A stretch of DNA of 64,000 bases, from the NCBI GenBank assembly GCA_902573465.1, contig CACGJX010000002.1:124001-188000 (forward strand). The letters are read 5' to 3'. Source of the stretch: an uncultured Pelagibacteraceae bacterium. Lineage in GTDB: Bacteria > Pseudomonadota > Alphaproteobacteria > Pelagibacterales > Pelagibacteraceae. How positions within the stretch are numbered: the stretch's first letter is position 1; each line of letters opens with the position of its first letter. This document shows, piece by piece, positions 1 to 64,000 of this stretch. The position numbers and the translations under genes are program-made. The notes under the pieces were generated by a model. It did not search any database. It saw only the letters and a program-made list of their open reading frames with translations, and had not been told where the DNA came from.

Positions 1-2797
1 TATTCTATCGAATTCACAATTTAATAAGTTCACTAATTTTTTTGGTAAAAATTCAGTAACTATTGATTGTTCATTTTCACAAGATGACAATTTAGAAAAT
101 TCTATTAACAGGATCCAAAAAGAGTCTGAAATTGCAGTTAGACAAGGCATTACCCAACTGATTTTAAGTGACAAAAATCTCTCATCTGAAAGATTGCCAA
201 TGCCTATGTTATTATGTGTCGGAGCCATAAACACATTTTTGATACAAAAAAAATTAAGAGGTTATGTTTCTATAAATGTTCAGTCTGGAGAGGCTATAGA
301 TACTCATTCGTTTGCAACATTAATTGGAGTTGGAGCAACTACAGTAAATCCTTATCTGGCATTTGATAGTTTATATCAAAGATATGAAAAAAAACTTTTT
401 GGCCAATTTAGTTTTGATGAGTGTGTACAACGCTACATTAATTCAGTTAATGCGGGTTTATTGAAGATAATGTCAAAAATGGGGATTTCAGTTTTAAGTT
501 CTTACAGAGGTGGATGTAATTTTGAAACAGTAGGATTGAGCAGAACAGTTGTAAATGAATACTTTCCTGGAGTTACCTCGAAAATTTCAGGCATTGGTTT
601 AGTTGGAATTGAAAAAAAAATAAGAGAAATTCATAAAGAAGCATTTGAAAGTACAGAAACTATATTGCCAATTGGAGGTATTTATAGATACAGGAAAAAC
701 GGAGAAACACATCAATATCAAGGAAAGCTAATTCATTTATTACAAAGCGCTGTAGGCTCAAATTCATATGAGGCATATAAGAAATATGCTGATGGTATAT
801 ATAATTTACCACCAATAAATTTGAGGGATCTAGTTGATTTTAGAAAAAAAAAATTGGGTTCATCAATAGATTTATCTGAAGTAGAACCAATAGAAAAAAT
901 ACTAAAAAGATTCGGTAGTGGTAGCATGTCCCACGGTGCTTTATCTAAAGAAGCGCATGAAACACTTGCTATTGGAATGAATAGAATTAAAGGAGCTTCT
1001 TGTAGTGGTGAAGGTGGAGAAGATGCAGAAAGATTTAAGGTAATGGATAGTGGTGATAGTGCAAATTCTAGAGTTAAACAAATTGCATCTGCTAGATTTG
1101 GTGTGACTGTAAATTACTTGAATAATTGTAATGAAATAGAAATTAAAATGGCACAAGGCGCTAAACCAGGGGAAGGCGGTCAGTTACCTGGCTTTAAAGT
1201 AACAAAAGAAATCGCAAGGCTACGACATTCCACACCAGGAGTAACACTGATTTCTCCACCTCCACACCACGATATTTACTCGATAGAAGATTTGGCACAA
1301 CTGATTTATGATTTGAAGCAAACAAATCCAAAAGCACGAGTTGGTGTTAAGTTAGTCGCATCATCAGGAATCGGAACCATCGCTGCAGGTGTAGCTAAAG
1401 CGAAAGCAGATATTATTTTAATTTCGGGTCATAATGGAGGAACAGGCGCAACTCCTCAAACAAGTGTCAAATATGTTGGAATACCTTGGGAGATGGGTCT
1501 AACTGAGGCTAATCAGGTTTTAACATTAAACAATCTAAGACACAAAGTTACATTGAGAACTGATGGTGGTATTAAAACTGGAAGAGATGTTGTTATTGCT
1601 GCAATGATGGGAGCAGAAGAATATGGAGTTGCTACAACAGCTCTAGTGGCAATGGGATGTATAATGGTAAGACAGTGTCACTCAAATACTTGTCCAGTAG
1701 GTGTTTGTACACAAGATGAAAAATTAAGAGAAAAATTTACTGGTACTCCAGACAAGGTTGTAAATTTATTCACTTTTATTGCAACTGAAGTAAGAGAAAT
1801 TTTAGCTGAATTAGGTTTTAAATCATTAAATGATATCATTGGAAGAACTGATTTATTAATGCAAGTCAATAAAGCTTCACCAAATTTAGATGATTTGGAT
1901 TTAAATCCATTATTTGTTCAAGCAGACCCAGGAAACAATAAAAGATACTGCGAGTCATTAGAGATCAACAAAGTACCCGAAACATTAGACCAGGAAATTT
2001 GGCCAGAAATAGAAAAATCTTTAGATAATTTAGAAAAAGTTGAGAAAGAATTTATTATCAAAAATACAAACAGGGCGGTTGGCACAAGAATTTCACATCA
2101 TCTTTACAAAAAGTATGGTTACGAAAAACTTGATGAAAATTTTCTTACATTAAATTTCAAAGGCTCTGCGGGTCAGTCATTTGGTGCTTTTTCATCAAAA
2201 GGACTAAAATTAAATCTTAAAGGTGATGCAAATGATTATGTCGGTAAGGGATTGTCAGGTGCTACAATCTCGATAAAACTTTCGGATGAAAGTAATTTAA
2301 TCTCAAATGAAAACACAATCATTGGAAATACAGTTCTGTATGGAGCTACTTCAGGTAAACTTTTTGCTGCGGGTCAAGCAGGTGATAGATTTGCTGTAAG
2401 AAATTCTGGTGCAACTACAGTTATTGAGGGTTGTGACTCAAATGGTTGTGAGTATATGACTGGAGGAACAGTGGTTATTTTGGGAAATGTCGGTGACAAT
2501 TTTGCAGCTGGCATGACCGGAGGTATGGCATTTATCTATGATAAATCTAATGAGTTTGAAAAAAAAGTAAATCCAGATTCAGTTGTTTGGCAAAATGTTG
2601 AAACAGATTATTGGACAAGTTATTTAAAGGAATTAATTTTAGAACATTCAAAGGAAACAGGATCGCTGATATCAAAAAATATTTTTGAAAATTTTGAAGT
2701 TGAGATTAAAAATTTTGTTCAGGTTTGTCCAAAGGAGATGATTGATAAGCTTAAAAATCCAATTACATTTAAGTCTAAGATTAAAGAAGTTAGCTAA
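1..2797 (+). CDS. gltB: Glutamate synthase large subunit, 3' part (5' end outside window)
   Basis: Makes glutamate from 2-oxoglutarate and glutamine-derived ammonia, with the small subunit GltD, in nitrogen assimilation. The frame is open from base 2, so the gene enters from upstream and the first ATG at 194 is internal. The visible part covers the end of the central domain, the FMN-binding synthase domain (FGSGSMSHGALS near base 913), the cysteine cluster for a 3Fe-4S centre (CIMVRQCHSNTCPVGVC near 1657-1710) and the C-terminal GXGXG beta-helix (about 2160-2560). About 930 residues are visible of the roughly 1,500 usual for the family; the N-terminal glutaminase domain is missing only because of the window edge. 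Its stop overlaps the convergent hydrolase gene by 8 bp. Confidence 0.97.
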   Translation, partial: ILSNSQFNKFTNFFGKNSVTIDCSFSQDDNLENSINRIQKESEIAVRQGITQLILSDKNLSSERLPMPMLLCVGAINTFLIQKKLRGYVSINVQSGEAIDTHSFATLIGVGATTVNPYLAFDSLYQRYEKKLFGQFSFDECVQRYINSVNAGLLKIMSKMGISVLSSYRGGCNFETVGLSRTVVNEYFPGVTSKISGIGLVGIEKKIREIHKEAFESTETILPIGGIYRYRKNGETHQYQGKLIHLLQSAVGSNSYEAYKKYADGIYNLPPINLRDLVDFRKKKLGSSIDLSEVEPIEKILKRFGSGSMSHGALSKEAHETLAIGMNRIKGASCSGEGGEDAERFKVMDSGDSANSRVKQIASARFGVTVNYLNNCNEIEIKMAQGAKPGEGGQLPGFKVTKEIARLRHSTPGVTLISPPPHHDIYSIEDLAQLIYDLKQTNPKARVGVKLVASSGIGTIAAGVAKAKADIILISGHNGGTGATPQTSVKYVGIPWEMGLTEANQVLTLNNLRHKVTLRTDGGIKTGRDVVIAAMMGAEEYGVATTALVAMGCIMVRQCHSNTCPVGVCTQDEKLREKFTGTPDKVVNLFTFIATEVREILAELGFKSLNDIIGRTDLLMQVNKASPNLDDLDLNPLFVQADPGNNKRYCESLEINKVPETLDQEIWPEIEKSLDNLEKVEKEFIIKNTNRAVGTRISHHLYKKYGYEKLDENFLTLNFKGSAGQSFGAFSSKGLKLNLKGDANDYVGKGLSGATISIKLSDESNLISNENTIIGNTVLYGATSGKLFAAGQAGDRFAVRNSGATTVIEGCDSNGCEYMTGGTVVILGNVGDNFAAGMTGGMAFIYDKSNEFEKKVNPDSVVWQNVETDYWTSYLKELILEHSKETGSLISKNIFENFEVEIKNFVQVCPKEMIDKLKNPITFKSKIKEVS

Positions 2798-3536
2798 TTA
2801 TAATTTTTAACTCTTTTTTTAATATGCCTAACCATTTAGGTGAAGATAAGCTGTGATCACCCTTTTTAATGATTACTAATTTTTTTTTTGAATTTACGAA
2901 AATTTTTAAAATTTTTTTTGAATAACTTACAGGGACAGACTCATCCTTTTGTCCATGAACCATAGTAATCTTTAATTTGTCGTAAATTTTTTTATGAAAT
3001 ACTTTATTTTTCCGGCCATCTTTAATTAGTTGTAAAGAGATTGGATATTCATAATTTCCATGCTTTAAGTTGACAATCCCATTTTTTGTTATTTCTTTTT
3101 TCATTTTTTTTGAAAATTTGTTCCACATTAAACCTTCTAAAAATTGAGGTGCAGAACCAATCCCCAAAAATCCTAAAATTTGTTTCTTAAAAAAATTAAA
3201 TTGATTTAAAGCGATCCAAGAGCCCATACTTGAACCAATTAAAATGATTTTATTTTTTTTGACGATTTTTTTAATTAATAAAGTTGTCTCTTTAGTCCAT
3301 TTTGAGATATTCCCATTGGTAAATTTACCAGATGATTTTCCATGACCAGAATATTCTAGTGCAAGAAAACCAAGTTTATTTTTTTTTGCAAAATTTAAAA
3401 ATGCTTTAGGTTTTTTTCCCTCTAAATCAGACATAAACCCGTGTAAAAAAACAATGTAAGTTGTATTTTTTTGGCTGTATTTTAAATATCTGATTTTTTT
3501 ATATTTATTTATTTTAAGATAATTGAATTTGTTCAT
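2790..3536 (-). CDS. Alpha/beta-hydrolase fold protein (serine hydrolase)
   Basis: A 248-residue alpha/beta hydrolase of unknown substrate. A likely catalytic triad can be read: nucleophile Ser103 in GSSMGS, Asp198 in HGQKDES and His228 in KGDHSL. The oxyanion-side motif HGF is at residues 32-34. There is no signal peptide, so it is probably cytoplasmic. The protein is very lysine-rich, in line with the A+T-rich genome. It is convergent with gltB (8-bp overlap) and divergent from the glycosyltransferase at 3579, with a 42-bp spacer. It could be an esterase, thioesterase or peptidase; nothing visible fixes the substrate. Confidence 0.8.
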   Translation of the reverse strand: MNKFNYLKINKYKKIRYLKYSQKNTTYIVFLHGFMSDLEGKKPKAFLNFAKKNKLGFLALEYSGHGKSSGKFTNGNISKWTKETTLLIKKIVKKNKIILIGSSMGSWIALNQFNFFKKQILGFLGIGSAPQFLEGLMWNKFSKKMKKEITKNGIVNLKHGNYEYPISLQLIKDGRKNKVFHKKIYDKLKITMVHGQKDESVPVSYSKKILKIFVNSKKKLVIIKKGDHSLSSPKWLGILKKELKIIIS

Positions 3537-3564
3537 AAAAGTTTATTAGTTATCTCTATTATTA

Positions 3565-3581
3565 TATAATCAAACTGTATG
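3565..3581 (+). promoter_or_regulatory. Perfect -10 box 8 bp before an ATG (candidate leaderless start)
   Basis: TATAAT at 3565-3570 is followed by 8 bases and then the ATG of the glycosyltransferase gene. A transcript starting at the usual distance from the -10 box would begin at or next to the start codon. No Shine-Dalgarno sequence is visible. No clear -35 element was found. Confidence 0.45.
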
Positions 3582-4733
3582 TCGTCTAATATAAAAGTCC
3601 TGCAAGTAATACCAAAACTAGGTTACGGAGGGGCAGAAACTGGATGTTATGATATTGCTCATTATTTACCAGAAAATGGGTGTGAGTCTTTTATAGTAAC
3701 TAGCGGAGGGGAATTAACAAAATTCGTTGATAAAAAAAAAGTAAAACTAATTAAACTTCCAGTACATAGTAAAAACCCATTATTGATTTTAATAAATACA
3801 ATTTTATTAATCGGGATAATTTTATTTTTTAAGATCTCAATTGTTCATGCAAGAAGTAGAGCACCAGCCTGGTCTTGTTTATTTGCGACAAAGTTAACTA
3901 ATAGAAAGTTTGTTACCACATTTCATGGAACTTATAATTTCAGTGGCAAGCTTAAAAAAATTTATAATTCTGTCATGGTAAGATCTGATTTGATAATCGC
4001 AGGATCAAATTTTATTTTTTCTCATATAAAAGAAAATTATTCTGAATTTTTGACAAATGAAAAAAAATTTTTAGTTATTTTTAGAGGAATAAATGTAGAT
4101 TATTTTGACTCTTCTACAAAATTGGAAAGTGATGAAAAAAATTTACTTCAAAAATGGAATATAAATGATGAAAAAAAAATAATTTTAATGCCAGGTAGAC
4201 TCACATCATGGAAAGGACAAGAACTTTTTATAGAGGCGATTAATTTGGTTAACATTGAACTAGGATATGAAGCTTTTTATGCTGTAATACTTGGTAATGA
4301 TCAAGGAAGAGATTTATATAAAAAAAAATTAGTTCGGCTTTCAGAACAATACCGTTTAATGAACCAAATTAAATTTATAGATCATTGTAAAGACATGGCA
4401 TTAGCATATAAAGTCTCTGATATAGTTGTATCAGCTTCAATTGAACCAGAAGCTTTTGGAAGAATTGCAGTAGAGGCACAATCAATGGAAAAATTAATTA
4501 TAGCCTCTAATATAGGTGGATCAAATGAAACAATTAATGATGGAATAACTGGTTTTTTATTTAAATCTGGCGATGCAAACTCTCTTAGTAAGAAAATAAT
4601 CCAAGCACTAACAATGGATGAAACGAAATCTAATATTATAGGCAAAGAGGGTAGAAATAATGTCACAAAAAAATTTAATGTTGAAAAAATGTGTTTTTCT
4701 ACTTATTCAGAGTATAAAAGGTTATTAAATTAA
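3579..4733 (+). CDS. Glycosyltransferase family 4 (GT-B fold)
   Basis: A 384-residue retaining glycosyltransferase of the GT4 type, probably acting on lipopolysaccharide or exopolysaccharide at the inner face of the membrane. The N-terminus has the glycine-rich acceptor loop (LGYGGAETG). The C-terminal donor domain begins near residue 204 (MPGRLTSWKGQ) and has the family E-x7-E signature (EPEAFGRIAVEA, about residue 288). The TAA stop abuts the thrS ATG with no spacer, so it is probably co-transcribed with thrS and the translation genes, an odd partner for a sugar transferase. The donor and acceptor sugars cannot be read from sequence. Confidence 0.88.
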   Translation: MSSNIKVLQVIPKLGYGGAETGCYDIAHYLPENGCESFIVTSGGELTKFVDKKKVKLIKLPVHSKNPLLILINTILLIGIILFFKISIVHARSRAPAWSCLFATKLTNRKFVTTFHGTYNFSGKLKKIYNSVMVRSDLIIAGSNFIFSHIKENYSEFLTNEKKFLVIFRGINVDYFDSSTKLESDEKNLLQKWNINDEKKIILMPGRLTSWKGQELFIEAINLVNIELGYEAFYAVILGNDQGRDLYKKKLVRLSEQYRLMNQIKFIDHCKDMALAYKVSDIVVSASIEPEAFGRIAVEAQSMEKLIIASNIGGSNETINDGITGFLFKSGDANSLSKKIIQALTMDETKSNIIGKEGRNNVTKKFNVEKMCFSTYSEYKRLLN

Positions 4734-6653
4734 ATGCCCACTATTACTCTACCAGACGGTAAAAATCTCAAATTTTCAAAAGAGGTAACAGGATTAGATA
4801 TTGCTGAAAAAATAAGTAAATCACTATTTAAACAAGCATTAATAATGAGTGTTGATGGTGAATTAAAGGATTTATATTTTTCAATTAAAAAAGATTGTTT
4901 GGTAAAAATTTTTACTGCAAAAGATCCAGAGGGCCTAGAAGTTATTAGACATGACACAGCTCACATTATGGCGATGGCTGTACAAGAATTATACCCTGGT
5001 ACACAGGTAACAATTGGACCAGTAATTGAAAATGGTTTTTACTATGATTTTGCTCGAAAGGAGCCTTTTACAAAGGACGATCTAGAAAAAATTGAAAAAA
5101 GAATGTCAGAAATAATTGATAAGGACGTTAAAACAAGACGAGAAGTTTGGAAAAGGGATAAAGCAATAAGTCATTTTAAAAAGATAGGTGAAAAATATAA
5201 AGCAGAGATAATAGAGAGTATACCAGAAAATGAAGAATTAACTATTTATCATCATGGTGATACTTGGCATGACTTGTGTAGAGGTCCACACTTAGTTTCT
5301 TCTGGAAAAATTGGTAAAGCTTTCAAGCTCACAAAAGTTGCTGGAGCATATTGGCGTGGAGACTCAAAAAATCAAATGTTGCAAAGAATTTATGGAACTG
5401 GTTGGGCATCTCAAAAAGATTTAGATGATTATTTAAAAAGAATTGAGGAAGCTGAGAAAAGAGATCATAGAAAACTTGGTAAAGAAATGGATTTATTTCA
5501 TTTTAGAGAGGAGAGCCCAGGATCTGTTTTTTGGCATGAAAAGGGTTGGGCTTTGTTTCAAAAATTGATAAATTACATGCGAGCACGCCAGGATGCAGCA
5601 GGATATAGGGAAGTAAATACTCCTGAGGTTTTAGATAGATTATTATGGGAAAAGTCTGGTCATTGGGAAAAATATGGAGAGAATATGTACACTTCAGAAA
5701 CTCCTGATGAAAAGGTTTTTGCAATAAAACCAATGAATTGTCCGGGACATATACAAGTTTTTAATCAAGGTTTAAAAAGTTATAGAGATTTACCATTAAG
5801 AGTCACAGAGTTTGGCAAAGTACATAGATATGAACCTTCAGGAGCTCTTCATGGACTTCTTAGAGTAAGAGCATTCACACAAGATGATGCACATATTTTT
5901 TGTACGGAGGACCAAATTACTGGTGAGTGCTTAAATGTAACTAATTTAATTTTAGATATTTACAAAGATTTAGGTTTTGAAAAAGTGGCTATAAAATATG
6001 CAGATAGACCAGAGATTAGAGTGGGTGAAGATAAAATCTGGGACAAAGCTGAAGCATCATTATTAAAGGCAGTAAAAGCATCAAAATTAGAATATAGTAT
6101 AAATAAAGGTGAGGGAGCTTTTTATGGTCCAAAAATAGAATTTGTTTTAAGAGATGCTATTGGTAGAGATTGGCAATGTGGAACAGTTCAAGTTGATTTA
6201 AATTTACCAGGCAGATTAGATGCTTCATATATTGATAAAGATGGAACAAAAAAGATTCCGGTGATGCTACATAGAGCATTATTTGGATCACTAGAGAGAT
6301 TTATTGGAATTTTGATTGAAAATTATGCAGGAAAATTTCCATTTTGGATTTCTCCGTTGCAAACAGTTGTTATTCCAATTTCAGAAGATTTTGAAGATTA
6401 CTCAAAAAAAGTTTCAAAAAAAATAAAAGAAGCTGGCATGAGCTCTTTAGTTGATTTAAAAAATCACAATTTAAATTATAAAATTAGAGAACATTCACTT
6501 GCGAAAGTCCCTATTTTGTTAATTTGTGGTAAAAAAGAAGTTGACACAAACTCAGTAACCATTAGAAGATTGGACTCTAATAAACAAGAAAATATGGAAT
6601 TAGACAAATTTTTAAAAACATTCTCTGCTTTAAACAAAGCACCTTCAAATTAA
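4734..6653 (+). CDS. thrS: Threonyl-tRNA synthetase
   Basis: Charges tRNA-Thr with threonine. Full length at 639 residues (about 640 is usual). Domain order: N-terminal TGS domain; editing domain with HDTAH near residue 73 and CRGPH near 180; class II catalytic core with the zinc-ligand cysteine in MNCPGH (about residue 333); C-terminal anticodon-binding domain. The ATG follows the preceding stop directly and infC begins at the base after its own stop, so translation is probably coupled across the operon. No long structured leader, like the E. coli thrS operator, can lie between it and the upstream gene, because there is no spacer. tRNA-Thr(GGT) itself is at 38079-38154. Confidence 0.98.
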
Positions 6654-7199
6654 GTGGCAGATTTTAAACAAAATTATTTCCAAAGAAGAAACAAAGATCG
6701 TGGTCCAAGATCGAATAACAGAATTTCATCACCTGAAGTTCAAGTGATAGCTAGTGATGGAAAAAATTTAGGAACTCTAAACACTAACGAAGCTATATCC
6801 ATGGCCAAGAGTCAAGGTTTAGATCTTATTGAAATTGCTCCAAATGCAAACCCGCCTGTATGTAAAATTATGGATATGGGTAAGTATAAGTATGATGCAC
6901 AAAAAAAAGCAAACCTAGCAAAGAAAAAACAAAAAATTATTGCATTAAAAGAAATTAAGATGCGACCTGTGACAGAAAACCATGATTATCAATTTAAAGT
7001 TAAAAATGCGAAAAAATTTATCGCTAAGGGGGATAAGGTAAAATTTACTATAAGGTTTAAGGGTCGAGAGTTACAACATTCTCATTTAGGAAACGAATTA
7101 ATGTCAAAGATAAAGGAAGATATGAAGGAAATTGGTAAAGTAGAATTGCACCCAAAGTTTGACGGAAAGCAAATGATTATGGTAATTCAGCCTTTATAA
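6654..7199 (+). CDS. infC: Translation initiation factor IF-3 (GTG start)
   Basis: Binds the 30S subunit, prevents premature 50S joining and proofreads start-codon choice. Length is 181 residues with both IF-3 halves: the N-terminal domain (EAISMAKSQGLDLIEI), a lysine-rich linker and the C-terminal domain (KEIKMRPVTENHDY). The start is GTG at 6654, immediately after the thrS TAA; no in-frame ATG lies close enough to give a complete N-terminal domain. A weak start suits a factor that discriminates against weak starts; E. coli infC uses AUU for autoregulation. Followed after 53 bp by rpmI-rplT, the classic infC operon. Confidence 0.97.
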   Translation: MADFKQNYFQRRNKDRGPRSNNRISSPEVQVIASDGKNLGTLNTNEAISMAKSQGLDLIEIAPNANPPVCKIMDMGKYKYDAQKKANLAKKKQKIIALKEIKMRPVTENHDYQFKVKNAKKFIAKGDKVKFTIRFKGRELQHSHLGNELMSKIKEDMKEIGKVELHPKFDGKQMIMVIQPL

Positions 7200-7252
7200 C
7201 CCCTAATATTAGTTGTAAATTAATTACATTCTTTGTATAACCTCGCTCAATT

Positions 7253-7459
7253 ATGCCAAAACTTAAAACTAAAAGCTCAGCAAAAAAAAGATTTAAAATA
7301 TCAGCCAAAGGCAAGGTAATTAGTGCTCAGGCGGGAAAAAGACATGGTATGATAAAAAGAACAAATTCACAAATAAGAAAACTAAGAGGCACAACAACAC
7401 TGTCAAAACAAGATGGTAAAATAATCAAATCATATATGCCTTACAGTCTAAGAGGTTAA
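7253..7459 (+). CDS. rpmI: Ribosomal protein L35
   Basis: A 68-residue very basic 50S protein, of usual length, beginning [15 protein letters not shown]. It sits 53 bp after infC and 2 bp before rplT. In E. coli, L20 binds the rpmI leader and represses the operon. The 53-bp spacer here is short and I could not identify an L20-binding fold in it, so regulation of that kind is only a possibility. Confidence 0.97.
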
Positions 7460-7461
7460 AA

Positions 7462-7818
7462 ATGGCAAGAGTTAAAAGAGGTGTTACTAGTAGAGCAAAA
7501 CATAAAAAGGTTCTAAAAGCTGTTAAAGGCCAGTGGGGAAGAAGAAAAAATACAATTAGAGTTGCAAAGCAAGCGATGGAAAAAGCTATGCAATATGCTT
7601 ATAGAGATCGAAGAAATAAAAAAAGAGATTTTAAATCACTCTGGATACAAAGAATCAATGCTGGTGTTAGAGCCGAAGGTTTAACATATTCAAAGTTTGT
7701 ATGTGGGCTTAATAAATGTGGAATAAAAATTGATAGGAAAATTCTAGCTGAGATAGCTTACGATAGTCCAGAAGCCTTTAAAACTATTGTCCAAAAAGCA
7801 CAATCTGCTTTAAATTAA
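7462..7818 (+). CDS. rplT: Ribosomal protein L20
   Basis: A 118-residue 50S assembly protein of usual length, with the basic N-terminal extension ([16 protein letters not shown]) and a globular C-terminal RNA-binding domain. It lies 2 bp after rpmI and 43 bp before pheS, the conserved infC-rpmI-rplT-pheS-pheT order. Confidence 0.98.
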
Positions 7819-7861
7819 TCTTCACTATTGTTTTATTTCGCTGAAGAAATAATCTGTAAAA

Positions 7862-8929
7862 ATGTCTGATCTAAAAAAAATAAAAGATGAATTTATATCA
7901 AAATTAAAAGGTAAATTAGATCTAGCTGAACTAAATCAAATTAAATCAGATCTATTTGGTAAAAATGGGTTGGTTACATCTCAATTTAAAAAAATAGGTT
8001 CGATTGATGTTTCGGAAAGAAAAAGATTCGCATCTGATCTAAATATAATCAAGGATGAACTTCAAGATCTTATTAATTTAAAAATAAACGAGATTCAAAA
8101 AGCAAATATCAATGAAAAATTGGAAAAAGAAAAAATTGATGTTACTTTACCAGAGAGATCATTCGTAAGGGGTAAAATTCATCCTGTATCACAAACAATT
8201 GATGAAATATCTTCTATATTTTCTGAAATAGGCTTTAGTGTAGAGGAAGGACCAGATGTTGAAAATGAATATAACAATTTTACTGCATTAAATACTCCAG
8301 ATAATCATCCAGCAAGAGATATGCATGATACATTTTATCTTGATGATAAAAAAGAAAGATTGTTACGAACTCACACGTCCCCTGTTCAAATTAGAACAAT
8401 GTTAAAAGACAAACCGCCTTTTAAAATAATCGCACCTGGTAGAACATACAGATCAGATAGTGACCAAACACATTCACCAATGTTTCATCAAGTTGAAGGT
8501 CTTCATATAGATAAAAATATAAATATGGGTCATTTAAAAGGTTGTTTGAATTATTTTATCAAAGAATTTTTTGAAGTTAAAAAAATAAAAATGAGATTTA
8601 GGCCAAGTCATTTTCCTTTCACTGAACCATCTGCCGAAGTTGATATTGGATATGAAATCAAAGATGGAAAAATTATTATAGGGGAAGGTGATCAGTGGCT
8701 AGAAATACTAGGTTGTGGGATGGTTCATCCAAATGTTTTAAAAAATGTAAAGGTAGATCCAACTAATTTTCAAGGTTATGCGTTTGGAATAGGAATTGAT
8801 AGATTGGCAATGTTAAAATATGGAATTAATGATCTTAGAGCTTTCTTTGATTGTGATTATAGATGGTTAAATCATTTTGGATTTGATCCCTTAGACGTAC
8901 CTACTAACTATAGAGGCTTAAGTAGATGA
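7862..8929 (+). CDS. pheS: Phenylalanyl-tRNA synthetase alpha subunit
   Basis: Catalytic subunit of the alpha2-beta2 PheRS. Length 355 residues. The N-terminal coiled-coil tRNA-binding arm (about residues 1-100) precedes the class II core. Recognisable motifs are the motif 2 region ([30 protein letters not shown]) and motif 3 ([12 protein letters not shown]-like, read here as [14 protein letters not shown]). The last 4 bases overlap pheT (ATGA), a coupling that would help equal subunit output. Its substrate tRNA-Phe(GAA) is in the same window at 42343. Confidence 0.98.
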
Positions 8930-11331
8930 AAATCACATTCGATTGGTTAAAAGATCATTTAAAAACTAATCTCAAAGAAAAAAATCTTTTAGAACAACTT
9001 ACCAATATAGGACTAGAGGTAGAAAGTGTGGAAAGACTTTCATCTAATAATCAATTATTTAAAGTTGCAAAAATTGTCAAGACAGAAAAACATCCAAACG
9101 CAGATCGACTTAAAGTTTGTGATGTAAACATCGGTGAGAAAGAGCTTAAAAAAGTTGTGTGTGGTGCCACTAATGCGAGCGAAGGACTTATTACCATATA
9201 TGCACCTCCAGGTGCAATTATCCCAAAGACTAACACAAAATTAGAAATAGCAAAAATTAGAGGTGTAACTTCTTACGGAATGCTTTGTTCTGAGTCTGAG
9301 TTAAATTTATCTGATGAGAGCGATGGTATTACCGAATTATCAAAAAAATATGAAAAAAATATTGGTGAAAGTTATTTTTCAAAATCAAAATCTAATCTTA
9401 TTGATTTATCTGTTACACCTAATCGACCAGATTGTCTTGGTGTAAAGGGAATAGCTAGAGATCTTGCAGCTTCAGGTTTTGGAAGGTTAATAGTATCTAA
9501 ACAAAAACAAATTAAATTAAAAATAAAACAAAATTTAAAAGTTAAGATTAGTAAGGAGAAAGGACAAGGGTGTACTACTTTTGGAAGTTGTTTAATAAAA
9601 AACGTAAAAAATACTGTTAGTCCTCAATGGCTCAAAGATAAATTAATTTCAGTTGGTCAAAAACCTATTTCAGCTATTGTTGATATAACAAATTATGTAA
9701 TGCTTGATATTAATCGACCATTACACGCATATGATGCTGACAAAATTGAAAAAGGGATAATCGTAAGAAACTCAAAATCTGGAGAAGAATTTACAGCACT
9801 GGACAATAAAATTTATAAGTTAGAAAAAGGTATGTGTGTCATTAGTGACAACAAAGGAGTTTTAGGATTAGGTGGAATTATTGGGGGTATAAGATCAGCC
9901 ACAGAATTTGATACAAAAAATATTTTATTAGAGTCTGCTTATTTCGATCCAAGATCAATTAGAAATACGGCCAAAAAATTGAATTTAGATACGGATGCTA
10001 AATTCAGATTTGAAAGAGGAATTGATCCATTATCAATCGAAACTGGTTTAGATAAAGCAGCATCATTAATTCAAGAAATTTGCGGCGGTGAAGTTAGTAA
10101 AATCGATATACAAAAAATTGAGTCTTATAAAACCAAAACTATAAACTTTGATGTAAATTCTTTTGAAAATATAGTTGGATTTAAGATTTCAGAAAAGGAA
10201 ATGCAAAGAATTCTGACCGATCTAGGATTTATTATTAAAAAAGAAAAAAATTTTTTAAAGTTGACAGTTCCTTCTTGGAGACCGGATATTTCACAGCAAA
10301 TTGATATTATTGAAGAGCTGGTAAGAATAAGTGGTTATGATAAAATAAAAACTTTAGACCCAATAAAGAATAGATCTAAATCTACTTTAACTCATACTCA
10401 AAGATTATTCCATTTCTTACAAAGAGCGATTGCTTCAAAGGGTTATTTAGAGGCAATAACATGGTCATTTACAGATAAAAACTATAACGATCACTTTAGA
10501 GAAGCTAATAAAGAGGTAAAAATTGTAAACCCTATAAGTTCTGAATTGGGAGTTTTAAGAAATTCTATATTTTCAAATTTAATCATGTATATGAGCAAAA
10601 ATTTGGATAGAGGCTTTAAAGATTTATCTATATTTGAGATAGGTCCTGTTTTTACAGGTCCAAACCCAGGTCAACAAAAGACAGTAGTTTGTGGTTTATC
10701 AGCCGGTAAAAAATCAAGACTTTCTTGGATCGATAAAGAGAGAAATATTGATTTATTTGATGCAAAAAGAGATGTAGTACAAACTTTGAGCGAAGCAGGT
10801 TATAATTCTAATCAATTTTTTATTGATAGCAAAACACCCAATTATTATCATCCAGGTAAATCTGGTAGGATTTTCTTAGATCATGGTAAAGATAAAGTTG
10901 CAGCTTATTTTGGTGAAATTCATCCGAATATTTTAAAAAAAATTGATATTAAAACTGAAAATCTAATTGGTTTTGAAATCTTTTTAGAAAATTTAAAAAT
11001 TTCAAGAAAAACATTGAGAGATCAAAAATTGAAGTTTGCTGTATCGGATTTTCAAAAATCAGAACGAGATTTTGCATTTGTAGTCAATAAAGATTTAGAA
11101 GCACAAGAGTTAATAGATGTAATTTCTAATGTAAATCCAAATCTTATTAGCAATATTAAAGTTTTTGATGTTTATGAAGGAGAAAATATCCCAGATAACC
11201 AAAAGTCTATAGCTATCAGCATAACGATTCAGTCATCAGAAAAAACCTTGAACGATAAGGACTTAGAGAAAATTAATAATTCAATCATAGAAGCAGTACA
11301 AAATAAAACTGGCGCTAAAATTAGATCTTAA
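8926..11331 (+). CDS. pheT: Phenylalanyl-tRNA synthetase beta subunit
   Basis: Structural, editing and tRNA-binding subunit of PheRS. Length 801 residues, as usual for the long bacterial form. Domain order: N-terminal EMAP-like tRNA-binding domain ([14 protein letters not shown] near residue 47), B3/B4 editing domain (TPNRPDCLG near 164), B5, inactive class II-like core, and a C-terminal ferredoxin-like anticodon-binding domain ([14 protein letters not shown]). It starts inside the pheS stop (ATGA) and is followed after 10 bp by lepA. Confidence 0.98.
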
Positions 11332-11341
11332 AATTAAAATA

Positions 11342-13150
11342 ATGAGTACAATCGATAATATCAGAAATTTTGCAATCATTGCTCATATTGATCATGGGAA
11401 ATCTACAATAGCTGATAGAATAATCCATCAATGTGGTGGTTTGACAGAAAGAGAAATGAAATCACAAGTACTTGACTCTATGGATATAGAAAGAGAGAGG
11501 GGTATCACAATAAAAGCACAGACAGTAAAGTTAAATTACAAAGCAAAAAATGGAAAAAATTATATTTTAAATATTATAGATACCCCTGGTCATGTAGATT
11601 TTAGTTATGAGGTAAGTAGATCTTTGTATGCATGTGAAGGATCAATATTAATTGTAGATAGTACTCAGGGTGTCGAAGCTCAGACACTGGCTAATGTTTA
11701 TCAAGCTCTAGATATTAATCATGAAATCATTCCTGTTTTAAACAAAATAGATTTGCCTGCTTCTGATCTGGATAGAACAAAAAAACAAATCGAGGATGTT
11801 ATAGGAATTGATACTGAAAATGCGATCCCATGCTCAGGAAAAACAGGAGAAGGTATAAATGATATTCTGGAGCAAATTATCAATCAACTACCGAGCCCAA
11901 AAGGTGACTCTGATAAAGATTTAAAATGTTTGTTAGTCGATAGTTGGTATGACACTTATTTAGGTGTCGTAATTTTAGTTAGGGTAATTAATGGTAAACT
12001 TAAAAAAAATATGAAAATTAAAATGCTTTCTACCAATCAAGACTATATAGTTGAAAAAGTTGGAGTTTTTACACCAAAGGCAAAAGATATAGATGAATTG
12101 AATACTGGTGAAATAGGTTTTATTACTACAGGAATTAAAGTTCTTTCAGAAACAAAAGTTGGTGACACTATCTGTGATGCATCAAAACCATCTGTGAATG
12201 CATTACCTGGTTTTAAACCAAGTAAACCTGTAGTTTTTTGTGGGCTGTTTCCTGTTGATAGCTCCGAGTATCAAAAATTAAAAGATGGGCTAGCCAAATT
12301 ACAGTTAAATGATGCAAGCTTTTCATATGAAGCAGAGTCATCATCAGCTCTAGGATTAGGATTTAGATGTGGATTTTTAGGTCTCTTACATCTTGAAATC
12401 ATCACAGAAAGATTAGAACGAGAGTTTGATGTAAATTTGTTAACAACTACACCTGGAGTAGTTTATAAAGTAAACCTAAATAGTGGCAAATGTATAGATT
12501 TACAAAATCCATCAACACTTCCAGATCCAACACTTATAAATTCAATTGAGGAGCCTTGGATTAAAGCAACTATAATAACTCCTGATGAATATTTAGGTTC
12601 AATAATAAAATTATGTCAGGATAAAAGAGGAATACAAACTAATCTCTCCTACTCAGGAAATAGAGCAGTATTAACTTACGAACTTCCATTAAACGAAGTT
12701 GTGTTTGACTTTAATGACAGAATTAAATCAATGACAAGTGGTTATGCGAGTTTTGATTATGAAATGTTAGAGTATAGAGAAGGAGAATTAGTAAAACTTG
12801 GTATTTTAGTTAACAGCGAACCAGTGGATGCACTTGCTATGATGATACACAAAAATTTTGCTCAAAAAACAGGAAGGGAAGTTTGTGAAAAACTAAAAGA
12901 TTTAATACCTAGACATAATTTTATGATCCCAGTTCAAGCTGCAATTGGTGGAAAAATTATTGCAAGAGAAACAATTAAGGGTTTTAAAAAAGATGTTTTA
13001 ACAAAAATTCATGGTGGAGGAGCAACAGATAGAAAAAGAAAACTCTTAGAAAAACAAAAGAAAGGAAAAGCAAGATCTAAACAATTTGGTAGAGTAGAGA
13101 TACCTCAAGAAGCTTTTATTGGAGTTTTGAAGATTAATAAAGAGAAATAA
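11342..13150 (+). CDS. lepA: Elongation factor 4 (LepA GTPase)
   Basis: A ribosomal translocase-like GTPase linked to stress and to initiation or back-translocation. Length 602 residues, normal. G1 is AHIDHGKST (residues 14-22), G3 is DTPGHVDF and G4 is NKID. The EF-G-like domains and the unique C-terminal domain ([21 protein letters not shown] region) follow. It closes the translation block and is convergent with the oxidoreductase gene at 13157, with 6 bp between the stops. Confidence 0.98.
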
Positions 13151-13156
13151 GATAAT

Positions 13157-14182
13157 CTAATATTCAAACCAATCAGATAATAATTTAATCTTATTTTCAA
13201 TTTTTTTTAAAGAAACATCTAAATTATTATTTTCAAATATTTCACGGTTTATTAAAAGATTTGATATACTCATTATTTCATAATGATAAGAGTTAAATTT
13301 ATCTAAATTATAAAGATTTTTATTTTTGTTATCTTTAAATTCTAGTGCACTGTCCAAAGATATATTAAAAATATTTCTAAGTGTAATTACATCTTCATCA
13401 GTATAAATTATAAAATTATTTTCTAAATTTTTGGTAAGGGATGTTTTTAGTTCAATCTCAATATTTCTAAAAGAAAGAGTTAAAGATGATTCTAGATCAA
13501 TATTTTTTGATATTTTTTTTTCACATTTTGTAATTACGTTCTTGTCTGTAATGTCATTAAAAATTTCCATTATATCTAGTAGTAACGAAATTGGATAAAT
13601 ACCACCATCAAGTATTGATCCACCATCAAGGTCTTTATTAAATAATCTTTTTTTATGATTTACTTTTTTTAATCTAAATCCAAAAATTTTTTTTCCACCT
13701 AAAGCATCATTTCCAAAACTTGATTCTATTTTTATTATTTTTGAAAAATTCAGTTTTTTTATTTCATTAAGTATTTTTTTATAAAAAGGGTGAAACTTGT
13801 TAGCAATTCCTTCTTCTAATAATAATTTTTTTTTTAAAGATAATCTTTTTAATTCTCTAAAAGATTGAATATTTTTTGTTATCGGTTTTTCTACAAGAAC
13901 ATTTTTATTAAAATTCAAAGCTTTGAAACAATATGTTTCATGCATTGAATTTGGCAACCCAACATAAACAATATCTATATCTGGGTGACTAATAACGTCA
14001 TCATAATTTGAAAAAATATTCTTTTCCTCTAATTCAAATTTGTTTTTAAACAATTCTCTTTTTTTTTCTTGCAGACTAGCTACTGCTTTTAAATTTGAAT
14101 TGTCAATATTTGCAAACTCCTTTCCTAAGTTATATGAGGCATTTCCTAATCCTATAAGACCCCAATTGATAATTTTTTTCAT
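13157..14182 (-). CDS. Gfo/Idh/MocA-family oxidoreductase
   Basis: A 341-residue NAD(P)-dependent oxidoreductase, of a family that often works on sugar nucleotides or inositols. The N-terminal Rossmann fold shows GLIGLGNAS near residue 9, and the family EKP motif is seen in VEKPITKN near residue 97. The C-terminal dimerisation/substrate domain contains a GGSILDGGIYP stretch. It opens a small polysaccharide block (13157-16941) and is divergent from the GT61-like gene, with 41 bp between starts. It may make a modified sugar for surface glycans; that is inference from the neighbours. A+T content looks even higher than in the flanking core genes. Confidence 0.85.
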   Translation of the reverse strand: MKKIINWGLIGLGNASYNLGKEFANIDNSNLKAVASLQEKKRELFKNKFELEEKNIFSNYDDVISHPDIDIVYVGLPNSMHETYCFKALNFNKNVLVEKPITKNIQSFRELKRLSLKKKLLLEEGIANKFHPFYKKILNEIKKLNFSKIIKIESSFGNDALGGKKIFGFRLKKVNHKKRLFNKDLDGGSILDGGIYPISLLLDIMEIFNDITDKNVITKCEKKISKNIDLESSLTLSFRNIEIELKTSLTKNLENNFIIYTDEDVITLRNIFNISLDSALEFKDNKNKNLYNLDKFNSYHYEIMSISNLLINREIFENNNLDVSLKKIENKIKLLSDWFEY

Positions 14183-14209
14183 AAAGTGTAAATTTAATTG
14201 AACACGATT

Positions 14210-14226
14210 TATAAGTTAAGTTTATG
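14210..14226 (+). promoter_or_regulatory. -10-like box 8 bp before an ATG (candidate leaderless start)
   Basis: TATAAG at 14210-14215, 8 bases, then the ATG at 14224. This is the same geometry as at 3565 and 23803. There is no Shine-Dalgarno sequence in the 41-bp divergent spacer and no convincing -35 element. Confidence 0.35.
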
Positions 14227-15318
14227 ACAATAAGAAAAATATTACAAAAAATATTTAAAAAAAGTTTTCATTTAATATTTAAAGTTTTTTATGGGAAAAT
14301 AAATATTTCTAGAGATTTAAAAACAATTAATTTCAAAAAAATTGAGGTAAGAATTGTCAAAATTGATAAAAAAGATTTCAATTTAAATAATAGTATTTAC
14401 ATTATTCCAGAAGGTAGGGTCTTTACAGATCTAAATGAACATGTTGCCATAATCAAAGATAATTTTATAATTCCTGAAATTTCATTTCAACAAATTAAAG
14501 ATGAGTTAAAAAATGTTGAATTTAATAGAGTAATTCATCAGGGTACAAACAGATTTCAAAAGAAAATTGATGGCAAGGTATTAAGCTTAGTTCAAGGAGG
14601 GAGTGGTAATAATTATTTCCATTTCCTCTTTGATATTGTTACAAAATTGAAAATTTACGAAGAACATTTTTCTTTAAGTGAAATTGATTACTTTTATGTG
14701 CCAGGTATAAATTCTTGGCAAAAACAAATTCTATCATTATTTGAAATTAATGAGAAAAAATTAATTGATAGTAATAAATATAGACACATAAAAGCTAGAG
14801 AGATAATTGCTATCGACCACCCATGGTACAAGAGTGGTTACATCCAAAAAGAAATCAAAAATTTACCAGAATGGAGCATCTTTTTTTTAAGAGAGAAATT
14901 TTTAGATTTAAGAAAAAAATTTAAAGCATCTAAAAAAATATTTATTGATAGAACTGACTCTGTTTATAAACATTGTAAATTAATTAATAATCAGGAAGTA
15001 ATTCAATATTTAGAAAAAAAAGGATTTAAAAGTTATCAAACAAGTAAATTAGATTTTTGTGAGCAAATTTATTTATTTGAGAATGCTGATATCATAATTA
15101 GCCCACATGGAGCAGCTTTAACAAATATTATTTTTTCTAAACCAGGCACTAAATTATTCGAATTAATACCGAAAAATCACGGAAGTGTAAAATGTGAGAG
15201 GATTTCTAATTTTTTGAAATTCAACTATACAAGAATAAATTTGGATCCAGTTGTCACTGATAATAACGAAGGTGATATAAAAATTGAATTAGACCTGTTA
15301 GATAAGATGATACAATAA
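14224..15318 (+). CDS. Glycosyltransferase family 61 (DUF563)-like protein
   Basis: A 364-residue protein recognisable as GT61/DUF563 by QGGSGNNYFHFLFD near residue 123 and the C-terminal ISPHGAALTNIIFSKPGT near 294. Bacterial members occur in capsule and lipopolysaccharide loci and probably transfer pentoses or hexosamines; the real substrate is unknown. It lies in the 13157-16941 block with an oxidoreductase, a GT17-like transferase and a sulfotransferase. No transmembrane segment is obvious. It is convergent with the GT17-like gene, with 33 bp between stops. Confidence 0.82.
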   Translation: MTIRKILQKIFKKSFHLIFKVFYGKINISRDLKTINFKKIEVRIVKIDKKDFNLNNSIYIIPEGRVFTDLNEHVAIIKDNFIIPEISFQQIKDELKNVEFNRVIHQGTNRFQKKIDGKVLSLVQGGSGNNYFHFLFDIVTKLKIYEEHFSLSEIDYFYVPGINSWQKQILSLFEINEKKLIDSNKYRHIKAREIIAIDHPWYKSGYIQKEIKNLPEWSIFFLREKFLDLRKKFKASKKIFIDRTDSVYKHCKLINNQEVIQYLEKKGFKSYQTSKLDFCEQIYLFENADIIISPHGAALTNIIFSKPGTKLFELIPKNHGSVKCERISNFLKFNYTRINLDPVVTDNNEGDIKIELDLLDKMIQ

Positions 15319-15351
15319 TTTAACTAAAGATGGCTGATATTAATTAAAATT

Positions 15352-16155
15352 TTAAAGTATCCAATAATTTAGCTTTTCCTTATTGTTTAAAATATATTTT
15401 GGATAAGTATTGTCTAAGTCTACTCTTATATATTCATGATTTCTTTTAAATAAATCTTTCTTATGCTCTATATTTTTTTTGATGATTTCTAAATTTGAAT
15501 ACTCAGGTTTTGCAAATTCCGTGTGTGCAAATGTTTTTAGTTTAAGTGATATTTCTTCAGGAGTAAGTAAGGAGTTAAAATGCCAACCTCCATCTTCAAA
15601 AATTTCTATACTTTTTTCCCTATAAAACTTCCAAAATGGTTGACTTAAATTTTTTTTAATAATCTTTTGCCGCATAAAATCTATTGAACCTAAGTCTTTT
15701 TTTTTACAAATTCTTGTTCCCTCCCAGGGACTTTCGTATTTATTAAAGAGGTTAAACTTATAACAATACATATTTTGTAAAAATATACCGTATTTTTTCT
15801 TTAAGTTAATTTTTTTTAATATTTTTGGATTAGGTATCTCATCAGGATCACTAAACATTATATAATCATTTTTATCAGCTTTATTTAATGCATTAAAAAT
15901 ATATTCTCTTTGTTCTGCTTGATTTTTCCAAATATCATTTTGATTTTTAAAAGGTTTATCATGTATTAAATGAATTACTTTATCTCTAAAGTATTCATTC
16001 TCCAATTTAAAATTAATTTTCTTTTTGTTACCACGATGATCAAAAATCGATTCACATACTATGAAGTAATCAATTACTTCTTTAAGTATCTCAAATCTCA
16101 TGTTTGTAATAAAATTTTCACTAAAAAAAGTAATGCAATCGAAAATTTTAGTCAT
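15352..16155 (-). CDS. Glycosyltransferase family 17-like protein
   Basis: A 267-residue protein resembling GT17 (eukaryotic GnT-III, beta-1,4-N-acetylglucosaminyltransferase). The N-terminus MTKIFDCITFFSEN and the metal-binding type acidic motif (MFSDPDEIPNP, about residue 100) are the main signs, along with HFNSLLTPEEI further on. It probably adds a sugar to a surface glycan. It is the only minus-strand glycosyltransferase in this block, flanked by opposing genes, as is common where genes were gained one at a time. An N-acetylglucosaminyl donor is family-based inference. Confidence 0.8.
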   Translation of the reverse strand: MTKIFDCITFFSENFITNMRFEILKEVIDYFIVCESIFDHRGNKKKINFKLENEYFRDKVIHLIHDKPFKNQNDIWKNQAEQREYIFNALNKADKNDYIMFSDPDEIPNPKILKKINLKKKYGIFLQNMYCYKFNLFNKYESPWEGTRICKKKDLGSIDFMRQKIIKKNLSQPFWKFYREKSIEIFEDGGWHFNSLLTPEEISLKLKTFAHTEFAKPEYSNLEIIKKNIEHKKDLFKRNHEYIRVDLDNTYPKYILNNKEKLNYWIL

Positions 16156-16233
16156 TATTAAATAAATTTTGGTTTAACTATATTATGTTATATATTAAAT
16201 AATAAATAGAATTTAATTACTATCATATTTTTG

Positions 16234-16941
16234 ATGAAATTTTTAAAAAGGATAAGTATCTTTCTTAATAAACCAAAGGTTTTTTGTATTGGTATGAATA
16301 AAACTGGTACAACCACAATGTCAAGAATTTTTAAAAATTTAAATTTTAGAGTTGCGCCTCAAATTAAGCAAGAAGAAGTCATAGGTGATTTTAATTTTAA
16401 TAATGAAGAATATAAAATTAAAAAATTTTGTTGGAAATATAATTTTTTCCAAGACCTTCCGTTTTCTCAAGGGGATAGCTATAAAAAGATAGATAAAATA
16501 TTCCCTAAGAGTAAATTTATACTTACAGTCAGAGAATCAAATCACTGGTTTGAAAGTTTATGTAATTTCCATTTAATTTATTTTAAAAAAATGGGTTATA
16601 ATTTTAAAGATATAAAGCAAGTTAAAGAGGAACATTTAAAAAAATTTGATTGGATTAAAAAGGGTTACTATTACGAATATACAAAAAACCTTTGGATCTC
16701 TGAAATTAAAAACAATCAATTAGTTTATAACTGGGATCTACTTTATGATAAATCACATTATATAAAAGTTTATGAAAAAAGAAACAAGGACATAACAAAT
16801 TATTTCACTGATAGAAAATCAGATTTACTAATATTCAATGTAAATGAAAACAGAGATATTTCAAAAATATTAAGATTTTTAGATTTAAGTAATCAATTAA
16901 ACTTTAACTTACCTCACGAGTTAAAATCTAATTATAAATGA
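16234..16941 (+). CDS. Sulfotransferase-family protein
   Basis: A 235-residue protein with the PAPS-binding 5'-phosphosulfate loop (GMNKTGTTTMSRIF, about residues 20-33) and a later strand/loop (ILTVRESNHWFESL) matching the 3'-phosphate-binding region. It probably sulfates a carbohydrate in the adjacent surface-glycan pathway. I chose the ATG at 16234 over the TTG at 16231. It ends 24 bp before tRNA-Ser. Cytoplasmic, with no signal peptide. The acceptor is unknown. Confidence 0.78.
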   Translation: MKFLKRISIFLNKPKVFCIGMNKTGTTTMSRIFKNLNFRVAPQIKQEEVIGDFNFNNEEYKIKKFCWKYNFFQDLPFSQGDSYKKIDKIFPKSKFILTVRESNHWFESLCNFHLIYFKKMGYNFKDIKQVKEEHLKKFDWIKKGYYYEYTKNLWISEIKNNQLVYNWDLLYDKSHYIKVYEKRNKDITNYFTDRKSDLLIFNVNENRDISKILRFLDLSNQLNFNLPHELKSNYK

Positions 16942-16965
16942 TAAAAATTATTCAGACTTATTTAT

Positions 16966-17055
16966 GGAGAGGTGGCCGAGTGGTTGAAGGCGCACGCTTG
17001 GAAAGCGTGTAAAGGGGAAACTCTTTCATGGGTTCGAATCCCATTCTCTCCGCCA
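16966..17055 (+). tRNA. tRNA-Ser(GGA)
   Basis: A 90-nt class II tRNA. The acceptor GGAGAGG pairs with TCTCTCC, with discriminator G and encoded CCA (17053-17055). The anticodon loop TTGGAAA gives anticodon GGA, reading UCC and UCU. The long variable arm is present. D- and T-loops are canonical (GG in the D-loop, TTCGAAT in the T-loop), unlike the other three tRNAs in the window. A weak inverted repeat (AAATAAG at 17058-17064, CTTATTT at 17080-17086) followed by a T-rich stretch may end its transcript. Confidence 0.97.
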
Positions 17056-17116
17056 TCAAATAAGCCTTAATATATCTACCTTATTTAAGATTTTTATTAG
17101 AAATTTGTAATTTTAA

Positions 17117-17147
17117 TTGAGCAATTTTTATCAAAAAATGTTATAAT
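17117..17147 (+). promoter_or_regulatory. Candidate gyrB promoter
   Basis: TTGAGC at 17117-17122 and a perfect TATAAT at 17142-17147, with a 19-bp spacer, followed by a run of T. The predicted start lies near 17154, giving a leader of about 17 nt before the gyrB ATG at 17171. The spacer is longer than the ideal 17 bp. Confidence 0.5.
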
Positions 17148-17161
17148 TTTTTTTTCCTTAA

Positions 17162-19228
<2,067 letters not shown>

Positions 19229-19231
19229 ATC

Positions 19232-20512
19232 ATGAAGTTTTTTGAAACTTCAAAATTTCATACTTTAAAAAAATCCACTTATATTTCTTTAAGATGGATA
19301 GGCATAATAGGTCAACTAATTTCAGTTTATATTGTTTATTTTTTTTTTAATTTTGATTTTAGTTTTATGTTATCAAATTTAATTATCTTTATTGGAATTT
19401 TAAGTAATTTTTATTTAATCTTCATTTACAGCAAAACTCAACTTTCAGATAGATCTGCGCTTATTTTTTTAATGATTGACATATTTCAATTGGGCTCACT
19501 TATATATTTAACAGGAGGAGTAGCAAATCCCTTTGTAATTTTTTTGTTAATTCCTAGTGTCTTCGCGTCATCAAATTTAGGTATTAGAACTAATTTATTT
19601 CTTGTTATCACCACAATATTAATGATTACTTTTTTGACATTTTATTCAGAAGATTTGCCTGCGCCCTTAAATAATCACTTTCATGTCGATCCATATTATT
19701 ATTATTCCATTCCAGTCGCTTTTATAATTGCTTTAATTTTTTTGAATTATTTTGCGATAGTATTCGGTTCAGAGTCTAGAAAAAGAAAAGAAGCTTTAAG
19801 TAAAATGGAGGAAATAATGGCTCAAGAACATGAAATGTTGTCTTTAGGAGGTCAAGCAGCAGCAGCAGCACATTCTCTAGGAACTCCTTTATCTACCATT
19901 AAAATTATCTCGCAAGAGCTGAAACATCAGTTGAAAGACCGTACAGAACTGGCTTCAGATATAGAATTATTATCAAGTCAAGTTGAGAGATGTAATCAAA
20001 TTTTAAAAAAATTGTCTTTAAATCCAATTGAAGAAGATGATTTTATAGATGAGGACTTATATTTTAAGAAATATATCAATCAAATTGTTAATTCATTTAA
20101 AGAAACAAGTAAGAAAAAATTTATTTTAAATTTCGACCAAGACGCAAGTCCAAAAAAAATTTCAAAATCAATTGAAATTATGTATGGTTTGAGAAATTTT
20201 ATCGGAAATGCAAACAAATTCGCTAAAGAAAAAATATTTATAACCCTTAAAAGCAACAATGATTACACTGAAATTACTATTGAAGATGATGGTCAAGGAT
20301 ATCCTAACGAAATTTTGTCAAAAATAGGTGAACCTTACTTAAGATCTCTTAAAAATAAAGATAAGGGTCAAATTGGTTTAGGTTTAGGAATATTTATAGG
20401 TAAAAACTTACTTGAAAAAAATTTTGGCTCTTTAAATTGTCGAAATTCTAAAACAAGAACTGGAGCAGAGGTTAGTATAAGATGGAGAAATCAAGATTTA
20501 AAAAAAATTTAA
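19232..20512 (+). CDS. regB: RegB/PrrB-type redox sensor histidine kinase
   Basis: A 426-residue membrane histidine kinase that in related bacteria senses the quinone pool and phosphorylates RegA. About six hydrophobic segments occupy residues 20-180. The RegB quinone-binding heptad GGVANPF is at residues 95-101. The H-box HSLGTPL places the phosphorylated His at 214, and Cys254 lies exactly 40 residues later (VERCNQIL), the same spacing as His225 to the redox-active Cys265 of Rhodobacter capsulatus RegB. The N, G1 and G2 boxes of the ATPase domain follow (NANKFA, DDGQGYP, GLGLGIF). No response regulator gene is adjacent. It lies 3 bp after gyrB and converges on cobT with a 4-bp overlap. Confidence 0.88.
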
Positions 20513-22308
20513 TGTAGTTTTGCTTTTTTATCAAACAACGAGCTTAATTGAGAAATCATTACATCACCAAGTTCATTAACATCAGTGATCTTAATTGCTT
20601 TTTTATAATATCTAGACACATCATGACCAATTCCTATAGCTAAAATTTCTATTTCAGATTTATCCTCTATAAACTTAACCATTTTTTTTAAATGTTTCTC
20701 TAAAAAATCCCCTGAATTTACTGATAAGGTTGAATCATCAACTGGTGCGCCATCTGAAATTACCATTAAAATTTTTCTTTCCTCTTTTCTTTTTTTAATT
20801 CTATTGAAAGCCCATGTTATAGCCTCCCCATCTATATTTTCTTTCAATAAACCTTCTTTTAACATAAGCCCAAGATTAGCTTTTGACTGTCTCCAATGTG
20901 TATCAGCTCCTTTAAAAATAATGTGCCTTAAATCATTTAATCTTCCGGGTGTCTTTGGCTTATTGTTTTTATTCCATAACTCTCTACTTTGACCACCTTT
21001 CCAATTTTTTGTTGTGAACCCTAATATCTCTACTTTCACTGAGCAACGTTCCAAAGTTCTAGATAGAATATCAGCACAAATAGCTGCGATTGTAATTGGT
21101 CTACCTCTCATTGAACCCGAGTTATCAATTAGAAGTGTTACTACTGTATCCTTAAAGTCTAAATCTTTTTCTTTCTTGAAAGATAATGAATTGTATGGAT
21201 CCATTATAATTCTTGGTAACTTAGAGCTATCAAGTAATCCTTCCTCTAAATCAAATTCCCAAGCTCTATTCTGTTTTGCCAATAATTGTCTTTGAAGTTT
21301 GTTAGCAAGTTTAGTTATAACATCTTGGAAACCAATTAATTGCTGATCTAAAGTTTTTCGAAGCTTATTTGCTTCATCTGCATTTTCAAGATTTTCGGCT
21401 TTTGTAATTTCGTCGAACTGTGTTGTAAAAATTTTATAATCTACATTTAAATCTTTTAAGTTTTTCTTTTGGATAACTTGCTTAGAGTTTTGTTCGTCTG
21501 ATTCTGTATCTACGAGTTGTTCATCTAGTTTATATTCATCAATATTGTAGTCTGAATCTAGACTGGCCTCTGTTTCATCTTGTTTATCAGGATCTTTTTT
21601 GTCCTCATCCTCACTATCCTCATTTTCACTTGACTGATTTTCTTTATTATCCTCCAGGTTTTCATCTCTTTTTTCCTCATTTTCCTCTGATTGAAAAATG
21701 TCCATTTCTTGCAGTATTTGGGAGAATTTCGAACTATAAATATTCTGATTTTCTAAATTTTGTTTAAAAAATTCTATATGTTCAAAAATCGATTTATCAA
21801 AATCTTTTTCCCATAAGCTTAACATTCTTGATGTTAAAGAATTGAGTTTGATATTATGAAAATTTTTTAACATATACAATTCAAAAGCCTCAACTACGGG
21901 CACATCATCTTTGGATTTGATTTGATCTTTTCTTTTATGATTGATCATTTGAATATAATTATCCCTTAAATTTTTTTCTATTCCTTTTAACATTTTTGAT
22001 CCCAATTTTTCGTATCTTATTTTTTCTGTGACCGTATAAAGTGATTTACATAACGTGTTAGAGGGTAAATTTTTTTTAAATATTGACTCATTAGAAAATT
22101 TTTTTTTAAGAGCTTTCGAGTCTGTTTCCGCTCTAGCCTTAATATAATCGTTTTTTGAATTTAAATTTCCTAGTTCAATTAAATCTTGTTTTTCAGAATT
22201 ATTAATATTTTTTTTAGGATTGATACCCAAATCATCTGAGATTACTCTTGCTGTAGACAGTAGAGCCTGTCTAAGCTTTTCTTTAAAACTCTCAGTTTTG
22301 TTGTTCAT
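20509..22308 (-). CDS. cobT: CobT-like protein with von Willebrand A domain
   Basis: Resembles the CobT subunit of the aerobic cobaltochelatase. Length 599 residues. An N-terminal helical part is followed by a very acidic low-complexity linker (about residues 200-275) and a C-terminal VWA domain with the MIDAS motif DNSGSMRG near residue 394. The TAATG junction makes it coupled to cobS just upstream. In the chelatase, CobS and CobT form a AAA+/VWA chaperone pair that drives CobN. No cobN or other late cobalamin gene is in the window, so the real client may be different. CobST-like pairs without CobN are known in other alphaproteobacteria. Confidence 0.85.
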
Positions 22309-23282
22309 TAAATTTGAATATTTAATAGGGACTCTGGTAATTCTTCACCAAAACATCTTTGATAATACTCTGCAATTATGTTTTTTTCGATTTCATCGCA
22401 CTTATTTAAAAACGTTACTCTAAAAGCATAACCTGTATCTTTAAAAATTTCTGTATTTTCAGCCCAGTGCAAAACTGTTCGTGGACTCATTACTGTTGAT
22501 ACATCCCCAGCTATAAATCCTTTTCTAGTTAATGATGCGACCTTAATCATATTAGAAACTTTTTCTTTACCTTTTGTATTATTTAACTCTTTATTTTTTG
22601 CTAAAATTATCTCCATTTCTTTATCAAGGCTAAGATAGTTCAAAGTTGTAACAATATTCCATCTATCCATTTGTCCTTGATTTATTTGTTGGGTTCCATG
22701 GTAAAGTCCTGTTGTATCTCCTAAACCAACAGTATTAGAGGTCGCAAATAATCTAAAAAATTTATTTTGTTTAATAACTTTATTTTTATCTAAAAGAGTA
22801 AAATTACCTTCTGCTTCAAGTACTCTCTGGATAACAAACATTACATCAGGTCTTCCTGCGTCATATTCATCAAATACTAATGCAACGGGGTTTTGTATCG
22901 ACCAAGGCAAAATCCCTTCATTAAATTGTGTAATTTGCTTACCATCTTTCAAAACAATTGCATCTTTACCTATCAAATCTATACGACTTATATGACTGTC
23001 TAAATTTACTCTGATGCATGGCCAATTTAATCTCGCAGCAATTTGTTCTATATGTGTAGATTTTCCTGTGCCATGATAACCTTGGACCAAAACTCTCTTA
23101 TTAAAAGCAAATCCTGAGATGATTGCTAAAGTAGTATCGCGATCAAATTTATAATTTTTGTCTATTTCTGGCACATATTCACTTTTTTTAGAAAATGCAT
23201 CCACTTCCATATTTGAGTCTATCCCAAAAGTCTGTTTTATTGAAAGTTTAATGTCAGGTTGGTTATTTATATTTGGTGTCAA
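22308..23282 (-). CDS. cobS: CobS-like AAA+ ATPase
   Basis: A 324-residue MoxR/CobS-type AAA+ ATPase. Walker A is GYHGTGKST (residues 68-76) and Walker B is ALVFDEYD (134-141), followed by sensor residues in FATSNTVG. In cobaltochelatase it forms a ring with CobT. It overlaps the J-domain gene upstream by 4 bp and shares one base with cobT (TAATG), so the three are one transcription unit. The arrangement J-domain-cobS-cobT facing bolA is a conserved alphaproteobacterial neighbourhood. Confidence 0.9.
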
Positions 23283-23800
23283 TTTTTTTCTCTATAAGTG
23301 TTTTTAAGTTGAGTATAAGCCAAAGTGATTAATTTAAGCTTTTCCTCAAATTTTTTATTACCAGAATTCATATCAGGGTGAAATTTTTTAACAAGTATTT
23401 TAAATTTATCGTAAATTTTTTCCCATCCAGACCCTACTGAAACACCTAATATCTCAAATGCTTTGATGTCTTTATGATTATATCTAAATTGTCCCATGTG
23501 ATTGAAATCACTTTTTAACTTTTCTTTATCAAGTTCGTCTCTCAAAGTGTTATTCCACAAAACTTTAAAAAAATTATCTGAAGAACTAAAACTTTGAGTA
23601 GGTTTATGCCAAACCATATCTGATTTCAAAAAATCAATTACTTGATCATCATTCATACCTGAAAAATAATTCCAATTCTTATTGAATTCTTTGACATGAT
23701 TTAAACATAATAACCTAAACTTTTTACTATTATCTTTTTCAACTGGCGCTTTATATTCACCAATTTCATTGCAATTATTCCAGTCACAGATATTTTTCAT
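23279..23800 (-). CDS. J-domain (DnaJ-like) protein next to cobS-cobT
   Basis: A 173-residue protein with an N-terminal cysteine region (C5, C10, C32 and H35, possibly a zinc site) and a C-terminal J-domain whose HPD tripeptide is at 141-143 (KKFHPDM). A C-terminal J-domain is unusual compared with classical DnaJ, where it is N-terminal. It probably recruits DnaK to a client handled with the CobS-CobT machine; this is inference from operon structure. It overlaps cobS by 4 bp. Its start codon is only 16 bp from the divergent bolA start. Confidence 0.85.
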
Positions 23801-23819
23801 GATATAATTGTATCATATG
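23799..23819. promoter_or_regulatory. Compact bidirectional promoter with inverted repeat, dnaJ-like/bolA
   Basis: The 16-bp spacer between divergent starts holds TATAAT on the plus strand (23803-23808), 8 nt before the bolA ATG at 23817. On the minus strand it holds TACAAT (23812-23807), 6 nt before the first base of the J-domain gene at 23800. Both predicted transcripts would start at or within a base or two of the ATG. The inverted repeat ATGATA-N6-TATCAT spans 23799-23816. Confidence 0.5.
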
Positions 23820-24077
23820 AATATAAATGAATTAATCGTAAACGTAAAAAAAAAATTAAAAAAAAATATAAATATCGAAAATATATTGATAGAAGATAAA
23901 ACATTTTTACATAAAAATCATGCAGGACATGAAAATAATAAATTTCATTTAAAAATAAGAATTGAGTCTGAAGAGCTTAAGAAATTAAATAAGATTGAAA
24001 GCAGTAAAAAAATTTATAAAATATTAGATGCAGAATTAAAAGATCACATTCATTCTATACAAATTTTAATTAATTAG
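23817..24077 (+). CDS. bolA: BolA family protein
   Basis: An 86-residue BolA-fold protein. Family members work with monothiol glutaredoxins in iron-sulfur cluster handling or as regulators of morphology and envelope genes. The core NHAGHENNKFHLKI carries the conserved His-containing loop. I prefer the ATG at 23817 to the TTG at 23808, because the TTG overlaps the -10 box. The stop overlaps the convergent aroB by 12 bp. No glutaredoxin gene is adjacent. Confidence 0.88.
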   Translation: MNINELIVNVKKKLKKNINIENILIEDKTFLHKNHAGHENNKFHLKIRIESEELKKLNKIESSKKIYKILDAELKDHIHSIQILIN

Positions 24078-25172
24078 TAACTTCCTTAAAAAAAGCTTGA
24101 TATTAACACTAGGAAACTCTTTTTCAGTTATTGGACCGCCAATCTTTTTAATCAACATAAGCTTAATATTTTTTGAATTATTTTTTTTATCTCTCATCAT
24201 AAAGGATACTATACTATCAACTTTTTTAATTGAAAAGTAGCTTTTAATTGAAATTGGAAAATGAGAATTATTCAGATGTTTAATTGCAGAATAAAATTCT
24301 TTATTGTTAATCAACTTTTTATTATGACTAAATTCAAGCGCTGACTTCATACCTAGAATTACTGCTTCTCCATGATTTAATTTTTTTGAAAAATTTAGAC
24401 TTGCCTCATATGCATGAGCAAAAGTATGACCAAAATTCAAAATTTTTCTCAGATTTTTCTCTTTTTCATCCTTTTCAACTATTGATTTTTTTACTTTACA
24501 GCTTTCATAGATAGATTTTTCAATATTTGGAGACCTTAGTTCTAATATTTCACTAATATTTTTATCTAAAAAATTATAAAATCTTCTATTTGCGATTAAT
24601 GCATGTTTTATTATTTCTGCGTAACCACAAACTATTTCTCTAAAAGGTAAACTTTTCAAAAAGTCTACATCACTGATAACAATTTTAGGTTGATAAAAAC
24701 TTCCAATTAAATTCTTACCTTGAGATGTGTTAACACCTGTTTTACCACCAACAGATGAATCAACCTGTGATAACAATGTTGTTGGAATATTTATAAACTT
24801 TAGACCTCTTTTGAATAAACTTGCTGCAAATCCTGCCACATCACCAGTAATTCCTCCTCCAATAGATATCAGACAATCGTCTCTTGAAAAATTTTTTTTA
24901 AGCAAAAGATTCAAGATTCTAGTAACATTTTTCTGATTTTTATTTTTCTCATTGGCATTGTAAATAAATTTGTGAGTCTCATATTTTCTAAGAGATTTTG
25001 AAATTTGTTTTATATGCCTATTAGGAATATTTTTATCTAAAACTAACAAGCATTTTTTAAATTTAATAGAATTTTTTCTAAATATTTGAGATAGATTAGA
25101 AATTAAATTCCTACCAATTATAATAGAATATTTGTCTGAATTAGTTTTAACAATCAGTTTAATTGGTTTCAT
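24066..25172 (-). CDS. aroB: 3-dehydroquinate synthase
   Basis: Converts DAHP to 3-dehydroquinate, the second step of the shikimate pathway; NAD- and metal-dependent, cytoplasmic. Length 368 residues, normal. Seen are the NAD-binding loop (ISIGGGITGDVAGFAAS), the Lys/Asn active-site region (QVDSSVGGKTGVN, NLIGSFYQP) and metal-ligand segments (CGYAEIIKHALI, LNFGHTFAHAYE, LNHGEAVILGM). It overlaps aroK by 14 bp, so aroK-aroB are co-translated; aroA is at 57573. Confidence 0.97.
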   Translation of the reverse strand: MKPIKLIVKTNSDKYSIIIGRNLISNLSQIFRKNSIKFKKCLLVLDKNIPNRHIKQISKSLRKYETHKFIYNANEKNKNQKNVTRILNLLLKKNFSRDDCLISIGGGITGDVAGFAASLFKRGLKFINIPTTLLSQVDSSVGGKTGVNTSQGKNLIGSFYQPKIVISDVDFLKSLPFREIVCGYAEIIKHALIANRRFYNFLDKNISEILELRSPNIEKSIYESCKVKKSIVEKDEKEKNLRKILNFGHTFAHAYEASLNFSKKLNHGEAVILGMKSALEFSHNKKLINNKEFYSAIKHLNNSHFPISIKSYFSIKKVDSIVSFMMRDKKNNSKNIKLMLIKKIGGPITEKEFPSVNIKLFLRKLLIN

Positions 25173-25671
25173 AAATATCTATGATTTTTTTTGCAATTTG
25201 TTGTTTTGTAAAATTTTCACAATCTATTTTATATAGTGCTTTAGAATAAATTATCGAACGTTTTTTTATAATTTCTAATATCACATTCTTATTAGAATTA
25301 ACTACTAAAGGTCTTTTTTTGCTATTTTTAATCCTTTTAACTAGGGTATCGATATTCCAATTAAGCCAAAATGATAAATGATTTTCTAAAACTTCATTTC
25401 TAATTCCTCGAGTGATAAACGCTCCTCCTCCAAGCGCAATTACTCCCTTTTTATTTTTTAAAATATTAAGAGTTATTTTTTTTTCAATATCTCTAAAGAA
25501 GTTTTCTCCTTTAATTTCAAAGATTTTTGATATTTTCATTTTTTGATCATTTTCAATTAATTGATCAATATCAAAAAAGTTAAGATTAAGTTTTTTTGAT
25601 ACTATAGAGCCAATAGAGCTCTTTCCGGAGCCCATCATCCCAATAAAAACTAAATTTTTCTTTGATTTCAT
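25159..25671 (-). CDS. aroK: Shikimate kinase
   Basis: Phosphorylates shikimate at the 3-hydroxyl, the fifth step of chorismate synthesis. From the ATG at 25671 it is 170 residues, the usual length. The P-loop GMMGSGKSS is at residues 11-19, the shikimate-binding Asp/Arg region (FFDIDQLIE, FRDIEKK) and GGG motif (IALGGGAF) follow, and the lid (KRPLV) is present. An upstream ATG at 25734 would add a non-homologous 21-residue extension and would overlap the divergent small gene, so I reject it. Confidence 0.95.
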   Translation of the reverse strand: MKSKKNLVFIGMMGSGKSSIGSIVSKKLNLNFFDIDQLIENDQKMKISKIFEIKGENFFRDIEKKITLNILKNKKGVIALGGGAFITRGIRNEVLENHLSFWLNWNIDTLVKRIKNSKKRPLVVNSNKNVILEIIKKRSIIYSKALYKIDCENFTKQQIAKKIIDIYETN

Positions 25672-25728
25672 AAGTTTCTTTATTGAAAAAACACAAATAT
25701 GTCTTAATTTGAAAATATTTAAACCTAT

Positions 25729-25908
25729 ATGCAATTTACAAGAAAAACAAGTTATAGCAAAAGTATAATTGGATTATTAATTAAGTTAACTTTAATTGGA
25801 ATTGTTTTTATTGGTATAATTTTTCTTTTAAGTAAATTAGATTTTCCAGCACCAAAAAAAACAATTGAAAAAATTATCCCTAATGAAAATTTTAAAATTG
25901 TTAAATAA
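25729..25908 (+). CDS. Small single-span membrane protein of unknown function
   Basis: A 59-residue open frame, starting ATG at 25729. Residues 1-12 are basic (MQFTRKTSYSK), then one hydrophobic segment of about 20 residues (roughly 13-34), then a short lysine-rich tail. The pattern fits a single-pass inner-membrane protein with a short periplasmic or cytoplasmic tail. Its 3' end overlaps the next gene by 26 bp in another frame, suggesting coupling. It is divergent from aroK with 57 bp between starts. I do not recognise the family. Confidence 0.6.
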   Translation: MQFTRKTSYSKSIIGLLIKLTLIGIVFIGIIFLLSKLDFPAPKKTIEKIIPNENFKIVK

Positions 25909-27655
25909 GACCTATTTATCAATTCTGAGTATTCTTTTCTTCACGATAGTAAATTCTTTTTCAGAAAATGAACCTGTAGATATTTGGAATGTTGATAAAG
26001 AGCAAATACAAAACAATTCTGAAAATAAGGAATTAATTTCAATTACCGAAAATGATCTCGAAAGTGAGAAAATTGATGTTTTTAATATGCAAACCAAAGA
26101 CAGTTTAGATTCAATCAAGGTTGATCAAACTTTAAATTCTAAAGAAATTAAAATTATAGGTCTCTACGATCCTGAGGATTTTGGATTGAAAATTGATATG
26201 TGGTCAAATTCTAATGGTGATCAATTAAGATATCTTTTTTCAAATTTGGCTAAGTTAAATTTATCAAAAGATGCTTCAGAACTTATGAATATAGTTTTAT
26301 TAACCAACGCTTATTATCCAGATAAAAATATTAGTGAAAAAGATTTTTTAAGAATAAAATCTGATTGGTTAATTAAACATAATAACTTAGAGCTGATAGA
26401 GGAATATTTAATTAAGAATGATATTCTTAATTTACATCCTAATCTAAGTAAACATTTTGTTGATAAGAATTTATCTGAGTCTAAACTTGATAAAGCTTGT
26501 AAAGTTTTTTTTAAAAATTCCGAACCAATAGTAGATAATTATTTATCAAAATTTAATATTTATTGCTTGATAAATAATGACAAAAAAGATGAGGCACAAT
26601 TAATTTTTGATTTAAAAAAAGAATTAGGTTTTAATGAAAAATATTTTGAAAATAAATTAAATTATCTATTTGGATATACAAATGAAGTTGATACTACTAT
26701 ATCTGAAAAAAATATCTTAGAATTTCATTTAGCACACAAAACAAATCCGGAGTTTTCTTTTGAGCCAAAAGAAAATACCAATCCATTAATATGGAAATAT
26801 TTGGCTGCTTCAAATTTATTATACCAAACTAATGAAATTGACTTAAATGAATTAGAAAAAATTGAATTAATTGAGTATGCTACACATAATAAGAATTACC
26901 TTGAAGATGATTTATTTCAGATTTACAAAAGATTTCAGTTTACTATTGATCAATTTTTGAATGTTAAAAAAGTATTCAAATCTTTAACTAATATTGAGAG
27001 TAGGGCCCTTTTATATCAAAGTCTCTTGTTAGAGTCTGACATAAATAAAAAAATAGAGTTAATGAAACTTCTAAAAGAAGCATTCATCAATGATAAAATT
27101 GGTAATGCTTTTGAAGAGAAACTAAAAAACCTTTTACAAGATATTGAATTAGATCAAATTTCATCAAAACATACTAGTTTTTATTTAGAAAATATTAAAA
27201 ATGATGAAAAAAAACAGACTAAAATAAAGTATAATGATGATCTTTTACATCAATCAAAACTTTTAAAATATTTTATTGGAGATTATAATCAAACAAAAAT
27301 AGAAAAAGATCTCAATAATTTTCTTAAAAAAATAAAAAAGGATAAAAAGTATTCAATTTCAAAAAAAGATATCATTTTAATCGAGTCATTGAAATCAGAT
27401 GGCATAAAAATTGATAAAAAATATGATAATTTATATAAAATTTTAGACTCTGAAATGCCAACAGATATTCAAGTCATGATAAATAATAATGAGTCTGCCT
27501 CAACAATTCTCAGAATTATAGAGGTTATTGGCCAAGATGAGCTGAGTGCTTTAGATGAGGATACCCTATTTTTTATAATAAGCGCACTTAATCAATTAAA
27601 CATAGACTCTATACGTAATAAAATTTTATTAAAAGTTCTTCCTTTAAAAGTTTAA
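25883..27655 (+). CDS. Unknown secreted or periplasmic helical protein
   Basis: A 590-residue protein I do not recognise. Residues 1-27 look like a signal peptide (basic start MKILKLLNK, hydrophobic core, then NSFSE). The rest is acidic at first and then mainly helical with many leucine/lysine-rich repeats suggestive of a TPR-like solenoid, though no repeat unit is clear enough to name. The ATG at 25883 is preferred to the TTG at 25865, since it gives a standard signal sequence. It overlaps the small membrane gene upstream and is followed after 23 bp by def. A role in the cell envelope is plausible but only inferred. Confidence 0.75.
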   Translation: MKILKLLNKTYLSILSILFFTIVNSFSENEPVDIWNVDKEQIQNNSENKELISITENDLESEKIDVFNMQTKDSLDSIKVDQTLNSKEIKIIGLYDPEDFGLKIDMWSNSNGDQLRYLFSNLAKLNLSKDASELMNIVLLTNAYYPDKNISEKDFLRIKSDWLIKHNNLELIEEYLIKNDILNLHPNLSKHFVDKNLSESKLDKACKVFFKNSEPIVDNYLSKFNIYCLINNDKKDEAQLIFDLKKELGFNEKYFENKLNYLFGYTNEVDTTISEKNILEFHLAHKTNPEFSFEPKENTNPLIWKYLAASNLLYQTNEIDLNELEKIELIEYATHNKNYLEDDLFQIYKRFQFTIDQFLNVKKVFKSLTNIESRALLYQSLLLESDINKKIELMKLLKEAFINDKIGNAFEEKLKNLLQDIELDQISSKHTSFYLENIKNDEKKQTKIKYNDDLLHQSKLLKYFIGDYNQTKIEKDLNNFLKKIKKDKKYSISKKDIILIESLKSDGIKIDKKYDNLYKILDSEMPTDIQVMINNNESASTILRIIEVIGQDELSALDEDTLFFIISALNQLNIDSIRNKILLKVLPLKV

Positions 27656-27678
27656 AAATTAGTTTATTTATTTATCTA

Positions 27679-28203
27679 ATGAGCATTAAAGATATTATTA
27701 CAGTACCTGATGAAACCCTAAAAAAAATTTCCGAGCCACTAGCAAAAGTTAGCACTAACGAAAAAAAACTTATTAATGATTTATTTGATACAATGTACGC
27801 TTCGAAAGGTATCGGATTAGCCGCAGTACAAATAGGTATCCTAAAAAGAATTTTAGTAATTGATGTATCCTCTAAAGATGAAAAGAGGGAGCCTTTAAGT
27901 TTCATAAATCCTGTTATTAAAAAAGTAAGTAATGAAACCTCAATTTATGAAGAGGGCTGTTTATCAATTCCAGATACATTCATCGAAATTGAAAGGCCAA
28001 AAATTTGTGAAGTAGAGTATATTGATATAAATGGAGAAAAAAAAAACTTAAAATGTGACGGTCTTTTATCAACTTGTCTACAGCACGAAATAAATCATTT
28101 AGATGGAAAATTGATAATTGACCATTTATCAAAGTTAAAAAGGGATATCATCATTAAAAAAATTTCAAAAACAAAAAAAAATCCTGACAGAATATTAGTT
28201 TAA
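27679..28203 (+). CDS. def: Peptide deformylase
   Basis: Removes the N-formyl group from new proteins. Length 174 residues. The three family motifs are intact: GIGLAAVQIG (motif 1), EEGCLSIP with the metal-binding Cys (motif 2) and QHEINHLDG with the HExxH metal site (motif 3). It is 2 bp before fmt, pairing formylation of initiator tRNA with later deformylation, as in most bacteria. Confidence 0.98.
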   Translation: MSIKDIITVPDETLKKISEPLAKVSTNEKKLINDLFDTMYASKGIGLAAVQIGILKRILVIDVSSKDEKREPLSFINPVIKKVSNETSIYEEGCLSIPDTFIEIERPKICEVEYIDINGEKKNLKCDGLLSTCLQHEINHLDGKLIIDHLSKLKRDIIIKKISKTKKNPDRILV

Positions 28204-28205
28204 AA

Positions 28206-29138
28206 ATGCCTAAAAAAATCATTTTTATGGGTACCCCCATGTTTGCAGTTCCAATATTGAAATCACTCTATCAAAATGGTTTTCCAATAAATTTGGTTTA
28301 TACACAACCACCCCAAAAATCTCATCGAGGTCAGAGAATAAATAAATCACCAGTTCAAGGTATATCGGAAACTTTAAATATAGAATTCAGATCACCACAA
28401 AACTTGAAAAACAACGCTGAGGAATATGAGTTTTTAAAAAAAATGGATGCTGATCTTGCAATTGTTGTAGCCTATGGACAAATGATTCCTAAAGAATTTT
28501 TAAGTTTAACAAAAAAAGGTTTTATAAATATTCATGCATCCATACTACCAAAATGGAGAGGTGCTGCACCTATTCAGAGAGCTATAATGAATTTGGACAC
28601 AGAGATAGGGATTAGTATAATGAAAATCAATGAAGAACTAGATAGTGGACCTGTAAGTAACATCTATAAAATAAAGCTTGACCAAAGTCTCAATGCAAAA
28701 GAGATCTCCGAAAAACTAGCTCTAATAGGAGCAGATAAAATTTTAGATGTTGTAGATGAAATTTTTGAGGGTAAATCAAATTTTGTTGATCAAGATAATT
28801 CTAAAGCAACTTATGCAAAGAAAATTACTAAAAATGAGGGGCACATAGACTGGAAAAGTGATGCTTCAAAAATAATTGGAAAAATTAATGGCTTATATCC
28901 ATCCCCGGGAGCTTTTTTCAATTTTAACGGCCAAAGATATAAAATTTTAAAAGCAGAGATTGGAAATGGAATTGGTAAAAATGGCGAGGTTATATCTGAC
29001 GATCTTGAAATAGCGTGTGGAGGTGAAAAATCTATTAAAATTCTTGAAATACAGAGAGAGGGTAAAAAGGTTCAAAAAACTGTAGAGTTTATGCTCGGGT
29101 CCCAAATCAGAAAAGGCTCAATTATATCTAATGTTTAG
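28206..29138 (+). CDS. fmt: Methionyl-tRNA formyltransferase
   Basis: Formylates Met-tRNA(fMet) from 10-formyl-tetrahydrofolate. Length 310 residues. The N-terminal domain begins KKIIFMGTPMFAVPIL and has the catalytic region INIHASILPKWRGAAPIQRA, with the Asn-His-Asp active site (Asp in EELDSGP region). The smaller C-terminal tRNA-binding domain follows. It overlaps truA by 8 bp and forms def-fmt-truA, an order common in alphaproteobacteria. Confidence 0.98.
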   Translation: MPKKIIFMGTPMFAVPILKSLYQNGFPINLVYTQPPQKSHRGQRINKSPVQGISETLNIEFRSPQNLKNNAEEYEFLKKMDADLAIVVAYGQMIPKEFLSLTKKGFINIHASILPKWRGAAPIQRAIMNLDTEIGISIMKINEELDSGPVSNIYKIKLDQSLNAKEISEKLALIGADKILDVVDEIFEGKSNFVDQDNSKATYAKKITKNEGHIDWKSDASKIIGKINGLYPSPGAFFNFNGQRYKILKAEIGNGIGKNGEVISDDLEIACGGEKSIKILEIQREGKKVQKTVEFMLGSQIRKGSIISNV

Positions 29139-29871
29139 ATATCAAATATTGATAGAGTATGTAGGTACTGATTTTAGAGGTTGGCAAATTCAAACAAAAG
29201 GCAAAACTATACAAGGTCTTATTCAAGAGAGAATTTCTAAGTTATTAAAAGAAAAGATTATTTTGTTTGGTGCTGGAAGATTAGATAAAGGAGTGCACGC
29301 GCTTGAACAATCTGCTCATTTTGATTGTAAAAGAAAAATTGAAAATTTAGATAAATTTACCAAATCTTTAAATCACTTTTTAAACAAGGAAATGATTACA
29401 ATTATTAAAATTAAAAAAAGGAGTAATGATTTTCACGCAAGATTTTCTGCAAGAATGAGAATATATAAATATATAATCATTAATCGTTCCAGTAGACCAG
29501 TAATAGATAAAAATAGAGGATGGCACATTATTAATAAACTCGATTTAAAGGCGATGAAAAAAGCTTCAAAAAAACTTGTTGGTACGAATGATTTTTCTAC
29601 TTTCAGAGCTTCAAGCTGTAGAGCTAAAAGTCCAATTAAAACTATGAGATCTGTTAAAATAAAATCTAGAAACAATAAAATAGAAATAGAGTTTCAATCT
29701 CAATCTTTTCTACAACAACAAGTTAGATCAATGGTTGGTTGTTTAAAATATGTAGGTGAAAAAAAATGGACTTTAAAAAAATTCAATTTTGCTATGAAAT
29801 CAAAAAAAAGGATTTTGTGTGCACCACCAGCACCACCTGAAGGTCTTTATTTAGCGAGAGTTATTTATTAA
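29131..29871 (+). CDS. truA: tRNA pseudouridine synthase A
   Basis: Makes pseudouridine at tRNA positions 38-40. Length 246 residues. The catalytic Asp is in GAGRLDKGVHAL; the usual consensus is GRTDAGVHA, so the Thr and Ala next to the catalytic Asp are changed here while the Asp itself is kept. The C-terminal part (FLQQQVRSMVGCL) matches the family. It overlaps fmt by 8 bp, and its 3' end overlaps the convergent SET-domain gene by 21 bp. Confidence 0.95.
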   Translation: MFRYQILIEYVGTDFRGWQIQTKGKTIQGLIQERISKLLKEKIILFGAGRLDKGVHALEQSAHFDCKRKIENLDKFTKSLNHFLNKEMITIIKIKKRSNDFHARFSARMRIYKYIIINRSSRPVIDKNRGWHIINKLDLKAMKKASKKLVGTNDFSTFRASSCRAKSPIKTMRSVKIKSRNNKIEIEFQSQSFLQQQVRSMVGCLKYVGEKKWTLKKFNFAMKSKKRILCAPPAPPEGLYLARVIY

Positions 29872-30342
29872 CTTTTTCTTGTTACTCATTGCAAATTTTT
29901 TATTAATTCTCCATCTAGACTCTTCTCTTACAATATAACCACAGCAATTTTTTGAACCACATTTGCAAGGAAATTGTTTATAGTCCTCATCATAACCAAA
30001 TCCATAATCACAGGTAAACTCTTCTCCTTTTTTTATATCACGAATTGCAGTAATCCACACTCTTAGACCTTTACCATTATAATCACAATTATTATTGCAA
30101 CTATGGTTAACTAGACCGGCAATATTCCATGAAAAATCTCCATCGAGAGTATATTTTTTATTTAATGTGAATAAGTAAATGGGTTTTTTATTATCAAATT
30201 TGATTGACTCATCTACCTCTTTATTTGTAATAATTTTGCCGACGTAATTTATTATTTTTGTTCCCTCTTTAATATCACGTGTAGCATAAAGACCTCTTCC
30301 TTTCTTATCAATTTTAGATCTTTTAATTCTATAAAGTTTCAT
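29851..30342 (-). CDS. SET-domain protein (putative lysine methyltransferase)
   Basis: A 163-residue protein with a complete SET domain: GRGLYATRDIKEG at the start, NHSCNNNC (79-86), GEEFTCDYG (106-114) and a cysteine-rich post-SET-like end (CKCGSKNCCG, 126-135). SET proteins methylate lysines with S-adenosylmethionine; bacterial targets are mostly unknown, with ribosomal and nucleoid proteins as candidates. It is downstream of the HDAC-like gene by 30 bp on the same strand and overlaps truA at its 3' end by 21 bp. Confidence 0.88.
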   Translation of the reverse strand: MKLYRIKRSKIDKKGRGLYATRDIKEGTKIINYVGKIITNKEVDESIKFDNKKPIYLFTLNKKYTLDGDFSWNIAGLVNHSCNNNCDYNGKGLRVWITAIRDIKKGEEFTCDYGFGYDEDYKQFPCKCGSKNCCGYIVREESRWRINKKFAMSNKKKLINNSR

Positions 30343-30372
30343 ATCAGTGAATTATTATTAACTTAATTTAAA

Positions 30373-31296
30373 TCAATTAAATTCCACAAGTGCGTTAACA
30401 TGTTCATTAGCACTCTCAGATAATGCATTTAAATCATAACCACCCTCAAGAATCGAAATAACTTTCCCTTGAGTGAATTCGTTGGTAGCAGCTAAAGTTC
30501 TTTTAGTAATTTCATAAAAGTCTTTTGATTTTAGTTTAAATTGAGCTAAAGGATCATCTTTATGTGCATCAAAACCTGCCGAGAATATAAGAAAATCAGG
30601 TTTATAATTAACTAATCTATCTAAAACCCTATCGAATGCATTTAAATATTCCTCAGAGTTTGTGCCTGCTGGTAAAGGTATATTTAAAGAGTTATTAAAG
30701 TTACCCTTATCTTTGTCTGTACCTCCTCCTGGATAAAAAGGATATTGATGTGTTGAAATATATAGTGAATTTTTGTTATTACGCATAACATCGTAATTTC
30801 CATTTCCCCAATGCACATCAAAGTCTACACATGCAACCTTCTTATATTTATAATTTTTAATTAAATAATTAGTGGCTATCCCAGCGTTTGATAAACAACA
30901 AAATCCCATTGCCTTATCTTTTTCCGCATGATGTCCAGGAGGTCTTGCTAAACAAAACGCGTTCTTAAATTCTTTATTTTCTATTCCATCAATGGCCCTA
31001 ATTGTCGAACCAGCTGCATCAAATACTGCTTTTTTACTGTCTGGTGATATTACAGTATCTCCATCTAAAAATTTTAGACCTTTTTGAGGGAATGAAATAT
31101 TTAAATTATCAATATATTTTTTTGAGTGTGTCATAGCCAATATATCATCTGGCACATTACCTGGTTTTTCCCAAATTAGATCACTTCTTTTTTTTAATTT
31201 TTCTTTTATAGCAACTACTCTTTTAGGCTGTTCAGGATGACCGTCACCAGTGTCATGTTTTTCATAAGAGTCAGAATTTATAATTGCCGTATTCAT
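30373..31296 (-). CDS. Histone deacetylase/AcuC-family zinc deacetylase
   Basis: A 307-residue arginase-fold zinc amidohydrolase. Conserved elements: RPPGHHAEKDKAMGFC with the tandem catalytic His, the zinc site VDFDVHWGNGN, FSAGFDAHKDDPL with the second Asp, and LEGGYDL. Bacterial members deacetylate small molecules (acetylpolyamines, acetoin-linked substrates) or proteins. The gene overlaps dapE by 4 bp (ATGA), so it is in the dapD-dapE transcript. Substrate unknown. Confidence 0.9.
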   Translation of the reverse strand: MNTAIINSDSYEKHDTGDGHPEQPKRVVAIKEKLKKRSDLIWEKPGNVPDDILAMTHSKKYIDNLNISFPQKGLKFLDGDTVISPDSKKAVFDAAGSTIRAIDGIENKEFKNAFCLARPPGHHAEKDKAMGFCCLSNAGIATNYLIKNYKYKKVACVDFDVHWGNGNYDVMRNNKNSLYISTHQYPFYPGGGTDKDKGNFNNSLNIPLPAGTNSEEYLNAFDRVLDRLVNYKPDFLIFSAGFDAHKDDPLAQFKLKSKDFYEITKRTLAATNEFTQGKVISILEGGYDLNALSESANEHVNALVEFN

Positions 31297-32450
31297 CTAA
31301 AATAATTTTTTAAAATATTTTCATAAATTTTGGTAAGATTCTTAAGATCTTTTAGAGATACTGCCTCATCAACTTTATGCATAGTTTTTCCAACCAAACC
31401 AAATTCAAGACCAGGACATATGGTTTTTATAAATCTTAAGTCTGAGGTTCCACCTGTTGTGGATAATTTTGGTTTTAATTTGGTTATCTTTTTAATAATA
31501 TTTTGTATCATAAATGTTGTTTTGTTAGGTTTTGTCAAAAAAGCTTCACCAGAAACTTTGTACTCAATTTTAAATTTTGATTTATGTTTTTTGGTCATTT
31601 TTCGAAAAATTTTGTTAAGTTTTTTTTTAAGAGAATTTGAGGAATGTTTATTATTAAATCTTATATTGAATGTTGCTTCAGCTGTTGCCGGAATAACATT
31701 ATCTGCAGTATTATTTATATTTATCCTGGTAATCTCTAAGTTTGTAGGTTGAAAATCTCTGGTTCCTTTATCAAACTGAATTTCCTTTAATTCTTTTAAA
31801 ATATTAACAATTATGGTTGAAGGATTATTTGCTCTAGAAGGATATGCAACGTGACCTTGTAAACCGAATATAATTAATTTACCAGTTAAACTGCCTCTAC
31901 GGCCAATTTTAACCATTTCACCTAAAACATTTGGGTTAGTTGGTTCACCCACTAAGCAAAAATTAATCTTTTCTCTCTTTTTTTTTAAAAACTCTACAAC
32001 TTTTTTTGTGCCATTAACTGCATCACCTTCCTCATCACCTGTTATTAACAGACTAATTGATCCGTTAAATTTTTTATTTTTCGACAAAAACTTGCTTACA
32101 GCAGAAACGAAAGCTGCAACAGAACTTTTCATATCATTTGCACCTCTTCCAATTAAGTGACCTTTCTTAACAGATGGTTTGAACGGATTAGTTGTCCAAT
32201 CTTTTATATTTCCTGGAGGTACAACATCCAAGTGACCTGCATAACAGAAGTTTGGACTTTTATTTCCGAATCTAGCATATAAATTTTTAACAGGCTTAAA
32301 GCCTCTTTCTTTAAATTCTAGTGTTTTTGTTTTGAAACCAAGTCTTTTCAAATTTTTTTCTAAAAATTTCATTATCCCTGCATCTACAGGAGTAATCGAA
32401 GGAAATCTAATTAGCTCTTTAGCTAATTGTAACTCATCTAAAGTTTTCAT
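31293..32450 (-). CDS. dapE: Succinyl-diaminopimelate desuccinylase
   Basis: Hydrolyses N-succinyl-LL-diaminopimelate in the lysine/peptidoglycan precursor pathway; a di-zinc M20 peptidase-fold enzyme. Length 385 residues. Visible are CYAGHLDVVPPG, GRGANDMKSSVAA and TGDEEGDAVNG with the catalytic and metal residues, plus the C-terminal TGGTSDLRF. It lies 1 bp after dapD and overlaps the HDAC-like gene by 4 bp. Confidence 0.97.
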   Translation of the reverse strand: MKTLDELQLAKELIRFPSITPVDAGIMKFLEKNLKRLGFKTKTLEFKERGFKPVKNLYARFGNKSPNFCYAGHLDVVPPGNIKDWTTNPFKPSVKKGHLIGRGANDMKSSVAAFVSAVSKFLSKNKKFNGSISLLITGDEEGDAVNGTKKVVEFLKKKREKINFCLVGEPTNPNVLGEMVKIGRRGSLTGKLIIFGLQGHVAYPSRANNPSTIIVNILKELKEIQFDKGTRDFQPTNLEITRININNTADNVIPATAEATFNIRFNNKHSSNSLKKKLNKIFRKMTKKHKSKFKIEYKVSGEAFLTKPNKTTFMIQNIIKKITKLKPKLSTTGGTSDLRFIKTICPGLEFGLVGKTMHKVDEAVSLKDLKNLTKIYENILKNYFR

Positions 32451-32451
32451 T

Positions 32452-33279
32452 TCAGTCTCGTAAAAGGTCGTTTATAGAAGTTTTTGACCTTGTTTTTTCA
32501 TCAACCTGCTTAATTATTACAGCACAGTACAACGATGGTGCAGCCGAGTTATTTTTGTCTGGCAATGAACCTGGGACAACAACTGAGTACGGCGGAATTT
32601 TACCATAAGTGATATTACCGGTTTTTCGATCGACTATTTTAGTTGATTGACCTATATACATACCCATACTTAAAACTGAACCTTCCCCAACAATCACCCC
32701 CTCAACAACTTCTGACATAGCTCCAAGGAAAACATTATCTTCGATTATCGTAGGGAGAGCTTGTGCAGGTTCTAAAACTCCACCAACTCCTGATCCTGCT
32801 GAGATATGACAATTTTTTCCAATTTGACAACAGCTACCTGCTCTTGCAAATGTATCTATCATCGTTCCTTCATCGATATAAGCTCCGATATTTACGTAGC
32901 ATGGCATCAAAACAGCATTTTTTCCAACAAATGATCCTTTTCTAACTGGAGAATTAGGAACCATTCTAAAGCCAGCTCTTTCATGATCTTCTTTTGACCA
33001 ACCTGCAGTTTTACCTTTTAATAAGTGAGATTTATCATACCAACTACTGTAAGGACCATTTAAGTTTTCCATTGGATAAATTCTAAAGCTTAACATAATT
33101 GCTTTCTTTAAATACTGGTGTGTAAACCATTCACCATTAATTTTTTCAGCAACTCTTGATTTTCCGCTGTCCAAATCACTAATAACCTGATTTATTGCAT
33201 CTTTGATTTTTTGGTCTGAATTTTGGTTTATTTGATCTTTAATTTCCCAAGCATCATTTATAATTTTTTCTATAGACAT
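32452..33279 (-). CDS. dapD: Tetrahydrodipicolinate N-succinyltransferase
   Basis: Succinylates tetrahydrodipicolinate in diaminopimelate synthesis. Length 275 residues, standard. The C-terminal half has the left-handed beta-helix hexapeptide pattern (NAVLMPCYVNIGAYIDEGTM, ISAGSGVGGVLEP). It precedes dapE by 1 bp and follows the nucleotidase gene by 3 bp. Confidence 0.98.
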   Translation of the reverse strand: MSIEKIINDAWEIKDQINQNSDQKIKDAINQVISDLDSGKSRVAEKINGEWFTHQYLKKAIMLSFRIYPMENLNGPYSSWYDKSHLLKGKTAGWSKEDHERAGFRMVPNSPVRKGSFVGKNAVLMPCYVNIGAYIDEGTMIDTFARAGSCCQIGKNCHISAGSGVGGVLEPAQALPTIIEDNVFLGAMSEVVEGVIVGEGSVLSMGMYIGQSTKIVDRKTGNITYGKIPPYSVVVPGSLPDKNNSAAPSLYCAVIIKQVDEKTRSKTSINDLLRD

Positions 33280-33282
33280 AAT

Positions 33283-33975
33283 TTATTGACTTTTTAATAA
33301 CCTTATTTCCTTAAGAAATAAAGACAGATTTTCAATTTTATGAAAAATATAATCTTTATCAGAATCTATCTTGCCAAAATGTTCATCATTAATTAACCAA
33401 ACAGTTGCACAGCCCCGCTCATAACCAATACTCAGGTTTTTTGCGATATCTTCTATATAAATGGTTTCTTTTGGATTCAATCGAAATTTTTTAACCATTA
33501 AATCAAAAGTTTTAGCTTCGGGTTTTGGCACATACCCTGCATCTTTAATATCAAAAATTTTATCTCTCCCAAAAAGATCATAAACACCTAAATGAGTTAA
33601 AATATTTTTAGCATGCTCGGCGCTTCCATTAGTAAAAATAAACTTTTCCATGTCTAATTTTTCAAGCTCATTCCTCATTATTTTGTCCTCTTTCATAAAT
33701 GAAAGATCTATTGTGTGGACATATTTTAAGAATTCTTCCGGAGGTATATCGTGATGTATCATTAAACCATTTAAACTCGTGTTGTATTTGTAGAAATAAT
33801 TTGTTTGTAATTTTTTTGCTTCCTCCATATTTATTTTTAATCTCTCAGATATAAACATTGTCATTCTTTTAGAAACTTGACCAAATACTCTTTCAAGGGA
33901 ATAGTTGTTGTGTTTTCCGTAACAAACCCCATCAAGATCCAACAGAAGGTATTTCATTTCTTTAAAATTTTTCAT
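33283..33975 (-). CDS. HAD-family pyrimidine 5'-nucleotidase
   Basis: A 230-residue HAD phosphatase. Motif I is LLDLDGV (nucleophile Asp13, acid/base Asp15); motif II is FTNGSAEHA; motif IV is YIEDIAKNL. It resembles the pyrimidine 5'-nucleotidase subfamily that sits between argB and dapD in alphaproteobacteria, and that order is kept here. It overlaps argB by 4 bp. The actual nucleotide substrate is not certain. Confidence 0.88.
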   Translation of the reverse strand: MKNFKEMKYLLLDLDGVCYGKHNNYSLERVFGQVSKRMTMFISERLKINMEEAKKLQTNYFYKYNTSLNGLMIHHDIPPEEFLKYVHTIDLSFMKEDKIMRNELEKLDMEKFIFTNGSAEHAKNILTHLGVYDLFGRDKIFDIKDAGYVPKPEAKTFDLMVKKFRLNPKETIYIEDIAKNLSIGYERGCATVWLINDEHFGKIDSDKDYIFHKIENLSLFLKEIRLLKSQ

Positions 33976-34820
33976 TTTCTTATCAAAGTCCCAGAACCTT
34001 TGTCGGAAAAAATTTCAAACAATATAGAGTGCTGCTTTCTTCCATCAATTATTCCGACTGCTGTAACCCCATTCTTAACTGCATCTAAACAAGTATTTAT
34101 TTTAGGTATCATTCCCTCTGTAATAATATTGTTTTCAAGCATTTTTAAAACTTCTGTTGAAGTAATTTCATTAATTAGTTTTTTGTCTTTATCTAGAACT
34201 CCTTCAACATTTGTCATTAATAGTAATCTTCTAGATTTTAATGATTTTGCGATTGCACCTGCAGCTGTATCACCATTAATATTATATGGATGATTATCAC
34301 TTCCCAAACCTAATGGCGAAATTATTGGAACTTGTTTTTTATAAAGAATTTTTTCTATAAGATTATTATTAATTTTCTCAGGTATTCCTACGAAACCAAG
34401 TTCTTTTGCTTCTGGTGTCACCTTAATTATATTGTTTTTTTTCGTATGAATTGAGATTGCATTAGTACCAAATCTTTTTAAAGAATCGACAATATCATTA
34501 TTAAAATCAATCAACACTGACTCAACAATGTTTATTATCTTTTTATCTGTTACTCTTAAACCTCTAATAAATTTTGATTGAATATTTGATTTGTCTAGTT
34601 CTCTTTTAATTCTTGGACCCCCTCCATGAACGACTACAAATGAAATACCTAACTTACTGAGTATATTTATATCTGTTATAAAATTGTCAAAGATATTTCT
34701 ATCTATAAAAACATTTCCTCCGTATTTTATTACTATGAGGTCATTTTTATATTTTTCTATGTATTTAGACACTTCGTCAATTGGTGGTCCTTTTTTTGGA
34801 AGTATTTTTTTTAAATCCAT
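33972..34820 (-). CDS. argB: Acetylglutamate kinase
   Basis: Phosphorylates N-acetylglutamate, the second step of arginine synthesis. Length 282 residues. Key parts: IVIKYGGNV near the N-terminus, VVHGGGPRI for the phosphate-binding Gly loop, and the nucleotide-binding LLMTNVEGVLD. It ends in an overlap with the nucleotidase gene and begins 27 bp after yidC. In many alphaproteobacteria the GTPase gene engB lies between yidC and argB; it is not here. Confidence 0.97.
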   Translation of the reverse strand: MDLKKILPKKGPPIDEVSKYIEKYKNDLIVIKYGGNVFIDRNIFDNFITDINILSKLGISFVVVHGGGPRIKRELDKSNIQSKFIRGLRVTDKKIINIVESVLIDFNNDIVDSLKRFGTNAISIHTKKNNIIKVTPEAKELGFVGIPEKINNNLIEKILYKKQVPIISPLGLGSDNHPYNINGDTAAGAIAKSLKSRRLLLMTNVEGVLDKDKKLINEITSTEVLKMLENNIITEGMIPKINTCLDAVKNGVTAVGIIDGRKQHSILFEIFSDKGSGTLIRK

Positions 34821-34847
34821 TTTTATTATAGTGTAATAATTAATTTT

Positions 34848-36527
34848 TTAAGTGACAGTTTTAACCGTAGTCCTTTTCATAATAAATACTTGTTGGGCCA
34901 TAGTTAAAATATTATTCACAGTCCAATAAATTACTAAGCCACTTGGAAAGGGCGCTAATATTACGGTTAAAAAGAGTGGAAAGAACATAAATATTTTAGC
35001 TTGCATAGGATCAGTGGGAGCAGGATTTAATTTTTGTTGTACCCACATAGAAACTCCCATTGCAACGGGCCAAGCACCAATCATTAAAAATGATGGCACA
35101 TCATAAGGTAGCAGCCCAAATAAATTGAATATACTTGTTGGATCACGTTCACTTAAGTCATGTATCCATCCATAAAAAGGCATATGTCTCATTTCTATAG
35201 TAACGAATAAAACTTTATACAAAGCAAAAAATACTGGTATTTGAACGAGAATTGGAAGACATCCGGACATTGGGTTGACTTTTTCTTTTTTATAAAGAGC
35301 CATCATTTCTTGTTGTAATTTCATTTTATCATTTTTATGAAGCTCCTTTAATCTTACCATTTCTGGAGTGAGGGCTTTCATTTTTGCCATGCTTCTAAAA
35401 GAAAAATTTGCTAAAGGAAAAAAAACAAGACGAATACAAATTGTTATAGCTATGATAGCTAATCCATAGTTACCAAGTAGTTTGAAAAAATAATCTATAC
35501 CAAAAAATAGAGGTTTTGTTATAAAATATAAAAAACCCCAATCAATTACCAAGTCAAACTTATCTATAGCAAGACTATTTGCGTAGCCATCAATGACATC
35601 GACTCTTTTAGCAGCAACTATAATTTGTAAATTTTCCTCAATAGAATTATTTGGACCCAATTCAAGCGGTTCGGTTGCAATAAAATTTGCTCTAAATTTA
35701 TCCTTATAATCAAATGTTGTTTTAAACTCTTTATTTTTTGGAGGTATTAGTGAAGTAATCCAATATTTATCACTTATACCCAACCAGCCTTTTTGAGCAA
35801 TTTTTGTAAACTTTTTCTCTTGAATATCGTCATAATCTTCCTCAATTAATTCATCATCTAACGTTGCAATTAGTCCTTCATGGAGAATTAAAAAATCTAT
35901 TATGTCTGGGATCTCATTTCTTATAATCTGACCATAAGAATAAAAGTCATATTTTCCACTTGTTTTGTTTATGACTCTTTGCTTTATTGAAAATAAATAT
36001 TTATCATCTAAGGAAATTTCTTTTTCAAAGGTAATTCCTTGATCATTGGTCCAGGATAACTTAATTGGAGAATTTTCAGTTAGTTTTTTATTTCCTTTTA
36101 TAGACCAGATAGTCTCAGATGTTGGAATATCTATATTTTTATCAGATGTTACAAATCCACTTTCAATTAAATAACCTTCTTTAATATTTCTAGGCCCTAA
36201 TAATATTATTTTTTCATCACTCTCAAGTTCAACATTATAATTTTTAAAAGTTAAATCATCTATTGCCGCGCCCTTTAAGGCTATTGTGCCGATCACATTA
36301 GAGTTTTCAAACTCAACTCTTTCACTTTCGATTAAAGCATCTTTTCTTGAAATCTCTATAAGAGTGTCTTTTTGCTCTAAGCTTGGTGTATCTGTGCTTT
36401 GTTCAATTTTTTCTTTTTCAACAAGATTTTGACTTGTTGTTGACTTTTCAGGAATAAAAAATAGTGAATATAAAACTATTACTGCTGAAGATAATGCTAT
36501 AGCTGCAATTGTATTTTTTGAGTCCAT
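34848..36527 (-). CDS. yidC: Membrane protein insertase YidC
   Basis: Inserts and folds inner-membrane proteins, alone or with SecYEG. Length 559 residues, typical of the Gram-negative form. An N-terminal transmembrane segment (about 5-23) precedes a large periplasmic domain (to about residue 335), then the conserved core with five membrane segments, including the substrate-contacting Arg region (NFSFRSMAKMKALTPEM) and NPMSGCLPILVQIPVFFALY. It shares one base with yidD. Confidence 0.98.
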   Translation of the reverse strand: MDSKNTIAAIALSSAVIVLYSLFFIPEKSTTSQNLVEKEKIEQSTDTPSLEQKDTLIEISRKDALIESERVEFENSNVIGTIALKGAAIDDLTFKNYNVELESDEKIILLGPRNIKEGYLIESGFVTSDKNIDIPTSETIWSIKGNKKLTENSPIKLSWTNDQGITFEKEISLDDKYLFSIKQRVINKTSGKYDFYSYGQIIRNEIPDIIDFLILHEGLIATLDDELIEEDYDDIQEKKFTKIAQKGWLGISDKYWITSLIPPKNKEFKTTFDYKDKFRANFIATEPLELGPNNSIEENLQIIVAAKRVDVIDGYANSLAIDKFDLVIDWGFLYFITKPLFFGIDYFFKLLGNYGLAIIAITICIRLVFFPLANFSFRSMAKMKALTPEMVRLKELHKNDKMKLQQEMMALYKKEKVNPMSGCLPILVQIPVFFALYKVLFVTIEMRHMPFYGWIHDLSERDPTSIFNLFGLLPYDVPSFLMIGAWPVAMGVSMWVQQKLNPAPTDPMQAKIFMFFPLFLTVILAPFPSGLVIYWTVNNILTMAQQVFIMKRTTVKTVT

Positions 36528-36766
36528 TATTTTTTTACTTTTATTTCTTTTTTAACTGGATCAAATCCACTATTTCCCCATGGGTGGCATGATATTATTC
36601 TTTTAAAACTAAGCGAAAGACCTTTTAAGAAGCCATAAGTTTTGAGAGCCTCAATAGTATATTCAGAACAAGTTGGTAGGTATCTGCACGAGGGTCCAAT
36701 TAATGGACTTATAAAAAATTTGTAAATTTTAATAAATTTGATCAAAGTGTTCACAAAAATATTCAT
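36527..36766 (-). CDS. yidD: Membrane protein insertion efficiency factor YidD
   Basis: A 79-residue peripheral membrane protein that assists YidC-dependent insertion. Signature residues: [20 protein letters not shown], the EYTIEAL helix, and [12 protein letters not shown] at the end. It overlaps rnpA by 4 bp and yidC by 1 bp, in the conserved rpmH-rnpA-yidD-yidC order. Confidence 0.97.
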
Positions 36767-37107
36767 TTTTTTATTTTATTAAATTCTTGAAACAAGGTTT
36801 CTTTTATTTTTTTAAATTCATTATTTAGCATAGTTGGCTTAGCAATAACAAGATATGAATACTTAAGATTTAGTGATGTTTCTTTACATGCGTCATTCAT
36901 AATATTTCTTAGTCTTCTTTTAATTTTATTTCTATTAACCGCATTTCCAATTTTTTTCTTTGCTACGAATGAGATATTTAATTTTTTTTCATCTTTATTA
37001 CCAATAATACCAAAAAATATTGTAACATATTTGTTTGATATTTTTTTCTTTTTAAGAAGGCTTTTAAATTCTTCATTTTTTGAAAGAGCAAGTATTTTGC
37101 TTTTCAT
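36763..37107 (-). CDS. rnpA: Ribonuclease P protein component
   Basis: Basic protein subunit of RNase P, which matures tRNA 5' ends. Length 114 residues. The RNR motif is visible in [19 protein letters not shown]. It follows rpmH by 3 bp and overlaps yidD by 4 bp. It would act on the unusual tRNAs described in this window, including tRNA-His, which has no encoded G-1. Confidence 0.96.
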
Positions 37108-37110
37108 TGT

Positions 37111-37251
37111 TTAACCAGAAACAGTTAAAGATTTTCTGCCTCTAGATCTTCTTCTAGCCAAAGTTTTTCTACCACCCTTTGTCTTCATTTTTGATCTAAA
37201 GCCATGCTTTCTAGCTCTTTTAATTTTTGAAGGCTGGTATGTTCTTTTCAT
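37111..37251 (-). CDS. rpmH: Ribosomal protein L34
   Basis: A 46-residue, extremely basic 50S protein beginning [18 protein letters not shown] and ending SLTVSG. The read is direct from the minus strand: ATG at 37251-37249, TAA at 37113-37111. It lies 3 bp before rnpA and is the first gene of the minus-strand run to 29851. The 92-bp divergent spacer to 37344 should carry its promoter. Confidence 0.98.
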
Positions 37252-37343
37252 AATAGTGATTTAAATCTGTTTAAATTTCGATCTTTATAGTAATTAAATG
37301 TATAAATAGCAAATAGAAGATTTTACAAATACGATGGTAATTA

Positions 37344-38075
37344 ATGGAAAAGGCTAAAAAAATTAAATTATTTGTTGGTATATTTTATCTAACTTTTATC
37401 TTCATATTTTTATATTATTTTTTTTCAAAATTTAGTCTTCAAGAGATTAAAGGTTTTACGAATTATGAATTTATAAAAAATAATAGAGATTACTTTTTTG
37501 AATTAAAAAATTCTAATCTTTTTATAATATCAATATTGTTTTTAATATTTGCAATATTATGGGTATTTCCATTTTTAGGTTTTGGATCACCAATTGCGTT
37601 ACTTGGAGGTTTCCTTTTTGGTCCATGGTTAGGCACAGCAGTTGTTGTCTTAGGTTTAAGCGTAGGAGCAACTTTTCTATATTCATTTGGTAATTATTTT
37701 TTAAAAGATTTAATAAGAGAAAAATTTTTAAACAAATATCAGAACCTTGAGATGAAATTTAAAAAATCAGAGTTATTTTATTTATTAATTTATCGATTTA
37801 TAGGAGGTGTTCCTTGGCAATTGAGCTGTCTTTTACCAACAATTTTTAATGTAAGAGTAAGCAACTTTTTTATTGCATCACTCATAGGAATTATACCACA
37901 AATCTTCTTAGCCGTTTCAATTGGAAGTGGATTAGAAAAAGTAATCGATCAAAACTCTGAAGTTCCTGGTATTTTTGATATAATTTTTACAAAAGAAATA
38001 TATGTTCCAATTATAGCTTTTTTTAGCCTAATCATAATTACATTTTTTTTTAGAAAAAAATTTTACAAAGAATAA
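37344..38075 (+). CDS. TVP38/TMEM64 (VTT domain) membrane protein
   Basis: A 243-residue integral membrane protein of the DedA-related VTT family. About six hydrophobic segments; the domain core is GFGSPIALLGGFLFGPWLG near residues 80-98 and RFIGGVPWQLSCLLPT near 151. Family members are linked to lipid scrambling and membrane homeostasis. The stop is only 3 bp from the 3' end of the convergent tRNA-Thr. Specific substrate unknown. Confidence 0.85.
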   Translation: MEKAKKIKLFVGIFYLTFIFIFLYYFFSKFSLQEIKGFTNYEFIKNNRDYFFELKNSNLFIISILFLIFAILWVFPFLGFGSPIALLGGFLFGPWLGTAVVVLGLSVGATFLYSFGNYFLKDLIREKFLNKYQNLEMKFKKSELFYLLIYRFIGGVPWQLSCLLPTIFNVRVSNFFIASLIGIIPQIFLAVSIGSGLEKVIDQNSEVPGIFDIIFTKEIYVPIIAFFSLIIITFFFRKKFYKE

Positions 38076-38078
38076 ATA

Positions 38079-38154
38079 TGGTGCCCCTTGCCCGACTTGC
38101 ACGGACGGCTTTTTCCTTACCATGGAAATACTCTACTACCTGAGTTAAAGGGGC
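38079..38154 (-). tRNA. tRNA-Thr(GGT) with A18/G55
   Basis: A 76-nt cloverleaf with encoded CCA (38081-38079). Acceptor GCCCCTT pairs with AAGGGGC; anticodon stem TTTCC/GGAAA; loop ATGGTAA gives anticodon GGT, reading ACC and ACU. T-stem GTCCG/CGGGC has one wobble pair. The D-loop AGGTAGTA places A at position 18 and G at 19; the T-loop TGCAAGT has G at position 55 where U (pseudouridine) is normal. All stems pair well, so it looks functional. Confidence 0.96.
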
Positions 38155-38231
38155 AATTCAACTAACAATCTAAGATGCTAATTATTGCCATATTATTTTA
38201 TTAGTTTATAAACAATTTGCAAATAAGGGTT

Positions 38232-38519
38232 ATGAAAATTTACACAAAAATAATATTAGATAAAAATTATAATATCCTTGAGGAAAGGTATTTTGAGTAT
38301 AACGGGCCTTTATCAAATTGTGGAATCCACTATGATTTTAAAAGCACTCGTTCTGCAAAATTAATGGAGAAACAGGCAAAAAGGGAAAAGAAACTTGCTG
38401 AGAGAAAAGCTAAAAGATTAGCAAAAGAGGGTGTAAAAAAAAGTGAAAATAAAAAACCAGAGTTGGATCCAAACAAACCAATTTCTTTAGATTTTCTAAC
38501 AAACCCAAATAAAGAATGA
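38232..38519 (+). CDS. Small charged protein of unknown function
   Basis: A 95-residue protein I do not recognise. The N-terminal third (MKIYTKIILDKNYNILEER) looks like a small beta-strand domain; residues about 48-78 are a Lys/Arg/Glu-rich helix (EKQAKREKKLAERKAKRLA); the C-terminus is PELDPNKPISLDFL. The ATG at 38232 is preferred to the TTG at 38217. Its stop overlaps the next small gene (ATGA), which in turn overlaps dcd, so the three are coupled. Confidence 0.65.
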   Translation: MKIYTKIILDKNYNILEERYFEYNGPLSNCGIHYDFKSTRSAKLMEKQAKREKKLAERKAKRLAKEGVKKSENKKPELDPNKPISLDFLTNPNKE

Positions 38520-38617
38520 CTGTAAAAGAAAAAAATGAGCGTTTAAGTTTAGCTCTAAAGAAAAATTTAAAAAAAAGAAAACTTTTTCAAAAGAAAAATA
38601 AAAAGAAAAATAAATAA
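38516..38617 (+). CDS. Very small lysine-rich protein, coupled to dcd
   Basis: A 33-residue open frame beginning [17 protein letters not shown] and ending in a nearly pure Lys/Asn/Arg tail. The start overlaps the upstream stop (ATGA at 38516-38519) and the stop overlaps the dcd start (TAATG at 38615-38619), so both ends fit translational coupling. It could be a nucleic-acid-binding peptide or mainly a device that keeps ribosomes moving into dcd. I know no family. Confidence 0.55.
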
Positions 38618-39177
38618 TGTCTATCCAGCCAGATTCTTGGATAAAAAAAATGTGCGAAGAGAAAAATATGATAGAGCCATTTCTTGATCATCAAGTCTCT
38701 GAGGGGAAGATATCCTATGGATTAAGCAGCATGGGTTATGATGTCAGAATTTCTGATGAGTATAGAATATTTACAAACGTGAATAGTTCATTGGTAGATC
38801 CAAAAAATTTTTCTGATGATAACTTTATTGAGCGAAAGGGACCTTATTGTATAATTCCACCAAATTCATTTGTTCTGGCTAAAACCGTTGAATATTTTAG
38901 AATACCAAAGGATGTTCTTTGTATCTGTGTTGGAAAAAGTACCTATGCAAGAACGGGAATTATTTGTAACGTAACCCCGATTGAAAATGAGTTTGAGGGT
39001 AATATTGTTATTGAATTAAGCAACACAACCCCAAATCCTGCAAAAATTTATTCAAATGAGGGTATTGCCCAATTTTTATTTTTTAAATCAGATACTCAAC
39101 CAGAGACAACTTATAAATCAAAAAACGGTAAATATCAGGGACAAACTACCATACAGGTTGCTAAAATAAAAAAGTAA
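38617..39177 (+). CDS. dcd: dCTP deaminase
   Basis: Deaminates dCTP to dUTP (the Dcd-only type then needs a dUTPase for dTTP supply). Length 186 residues. Seen are [28 protein letters not shown], the catalytic Glu in [10 protein letters not shown], and the nucleotide-binding tail [16 protein letters not shown]. It sits at the head of dcd-murA-DUF2948-hisD-infA and shares one base with the small gene before it. Confidence 0.96.
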
Positions 39178-39180
39178 TTT

Positions 39181-40440
39181 ATGGATAAATTTCTGATTAA
39201 TGGTCCTTGTAGAGTCAAGGGTAACGTTTCAATTTCAGGTTCTAAAAATGCCTCTCTACCAATTCTTGCAGCAACTTTATTATTCAATAAACCAGTAATT
39301 ATAAAAAATTTACCTAGAGTAAGAGATATAAATACTATGTTAAATTTATTAAAATCTCTTGGCTCTAAAATAATTTTATCTAGAGATAGAAAAACAGCAA
39401 AAATCATTAATAAAAAAAATATGAAAACGTTTGCGAGCTACTCATTAGTCAAAACAATGAGAGGTTCAATATTGGTTTTAGGACCATTAATTTCAAAATT
39501 TTATAGGTCTAAAACATCTTTACCCGGTGGTTGTTTAATAGGGGCAAGACCTGTGAATTATCACTTGATTGCATTAAAAAAATTAGGAATGAAATATAAA
39601 ATTAGGGATGGATATATCATAGCTAAGTCAGATGGAAGACTTAAGGGTAAGACAATAAAGTTTCCTAAAATAAGTGTTGGTGCAACAGAAAATTCGATAA
39701 TTGCTGCATGTTTAGCTAAGGGTAAAACAATTTTAAAAAATTGTGCAATGGAACCTGAAATTAAAGACTTAACACAATTCTTAAATAAAGCTGGTGCAAA
39801 TATAAAATGGTCTGGAAGAACTTGTATAATTACAGGAATTGATTCACTTAATCAAACAACTCACACAGTTATGGCTGATAGAATAGAAGCGGGCACTTTT
39901 TGTGTGGCAGCAACACTTGCCAAAGGTAACTTACAAGTTAAAAATTTAGATCCAAAGATAATAAATACTGAATTGGAATTATTAAAAAAAGTCGGGGCTA
40001 AAATTAAGACTACCAATAACAAAATTTTTATAAAAGGACCTGACAAAATTAAATCTATTAAAAATATAAAAACTAAAGAGTTTCCAGGAATTCCAACAGA
40101 TCTTCAAGCTCAATTGATGGTATTAATGTGTAAGAGTGTTGGGAAAAGTTCTATAACCGAAAATATTTTTGAAAATAGATTCATGCATGTTGCAGAGTTG
40201 CAAAGATTAGGTGCGAAAATAAATATTAAAAATAATAAAGCATTTATTGAGGGAAATACCAATTTTATCGGTGCTGAGCTAATGTCTAGTGACCTTAGAG
40301 CCAGTGTTGCTTTGGTACTAGCTGCAATGGTAGCTAATGGAAAAAGTATTGTCGGACGAGTCTATCATTTAGAAAGAGGATATGAAAATATTGAAAATAA
40401 ATTAAAAAAAATCGGTGTTAGAATTAAAAGATTAAAATAA
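39181..40440 (+). CDS. murA: UDP-N-acetylglucosamine 1-carboxyvinyltransferase
   Basis: First committed step of peptidoglycan synthesis; adds enolpyruvate to UDP-GlcNAc. Length 419 residues, standard. The substrate loop begins GSKNASLPILAA; the catalytic Cys is in LPGGCLIGARPV (the residue modified by fosfomycin in the family); the C-terminal GADLRA-type motif is seen as SSDLRASVALVLA. It shares one base with the DUF2948 gene. Confidence 0.98.
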   Translation: MDKFLINGPCRVKGNVSISGSKNASLPILAATLLFNKPVIIKNLPRVRDINTMLNLLKSLGSKIILSRDRKTAKIINKKNMKTFASYSLVKTMRGSILVLGPLISKFYRSKTSLPGGCLIGARPVNYHLIALKKLGMKYKIRDGYIIAKSDGRLKGKTIKFPKISVGATENSIIAACLAKGKTILKNCAMEPEIKDLTQFLNKAGANIKWSGRTCIITGIDSLNQTTHTVMADRIEAGTFCVAATLAKGNLQVKNLDPKIINTELELLKKVGAKIKTTNNKIFIKGPDKIKSIKNIKTKEFPGIPTDLQAQLMVLMCKSVGKSSITENIFENRFMHVAELQRLGAKINIKNNKAFIEGNTNFIGAELMSSDLRASVALVLAAMVANGKSIVGRVYHLERGYENIENKLKKIGVRIKRLK

Positions 40441-40832
40441 TGGGTAATTATTTAGCAAAAATAATTGCGAATGATCAAGAGGGATTACAAATGATTTCTG
40501 CTTGTAGTTCGGGTGCAAAAGTTAAAGTTACAGATATCAAGTACCTCGCATCTAATAAGGTTTTTTTATTATCAATTGAAAGAGCTAAAATTGAAAACAA
40601 TCAAGAGGGCAAGAAAATCAATAGTATTTGTCGGTTCGATTTTGTTGACAGAGTAAGATCAAAAAATATAAATCAATCGAACAAAGATTTAGTTTTAGAA
40701 TTAATTGGAATTGATTATTTGAAAAATAATGATGATTATGAAATAAATCTTATTTTTAATAATAATGCTCACATCGTCTTGACAACAGAAACTATCGAAG
40801 TGCGACTTGAGGATCAAAATGAAATTAAATAG
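40440..40832 (+). CDS. DUF2948 family protein
   Basis: A 130-residue protein of unknown function, conserved between murA and hisD in alphaproteobacteria. The family start pattern is visible (AKIIANDQEGLQMISACSSG, then VKVTDIKYLASNKVFLLSIE). It is predicted to be a compact alpha/beta cytoplasmic protein with no membrane segment. The tight spacing to murA (1-bp overlap) and hisD (2 bp) shows co-expression. Confidence 0.85.
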   Translation: MGNYLAKIIANDQEGLQMISACSSGAKVKVTDIKYLASNKVFLLSIERAKIENNQEGKKINSICRFDFVDRVRSKNINQSNKDLVLELIGIDYLKNNDDYEINLIFNNNAHIVLTTETIEVRLEDQNEIK

Positions 40833-40834
40833 AT

Positions 40835-42118
40835 ATGAAAATATTAAATAGTAAAAGTAAAAATTTTGATAAAAATTTAGATTATCTTCTTCTCAAAAGA
40901 AGAAAGAGCATCAGATCTGACAAAGTTTCAGTAACCAACATTATCAATGATGTTAAAAAGAATGGTGATAAAGCATTAATTAAATATGAAAAAAAATTTA
41001 ATCAAAATAATAATATATTTCCAAGTTCTAAAAAAATTTCCAAATTAATAAGATCTTTAAATCCAAAAGTTAAGAAAGCAATTGATACAGCCTATAAACG
41101 AATTTATAAATTTCATTCTTTACAAAAATTTAAAAATATTTCTTATACAGACCAATTTAAAAATAAGCTTGAGTATAAATATTTGCCATTAGAGTCAGTT
41201 GCAATTTATGTTCCAGGTTCACTTGTATCTTATCCTTCAAGTGTACTTATGAATGCTATTCCGGCAATTGTAGCGGGAGTAAAAAGAATTATAATGATAA
41301 ATCCAGGTTTTAAAGGAAATCAAAACCCCGCTGTTTTGTACGCAGCACGAAAATGCAAAATTAAAGAAATTTATTCTATTGGGGGTCCCTCTGCTATTGC
41401 AGCAGTTTCTTATGGAACTAAAAAAATAAAAAAAGTTGATAAAATAGTTGGACCTGGAAATTCATATGTGGCAGCAGCAAAAAAAGAGGTTTTTGGGGAT
41501 GTGGGGATCGAAGGTATGACAGCTGGCCCTTCCGAAATAACTATTGTTTGTGATAAATTTTCAAATCCTGAGTGGGCTGCCAGTGATCTAATTGGTCAAG
41601 CAGAACATGATCCTCAAGCACAATGTATATTGATTTCAAAAGATAAAAACTTAATTCACAGAGTTCAGCTAGAAATCTCCAAACAATTAAAAAGTATTCC
41701 AAGAGAATCTGTAGCAAAAAAAAGTTTGAAGAGAAACGGAATTTTAATGCATGTAGCAAAAGAAAGTAAGATAATTAATATCGTAAACAAAATTGCACCT
41801 GAGCACCTGGAGTTAAATGTAAAGAATTACAGATCTTTTGTTTCAAAAATAAAAAATTCTGGTTCAATATGTTTGGGGAAATACGCTGTTATGGCAATGA
41901 CAGATTATAACATTGGATCAAATCACATATTACCAACCAATGGGTCCGCAAAATATTCAAGCGGAATTAGTGTTAATGAATTTTATAAAAGAATTTCATA
42001 CATAAACTTATCAAAAAAGGGTATTGAAAGTCTCGGACCATCAGTTATAACTCTTGCCAATTATGAAGGGTTGGCGGGACATGCTCAATCTGTAAAAAAA
42101 AGAATTAGGAGAAAATAA
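40835..42118 (+). CDS. hisD: Histidinol dehydrogenase
   Basis: Last two oxidations of histidine synthesis (histidinol to histidine), NAD- and zinc-dependent. Length 427 residues. Visible are [50 protein letters not shown] and the zinc/catalytic parts [10 protein letters not shown] and APEHLEL. It is followed after 2 bp by infA. The UPF0262 and low-molecular-weight phosphatase genes often found after hisD in alphaproteobacteria are absent here. Confidence 0.98.
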
Positions 42119-42120
42119 AT

Positions 42121-42336
42121 TTGTCAAAACAAGACTTACTTGAATTTAAAGGTAAAGTAACTGACTTATTGCCCAATGCTATGTTTAGAGTTCAACTTGA
42201 GAATGGTCATGTAGTAACTGCTCACACAGCAGGCAAACTAAGAAAAAATAGAATTCGAGTGTTGCAAGGTGATAACGTAACTGTAGAGATGACGCCTTAT
42301 GACCTTACAAAAGGCAGAATAATCTTTAGGGGTTAA
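42121..42336 (+). CDS. infA: Translation initiation factor IF-1 (TTG start)
   Basis: A 71-residue S1-fold factor that occupies the 30S A site during initiation. Core motifs: [38 protein letters not shown], and KGRIIFRG at the end. The start is TTG at 42121, 2 bp after hisD; the next in-frame ATG (NAMF) would delete a strand of the fold, so TTG is required. tRNA-Phe begins 6 bp after its stop. Confidence 0.97.
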
Positions 42337-42342
42337 TCTTTT

Positions 42343-42417
42343 GCCTCGGTAGCTCAGGAGTAGAGCAGAGCCCTGAAAAGGCTTGTGTCGGAGGTGCGAA
42401 TCCTTCCCGAGGCACCA
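42343..42417 (+). tRNA. tRNA-Phe(GAA) with A18/G55
   Basis: A 75-nt cloverleaf with encoded CCA (42415-42417). Acceptor GCCTCGG/CCGAGGC; D-stem GCTC/GAGC; anticodon stem GAGCC/GGCTT; loop CTGAAAA gives GAA, reading UUC and UUU. The T-stem GGAGG/CCTTC has one wobble pair. The 7-nt D-loop AGGAGTA places A at 18 with G19 kept; the T-loop TGCGAAT has G55. All stems pair, so it looks functional. It lies 6 bp after infA, probably in the same transcript. Confidence 0.97.
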
Positions 42418-42492
42418 TCAAAACATCTTGAAATTAATTTGCAAAGAAATTAACTTCTATATTTAATAAATAACAAAAGGACGAGTAAAAAG

Positions 42493-42705
42493 ATGAGTAC
42501 AATTCAAGGAAAAGTTAAATGGTTTAATGGTAAAAAAGGGTATGGTTTTATAGAAAGAGACGATAAAGAAAAAGATGCCTTTGTTCATGCTAGCGCGGTA
42601 AAAGCTGCAGGAATGAGATTTCTAAATGAGGGAGATAAATTAGAATTTACATTAGAGGATGGTCCAAAAGGCCCTTCAGCGGTAAATTTAAAAAAATTGG
42701 ATTAA
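42493..42705 (+). CDS. csp: Cold-shock domain protein
   Basis: A 70-residue CspA-type RNA/DNA chaperone. RNP1 is KGYGFIE and RNP2 is DAFVHAS. A purine-rich AAAGGACG lies 7-10 bp before the ATG and is one of the clearest ribosome-binding sites in the window. A strong intrinsic terminator follows (42720-42762), suggesting a single-gene, highly expressed transcript. Confidence 0.96.
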
Positions 42706-42719
42706 TTTAAATATTTTAT

Positions 42720-42762
42720 AAGGACGTTTTCTTAGAAATAAGAAAATGTCCTTTTCTTTTTT
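42720..42762 (+). terminator. Strong intrinsic terminator after csp
   Basis: A 15-bp stem (42720-42734 with 42739-42753, one G-U pair) closed by a GAAA tetraloop at 42735-42738, followed by a T-rich tract (TTCTTTTTT). This is the most convincing terminator in the window. Confidence 0.9.
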
Positions 42763-42800
42763 GGGTTGAATAATTTAAATTTTTGTCTAAAAAACTGCTC

Positions 42801-42902
42801 ATGAATAAAAATGAGATTAATTACAAAATAAACTCAGGTACTCAAAGACTTGCTCTAAGAGGAACTAATAGAGGTGTGCACGCTCATTTCCATGCTGGCT
42901 AA
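42801..42902 (+). CDS. Possible 33-residue peptide ending in a His-rich stretch
   Basis: ATG at 42801 to TAA at 42900-42902. The peptide begins MNKNEINYKINS and ends GVHAHFHAG, with three His in five residues. A hairpin (GCTGGC at 42894-42899 with GCTAGC at 42904-42909, TAAA loop) overlaps its last codons and stop. It lies between the csp terminator and tRNA-His/hisS/hisZ/hisG. It may be a small conserved protein or a histidine-sensing leader. A TATAAT at 42926-42931 downstream could start the his transcript after it, which argues against a leader. No clear ribosome-binding site is visible. Confidence 0.4.
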   Translation: MNKNEINYKINSGTQRLALRGTNRGVHAHFHAG

Positions 42903-42925
42903 AGCTAGCGAAAAATCATTTATAT

Positions 42926-42931
42926 TATAAT
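42926..42931 (+). promoter_or_regulatory. -10 box likely serving tRNA-His and hisS
   Basis: TATAAT at 42926-42931, predicting a start near 42938 and a 5' leader of about 34 nt before tRNA-His. There is no good -35 at 17 bp. The downstream transcript would run tRNA-His-hisS-hisZ-hisG. Confidence 0.45.
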
Positions 42932-42971
42932 TTTAAATAACAACAAAATAAGATAAAACAAAAAAGGATAT

Positions 42972-43045
42972 GCCTTGATGGTGAAATAGTATCACGTCGG
43001 TTTGTGGATCCGAAGTCGTAGGAGCGTAACCTACTCAAGGTACCA
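42972..43045 (+). tRNA. tRNA-His(GTG), atypical
   Basis: A 74-nt gene with encoded CCA (43043-43045). Acceptor GCCTTGA/TCAAGGT with a G1-U72 wobble; discriminator A73; the base before position 1 is T, so the usual G-1 is not encoded. D-stem GTGA/TCAC with loop AATAGTA (A18, G19). Anticodon stem TCGGT/TCCGA has a T-T apposition next to loop TTGTGGA (anticodon GTG). T-stem GTAGG/CCTAC is perfect but the loop is AGCGTAA: A54, G55, C56, G57, T58, with 54 and 58 swapped relative to the norm. The hisS ATG begins 4 nt after CCA. Confidence 0.93.
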
Positions 43046-43049
43046 AAAA

Positions 43050-44447
43050 ATGAATAAAAAAAATAAATTAATTCCTGGACTACCCTCAGGTTTTGAAGAT
43101 AGATGGAATAAAAAATTACTTCTCAAAAAAAGACTATTAAGGGTTATTGAGAAAAATTTTATTAAATATGGATTTGATCCATTGGAAACACCATCATTTG
43201 AAATTAGTGAAAATATAGGCTCTTTTCTTGCAGAGGATGAGAGTAATCCTATGTCCGATGTATTCATATTTGATGATGGTGAAAAGAATATTACTTTAAG
43301 ATATGATTTATCAAGTCCACTTGCTAGATTTGTTGCGCAGAATAATCAAGAGCTTCCTTCAATATATAAAAGGTATGCAATTCAAAATGTATTCAGAAAT
43401 GAAAAATCTGGAAATGCTAGGTACAGGGAATTTACTCAAGCAGATTGTGATATAGTCGGAAATGTTAATTCGGCACAAGCTAATGCCGAGTTGTGTAATT
43501 TGATCTCAAATACATTGATAGATTGTGGTTTAAAAAATGATCAGTTTACTGTCAATGTCAGTAATAGAAAAATCGTTCAAGGTTTAATTGAAGATTTAAA
43601 AATTGAAAAAGATAAACAAATTAAAGTAATGAGAGCTATAGACAAACTCGATAAACCTGGGTTTGGTTTAAAGGGTGTTGAAGAATTATTAAAAAAAGAA
43701 AGAAAAGATAAAAGTGGAGCTATAACAAAAGGAGCAAACCTAAGTGATGATCAAGTTTCTAAAATCTTAAATTTTTTAAAGATTAAAGATTTAAAGGAAC
43801 TTAAAGAAAATTTTAAAAATCCTGTTACCCAAGAGGGCATTAAAGAATTAGAGGAATTATTTGAGGTTTTAAAATTTGGAAATTATTCTGATCAAGTAAA
43901 AACTAATTTTACGATAGTTAGAGGTCTAGATTATTACGACGGGTTTTGTGTTGAGACCAATCTGAATTTTAAAGCAAAAAATATTAAAGGCAAGGAAGTT
44001 GATATTGGAAGTATCTGCTCAGGTGGACAGTATAATAAATTAATTTCAAGATTTAAGGGTGTAGATATTCCAGGGACAGGTGTAAGTATTGGTGTTGATA
44101 GATTGCTATTTGCAATGATGCAATTAAATCAAATAGAAGTTGATACACAAAATCCAGTTATTGTTTGTGTAATGGACGAAAAATATTTAAAAAATTATTA
44201 CGAAATTTTAGATAATTTAAGAAAAAATAATATCAATTCTGAAATATTTTTAGATAGTAAAAAAAACCTAGGTAAGCAACTTACTTATGCTAACAAAAGA
44301 GAATGTCCAGTTGCAGTTATCTGTGGTGAAAATGAATTTAAAGATAATAAAATAACATTAAAAAATCTACTTGGGGCTAAAGGGGAGAATAACCAAATTA
44401 CATTTCCAAAAGAAAATTTAATAAATGAAATCAAAAAATTTATCTAA
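43050..44447 (+). CDS. hisS: Histidyl-tRNA synthetase (divergent alphaproteobacterial type)
   Basis: Charges tRNA-His. From the ATG at 43050 it has 465 residues; a GTG further upstream lies inside the tRNA and is rejected. Class II motifs: GFDPLETPSFE, LRYDLSSPLARFVAQ, YKRYAIQNVFRNE, REFTQADCDIVG (motif 2 region), IVRGLDYYDGFCVE, and GTGVSIGVDRLLFAM (motif 3). The start (PGLPSGFEDR rather than PRGTRD) resembles the divergent HisRS that in some alphaproteobacteria accompanies tRNA-His lacking G-1. It overlaps hisZ by 23 bp. The only AAGG near its start is inside the tRNA-His acceptor strand (43037-43040). Confidence 0.95.
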   Translation: MNKKNKLIPGLPSGFEDRWNKKLLLKKRLLRVIEKNFIKYGFDPLETPSFEISENIGSFLAEDESNPMSDVFIFDDGEKNITLRYDLSSPLARFVAQNNQELPSIYKRYAIQNVFRNEKSGNARYREFTQADCDIVGNVNSAQANAELCNLISNTLIDCGLKNDQFTVNVSNRKIVQGLIEDLKIEKDKQIKVMRAIDKLDKPGFGLKGVEELLKKERKDKSGAITKGANLSDDQVSKILNFLKIKDLKELKENFKNPVTQEGIKELEELFEVLKFGNYSDQVKTNFTIVRGLDYYDGFCVETNLNFKAKNIKGKEVDIGSICSGGQYNKLISRFKGVDIPGTGVSIGVDRLLFAMMQLNQIEVDTQNPVIVCVMDEKYLKNYYEILDNLRKNNINSEIFLDSKKNLGKQLTYANKRECPVAVICGENEFKDNKITLKNLLGAKGENNQITFPKENLINEIKKFI

Positions 44448-45483
44448 CAAAATCCTTAGATCAGTTCAGTCTAAAGGATTTAAATATATTGAATTACCAT
44501 CAATTATTGAGACTAATCATATAGTTCAAAGATCTGGTGAAAGTTTTAGAAAATTTATTTTTTCATTCACAGATCAGACAGGTAATGAATTATGTTTGAG
44601 ACCTGACCTTACTATTGTGTCCTGTCTTCGATATTTAGAAAACAATTTAAAGGGTAAAGAAAAAATATTTTATAGCGGACAGGCTTATAGAAAATCTCAA
44701 AATAAAAAGGACTCTATAATTCGAAATCAGGTTGGTTTTGAGATTATAGGATCAAAAGATGAAAAAAAAGATGACAAAGAAATAATAGATACGTCACTTA
44801 AATCACTTAAAGATCTAAAATATTCTTCAGGCACTCTTACTATTGGCAATGTGGAAATTTTTAATCTTCTAATATCTAAATTAGATATACCAAAAAGATG
44901 GAAATTAAGACTTACAAGACATTTTTGGCGAGAAGATTATTTCAGTGATTTATTAAAAAGATTAGAAACAAATTCTGATGTAGACCCAACTATTGTTGAA
45001 GTTGATAAAAGACGATATTTAAAAATGTTAAAAGATGATCAATCATCTATTATTGCAGGTAGAACATTAAAAGAAATTTTAGAAAGGTTTGACAAAAAAA
45101 TTAAGGACCCAAGAAGAGCAAGTAAAGGAAGCAATACATCGAAAATCATTAAAGAGTTTCTAAAAATTAAATGTCCAATAAATAAAGCTGCAAGTGAGTT
45201 AAATAAATTTTTTAAAAAACATAAGATAAATCTTTTTGTTGATCAGAAATATTTTCCTGTCTCAAAAAACAAAATATCTAAATTAAATGTGGTTTTTTCA
45301 TCAGCCTTTGGTAGACAATTGGAGTATTACACTGGCATAGTTTTTAAGATAGACATCAAATTAAAGTCGAAAATTATTAATTGTTGTAATGGTGGTCGTT
45401 ATGACAAATTAATTTCTGATCTTGGTTCAAAGAAACAAGTACCAGCAGTTGGAGCAGCTCTTAACTTAAATTATCAATTATGA
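44425..45483 (+). CDS. hisZ: ATP phosphoribosyltransferase regulatory subunit HisZ
   Basis: A HisRS-like paralogue without aminoacylation activity that forms the active, histidine-inhibited complex with short HisG. Length 352 residues. Recognisable HisRS-fold parts: YIELPSIIETNHI, LCLRPDLTIVSCLRYL, FYSGQAYRKSQ, FGRQLEYYTGIVFKI. It overlaps hisS by 23 bp and hisG by 4 bp (ATGA), so synthetase, regulator and first-step enzyme come from one message. Confidence 0.93.
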   Translation: MKSKNLSNKILRSVQSKGFKYIELPSIIETNHIVQRSGESFRKFIFSFTDQTGNELCLRPDLTIVSCLRYLENNLKGKEKIFYSGQAYRKSQNKKDSIIRNQVGFEIIGSKDEKKDDKEIIDTSLKSLKDLKYSSGTLTIGNVEIFNLLISKLDIPKRWKLRLTRHFWREDYFSDLLKRLETNSDVDPTIVEVDKRRYLKMLKDDQSSIIAGRTLKEILERFDKKIKDPRRASKGSNTSKIIKEFLKIKCPINKAASELNKFFKKHKINLFVDQKYFPVSKNKISKLNVVFSSAFGRQLEYYTGIVFKIDIKLKSKIINCCNGGRYDKLISDLGSKKQVPAVGAALNLNYQL

Positions 45484-46166
45484 AAAATTTAATAAATATA
45501 GGAATACCAAGTAAGGGAAGGTTAAGAAAAGATGTTTTAAAAATTTTTACTAAAAAAAGATTAAAGCTCATTTCTGAACGAGGGGAAAGAGATTTGATAG
45601 GTTCAATAAAAAATAAACTAAACATAAAAATTTTATATTTGCACGCTAGAGAAATTATTGAAAGATTGGGAGATGGCTCTTTAGATATTGGCTTTTCTGG
45701 TTTTGATTTATTAAAAGAAAGCGAGATAAATACCCAAAACAAAATAAATGTTATTAAAAAACTTAATTTTGGAAATGCTAATCTAGTTGTAGCTATACCA
45801 GATCCTTGGATCGATGTTCAAACAATAGCTGACCTAGAAGAAATTGCATTTGAATTTAGAGATAAAAAGAAAAAAAGATTAAGAGTTGCAACTAAGTATC
45901 CAAATTTAACTAGGGATTTTTTATTTTCTAAAGGTGTTACTCAATTTAAGTTGGTTGGTAGTTTAGGAGCAACTGAGGCCTACCCTTTTACTGGTTCAGC
46001 TGAATTAATTACAGACATAACATCTACAGGTGAGACTCTTAGAGCAAATAACCTACGTATATTGAAAGATGGAGAAATCTTAAAATCTCAAGCTTGTATT
46101 TTTACTTCAAAAAAAAATAGTAAAAAAAAAGGTTTACAAAACTTTGTTAAATTACTTTCTAAGTAA
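45480..46166 (+). CDS. hisG: ATP phosphoribosyltransferase, short form
   Basis: First step of histidine synthesis: ATP plus PRPP to phosphoribosyl-ATP. At 228 residues it is the short form that lacks the C-terminal regulatory domain and needs HisZ. Motifs: IGIPSKGRLRKD at the start, LDIGFSGFDLL, RVATKYPNLTRDF, and the PRPP loop GATEAYPFTGSAELITDITSTG. Histidine feedback should act through the HisZ-HisG complex. Confidence 0.96.
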   Translation: MKNLINIGIPSKGRLRKDVLKIFTKKRLKLISERGERDLIGSIKNKLNIKILYLHAREIIERLGDGSLDIGFSGFDLLKESEINTQNKINVIKKLNFGNANLVVAIPDPWIDVQTIADLEEIAFEFRDKKKKRLRVATKYPNLTRDFLFSKGVTQFKLVGSLGATEAYPFTGSAELITDITSTGETLRANNLRILKDGEILKSQACIFTSKKNSKKKGLQNFVKLLSK

Positions 46167-46283
46167 TTTATCTTTAAAGTATATTAGAATAATTTTGATG
46201 ATATCCAAATTTCTTATTATTGCATAAGCAGCTATTATAACTCCTATTCCAAAAATAATTTTCAAAATAAGATATAATTCCAT
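46152..46283 (-). CDS. Possible 43-residue membrane peptide
   Basis: ATG at 46283 to TAA at 46154-46152. It begins MELYLILKIIFGIGVIIAAYA, a single hydrophobic segment of about 20 residues, then a basic tail ending KLLRK. AAGGGA lies 5 bp before the ATG, a good ribosome-binding site for this genome. Its end overlaps the convergent hisG by 15 bp. It faces rmuC with divergent starts 30 bp apart. Unknown function; it may be a chance frame, though the binding site supports it. Confidence 0.5.
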   Translation of the reverse strand: MELYLILKIIFGIGVIIAAYAIIRNLDIIKIILIYFKDKLLRK

Positions 46284-46293
46284 AAAAATCCCT

Positions 46294-46299
46294 TATAAT
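46294..46299 (+). promoter_or_regulatory. Candidate rmuC -10 box
   Basis: TATAAT at 46294-46299, 14 bp before the rmuC ATG at 46314, in the 30-bp spacer shared with the divergent membrane peptide. Confidence 0.4.
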
Positions 46300-46313
46300 A
46301 CAAGATACGAATC

Positions 46314-47405
46314 ATGGACACAATTTTATTAATAATTTTGATTTCAATGTTTGGAGCAATCTTGGCTATTTTGTATTTAAATATAAAGTCCAAGAAAGAG
46401 AACAGAGCTGATGAGACTAATGAAATAGCAAATTTGAATGCGGAAATTATTAGATTAAAAGATAGCTTAAATTCTACAATCAATACATCTTTAAGTTCGA
46501 TGTCTACCTCATTTAACTCTTTATCAACTGGGGTTACAAAGGATATGACCGAGGCACTTACTAAAGTTGATGAGAAGGTTGGTAATTTTAATGAACAAGT
46601 AAAGCTCTTAAATCAAAGTCAAGAGGGAATTACTAAAATTTTAGCAGGGGTCAAAAAATATGGAACTCTAGCTGAGTATTCTTTGGATGCTCTAATTAAA
46701 GATTTATTACCTGCGTCTCAATATATGACCAATGTCAAAATGAAAGAGGATACAAGTGAAAATGTAGAATTTGCAATCAAGCTTCAAGGAGATGTTTTGG
46801 TTCCGGTAGATTCTCATTTTCCAGTAGAAAAATTTAAAGCCATTACTAATGCACATGAGGCAGATGATAAGAAAGCAGTTGCTGATGCTAGAACAAAATT
46901 AGCAAATGCGTTTAAGGCCAAAGCAAAAAGTGTCATGGAAAAATATATTGTTCCACCTAAAACTTCAAATTTTGCAATAGTGTACGCTCCTACAGAAAGT
47001 CTTTATAAAGAATTAACTGAGTATCAAGACCCAAGCAGTAAAGAGCTATTAATTCAAGAATTAATGAAAAAATATAAAATAGTAATTTGTGGCCCAAATA
47101 CTCTTTCAGCTTATTTACAGTCTTTACACATGGGCTTTCAGTCTCTTAAAATTTCAAAACACGCAACAGAGATTTATGATCATTTAAAAACTATAAGTAC
47201 GAGATTTTCTAATCATTTTGATAATATTTATAAATTAAGAAAAAAACTTGAAGAGGCCATGACAGTTGTTGATAGTTTTGGAAAAGATGCAAGATCAATT
47301 ACTAGAACTCTAGAAAATATAAAAGATCCCGAGCAAGTTGAAAAAGCTGTTCTAACAGAGAACGTTGAGAGTTTTGTTGAAAGAAATAAACAAGTTAAAA
47401 AATAA
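46314..47405 (+). CDS. rmuC: DNA recombination protein RmuC
   Basis: A nuclease-fold protein thought to limit DNA rearrangement at inverted repeats. Length 363 residues. One N-terminal transmembrane segment (about 4-24), a coiled-coil region (about 30-100), then the conserved RmuC domain (KYGTLAEYSLDALIKDLLPASQ-like region and VPVDSHFPVEKF, NFAIVYAPTESLY). The core PD-(D/E)XK-like lysine region is in this domain. It is the first of three consecutive DNA-processing genes. Confidence 0.93.
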   Translation: MDTILLIILISMFGAILAILYLNIKSKKENRADETNEIANLNAEIIRLKDSLNSTINTSLSSMSTSFNSLSTGVTKDMTEALTKVDEKVGNFNEQVKLLNQSQEGITKILAGVKKYGTLAEYSLDALIKDLLPASQYMTNVKMKEDTSENVEFAIKLQGDVLVPVDSHFPVEKFKAITNAHEADDKKAVADARTKLANAFKAKAKSVMEKYIVPPKTSNFAIVYAPTESLYKELTEYQDPSSKELLIQELMKKYKIVICGPNTLSAYLQSLHMGFQSLKISKHATEIYDHLKTISTRFSNHFDNIYKLRKKLEEAMTVVDSFGKDARSITRTLENIKDPEQVEKAVLTENVESFVERNKQVKK

Positions 47406-47442
47406 TTTCTTTTTTCATATAATACCGACTATAAGAAACCAC

Positions 47443-48132
47443 ATGCGTTGGAACAAAAAATATGATTATCCTACGAGTTCAAGAGCAACAGAAGATGGAA
47501 TAAGAAGATACGTATTAGGAGAAGCAAAGTTACCGAGTGTAACTTCAATACTTGATGCAACAAAGTCTGAGGAAGATAAAGCAGCTTTAGCTAATTGGAG
47601 AGAGAGAACTGGTCACAAAGAGGCTGAAGCTATTACAAAGGCAGCAAGCAGCAGAGGTTCTCAGATGCATAGCTATTTAGAATCCTTTCTTTTAGGTAGA
47701 GAAAATTTGAGTTTCTTTGAAGACAATGAGCAATATAAAAAAATGGCAAAAGAAATTATTGATAAAGGTTTAACAAACAGATTAGAGGAAATATATGGTG
47801 TGGAGGCCACTATGCATTATCCTGATAGATATGCAGGAACAGCAGATTGCGTCGGTGTTTATGAAGGAAAAGAAACGATAATTGATTTTAAGCAGTCCAA
47901 CAGACCAAAAAAAATTGAGTACATAGACTCTTGGTTTCTACAAACTGCAGCTTACTCTTTAGCGCATAATGTTGTTTATAATTCAAATATCAATGCATGT
48001 GTTATTTTAGTTTGTACAGTAGATAATTTATTTCAAGAATTTAGTATACAAGGGCCAGAACTGGTAACATATCAAAATTTGTTTTTAGGTAGATTAAAAA
48101 AATTTAATGAGATGAATAATTTGGTTCGATAA
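47443..48132 (+). CDS. PD-(D/E)XK exonuclease resembling mitochondrial MGME1
   Basis: A 229-residue nuclease from the ATG at 47443; the longer frame from 47365 would run into rmuC without homology. Seen: LPSVTSILDATKS near the N-terminus, SSRGSQMHSYLESFLLG (a RecB-family pre-motif with His), GTADCVGVYEGKETIIDFKQS with catalytic Asp near 133 and the D-x-K near 147-149, and WFLQTAAYSLAHN (Gln of the RecB motif). The motif order and wording closely follow human MGME1 (PSVT, RFHEALES, LLDCVAEYQGK, IDWKTS, QVVAYM). It probably degrades single-stranded DNA ends. It lies 4 bp before the exonuclease I-like gene. Confidence 0.85.
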   Translation: MRWNKKYDYPTSSRATEDGIRRYVLGEAKLPSVTSILDATKSEEDKAALANWRERTGHKEAEAITKAASSRGSQMHSYLESFLLGRENLSFFEDNEQYKKMAKEIIDKGLTNRLEEIYGVEATMHYPDRYAGTADCVGVYEGKETIIDFKQSNRPKKIEYIDSWFLQTAAYSLAHNVVYNSNINACVILVCTVDNLFQEFSIQGPELVTYQNLFLGRLKKFNEMNNLVR

Positions 48133-48136
48133 AAAA

Positions 48137-49573
48137 ATGGATAAAATTGTAATTTACGATACTGAAACCACGAATTCAACAATATGGGGATCCATAATTG
48201 AAGTTGGAGCCGTTGTAGTTGATAAAAATTTAAAAGAAATTGGAAAATTAAATATAAGAGGCCGTATGCCAGAGGGAGAAGTACCCAGTGCAAAAGCGTT
48301 GCTAGTAAATTCGACTAGTATTGATTTATTAACTAAAGGCAATTATTCACATTATGATTTTTTAGGTGCCGTTGAAAATTTTTTTTCAAAATGTGCCCCA
48401 GCAATGTTTATGGGTTGGTCAAATCTAAATTTTGATCGAAGAATGTTTCACTTTAATTTTTTTAAGGGCAATCGCTATCCTTACGCTACTCACTCATCGC
48501 CTAATAGTGAACATGATGGATTACATATAGCTAGAGCAGCTCAAACTTTAAACTCTGAAACTTTAAAAACAGAATTAACGGAAGCAGGAAACCCAAGCCT
48601 AGCACTAGAATCTTTATCAAGAATGCAAGGTTTTGACACTTCAGAAAGTCACACAGCCTATGTTGATGCTCAAAATTCATTAAAGGTCCTTCGAATTATC
48701 AAAGATAAACATAAAGAAAATTGGGGAACATTTTTAAAAACATCAACTAAAACAAGCGTAGAAACGTTTTTAAAAAATGAGGGCATATATTCTATTTTTG
48801 AAAATGTGAAGGGTAGAAATATGATGTATCTCACTAGCACACTACATCCTAATCACTGTTTCCATCCATCTTATGCATCGTGGGGATATGTTTGGGATTT
48901 AAGAAGAGATCCAGAACCACTATTAAACTTACCAGTAAATCAATTGAGAGATATTTTTAAAAAATATAGTCCAAAACCCTTAAGAGTTTTAAAAACTAAT
49001 AAAGCTCCAGTAATTTTGGATAAAGAGTTTGCTTTAAAACAAAAACCATATTCAGACCTAGATTTAGAAACAATAAAAAAAAGAGCGAAAATGGTAAGAA
49101 ACAGTGAAAATTTTTGTAAAAATATTCAAATTATTAATAGAGAGGCAGCAGAGGAAAAAGAGCAAACTAAAACACAAGAAGATCTATTACCTGAAGAAAC
49201 ATTGTATGAAAAATTTATTCCTAATAAAGACACTGCTCTGTTTAAAACTTGGCATAGCTCGTCTTGGGAAGATAAGTTGAGATTATTAGATAAATTTACT
49301 GACAAAAGATGCAGTTGGTTTGGTCAAAAAATAATTTATCAAGAAGCACCCCAAATTTTACCACCCGATTTATATAAAAATATAAAAAGTGAAATTGCTA
49401 GACGTATATTAAGTAAGAATAAGGAGAAGTGGCAAACAGTAAATATGGCATATAATGAAATTGACTACTTGAGAGATCAAGCAGACAAAAGAGATGATAA
49501 AAGTGAATTAAATAAACTTGATGAAATAAACGATTTTATAATGTCTATTGAAAAAAAATATGAAATTGCCTAG
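48137..49573 (+). CDS. sbcB: Exonuclease I-like DEDDh 3'-5' exonuclease
   Basis: A 478-residue protein resembling exodeoxyribonuclease I, which degrades single-stranded DNA 3' to 5'. ExoI is DYDTETTN-like here (IYDTETTN), followed by NLNFDRRMFH (ExoII) and SHTAYVDAQNSL (ExoIII, the DEDDh His/Asp). The SH3-like and C-terminal extended regions follow (DLRRDPEPLL; WHSSSWEDKLRLLDKFTDKR). It is immediately downstream of the MGME1-like gene. Confidence 0.88.
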   Translation: MDKIVIYDTETTNSTIWGSIIEVGAVVVDKNLKEIGKLNIRGRMPEGEVPSAKALLVNSTSIDLLTKGNYSHYDFLGAVENFFSKCAPAMFMGWSNLNFDRRMFHFNFFKGNRYPYATHSSPNSEHDGLHIARAAQTLNSETLKTELTEAGNPSLALESLSRMQGFDTSESHTAYVDAQNSLKVLRIIKDKHKENWGTFLKTSTKTSVETFLKNEGIYSIFENVKGRNMMYLTSTLHPNHCFHPSYASWGYVWDLRRDPEPLLNLPVNQLRDIFKKYSPKPLRVLKTNKAPVILDKEFALKQKPYSDLDLETIKKRAKMVRNSENFCKNIQIINREAAEEKEQTKTQEDLLPEETLYEKFIPNKDTALFKTWHSSSWEDKLRLLDKFTDKRCSWFGQKIIYQEAPQILPPDLYKNIKSEIARRILSKNKEKWQTVNMAYNEIDYLRDQADKRDDKSELNKLDEINDFIMSIEKKYEIA

Positions 49574-49607
49574 TTGACTTTAAGATACAAGTTTATAGAA
49601 AGGATTT

Positions 49608-49925
49608 ATGCTTATAGATTTTAAAGATGAAGATTTTGAAAACAAAATCAAAAAAGAAAACATTTCAGTAATTCAGTTTAGTGCGGCCTGGTGTGGCCCT
49701 TGTAAGTCATTAAAACCAATTATGGATAAACTTGCGACTGAGTATAAGGAAAAAGCTGGTTTTTACTACGCCGATATAGAAGATGGTGGTATTAATACGG
49801 GAAGTGCTGCAGGAATAAGAGGTGTTCCAACAGTGATAATTTATAAAAAAGGCGTTGAAGTTGATAGAAAAGTTGGTGGAGTTCCTGAAAGCCACATGAA
49901 AGAATTTTTAGAAAAAAATATTTAA
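49608..49925 (+). CDS. trxA: Thioredoxin
   Basis: A 105-residue thioredoxin with the active site WCGPCK (residues 28-33) and the cis-Pro loop RGVPTVI. No signal peptide, so cytoplasmic. It is alone on the plus strand; its stop overlaps folC by 4 bp. In many alphaproteobacteria a thioredoxin gene likewise flanks folC. Confidence 0.95.
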   Translation: MLIDFKDEDFENKIKKENISVIQFSAAWCGPCKSLKPIMDKLATEYKEKAGFYYADIEDGGINTGSAAGIRGVPTVIIYKKGVEVDRKVGGVPESHMKEFLEKNI

Positions 49926-51187
49926 TTTAAGTTAAGTATTTCACCAGCTAAATATAAAGATCCTGTAATTATTAATATATCATTTCTTTCGAGCGATAAA
50001 GATTTAATTGCTTTCTCAATATTTTCCGCATATTTAACATTTAAAACATTTTTAAATTTTTCTTTTAATTTTTTACCACTTATAGCGTTTTGTTGATTAG
50101 GGACATCAACAGTGGTTAGAGACGAAATATCTTTAAAGTAGCTAATATATTTTTCATGATCTTTATTAGACATCATTCCTATAATAAAATGCTTTTTACA
50201 ACTTAACGTTTGAAGATATTCATTTAAAACTCTAGCACCATCTTCATTATGACTCCCATCTAGCAGTAATCGGTTATTTTTGATTAAATCTTTAATTTTT
50301 CCAGATTTTATTTCTTGTAATCTACCAATACTCTCAATTTTGGTAATTCCATTTTTTATGTCATCATCTTTAATATTAAAATCTAACTGTCTTATCGTTG
50401 CAATTGCTGTTGAAATATTTTCTAACTGAAACTGTCCAAGAATATTTGGCATTGGTAGTTTTAAGCCACCAAATTTATCTTCATAATAAAAAAAACCATT
50501 TTCTCCATTAGAATAACTATAATCTTCATTAAAAAACAATTTATTAGATAAGTTTTGTGAAATTGATTTTTTGATACTTTCAGTTGTTTTAACCAAGTTT
50601 TGTTTAGATACAATTATATTAGAATTTAACAGAGAGGATGTTTTTTCAAATACAATTTTTTCAATAGTTTGTTGATCCTTTGGTAACCAATCGAGATGAT
50701 CTTTACTAATAGAGCATATAATACTTGCTAAATTATTTTTTAGAATATTGGTCGCATCAAACCTATGAAACAAACCTGCCTCTATCAAATTAACATTATT
50801 AGGATATTGAGCAGCTTTATAGAAATAACAAGCAGACAAAGCCTCAAAAAAAGTTAGGGGATTTTGATCATTTATTTTTTCAACTTCTTCAAAAAGATCA
50901 ATCAATTCATCATCATTAAGCATATTATTATTAAAAACAAATCTCTCATTGATTTTTTGAATGTGAGGACTCGTGTAAACATTGCATTTTATTTTTGCTT
51001 CTTTGAGAATCGAAAAAATTGCATTAATGGTAGATTGTTTACCATTCGTTCCTACTACTGATATCGCTCTTATTTTGTCCTGAGGATTACCTAATTTTTC
51101 ACAAAGAATTTTTATACGATCTAAACTTAAATCTATTTCTTTAGGATGCAGCTTTTGTAAGTGACTGACTATCTTCTGAAGTTTCAT
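49922..51187 (-). CDS. folC: Folylpolyglutamate/dihydrofolate synthase
   Basis: Adds glutamate to dihydropteroate and to folates. Length 421 residues; Mur-ligase fold. The N-terminus (LHPKEIDLSLDRI) and SKDHLDWLP segment are typical. The ATP-binding loop reads GTNGKQST; the family norm is GTNGKGST, so a conserved Gly is Gln here (codon CAA confirmed in the DNA). The C-terminal LLDGSHNEDGAR is normal. Its first 47 bp overlap the end of accD. Confidence 0.92.
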   Translation of the reverse strand: MKLQKIVSHLQKLHPKEIDLSLDRIKILCEKLGNPQDKIRAISVVGTNGKQSTINAIFSILKEAKIKCNVYTSPHIQKINERFVFNNNMLNDDELIDLFEEVEKINDQNPLTFFEALSACYFYKAAQYPNNVNLIEAGLFHRFDATNILKNNLASIICSISKDHLDWLPKDQQTIEKIVFEKTSSLLNSNIIVSKQNLVKTTESIKKSISQNLSNKLFFNEDYSYSNGENGFFYYEDKFGGLKLPMPNILGQFQLENISTAIATIRQLDFNIKDDDIKNGITKIESIGRLQEIKSGKIKDLIKNNRLLLDGSHNEDGARVLNEYLQTLSCKKHFIIGMMSNKDHEKYISYFKDISSLTTVDVPNQQNAISGKKLKEKFKNVLNVKYAENIEKAIKSLSLERNDILIITGSLYLAGEILNLN

Positions 51188-52073
51188 TTTCTTCAGTGCT
51201 TATAACAGGTTTTTTATTTAATAGAATTGAAATTAAAATTCCAATTTTTTCTCGAAGATCTTTTCTATCGAGAATTAAGTCGACAAATCCAGTTTTCTGA
51301 ACATAAGAACTTCTTTGAAAATTTTCTGGTAAACTTTCTTTGATTGTACCTTCTATAACAGCACGACCTGCAAAAGCTATTAAGGCATGATCAGATTCTG
51401 CTATATGTAAGTCTCCCAACATTGCGTAAGAGGCTGTTATTCCACCTGCTGTTGGATCAGTTAAACATACTAAATATGGAAGATTATTTTTTTTTAGCTC
51501 ATTTATAGCTATGGTAGTTCTTGTCATTTGAGATAAAGAAATTAAACTTTCCATCATTCTCATACCACCACCAGAACTAAAACAGATAAATGGTGTTTTA
51601 TTTTCTATTGAGTGTTGAATACCATATAAAAAAGCCTCTCCTTCTGCAGCTGCCATAGACGCTCCTAAAAATTCAAAATCAGATGCAACTGCGGTGACTT
51701 TGATTTCATTAATTGTTCCAGCAACAACCATCATCCCACAATCCATTCCAGTTTTTTTTCTAGCACTTTTTAATCTATCTTTGTATGACTTTGAGTCTGT
51801 CCAATCTAATGGATCATCTTTCGGGATTGGTGTTTTAAAAATTTCATAATTATTTTTTCCAAAAAAAATATCAAATCTTTGCTTTGGTTTAATTCTGTGG
51901 TGTTTATTGCAATCAGGGCAAACCCAAAGGTTTTGTTCTAAGTCTTTTTTTAAAATTGGACCCTTGCAACATGATGTCCAATCACTATTAGCAATATCCT
52001 CTTTAGATGCTCTTTTATGTATAGCAGTTTTAATTTTTTCACTTGCTTTAATTATTTTAGTAATCCAGTTCAT
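51141..52073 (-). CDS. accD: Acetyl-CoA carboxylase carboxyltransferase beta subunit
   Basis: With AccA transfers CO2 from carboxybiotin to acetyl-CoA, the first step of fatty acid synthesis. Length 310 residues. The N-terminal four-Cys zinc ribbon (SCCKGPIL... WVCPDCNKHHR) is present, then the crotonase-fold core (FSSGGGMRMMESLISLSQM, TAGGITASYAMLGD). It overlaps trpA by 4 bp and folC by 47 bp, the conserved trpF-trpB-trpA-accD-folC run. Confidence 0.97.
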   Translation of the reverse strand: MNWITKIIKASEKIKTAIHKRASKEDIANSDWTSCCKGPILKKDLEQNLWVCPDCNKHHRIKPKQRFDIFFGKNNYEIFKTPIPKDDPLDWTDSKSYKDRLKSARKKTGMDCGMMVVAGTINEIKVTAVASDFEFLGASMAAAEGEAFLYGIQHSIENKTPFICFSSGGGMRMMESLISLSQMTRTTIAINELKKNNLPYLVCLTDPTAGGITASYAMLGDLHIAESDHALIAFAGRAVIEGTIKESLPENFQRSSYVQKTGFVDLILDRKDLREKIGILISILLNKKPVISTEENETSEDSQSLTKAAS

Positions 52074-52873
52074 TTTATTTTATTCTTCAATTTCCTTACT
52101 ACATTAGTAACATTTGTGACAGTATTTTGTCTTTTTTTTAATGAACTAGTTATTTCCTTACAAATAGCGCTTCCAACAACTAATCCGTCAGCTTTTTTAA
52201 GCGATTTTATAGTTTTTTCTGTAATACCGAATCCAATTACAATTTTTTTGTACTTATTAAGTTTCTTAATTTTTTGATATTCTTGAATTATTTTTTTTGG
52301 TGAAACTTTTAACTTTCCACCTGTTGTAGATAACATGCTAATGTAATAAATCATGTCATGAGAGGCTTTGATAATTTTCATTAGTCTTAGTTTTGAAGTA
52401 GTAGGTGCAATAAGTTGAATGAAATTAATTTTGTTTTTTTTACATTTTGAGGCAAAGGATTTATTTTCTGGATAGGGTAAATCAACGACTATTATACCAT
52501 CAACTTTTGATTTTTTACATTTTGCTATAAATCTATTTTCACCATACTGATAGATCATATTATAATAGCCCATGAGGATGATTGGTTTGTTTTTTTTAGC
52601 TTTTTTAAATTTACTTACTATAGAAAATACATCATTAATTTTTATTCCATTTTTTATTGCACGGTAGGAACTGGTTTGTATCTGACCTCCATCAGCGATC
52701 GGAGTGTTGTGTGGAAAACCTAATTCACAAATATCAGCATATCTGGATATAGATTTTAAAATTTCTAGTGATTTTTTTTTGTTATTATCACCTGCTACTG
52801 TATAGGTCAAAAGAGCAGGTCTATTTTCACTCTCAGCTATTTTAAATGACTGTTTAATTAGAGAAACATGCAT
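52070..52873 (-). CDS. trpA: Tryptophan synthase alpha chain
   Basis: Cleaves indole-3-glycerol phosphate to indole and glyceraldehyde 3-phosphate. Length 267 residues. Active-site Glu is in CELGFPHNTPIADGG, and the second acid is in VDGIIVVDLPYPE; the phosphate loop is IGFGITE. It shares one base with trpB and 4 bp with accD. Confidence 0.97.
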   Translation of the reverse strand: MHVSLIKQSFKIAESENRPALLTYTVAGDNNKKKSLEILKSISRYADICELGFPHNTPIADGGQIQTSSYRAIKNGIKINDVFSIVSKFKKAKKNKPIILMGYYNMIYQYGENRFIAKCKKSKVDGIIVVDLPYPENKSFASKCKKNKINFIQLIAPTTSKLRLMKIIKASHDMIYYISMLSTTGGKLKVSPKKIIQEYQKIKKLNKYKKIVIGFGITEKTIKSLKKADGLVVGSAICKEITSSLKKRQNTVTNVTNVVRKLKNKIK

Positions 52874-54102
52874 TAATATTTTCCTAATCTTTGTTTAAGA
52901 ATATCCCTATCTTTTTTTGCATCACCACATGAATTAACAACACAAATTGTGTTTTTGCCTAACTTAGGTGCGATTTTGATAGCCTCTGCAAAAGCATGAC
53001 TTGGCTCAAGACTAGGATTTAATTTTTCAAATTTTGTAACTAATTTATAGGCACTTAAAGCCTCCTCGTCTGTTGCATAAGTATATCTTGCTCTTTTAGT
53101 GTCTTTTAAAAAACAATGAATTGGACTGACACCAGGATAGTCTAATCCCGCACTAATCGACTCTGTTTCGTGAATTTGTCCTTCATTATTTTGACATACG
53201 TAAGATGCAGCTCCATGTAAAATTCCAATTTTTGCATTCCTACTCAAAGGAGCTGCATGAAGTATTGATTTTTTTGGACCTCCTGCCTCTACTCCTATTA
53301 ATTCTATTTGTTTTTTGTCATAATCTATAAATTCACTCCAGAAACCATAAGCTGAACTACCACCACCAACACAATTTATAAGCTTTATTTTTTTTGGAAC
53401 TTTTTTAAATTTTTTTTTTAATTGCTCTTTTAGTTCTCTAGATATTTGAGATGTTGACCATCCACAAATTTTTACAAATATATTTGGACCAACTGTGCTA
53501 CCCACTGCCATATGACATTTCTCACAATTTGAAACCCAATATCTCATACATTCACTTACTGCATCAACTAAAGTCTGGCTACCAGAGTATACTGGCACTA
53601 TTTCAGCACCATTTTTTCTCATTGCATCACAATTTGGTTTTTGTCTTCTAATATCTTTGGCACCCATAAAAATTTTACATTTAAGACCAAATTTTTTAGC
53701 AGCCATACTCAACATTTTACCTGCGTAACCTGCTCCTGTATCACCGACTATATATTTTTTACCCATTGCTTTACATATCAAAGCATGAACAGTTGCATTA
53801 TATATTTTATGTGCCCCACCATTTGCCTCTGAAACTACTTTTGCCCAAATTTGAGCACCACCTAAGTGGTTAGACAAGTTCTCTAATTTTATAAAAGACG
53901 TAGGAGAGCCAATATAATTTTTGAAATAGAAGTCCCTTTTTTTTAAAAATTTTTTATCTTTTCTTAATTTTTCAAATACAGTTGTTAAATCTTCAACTGG
54001 TTTTTTCAGAGTCTCTGGAATAAAACTACCTCCAAATTTTCCACCCCAAAAACCATTTTTGTCATGCTGGTCAATTAAAGGAATATTTTTTTTAATCTTC
54101 AT
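52873..54102 (-). CDS. trpB: Tryptophan synthase beta chain
   Basis: PLP enzyme joining indole and serine to make tryptophan. Length 409 residues. Conserved parts: KRDFYFKNYIGSPT, the PLP-Lys region GGAHKIYNA, NCVGGGSSAYGFW for the phosphate, and SAGLDYPGVSP. It shares one base with trpA and overlaps trpF by 11 bp. Confidence 0.98.
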   Translation of the reverse strand: MKIKKNIPLIDQHDKNGFWGGKFGGSFIPETLKKPVEDLTTVFEKLRKDKKFLKKRDFYFKNYIGSPTSFIKLENLSNHLGGAQIWAKVVSEANGGAHKIYNATVHALICKAMGKKYIVGDTGAGYAGKMLSMAAKKFGLKCKIFMGAKDIRRQKPNCDAMRKNGAEIVPVYSGSQTLVDAVSECMRYWVSNCEKCHMAVGSTVGPNIFVKICGWSTSQISRELKEQLKKKFKKVPKKIKLINCVGGGSSAYGFWSEFIDYDKKQIELIGVEAGGPKKSILHAAPLSRNAKIGILHGAASYVCQNNEGQIHETESISAGLDYPGVSPIHCFLKDTKRARYTYATDEEALSAYKLVTKFEKLNPSLEPSHAFAEAIKIAPKLGKNTICVVNSCGDAKKDRDILKQRLGKY

Positions 54103-54721
54103 TATTTAAATCTTTTACCTTATTTAAGAAAATTTCTATTTTGGAAATATCTTTAAATCCAGAAGTTTCCAATCCTCCAGATATATCAATAATATCTGCT
54201 ATTTTTCTATATTTTTCAAGATCATCATTGATCTGGATATTTCCTGCCAACATCACATCTTTGTCAAATTGGATATCTTTTATTAAACTGTGATCAAATG
54301 ACAAACTTTTTTCATATCCTTTACTATCAAATAGATAAATATCAGATACATCTTTATATAGTTCATAACTTTTAACATCCTGAGAATTTTCAACAGCAAG
54401 TGCTACTATAATTTTTTTTTTATAAGTTTTTTTTATAAATTTAATTTTATCAGCATTGCAGTTATAAATTTGATAATAATCAAAAGGTAAATTTTTAATA
54501 TCCTCAAGAATTTCTTTTTCTGGATCAACTAAGACTGCAACATATAAAGATTTTTTTTTATCTATCTTAAGTAATTCTTTGAGTTTTTTTGTATTTACAT
54601 ATCTTTTTGATTTTGGATAATTTACTATAAACCCAATGAATTGTGGAGGATGATTATGATTAACTATGAATTTAAGTATTTTGAGGTCTGAAACTCCACA
54701 GATTTTGGACTTAAGGATCAT
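54092..54721 (-). CDS. trpF: Phosphoribosylanthranilate isomerase
   Basis: Third step from anthranilate in tryptophan synthesis, a TIM-barrel isomerase. Length 209 residues. The start SKICGVSD has the catalytic Cys; VNYPKSKRYV and MLAGNIQINDD follow, with the acid in IDISGGLETSG. It overlaps pyrF by 4 bp and trpB by 11 bp. Confidence 0.94.
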   Translation of the reverse strand: MILKSKICGVSDLKILKFIVNHNHPPQFIGFIVNYPKSKRYVNTKKLKELLKIDKKKSLYVAVLVDPEKEILEDIKNLPFDYYQIYNCNADKIKFIKKTYKKKIIVALAVENSQDVKSYELYKDVSDIYLFDSKGYEKSLSFDHSLIKDIQFDKDVMLAGNIQINDDLEKYRKIADIIDISGGLETSGFKDISKIEIFLNKVKDLNNED

Positions 54722-55395
54722 TTATTGAGATGATCTATTAATGCTGAAATATTTTTTTTTATATTTCCTTTGGTGATAGGTCTTCCTATTACCAACCAAT
54801 CGCTGCCATTTTTGTAAGCTTGCATAGGACTCAAGACTCTTTTCTGATCATTTAAGCTGGATTTAAATCGAATTCCGGGAGTTATAATTTCTTTTTTAAA
54901 AACTTTTTTAACTATATTTATCTCTTGAGCACTACAAACTATAGCATCTAATTTTGCTTTATTTGCTAATTTGGCTTGATGCAAAACAAGTTGTTTTACT
55001 TTTTTATTAAACCCAATTTCTTTTAATGAAGTATTATCCAGAGAAGTAAGAATTGTAACTCCAGCTAATTTAATTTTACCTGAAATTTTTTTACAAGCTT
55101 TTAACGTCTTTAAGCCAGAACTGATATGAATGGTTAAATAATTAATTTTTAGATCTTTAACAGCTTTTATGGTTGATACACAAGTATTTGGAATATCGTG
55201 AAGTTTTAGATCTGCAAAAATAATCTTGTTTTTCAGATTTATTAAAAATTTTCTTCCATTTTTGGAGTTTAGAAATTCTAATCCAAATTTATACCCAATT
55301 TGAAGATCACTATTAGTTGTTTCTTTAATAATTTTTTTGATTTTTAAAATACTAGTACTATCACAAGCAACAAATATTTTATTCTTTTTCATCAT
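54718..55395 (-). CDS. pyrF: Orotidine 5'-phosphate decarboxylase
   Basis: Last step of UMP synthesis. Length 225 residues. The catalytic K-x-x-D tetrad is in FADLKLHDIPNT; the C-terminal loop (TPGIRFKSS, VIGRPITKG) binds phosphate. It overlaps ihfB by 17 bp at its 5' end (a second Met one codon later is also possible). Confidence 0.95.
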   Translation of the reverse strand: MMKKNKIFVACDSTSILKIKKIIKETTNSDLQIGYKFGLEFLNSKNGRKFLINLKNKIIFADLKLHDIPNTCVSTIKAVKDLKINYLTIHISSGLKTLKACKKISGKIKLAGVTILTSLDNTSLKEIGFNKKVKQLVLHQAKLANKAKLDAIVCSAQEINIVKKVFKKEIITPGIRFKSSLNDQKRVLSPMQAYKNGSDWLVIGRPITKGNIKKNISALIDHLNK

Positions 55396-55672
55396 TTAAA
55401 TTTTTATACAAATCTTTAGACATTTTGAAGTTAATTGTTTTTTTTTCAGGAGTATTAACTTTTTCACCAGTTTTGGGATTTCTAGAGATTCTTGCTTTTT
55501 GTATTTTAGTTGAAAATATTCCAAAACCCCTTAATTCTACCCTTTCCCCCCGTTTAAGAGTTTTTTTGATTTCACTCAAAATTATATCTGTAAACTTAAT
55601 TAAATCTTTTTTTAAAAAATTAGGATAATTTTTTGATAATTGTTTTAATAATTTTGATTTTACAAACGCCAA
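55379..55672 (-). CDS. ihfB: Integration host factor beta subunit / HU family
   Basis: A 97-residue DNA-bending protein. The family arm motif RNPKTGEKV and the GFGIFSTK core are clear; RGERVELRGFG is the IHF-beta type signature. It follows rpsA by 17 bp, the usual rpsA-ihfB pair. The partner ihfA is not in the window. Confidence 0.94.
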   Translation of the reverse strand: MAFVKSKLLKQLSKNYPNFLKKDLIKFTDIILSEIKKTLKRGERVELRGFGIFSTKIQKARISRNPKTGEKVNTPEKKTINFKMSKDLYKNLNDEKE

Positions 55673-55689
55673 ATTATTCTACTGAATTT

Positions 55690-57417
55690 TTAATCTTTCT
55701 TTTTTGTCTTATTCATTAGATCTTCTGATAAAGATGAAAAAGGTAAATTTTTCCCAGAATCTTCATTTCCATATTTATCTAAAGCCTCTTTCTTTTGAAT
55801 TTCTTCTAACAACTTAATGCTTAAAGAAACTTTTCTTTTATCAAGGTTGATTTCAGAAATTGCGCAGTCAATTCTTTCTCCTCCGGTAAATCTTGATGGT
55901 CTAGCATCTGAGGGGTCAATTGCGATTTGGTTTTTTTTGATACTAAAGTCCATTTCACAACCCTCAGGTCTTACAATTAATCCCTTGTTATCTGTTGATA
56001 TAATTTTTACTGTTATTATTTGGTGGACTTTTTTATCTTTAAACCAATCAAGAGGATCAGGTTGTAGTTGTTTCAAACCAACTCTAATTTTCTGTTCTGC
56101 TGTTTTAATCTCTAAAACTTTGACTTTAATTAGGTCACCTTTATTATATTTTTCTAATTCTTGATCCCCATTATTCAAATAAGTTAAATCATTACAGTGT
56201 AAAAATGCATCTATATTTAAATCCTCTATATTTACAAATAACGAATACTCATTTTTGTTAGAAATTTTTCCCTCAACTGTAGTACCTACTGGATATTTTT
56301 TATTGAAAGTTTCAAAAGGATTATCCTTTGTTAATCTGTGTGAGATGGCAACTCTTCTTTTATCTTTATCAATCTCAGTAATAACACAATCAATTTCATC
56401 TCCGACTTTAAACATTTTTTTTGCAGAAATATTTTTTTTGGTCCAACTCAGTTCACTTGAATGTAATAAGGTTGTTAAGCCAGGCTCTAATTCACAAAAT
56501 GCACCAAAGTCCATTATCTTTACTACTTTTGCTTTATAAACTTTATTTAATTCATAATTTTCTATGTGTTCGAAAGGGTCTGGGGATAATTGTTTGACAG
56601 AACAACCAACTTGTAATTTCTCTTTATCAACACTAATAACTTTTAAATCATGTTTTTCTCCGATATTAAACACTTCATCAGGATGATTTACTCTGCTATA
56701 AGAAATTTCTTGAAGATGAACTAAAACATCTAATTCATCACTTACATTAAAGAAACATCCAAAAGAACTGTATCCTTTCACTTCTGCATTTTTTATTATG
56801 TCGCCCACTTTGTATTTTTCTATAATCTTAGCTTTATCCTCTTTTTTAAAAGAGGTAATTATTTCTTTTCTAGAAACACATGCATTACCTCTAATTTTAT
56901 CTAATTTAATTAGTGCAAATTTTTGTGGTTCATTTATCAAATGACTTATATCCTTTAAAGGTTTATCACTTATTTGTGATCCAGGTAAAAACATTAAAGA
57001 TCCAGTATCTAAATGTTCAACAATACATCCACCTTTACATTTTGATGTAATTTTTCCCATAATTGGTTCATTTTTTTCATAAGCTTCAACAAGTTTGTTC
57101 CAACCTTTAATTTTTTGAGCTTTACTTGCAGAGACAACTACTTCTCCATTTTTGTCTTCAATTTTTTCTAATAATACAGGAATTGTCTCACCAACTTTAA
57201 TCTTTTCTAAAAGTCCCATACTTTTAAGCTCATTAATATCTAAGACTGGTTCACTTTTTAATCCTTCTACAAATAAAAAAACAAATTTTTCAGTAATTTT
57301 ATTTATTTTCCCCTCAATAATTTTTCCCTCTTCGATTGTAACTTTTGAAAGTTGACTATTTAGCAGTTTCTCAAACTCTTTTGATGCCGGGCTAGAAAGA
57401 TCTTTATATATTTCCAT
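55690..57417 (-). CDS. rpsA: Ribosomal protein S1
   Basis: A 575-residue 30S protein that binds mRNA leaders. Six S1/OB repeats can be followed, e.g. GCFFNVSDELDVLVHLQEIS (third), GAFCELEPGLTTLLHSSELS (fourth) and YSLFVNIEDLNIDAFLHC (fifth). Length is close to the six-domain proteobacterial norm (about 557). There is no obvious Shine-Dalgarno before its ATG, as is common for rpsA. The leader contains an 11-bp direct repeat at 57426 and 57457. The kinase gene cmk usual upstream is absent. Confidence 0.97.
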   Translation of the reverse strand: MEIYKDLSSPASKEFEKLLNSQLSKVTIEEGKIIEGKINKITEKFVFLFVEGLKSEPVLDINELKSMGLLEKIKVGETIPVLLEKIEDKNGEVVVSASKAQKIKGWNKLVEAYEKNEPIMGKITSKCKGGCIVEHLDTGSLMFLPGSQISDKPLKDISHLINEPQKFALIKLDKIRGNACVSRKEIITSFKKEDKAKIIEKYKVGDIIKNAEVKGYSSFGCFFNVSDELDVLVHLQEISYSRVNHPDEVFNIGEKHDLKVISVDKEKLQVGCSVKQLSPDPFEHIENYELNKVYKAKVVKIMDFGAFCELEPGLTTLLHSSELSWTKKNISAKKMFKVGDEIDCVITEIDKDKRRVAISHRLTKDNPFETFNKKYPVGTTVEGKISNKNEYSLFVNIEDLNIDAFLHCNDLTYLNNGDQELEKYNKGDLIKVKVLEIKTAEQKIRVGLKQLQPDPLDWFKDKKVHQIITVKIISTDNKGLIVRPEGCEMDFSIKKNQIAIDPSDARPSRFTGGERIDCAISEINLDKRKVSLSIKLLEEIQKKEALDKYGNEDSGKNLPFSSLSEDLMNKTKKKD

Positions 57418-57425
57418 TAAATTAG

Positions 57426-57467
57426 TCTTTTAGTTATAAGTTTTTTTTAAACACGATCTTTTAGTTA
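57426..57467. repeat. Two 11-bp direct repeats in the rpsA leader
   Basis: TCTTTTAGTTA at 57426-57436 and again at 57457-57467, 31 bp apart (on the sense strand of rpsA: TAACTAAAAGA). The first copy lies 9 bp before the rpsA ATG. The 155-bp spacer between aroA and rpsA otherwise shows only A+T-rich promoter-like sequence and no gene. Confidence 0.6.
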
Positions 57468-57572
57468 AATTTGTGCTTTTAATCAAGAATGAATTTTAAC
57501 TAATAATATACTCTTATTGATGATAATTTTGAAAATCTGGTCTTTTTTGCTTAATTTCAATGGAAGCCTTAT

Positions 57573-58895
57573 TCAAACTATTTTTGCACCAAGATTACTC
57601 ATTTTTTTTAAAAATGTTGGAAAAGACGTGTTTATAGACTCTTTATCTTTTATAGACCACTTTCCACCAAAAGTTAAAGCTGCAACAACACAAGTCATAA
57701 AAACTCTATGATCTTTCATAAAGTCTTTAATAATAATTTTCTTATCAACATTAATGTCTGGATTACCAAAGATTTTAATATTGCCGTTTTTAACTATGTT
57801 TTTTATTCCAAGCTTATTTAAAATTTTTGACCCCCATATTAATCTTGGGCTTTCTTTATGATTAAGTTCTGATAAATTTTTAAAATAAGAAATACCACGT
57901 GCTTTCGCTGCTAATAAAAATATCAACAAAAATTCATCAATTGAGGCACTATTTAGTTTACTTGGACAATTGATGGACTTTATTTCTTTAGAGCTTTTAA
58001 TTATCAAGTCAGCAATTTTTTCACCTTTGTAATTTCTTACATTTTTTTTAGAAATTTTAATTCCCATCATTTTAAGAATGTTTAAGATGCCAGTTCTTGA
58101 TGAGTTAATATTTACATTTTTAATCTTTAATTTCGAATTTTTTGAAAGAGCGGTCAAAACAATAAAAAAAGCACCTGAACTGATATCAGATGGAATTTTA
58201 TAATTCAATTGAGGAATTCTGTTTTTTCCTCTAATCTTAATTAAATCGTAATTCCTCTTTTTTTTAATCTTTATTGGTAATTTTAAATGTTTGAATAATA
58301 GTTCACTATGATTTCTAGACTTCTTTGCTTTGATAATTGTCTCTCCATTAGTGTTAAGAGCTGCTAACATTACTGAGCTTTTACATTGTGCAGATCCTCT
58401 TAATTCTTGATATTTAATTGGTTTTGCATCATCTGTTCCACAAATTCTTATAGGAAGTTTTCCTGATCTTGTTCTAATTTTTGCACCAAATTTTTTTAAT
58501 GGCGACACAACTCTTAAAAAATCTCTTTTTGATAAACTTTTATCTCCTTTTATTATTGTGTCTTTTTTTGAGTGCACCAAAAGACCCATTATTAATCTTC
58601 CAAGTGTGCCAGAGTTACCTGCATTTAAAGTCAAACCTTTTTTATATTTAAAGCCATTTAAACCAACTCCATTAATTTCACAAAAATTCTTATGAATTTT
58701 TACTTTTACACCAAGTTTTTTTAAACAATTTAAAGTACTAATAACATCTTCTGAAAGTAACAAATTATATGATTTTGATTTTGAATTTGACTGAGATGAT
58801 AATAAAGCCCATCTTATAGATAAGCTTTTGTCACCTTCAATTGTAAGGCTTTTGTTAAAACTTTTGATTTTCTCATTAATTTTTATATGGGACAT
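57573..58895 (-). CDS. aroA: 3-phosphoshikimate 1-carboxyvinyltransferase (EPSP synthase)
   Basis: Sixth step of the shikimate pathway. Length 440 residues. Conserved parts: GDKSLSIRWALL at the start, LNAGNSGTLGRLIMGLL, RDFLRVVSPLKKFG, RGSAQCKSSVMLAAL and KDHRVFMTCVVAALT. It lies 2 bp downstream of lptB. aroB and aroK are elsewhere in the window (24066-25671). Confidence 0.97.
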   Translation of the reverse strand: MSHIKINEKIKSFNKSLTIEGDKSLSIRWALLSSQSNSKSKSYNLLLSEDVISTLNCLKKLGVKVKIHKNFCEINGVGLNGFKYKKGLTLNAGNSGTLGRLIMGLLVHSKKDTIIKGDKSLSKRDFLRVVSPLKKFGAKIRTRSGKLPIRICGTDDAKPIKYQELRGSAQCKSSVMLAALNTNGETIIKAKKSRNHSELLFKHLKLPIKIKKKRNYDLIKIRGKNRIPQLNYKIPSDISSGAFFIVLTALSKNSKLKIKNVNINSSRTGILNILKMMGIKISKKNVRNYKGEKIADLIIKSSKEIKSINCPSKLNSASIDEFLLIFLLAAKARGISYFKNLSELNHKESPRLIWGSKILNKLGIKNIVKNGNIKIFGNPDINVDKKIIIKDFMKDHRVFMTCVVAALTFGGKWSIKDKESINTSFPTFLKKMSNLGAKIV

Positions 58896-58897
58896 TT

Positions 58898-59674
58898 TTA
58901 GTTGAATTTGAAGGAATCACCAAAGTAAGCATTTTGTGCGTCTATATTCTTTATGAGATTGTTTGGTGTATCTTTAGCAATTACTTTACCGTTTGAAAGC
59001 ACTATCGCCAAGTCAACACAAGATAGCAAATCTCTTGCCTGATGATCACATAAAATTATAGAAATATTGTTATGAGTTTGTAAATCAACAATTATTTGTT
59101 GTAGATTTTTAATTGTCATAATATCTAAAGCAGCAAAAGGCTCATCCAACAATAAAATTTTAGGATTACTCAACAAAGCTAGACAAATAACAAGACGTTT
59201 TTTTTGTCCACCTGATAGATGGTCAGCCTTAATATTTTGTAATGATTCTAATTCAAATTTTGATATTAATAAATTTATCCTTTCATCTCTTAATTTTTTA
59301 TCTTTTATGACTATTTCGCTTATTGCTTTTAAATTTTCTTTTAAAGTGAGGTCGTGAAAATAACCTCCATGTTGTGGAACATATCCAATTTTATAATTCC
59401 TTGTTCTGTAAAAAATTGGATCATTTGTTACATTTTTTGAGTTGATAAATACTGAACCAAAATTTGGTTTAATTAAGCCAATTATGATGTTAAATATAGT
59501 AGACTTACCAACACCATTGGGGCCTAGTAATCCGAGTATTTCACCCTTGTTTAACCTAAAACTTAAATTTTCCAATATTTTTCTTTTACCAAAAAAAACA
59601 GAAATTTTTTCAAGTTTTAAAAGCTCTTCGTGTTGCTTAAATTTTTTAATTCGAAATTTTTTAATTATCGCCAT
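58898..59674 (-). CDS. lptB: Lipopolysaccharide export ABC ATPase LptB
   Basis: ATPase of the Lpt system, which powers lipopolysaccharide transport to the outer membrane. Length 258 residues from the ATG at 59674 (a TTG 6 bp upstream is less likely). Walker A GPNGVGKST, signature LSGGQKKRL, Walker B ILLLDEPFAALD, and H-loop DHQARD. It begins 2 bp after the lptC stop. No lptA gene lies between lptC and lptB. Confidence 0.95.
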   Translation of the reverse strand: MAIIKKFRIKKFKQHEELLKLEKISVFFGKRKILENLSFRLNKGEILGLLGPNGVGKSTIFNIIIGLIKPNFGSVFINSKNVTNDPIFYRTRNYKIGYVPQHGGYFHDLTLKENLKAISEIVIKDKKLRDERINLLISKFELESLQNIKADHLSGGQKKRLVICLALLSNPKILLLDEPFAALDIMTIKNLQQIIVDLQTHNNISIILCDHQARDLLSCVDLAIVLSNGKVIAKDTPNNLIKNIDAQNAYFGDSFKFN

Positions 59675-59676
59675 AA

Positions 59677-60279
59677 TCAATATTTACCAGTTATAAAAAC
59701 TCTGTCTTTTTTATTTTTCATTGAAATTTTTAACTTTTTACTTATCAGATCTATTTCAACTTTATCTGCAAAAATGTTAGTATTTTCATTGATATAATGA
59801 ACATTTTCAAGAATTTCTATATAATTTTTCAAAAAATCTAATTTTATTATATTTGCATTTATTTTTTGGTTTCCATATAAAATATTTACATTATCCTTAA
59901 AAATAGTATTGTTGCTAACTTTATCATAGTCAGCAGTTTTAGAGTTTATAAAAATAATATCATTATATTTTTGAATTATTTTTGCATTTACATCGATTAA
60001 TTGAATCTCATTAATTTTTTTATCAAAAAACCTTGCTGATAAAGCTTCAATTATGTAAGTATTTCCAAGCAAATCTTTTGAAGTATATCTTAAATTTTCA
60101 ATAATATTTGACGCATTATCCCCCTCATCAACTTTTTGATTTTCTTTATTCTCTTTCTTTTTTAATTGAGTAATTTCTTTTTTTAGTTCTTCTTCTGAAA
60201 AATATTGTTTATAAAATGTTACACTTAAAAATAAAACAAAAAAAACCAATAAAAATTGGATTATAATTTTTTTATTCAT
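59677..60279 (-). CDS. lptC: Lipopolysaccharide export protein LptC-like
   Basis: A 200-residue bitopic protein: an N-terminal transmembrane segment (about 5-23), a charged linker (lysine/glutamate-rich, about 30-55), then a beta-jellyroll-like domain characteristic of LptC/OstA (NAKIIQKYNDIIFINSKTAD, VNILYGNQKINANIIKLDF). It would pass lipopolysaccharide from LptBFG to LptA. The beta region is about 140 residues, and no separate lptA follows. Confidence 0.85.
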   Translation of the reverse strand: MNKKIIIQFLLVFFVLFLSVTFYKQYFSEEELKKEITQLKKKENKENQKVDEGDNASNIIENLRYTSKDLLGNTYIIEALSARFFDKKINEIQLIDVNAKIIQKYNDIIFINSKTADYDKVSNNTIFKDNVNILYGNQKINANIIKLDFLKNYIEILENVHYINENTNIFADKVEIDLISKKLKISMKNKKDRVFITGKY

Positions 60280-60284
60280 CTAAA

Positions 60285-61256
60285 TTAGTAAATTTTTTTA
60301 TCTAAAATATTGTGAACGTGCACAATTCCAATAGTTTTAGATTTTTTTGGCTCACTATAAACACATAAACAAGTAATTTTTTTTTCATTCATAATAGAAA
60401 GTGCCTTAGTTGCTAAGGTATTTTTCTCAATCATTATTGGTTTATTAGTCATTACATTTTTCACTTTTAATGAGTTTAAATTTAGATTTTTAGCACTAAA
60501 CCTTCTCACTTGCCCATCTGTAATGATACCTGTAGTGTTTTTTTTTTTATTTCTAGCTATAAGTGTTCCTAATTTTTTTTTTGTCATAATTGTTAAAGCT
60601 TTTTTCATTGTAGTGTTCTCATTAATAAATGGTATTTTATTGCTTGTAAGCATTAAATCTTCCACAGTTTTTAATTTTTCACCAAGACTCCCAGATGGAT
60701 GAAATTTTTTAAAGTCAGTATTATTAATTTTCTTTTTTTTTAACGTAGATATTGCTAAAGCATCTCCTAGACTAAGTTGATTAATTGTGCTTGACGTTGG
60801 AACAATATTTAGTCCTGCTTCTTTCACTTCAGGTGTTAATAAACTTATATCACTATTTTTATAAAGATCAGAATTTTTTTTAGAGGTAATACCGATAAGA
60901 GTGATTTTATTTCTATTTGCGTAATTAATAATATTTTTGAGTTCAATAGAATTTCCTGAATAGCTTATTAATATCAGTACATCCTTTTTAGAAATGCTAC
61001 CCATGTCTCCATGGGAACAATCTCCAGCAGACACAGAAAATGATGGTGTCCCTATAGATGAAAAAGTAGCAGATATTTTATTTGCAATAATACCACTCTT
61101 ACCAACTCCACATAAAATAATTTTTGATTGGCAATTTACAATTGCATTTACAGCTTTATCAAAATTTTTATCTAGAGATTTTTTTAATTTTTGAAGTGCT
61201 GATATTTCTAAATTTATTACTTCTTTGGCAATCGTTTTGTAATTCAATTTTTTCAT
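60285..61256 (-). CDS. kdsD: Arabinose-5-phosphate isomerase (KDO synthesis)
   Basis: Isomerises ribulose 5-phosphate to arabinose 5-phosphate for KDO, a core sugar of lipopolysaccharide. 323 residues from the ATG at 61256, which shares one base with the rnd stop (TAATG); an ATG 12 bp upstream is possible. An N-terminal SIS domain (CGVGKSGIIANKISATFSS, ISYSGNSIEL) and two C-terminal CBS domains are seen, with HPSGSLGEKL between them. It precedes lptC by 5 bp: KDO making and lipopolysaccharide export are in one operon. Confidence 0.94.
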   Translation of the reverse strand: MKKLNYKTIAKEVINLEISALQKLKKSLDKNFDKAVNAIVNCQSKIILCGVGKSGIIANKISATFSSIGTPSFSVSAGDCSHGDMGSISKKDVLILISYSGNSIELKNIINYANRNKITLIGITSKKNSDLYKNSDISLLTPEVKEAGLNIVPTSSTINQLSLGDALAISTLKKKKINNTDFKKFHPSGSLGEKLKTVEDLMLTSNKIPFINENTTMKKALTIMTKKKLGTLIARNKKKNTTGIITDGQVRRFSAKNLNLNSLKVKNVMTNKPIMIEKNTLATKALSIMNEKKITCLCVYSEPKKSKTIGIVHVHNILDKKIY

Positions 61257-61867
61257 TAGTGAGACCATATATCATCTTTGAAGAGAGCCAAGTCAAGCTC
61301 AACTCTAGTTTTTAAGAATTTTAGACAATCTGTATAGAGATCAATTCTTTTTTCTCTAACTAAAATTTTGTTTAATTCATCATGTATTTTATGAAGATAT
61401 ATAACATCATTAGCACAATATTTTAATTGAGCTGAGCTTAGATCGCCACCAAAATCAGAATTTTGAAATTGTTTACTTATGTCAACATTAATAAATTCTT
61501 TTATAAGAGTCTTTAAAGAATGATTATCAGAATATGATCTTGATAATTTTGATGCTATTTTTGTATCTAAAATATTATTTGTCTCAGTTTTAAGATAATA
61601 CTTTATATGCGCCAAATCTGCTCTTGCGTAATGAAAAATTTTTGTGACATTCTTATCACTTAATACATTAACTAAATTAGGTGCATGGTAGTTAGATCTA
61701 TCCAATTGAATTATGTGTGCATCTGACTTTCCTGTTGAAATTTGAATTAAACACAGGGGATCCCTCCTAATATTTAAGCCCATGAATTCACCATCCACAG
61801 CTATAACATTGCCTAATTTTAGATCATCTGGTAAATCATTTTTATGAAGTTTAATATCAATATTCAT
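61256..61867 (-). CDS. rnd: Ribonuclease D-type 3'-5' exonuclease
   Basis: A 203-residue DEDDy exonuclease without the HRDC domains of full-length RNase D (about 375 residues in E. coli). ExoI: AVDGEFMGLN; ExoII: IFHYARADLAHI; ExoIII: YCANDVIYLHKI with the Tyr. Probably trims tRNA 3' ends or other RNA. It shares one base with kdsD and its start is 17 bp from the divergent NDUFA9-like gene. Confidence 0.88.
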   Translation of the reverse strand: MNIDIKLHKNDLPDDLKLGNVIAVDGEFMGLNIRRDPLCLIQISTGKSDAHIIQLDRSNYHAPNLVNVLSDKNVTKIFHYARADLAHIKYYLKTETNNILDTKIASKLSRSYSDNHSLKTLIKEFINVDISKQFQNSDFGGDLSSAQLKYCANDVIYLHKIHDELNKILVREKRIDLYTDCLKFLKTRVELDLALFKDDIWSH

Positions 61868-61884
61868 TTTTTAAACATATATAT

Positions 61885-62859
61885 ATGAAAGCAAAAAATT
61901 GTCTAATTTTTGGTGGAAGTGGTCAAATTGGAAGAAACCTAATTAGAAAATTAACAAAAAATAACATCAAAGTAACAGTAGTTACAAGAAATTTACATCA
62001 AAAAGGATTAAGAATAAAAACTCAAGCAAATGCAGGGTATATTGAAATCGTTGAAGCTAATATTTTTGATGAAAAAAAGATTCAAAAATTATTTGAAAAA
62101 TCTCAAATATGTATAAATTTAGTTGGTATTCTATATGAAAAAAAAGGAAGTACTTTTAAAAATATACACACAATTTTTCCATCTCTTTTATCAAAACTAT
62201 GTAAAAAATATGAGCTAGAACAATTTATTCACTTATCAGCTTTAGGTATAAATGATGCTGTTGACTCTGACTATGCGATATCTAAATTAAGTGGTGAAAA
62301 AGAAATTCTAAATAATTTTTCTAAAACAATAATATTACGGCCTTCTGTGGTGTTTTCTGACTCAGATAATTTTAGCACTCAGTTTATGACTTTATTAAAT
62401 TTGTTACCATTATTCCCACTCTATTACTCTGGTAAAACAAAATTTATGCCAATACATTGTTCAGACTTGACTGATGTAGTATATCATACCTTATCACACA
62501 ATATTAATTCACAAATAATTGAATGTATTGGACCTCAAACTTTATCGTTTAAAGAAATTTTAAAAATACTATTGAATTTAATTGGAAAAAAAAGACTTTT
62601 AATTCCTTTGCCTCTGCCTTTAGCTAATTTATCTGCAAAGTTTTTTCAGTTATTTCCAAAACCTCTTTTGACAGAAGATCAGCTTAGGTTACTTAAATAT
62701 GATAATATATCATCTGGAAAATATAAAACTAATTTTGAGCTTGGTGTTCCAAGCAAACGAAATTTTAATGAGGAAGTCAAAAAGTACTCACATATGTGGA
62801 GGGAAGGTGGTCAATTCTCAACTGAAAAATATATTAGCAATAAAAAAAAAAATATTTAA
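61885..62859 (+). CDS. NDUFA9-like atypical short-chain dehydrogenase
   Basis: A 324-residue NAD(P)-binding protein of the extended SDR type, most like the mitochondrial complex I subunit NDUFA9. The dinucleotide loop is FGGSGQIGRNL near the N-terminus; LVGILYEK, HLSALGI (in place of the catalytic Tyr/Lys pair) and ILRPSVVF follow. Alphaproteobacterial homologues may also be linked to complex I or quinones; the role here is unproven. It converges on gcrA with 9 bp between stops. Confidence 0.82.
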   Translation: MKAKNCLIFGGSGQIGRNLIRKLTKNNIKVTVVTRNLHQKGLRIKTQANAGYIEIVEANIFDEKKIQKLFEKSQICINLVGILYEKKGSTFKNIHTIFPSLLSKLCKKYELEQFIHLSALGINDAVDSDYAISKLSGEKEILNNFSKTIILRPSVVFSDSDNFSTQFMTLLNLLPLFPLYYSGKTKFMPIHCSDLTDVVYHTLSHNINSQIIECIGPQTLSFKEILKILLNLIGKKRLLIPLPLPLANLSAKFFQLFPKPLLTEDQLRLLKYDNISSGKYKTNFELGVPSKRNFNEEVKKYSHMWREGGQFSTEKYISNKKKNI

Positions 62860-62868
62860 AATTATTAT

Positions 62869-63363
62869 CTACCCAACTTTAATTTCTTTTTCTATTAAAT
62901 TTGGAATATTCTCTTTATCACTCGGGTCTTCTTTTTTGCCTTTAGGTTGGTAAGCATATAGTAAATGAAGTTTACAATATGAAAAATCTTTTAAGGAAGT
63001 TCTTCCACAGAAATAGAAAGATTTTTCATCAGGATGTCCAATAGGCCATTTACAAGTATTATCATCTAATTCTTCGAGTTGTTTTGGATTCTCTGGCTCA
63101 AAATCTTTTTCAATAAGCAGAGATCTAAACCTATTTCTTTTTCCTTTTATTGATTTATCCTTAATTTCATCATTAACATTTTTTGTATTTTGACTTTTAG
63201 AGCTAGTTCTAGCTTTTAATTTTGCTGAAAGATTAAGTCGATGAGCTTTACCTATGACAGCGTTTCGGCTTATTCCACCAATGATCTCAGCTATTTGGCT
63301 GGCCGTATTTCCTTTACCCCACAGCTCTTTCAACTTAGCTACTTTTTCATCATTCCAACTCAT
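62869..63363 (-). CDS. gcrA: Cell cycle regulator GcrA
   Basis: An alphaproteobacterial transcription factor that works with sigma70 and responds to GANTC methylation by CcrM. Length 164 residues from MSWNDEKV at 63363; a start at 63402 would add a non-homologous stretch. N-terminal HTH region: WGKGNTASQIAEIIGGISRN. C-terminal zinc-like CKWPIGHPDEKSFYFCG and YCKLHLLYAY. A GATTC (GANTC) lies in its upstream region at 63411. ccrM is not in the window. Confidence 0.93.
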   Translation of the reverse strand: MSWNDEKVAKLKELWGKGNTASQIAEIIGGISRNAVIGKAHRLNLSAKLKARTSSKSQNTKNVNDEIKDKSIKGKRNRFRSLLIEKDFEPENPKQLEELDDNTCKWPIGHPDEKSFYFCGRTSLKDFSYCKLHLLYAYQPKGKKEDPSDKENIPNLIEKEIKVG

Positions 63364-63369
63364 AATTTT

Positions 63370-63411
63370 ACTATATAATGTATATTTACTTATATAAAAC
63401 ACTATATAATG
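63370..63411. repeat. Two 11-bp direct repeats between gcrA and argD
   Basis: ACTATATAATG at 63370-63380 and 63401-63411, 31 bp apart. Both contain TATAAT on the plus strand, and the second is followed by GATTC (63411-63415), a CcrM-type GANTC site. The 170-bp spacer (63364-63533) also holds TATAAA at 63522-63527, 6 bp before the downstream ATG. It separates divergent gcrA and argD. No gene is seen in it. Confidence 0.55.
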
Positions 63412-63533
63412 ATTCTAGACAATGAATAATAAGATATTAATTAAAGTTATTCACAAATTAAGGTTATTAAAAAATTTTTCAATCCTCACTTGTATCAATG
63501 TATTCTTTGATTTAACAAGTATATAAAATATTT

Positions 63534-64000
63534 ATGAGCTTCTTAGTAAAAAATTATAATAGAAAAAAAATTTCTTTTGTTAAAGGAAAAGGAAGCTTTC
63601 TATATACTTCTAAAGGAGTTAAATATTTAGATTTTGTACAGGGTATTGCCGTAAATTCTTTAGGTCATGCACATCCAAAATTGGTGAGGGCTATTAATCA
63701 GCAATCAAAAAAACTTTGGCACGTTTCAAATGCTTTTCAAATTCCAGAGGGGGAAAAATTAGCTAAAAAAATATGCCAAAAAACATTTGCAGATCTTGTG
63801 ATGTTTCAAAATAGTGGAGCAGAAGCTACAGAGGCAGCAATAAAAGTAGCTAGAAGATATTTTTACTCCATCAGAAAACCAAATAAAAACAGAATTTTAT
63901 GTGTAAGAAATTCATTTCATGGAAGAACAATAGCTGCAATTTATGCGAGTGGATCAAAAAAAATGACTGAGGGATTTGGACCAAAAATAGGTGGTTTTGA
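63534..64000 (+). CDS. argD: Acetylornithine aminotransferase-like protein, 5' part (cut by window end)
   Basis: The first 155 or so codons of a class III PLP aminotransferase. Visible: KGKGSFLYTSKGVKYLDFVQ, GIAVNSLGHAHPKL, NSGAEATEAAIKVARRY and RNSFHGRTIAAIYASG, which match acetylornithine (or succinyldiaminopimelate) aminotransferase. The catalytic Lys is beyond the window. It would serve arginine synthesis with argB (33972) and perhaps the dap pathway. ATG at 63534 with TATAAA 6 bp upstream. Confidence 0.9.
   Translation, partial: MSFLVKNYNRKKISFVKGKGSFLYTSKGVKYLDFVQGIAVNSLGHAHPKLVRAINQQSKKLWHVSNAFQIPEGEKLAKKICQKTFADLVMFQNSGAEATEAAIKVARRYFYSIRKPNKNRILCVRNSFHGRTIAAIYASGSKKMTEGFGPKIGGF

Follow-up and report, generated by a model that had tools for sequence, protein, structure and literature searches.

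Matched A18/G55 elbows in place of G18/U55 in several tRNA genes of SAR11 bacteria

The contact between G18 of the D-loop and pseudouridine 55 of the T-loop is nearly universal at the elbow of tRNAs, and pseudouridine 55 is normally made by TruB. Three of the four tRNA genes found in a 64-kb stretch of DNA from an uncultured Pelagibacteraceae bacterium (the window, meaning the whole of this stretch) have A18 and G55 at these positions, which raises the question of whether the two partners were replaced together and, if so, how. An earlier note on this DNA had reported the swap, with G19-C56 retained, in tRNA-Phe, tRNA-Thr and tRNA-His, together with a canonical tRNA-Ser; all of this, coordinates included, was found to be correct. 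The genes concerned and their neighbours are the following:

16966..17055, + strand, tRNA-Ser(GGA), with a canonical G18/T55 elbow, the contrast within the window
38079..38154, - strand, tRNA-Thr(GGT), CCA encoded, A18 at 38137 and G55 at 38100
42343..42417, + strand, tRNA-Phe(GAA), CCA encoded, A18 at 42359 and G55 at 42396
42493..42705, + strand, gene of a cold-shock (Csp-like) protein, between tRNA-Phe and tRNA-His
42972..43045, + strand, tRNA-His(GTG), CCA encoded, A18 at 42988 and G55 at 43024
43050..44447, + strand, hisS, histidine--tRNA ligase, starting 4 bases past the CCA of tRNA-His

The tRNA-His gene lies immediately 5' of the gene of its cognate ligase, and a hisZ-like gene is found 3' of hisS in the window. 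When hisS was used as the query to collect 80 SAR11 loci, a tRNA-His gene with its CCA at most 20 bases from a start codon was present in all of them (80/80).

In tRNA-Phe (D-loop AGGAGTA, T-loop TGCGAAT), G19 is at 42360 and C56 at 42397, and both G19/C56 and T54/A58 are retained, as they are in tRNA-Thr(GGT) (D-loop AGGTAGTA, T-loop TGCAAGT). tRNA-His (D-loop AATAGTA, T-loop AGCGTAA) also retains G19/C56, with A54 (43023) and T58 (43027) replacing T54/A58, a change absent from the earlier note. Parsing by structure of the whole genome, which is 88.6% complete, provided 29 tRNAs, 25 with G18/T55 and four with A18/G55, so that the three cases noted earlier stand for the window and become four for the genome. 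The fourth, Val-GAC, is located outside the window; its D- and T-loops are the same as those of tRNA-His (AATAGTA and AGCGTAA), and it thus also has A54/T58. All four swapped genes possess G19/C56, and CCA is encoded in 29/29 tRNA genes. A single gene each was found for Phe and His in this 88.6% complete genome, while Thr and Val each have a second gene of different anticodon.

The four swapped genes have stems of 7-4-5-5 bp and 7-base anticodon and T loops, with typical U8, purine 57 and G53-C61, and the RF00005 model finds all of them above its cut-off; a single unpaired position is present in the anticodon stem of tRNA-His. They share with the canonical elongator tRNA of RF00005 the cloverleaf, U8, G19-C56, purine 57, G53-C61 and CCA, and differ from it by A18/G55 instead of G18/U55 and, in His and Val-GAC, by A54/T58 instead of T54/A58. 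An alternative alignment restoring G18/U55, which the earlier note had considered, was not found for these genes: no register restores U55, because the T-loops are set by the five paired positions of the T-stem, and base 18 is A, because choosing another base as 18 costs G19.

Concerning gene finding, ARAGORN overlooked the tRNA-His of the window and Rfam with fast filters its tRNA-Thr, which scored 53 bits in the genome search. A custom finder was relied on, which requires the stems, U33 and CCA, and ignores the letters of the D- and T-loops save for a small A14/A21 weight. It recovered 29/29 genes of this genome and exactly four in the window, and misses tRNAs without CCA or U33. For the 18/55 test, the D-loop interior was scored for GG vs. 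AG only and crossed with base 55, position 18 never being assigned by eye.

In nine SAR11 genomes, 254 tRNAs were obtained after removal of one AT-rich false match in the flank of locus L017 (255 before): 244 are G18/T55, ten are A18/G55 and none is mixed. By motif, 242 are GG-only/T55, ten AG-only/G55 and two T55 with both motifs; the latter, an Arg and a Ser gene with GG and AG in the D-loop, were read as G18 from their Arg and Ser relatives. Three of the 257 Rfam matches in these genomes were missed by the custom finder, all of them T55 by hand: a Val-GAC and a cut Thr-GGT, both G18/T55, plus a T55 fragment scoring 27.5 bits. The ten swapped tRNAs are the Phe, His, Thr-GGT and Val-GAC of the genome of the window, the His of G009, the Phe of G039, G043 and G094, the Thr-GGT of G006 and the Tyr of G037. 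No A18/G55 tRNA was found in G014 and G023, two genomes read whole.

The 80 hisS loci, which are the best 80 of 320 relatives and therefore skewed to close kin with shared alleles, hold 225 tRNAs: 126 A18/G55, 95 G18/T55, none mixed and four others. As for sequence diversity, these amount to 46 distinct tRNA sequences, ten of them swapped, 34 canonical and two with a swap at 19-56. The swapped form is found in 72/79 Phe, 53/80 His and 1/66 Thr-GGT, and the canonical one in 7/79 Phe and 27/80 His, with G18/T55 in 65/66 Thr-GGT; 14/80 loci with no Thr-GGT in the stretch, and 1/80 with no Phe, were left out. The four others, all Thr-GGT (L095, L098, L103 and L109), were read as matched swaps at 19-56, with G18/T55 retained and U19-A56 (three) or A19-U56 (one). 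On the whole, position 18 matches position 55 in 475/475 SAR11 tRNAs with C56 (254 + 221, two sets overlapping in lineage).

The replacement of this tertiary pair is thus coordinated and recurrent, since no mixed pairs occur and since it recurs, including in the Tyr of another genus. The earlier note had argued for a coordinated replacement rather than error, and the absence of single-change 18/55 tRNAs among 479 SAR11 tRNAs (254 from the nine genomes and 225 at the 80 loci) bears this out. It had also envisaged other SAR11 genomes with G18-U55 in the same isotypes; these do exist, yet as alternative alleles that are always matched, and the swap is polymorphic within SAR11. That it should be an artefact, i.e. 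sequencing or assembly error, pseudogenes or misnumbering, is scarcely credible: the gene missed by each of the two common finders could speak for it, but the same alleles are found in dozens of independent assemblies, the stems are intact, the CCA is genomic, Phe and His are sole genes, and both sites changed in match. A pseudogene or an error was rejected on account of these identical alleles across many assemblies. In 36 A18/G55 tRNAs, 98.1% of the stem cells are paired, with two-sided changes at 21/21 pairs, a statistic that is partly built in, as the rows come from a finder requiring stems.

The affected isotypes are Phe, His, Thr-GGT, Val-GAC and Tyr, all with G34 anticodons. At L030 and 28 more of the 80 loci, the T-loop of Thr-GGT is GTCAGTA, with G54/G58 replacing T54/A58; a near-identical Thr gene is present on a contig of the viral catalogue, L539. 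Outside the order, the Thr-GGT of five loci (L499, L501, L503, L507 and L510) has G18 with C55 and the T-loop TCCGATT, possibly a further case of matched bases in this isotype. A covariance model trained on A18/G55 tRNAs, applied to 398 genomes of the phylum with the best 12 candidates per genome, yielded no A18/G55 tRNA besides the Phe of the window, and its 17 other loci are G18 with T55 (12) or C55 (5); with the best 12 candidates per genome it failed to list the known His of G009, and it is therefore no measure of absence. When the model was checked on 63 loci, two left-out Phe ranked first, but near kin of theirs had been used for training, and the left-out Tyr of G037 scored only 40.8 bits, under most canonical tRNAs.

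As to how the swap arose, the sequences suggest two routes. The first would be substitution in native genes, for which the Tyr of G037 is the clearest elbow-only case: its D- and T-loops (AGCAGTCAA and TGCGAAT) differ from those of the Tyr of G009 (AGCGGTCAA and TTCGAAT) at 18 and 55 only. The His of G009 (loops AGTTAGTTA and TGCAACT) has the acceptor stem of the His of G014, G037 and G006, and differs also at 57 and 59; the His of L108 is akin to the L095 type, with additional changes. For Phe, the anticodon arm GAGCC/GGCTT and the variable loop GTGTC are common to the canonical genes of G009 and G014. The second route would be the exchange of whole tRNA alleles. The His of L050 and that of the window are 65% alike between flanks that are 94% and 93% alike, quite different tRNA genes thus occupying one site inside similar flanks. 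On the hisS tree, the minimum number of class changes is 12 for His, 5 for Phe and 2 for Thr, counts that may be inflated by recombination.

The enzymes that modify the elbow were then considered. The earlier note had proposed that the swap removes U55 as a TruB target, a point made moot by the lack of any TruB. The look-up of truB and trmH that it had advised showed truB to be absent from the infB-rbfA-truB-rpsO-pnp operon of this genome. TruB (TIGR00431) was found in 0/23 genomes of the genus and 0/5 of two sister genera, vs. 7/7 in three other genera of the family and 7/8 in the other family, whose one TruB-less genome is 79% complete. The 23 genomes of the genus combine nine, several of them incomplete, with 14 that are 97-100% complete; several are just 60-79% complete and ten reach 99-100%. 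In 7/7 TruB-less genomes checked, including that of the window, rbfA is directly followed by rpsO, while truB sits between these two genes in G009 and G014. The TruB-less genera group together in a single clade (starred, 95/94) of a 16-genome protein tree, so that one loss is enough; six forks of this tree are open, and it comes with long-branch warnings.

For the other enzymes, a profile search of 16 SAR11 genomes found no TrmFO over the cut-off (0/16), the main match per genome covering about 110 positions within a frame of 622-640 aa, which we take to be MnmG. The TrmA family (PF05958) has matches in 2/16 genomes and over the cut-off in 1/16, where only 54 of 357 positions are covered. SpoU-family proteins are present in 16/16 genomes; the three of the genome of the window best match TrmJ-like, RlmB and TrmL models, all below the curated cut-offs; their TrmH scores are 22 to 50 bits, where the cut-off is 227, so that TrmH is called absent by best match in this genome only. 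Since TruB, TrmA/TrmFO and TrmH were not found, positions 18, 54 and 55 of its elbow probably carry no modification.

A link between the swap and the loss of TruB is plausible. Of the genomes read whole, the four without TruB all have a Phe with A18/G55, and the four with TruB in which a Phe gene was found have the canonical form; the counterpoint is given by the 80 loci, where 7/79 Phe are canonical though the genus is without TruB. Swapped tRNAs also occur, one each, in TruB-bearing genomes (His of G009, Thr-GGT of G006 and Tyr of G037), and the TruB-less G039, G043 and G094 have a single swapped tRNA each. Loss of truB is thus not required, because truB-bearing SAR11 genomes also have A18/G55, and a strict dependence on it was rejected.

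Taken as a whole, the explanation that we consider likely is a compensatory replacement of G18-U55 by A18-G55, with G19-C56 kept, tolerated after the loss of elbow enzymes. tRNAs with an intact cloverleaf would have exchanged the D-loop/T-loop pair G18-U55 as a pair for A18-G55, a half-change apparently not being tolerated, and lineages would move between matched pairs. Native genes would have acquired the swap by substitution on several occasions, and it would also have spread through exchange of whole alleles. In Pelagibacter, the loss of the elbow enzymes, proposed as the reason why the swap is tolerated, would have freed G18, U54 and U55 from their role as enzyme substrates, and A18-G55 may be tolerated, perhaps even favoured, where the elbow is unmodified. 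The covariation of 18 and 55 across the sequences compared gives good support to structural compensation, and the lack of intermediates could partly reflect rapid second steps. A18 presumably touches G55, the swapped genes are presumably expressed and used, and enzyme loss may well have released the constraint on 18/55.

Relaxed constraint could also have acted alone, with a neutral drift of the elbow in streamlined genomes devoid of modifying enzymes and a functionless A18-G55. The failure to find TruB, TrmA/TrmFO and TrmH in this genome agrees with such drift, as does the variation of 54-58 (A-T and G-G) at the 80 loci; but a contact still under selection is suggested by the agreement between 18 and 55 and between 19 and 56, and plain drift does not predict a change confined to few isotypes, all G34, that recurs across genera. 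Drift alone seems to us rather unlikely.

The swapped elbow is also found in viruses. A scan of viral contigs for G55 T-arms gave 16 stretches, in which the share of G55 is uninformative on frequency, and a matched T55 scan gave at least 120 matches, with 80 loci retained. Among the 706 distinct viral tRNAs identified by the custom finder at the loci listed by these two scans, 605 are matched (509 GG-only/T55 and 96 AG-only/G55), one is GG-only/G55 (the Tyr of L146, a counterpoint to compensation) and none is AG-only/T55 with C56. Both motifs are present in 70 T55 and seven G55 tRNAs, the G55 total being 109, and the remainder have neither motif, C55 (one) or a base other than C at 56; the latter mostly fit A-U, U-A or C-G at 19-56. 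In the T55-seeded set, G55 was found in 26/577 tRNAs and 8/68 tRNA-bearing loci, among the matches listed.

Some viral arrays, read with the custom finder or ARAGORN, are entirely G55: L147 (19/19), L152 (16/16) and part of L141 (21/21). L146 has 19/20 and L145 27/29, the exceptions in the latter being two Met tRNAs with T55; L141 and L145 represent the same array, and some loops listed by ARAGORN only were read through the motif GTGCRA. A wholly swapped L145 was rejected: the custom finder gives 18/18 G55, to which ARAGORN adds the two T55 Met tRNAs. L145 is a phage, with terminase and portal genes, and a gene for the RNA ligase RtcB (L145:58-1440) is located immediately before its tRNA array.

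A third scan for G55 T-arms identified 21 CAT-anticodon G55 tRNAs and 92 T55 tRNAs at 25 loci (L514-L538). In 21/25 of these loci there is a CAT-anticodon G55 tRNA, mostly with A18, and the other tRNAs found are T55; 13 of the CAT tRNAs have a C1/A72 mismatch, a trait of initiator tRNAs. The 18-mer of the Phe T-arm occurs in the viral catalogue within CAT-anticodon tRNAs.

A phage origin or a role in defence would have viral A18-G55 arrays evading, perhaps, nucleases or enzymes that read the elbow, and SAR11 acquiring such genes by recombination. Besides the arrays, their RtcB-bearing phage and the 96 AG-only/G55 tRNAs, it can draw on T-loop subtypes common to hosts and viruses and on the divergent His alleles between similar flanks. 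The catalogue contig L539 (49% GC) has a Thr-GGT that is 70/71 identical to the chromosomal one of L108, a Lake Baikal SAR11, but this shared tRNA is G18/T55 and unswapped, it may have moved in either direction, and among the eight proteins of L539 the sole virion-related match is a Clp-like protease. Of the 13 loci with G55 in the first viral set, which are partial, just one has RtcB, a gene also found in L309, where there is no G55 tRNA. No exact match to the His of the window was found in the viral catalogue, and a search of 50,697 phage records gave no match to either His or Val. The phage matches to Phe and Thr are just 72-80% alike among the matches listed, including those to Thr in four records of Listeria phages (78%), and the Phe relatives fetched from phages (L228 and L229) have canonical elbows. 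A simple derivation of the window alleles from known phages was rejected on the basis of the missing His and Val matches and of these canonical Phe relatives. The Tyr of G037 also resembles a native-gene substitution rather than an import. The phage link is suggestive and phages may have been involved as a cause, but a phage origin of the swap is rather doubtful.

A wider scenario, in which Pelagibacter and its sister genera dropped the modified elbow, had essential tRNAs rewritten with matched elbows, partly via exchange with viruses, and retain diverse SAR11 alleles through conflict, viral A18-G55 being a mark of self against nucleases or enzymes reading the host G18-U55, is in our opinion quite improbable.

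The compensatory swap is a substituted tertiary pair, i.e. a known type of tRNA departure. Eukaryotic tRNA-Ala and initiator tRNA possess unusual A54/A58 and R15/A48 pairs (PMC7566577) and have in common with SAR11 the joint, isotype-specific replacement of a pair in the elbow region; their changes are however at 54-58 and 15-48, and the available part of that paper mentions none at 18-55. tRNA-Pyl and some mitochondrial tRNAs are described, in the portion of the source at hand, as lacking the contacts of G18/G19 with psi55/C56 (PMC7609411); the departure from G18/U55 is shared, with motifs missing or another contact used there, whereas in SAR11 G19-C56 stays and 18 and 55 change in step. For phage tRNAs, mutations of the anticodon loop have been proposed, in the accessible text, to evade host tRNases (PMC10264068); these tRNAs likewise differ from those of the host at sites possibly read by proteins, in the anticodon loop and not in the elbow, and the terms elbow, D-loop and T-loop are absent from that text.

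A study of 255 tRNA genes in eight SAR11 strains (PMC3937112) contains, in its accessible part, none of the terms G18, A18, G55, U55, T-loop or tertiary, and the swap is not described in the available parts of PMC6337575 or PMC11555353. No description of A18/G55 elbows, of the loss of TruB in Pelagibacter or of elbow swaps in phages was recognised in the open-access literature, subscription papers being mostly outside this search; as far as that literature shows, the SAR11 swap is undescribed.

A paired switch repeated in a very abundant ocean bacterium is nature's own experiment on the requirements of the elbow, and lends the contacts 18-55 and 19-56 support from evolution. Because truB was cleanly lost, the role of pseudouridine 55 can be put to the test, and the swapped viral arrays suggest that the elbow may tell self from host in tRNA warfare. 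The tRNA sets of SAR11 and phages may also be under-annotated, because each of two widely used finders overlooked one of the three swapped genes of the window, and because of an example in the Caulobacter phage CcrColossus. There, an A18/G55 Phe-GAA tRNA-like gene (L364:13820-13891), with one T-stem position unpaired, is unannotated and was missed by ARAGORN.
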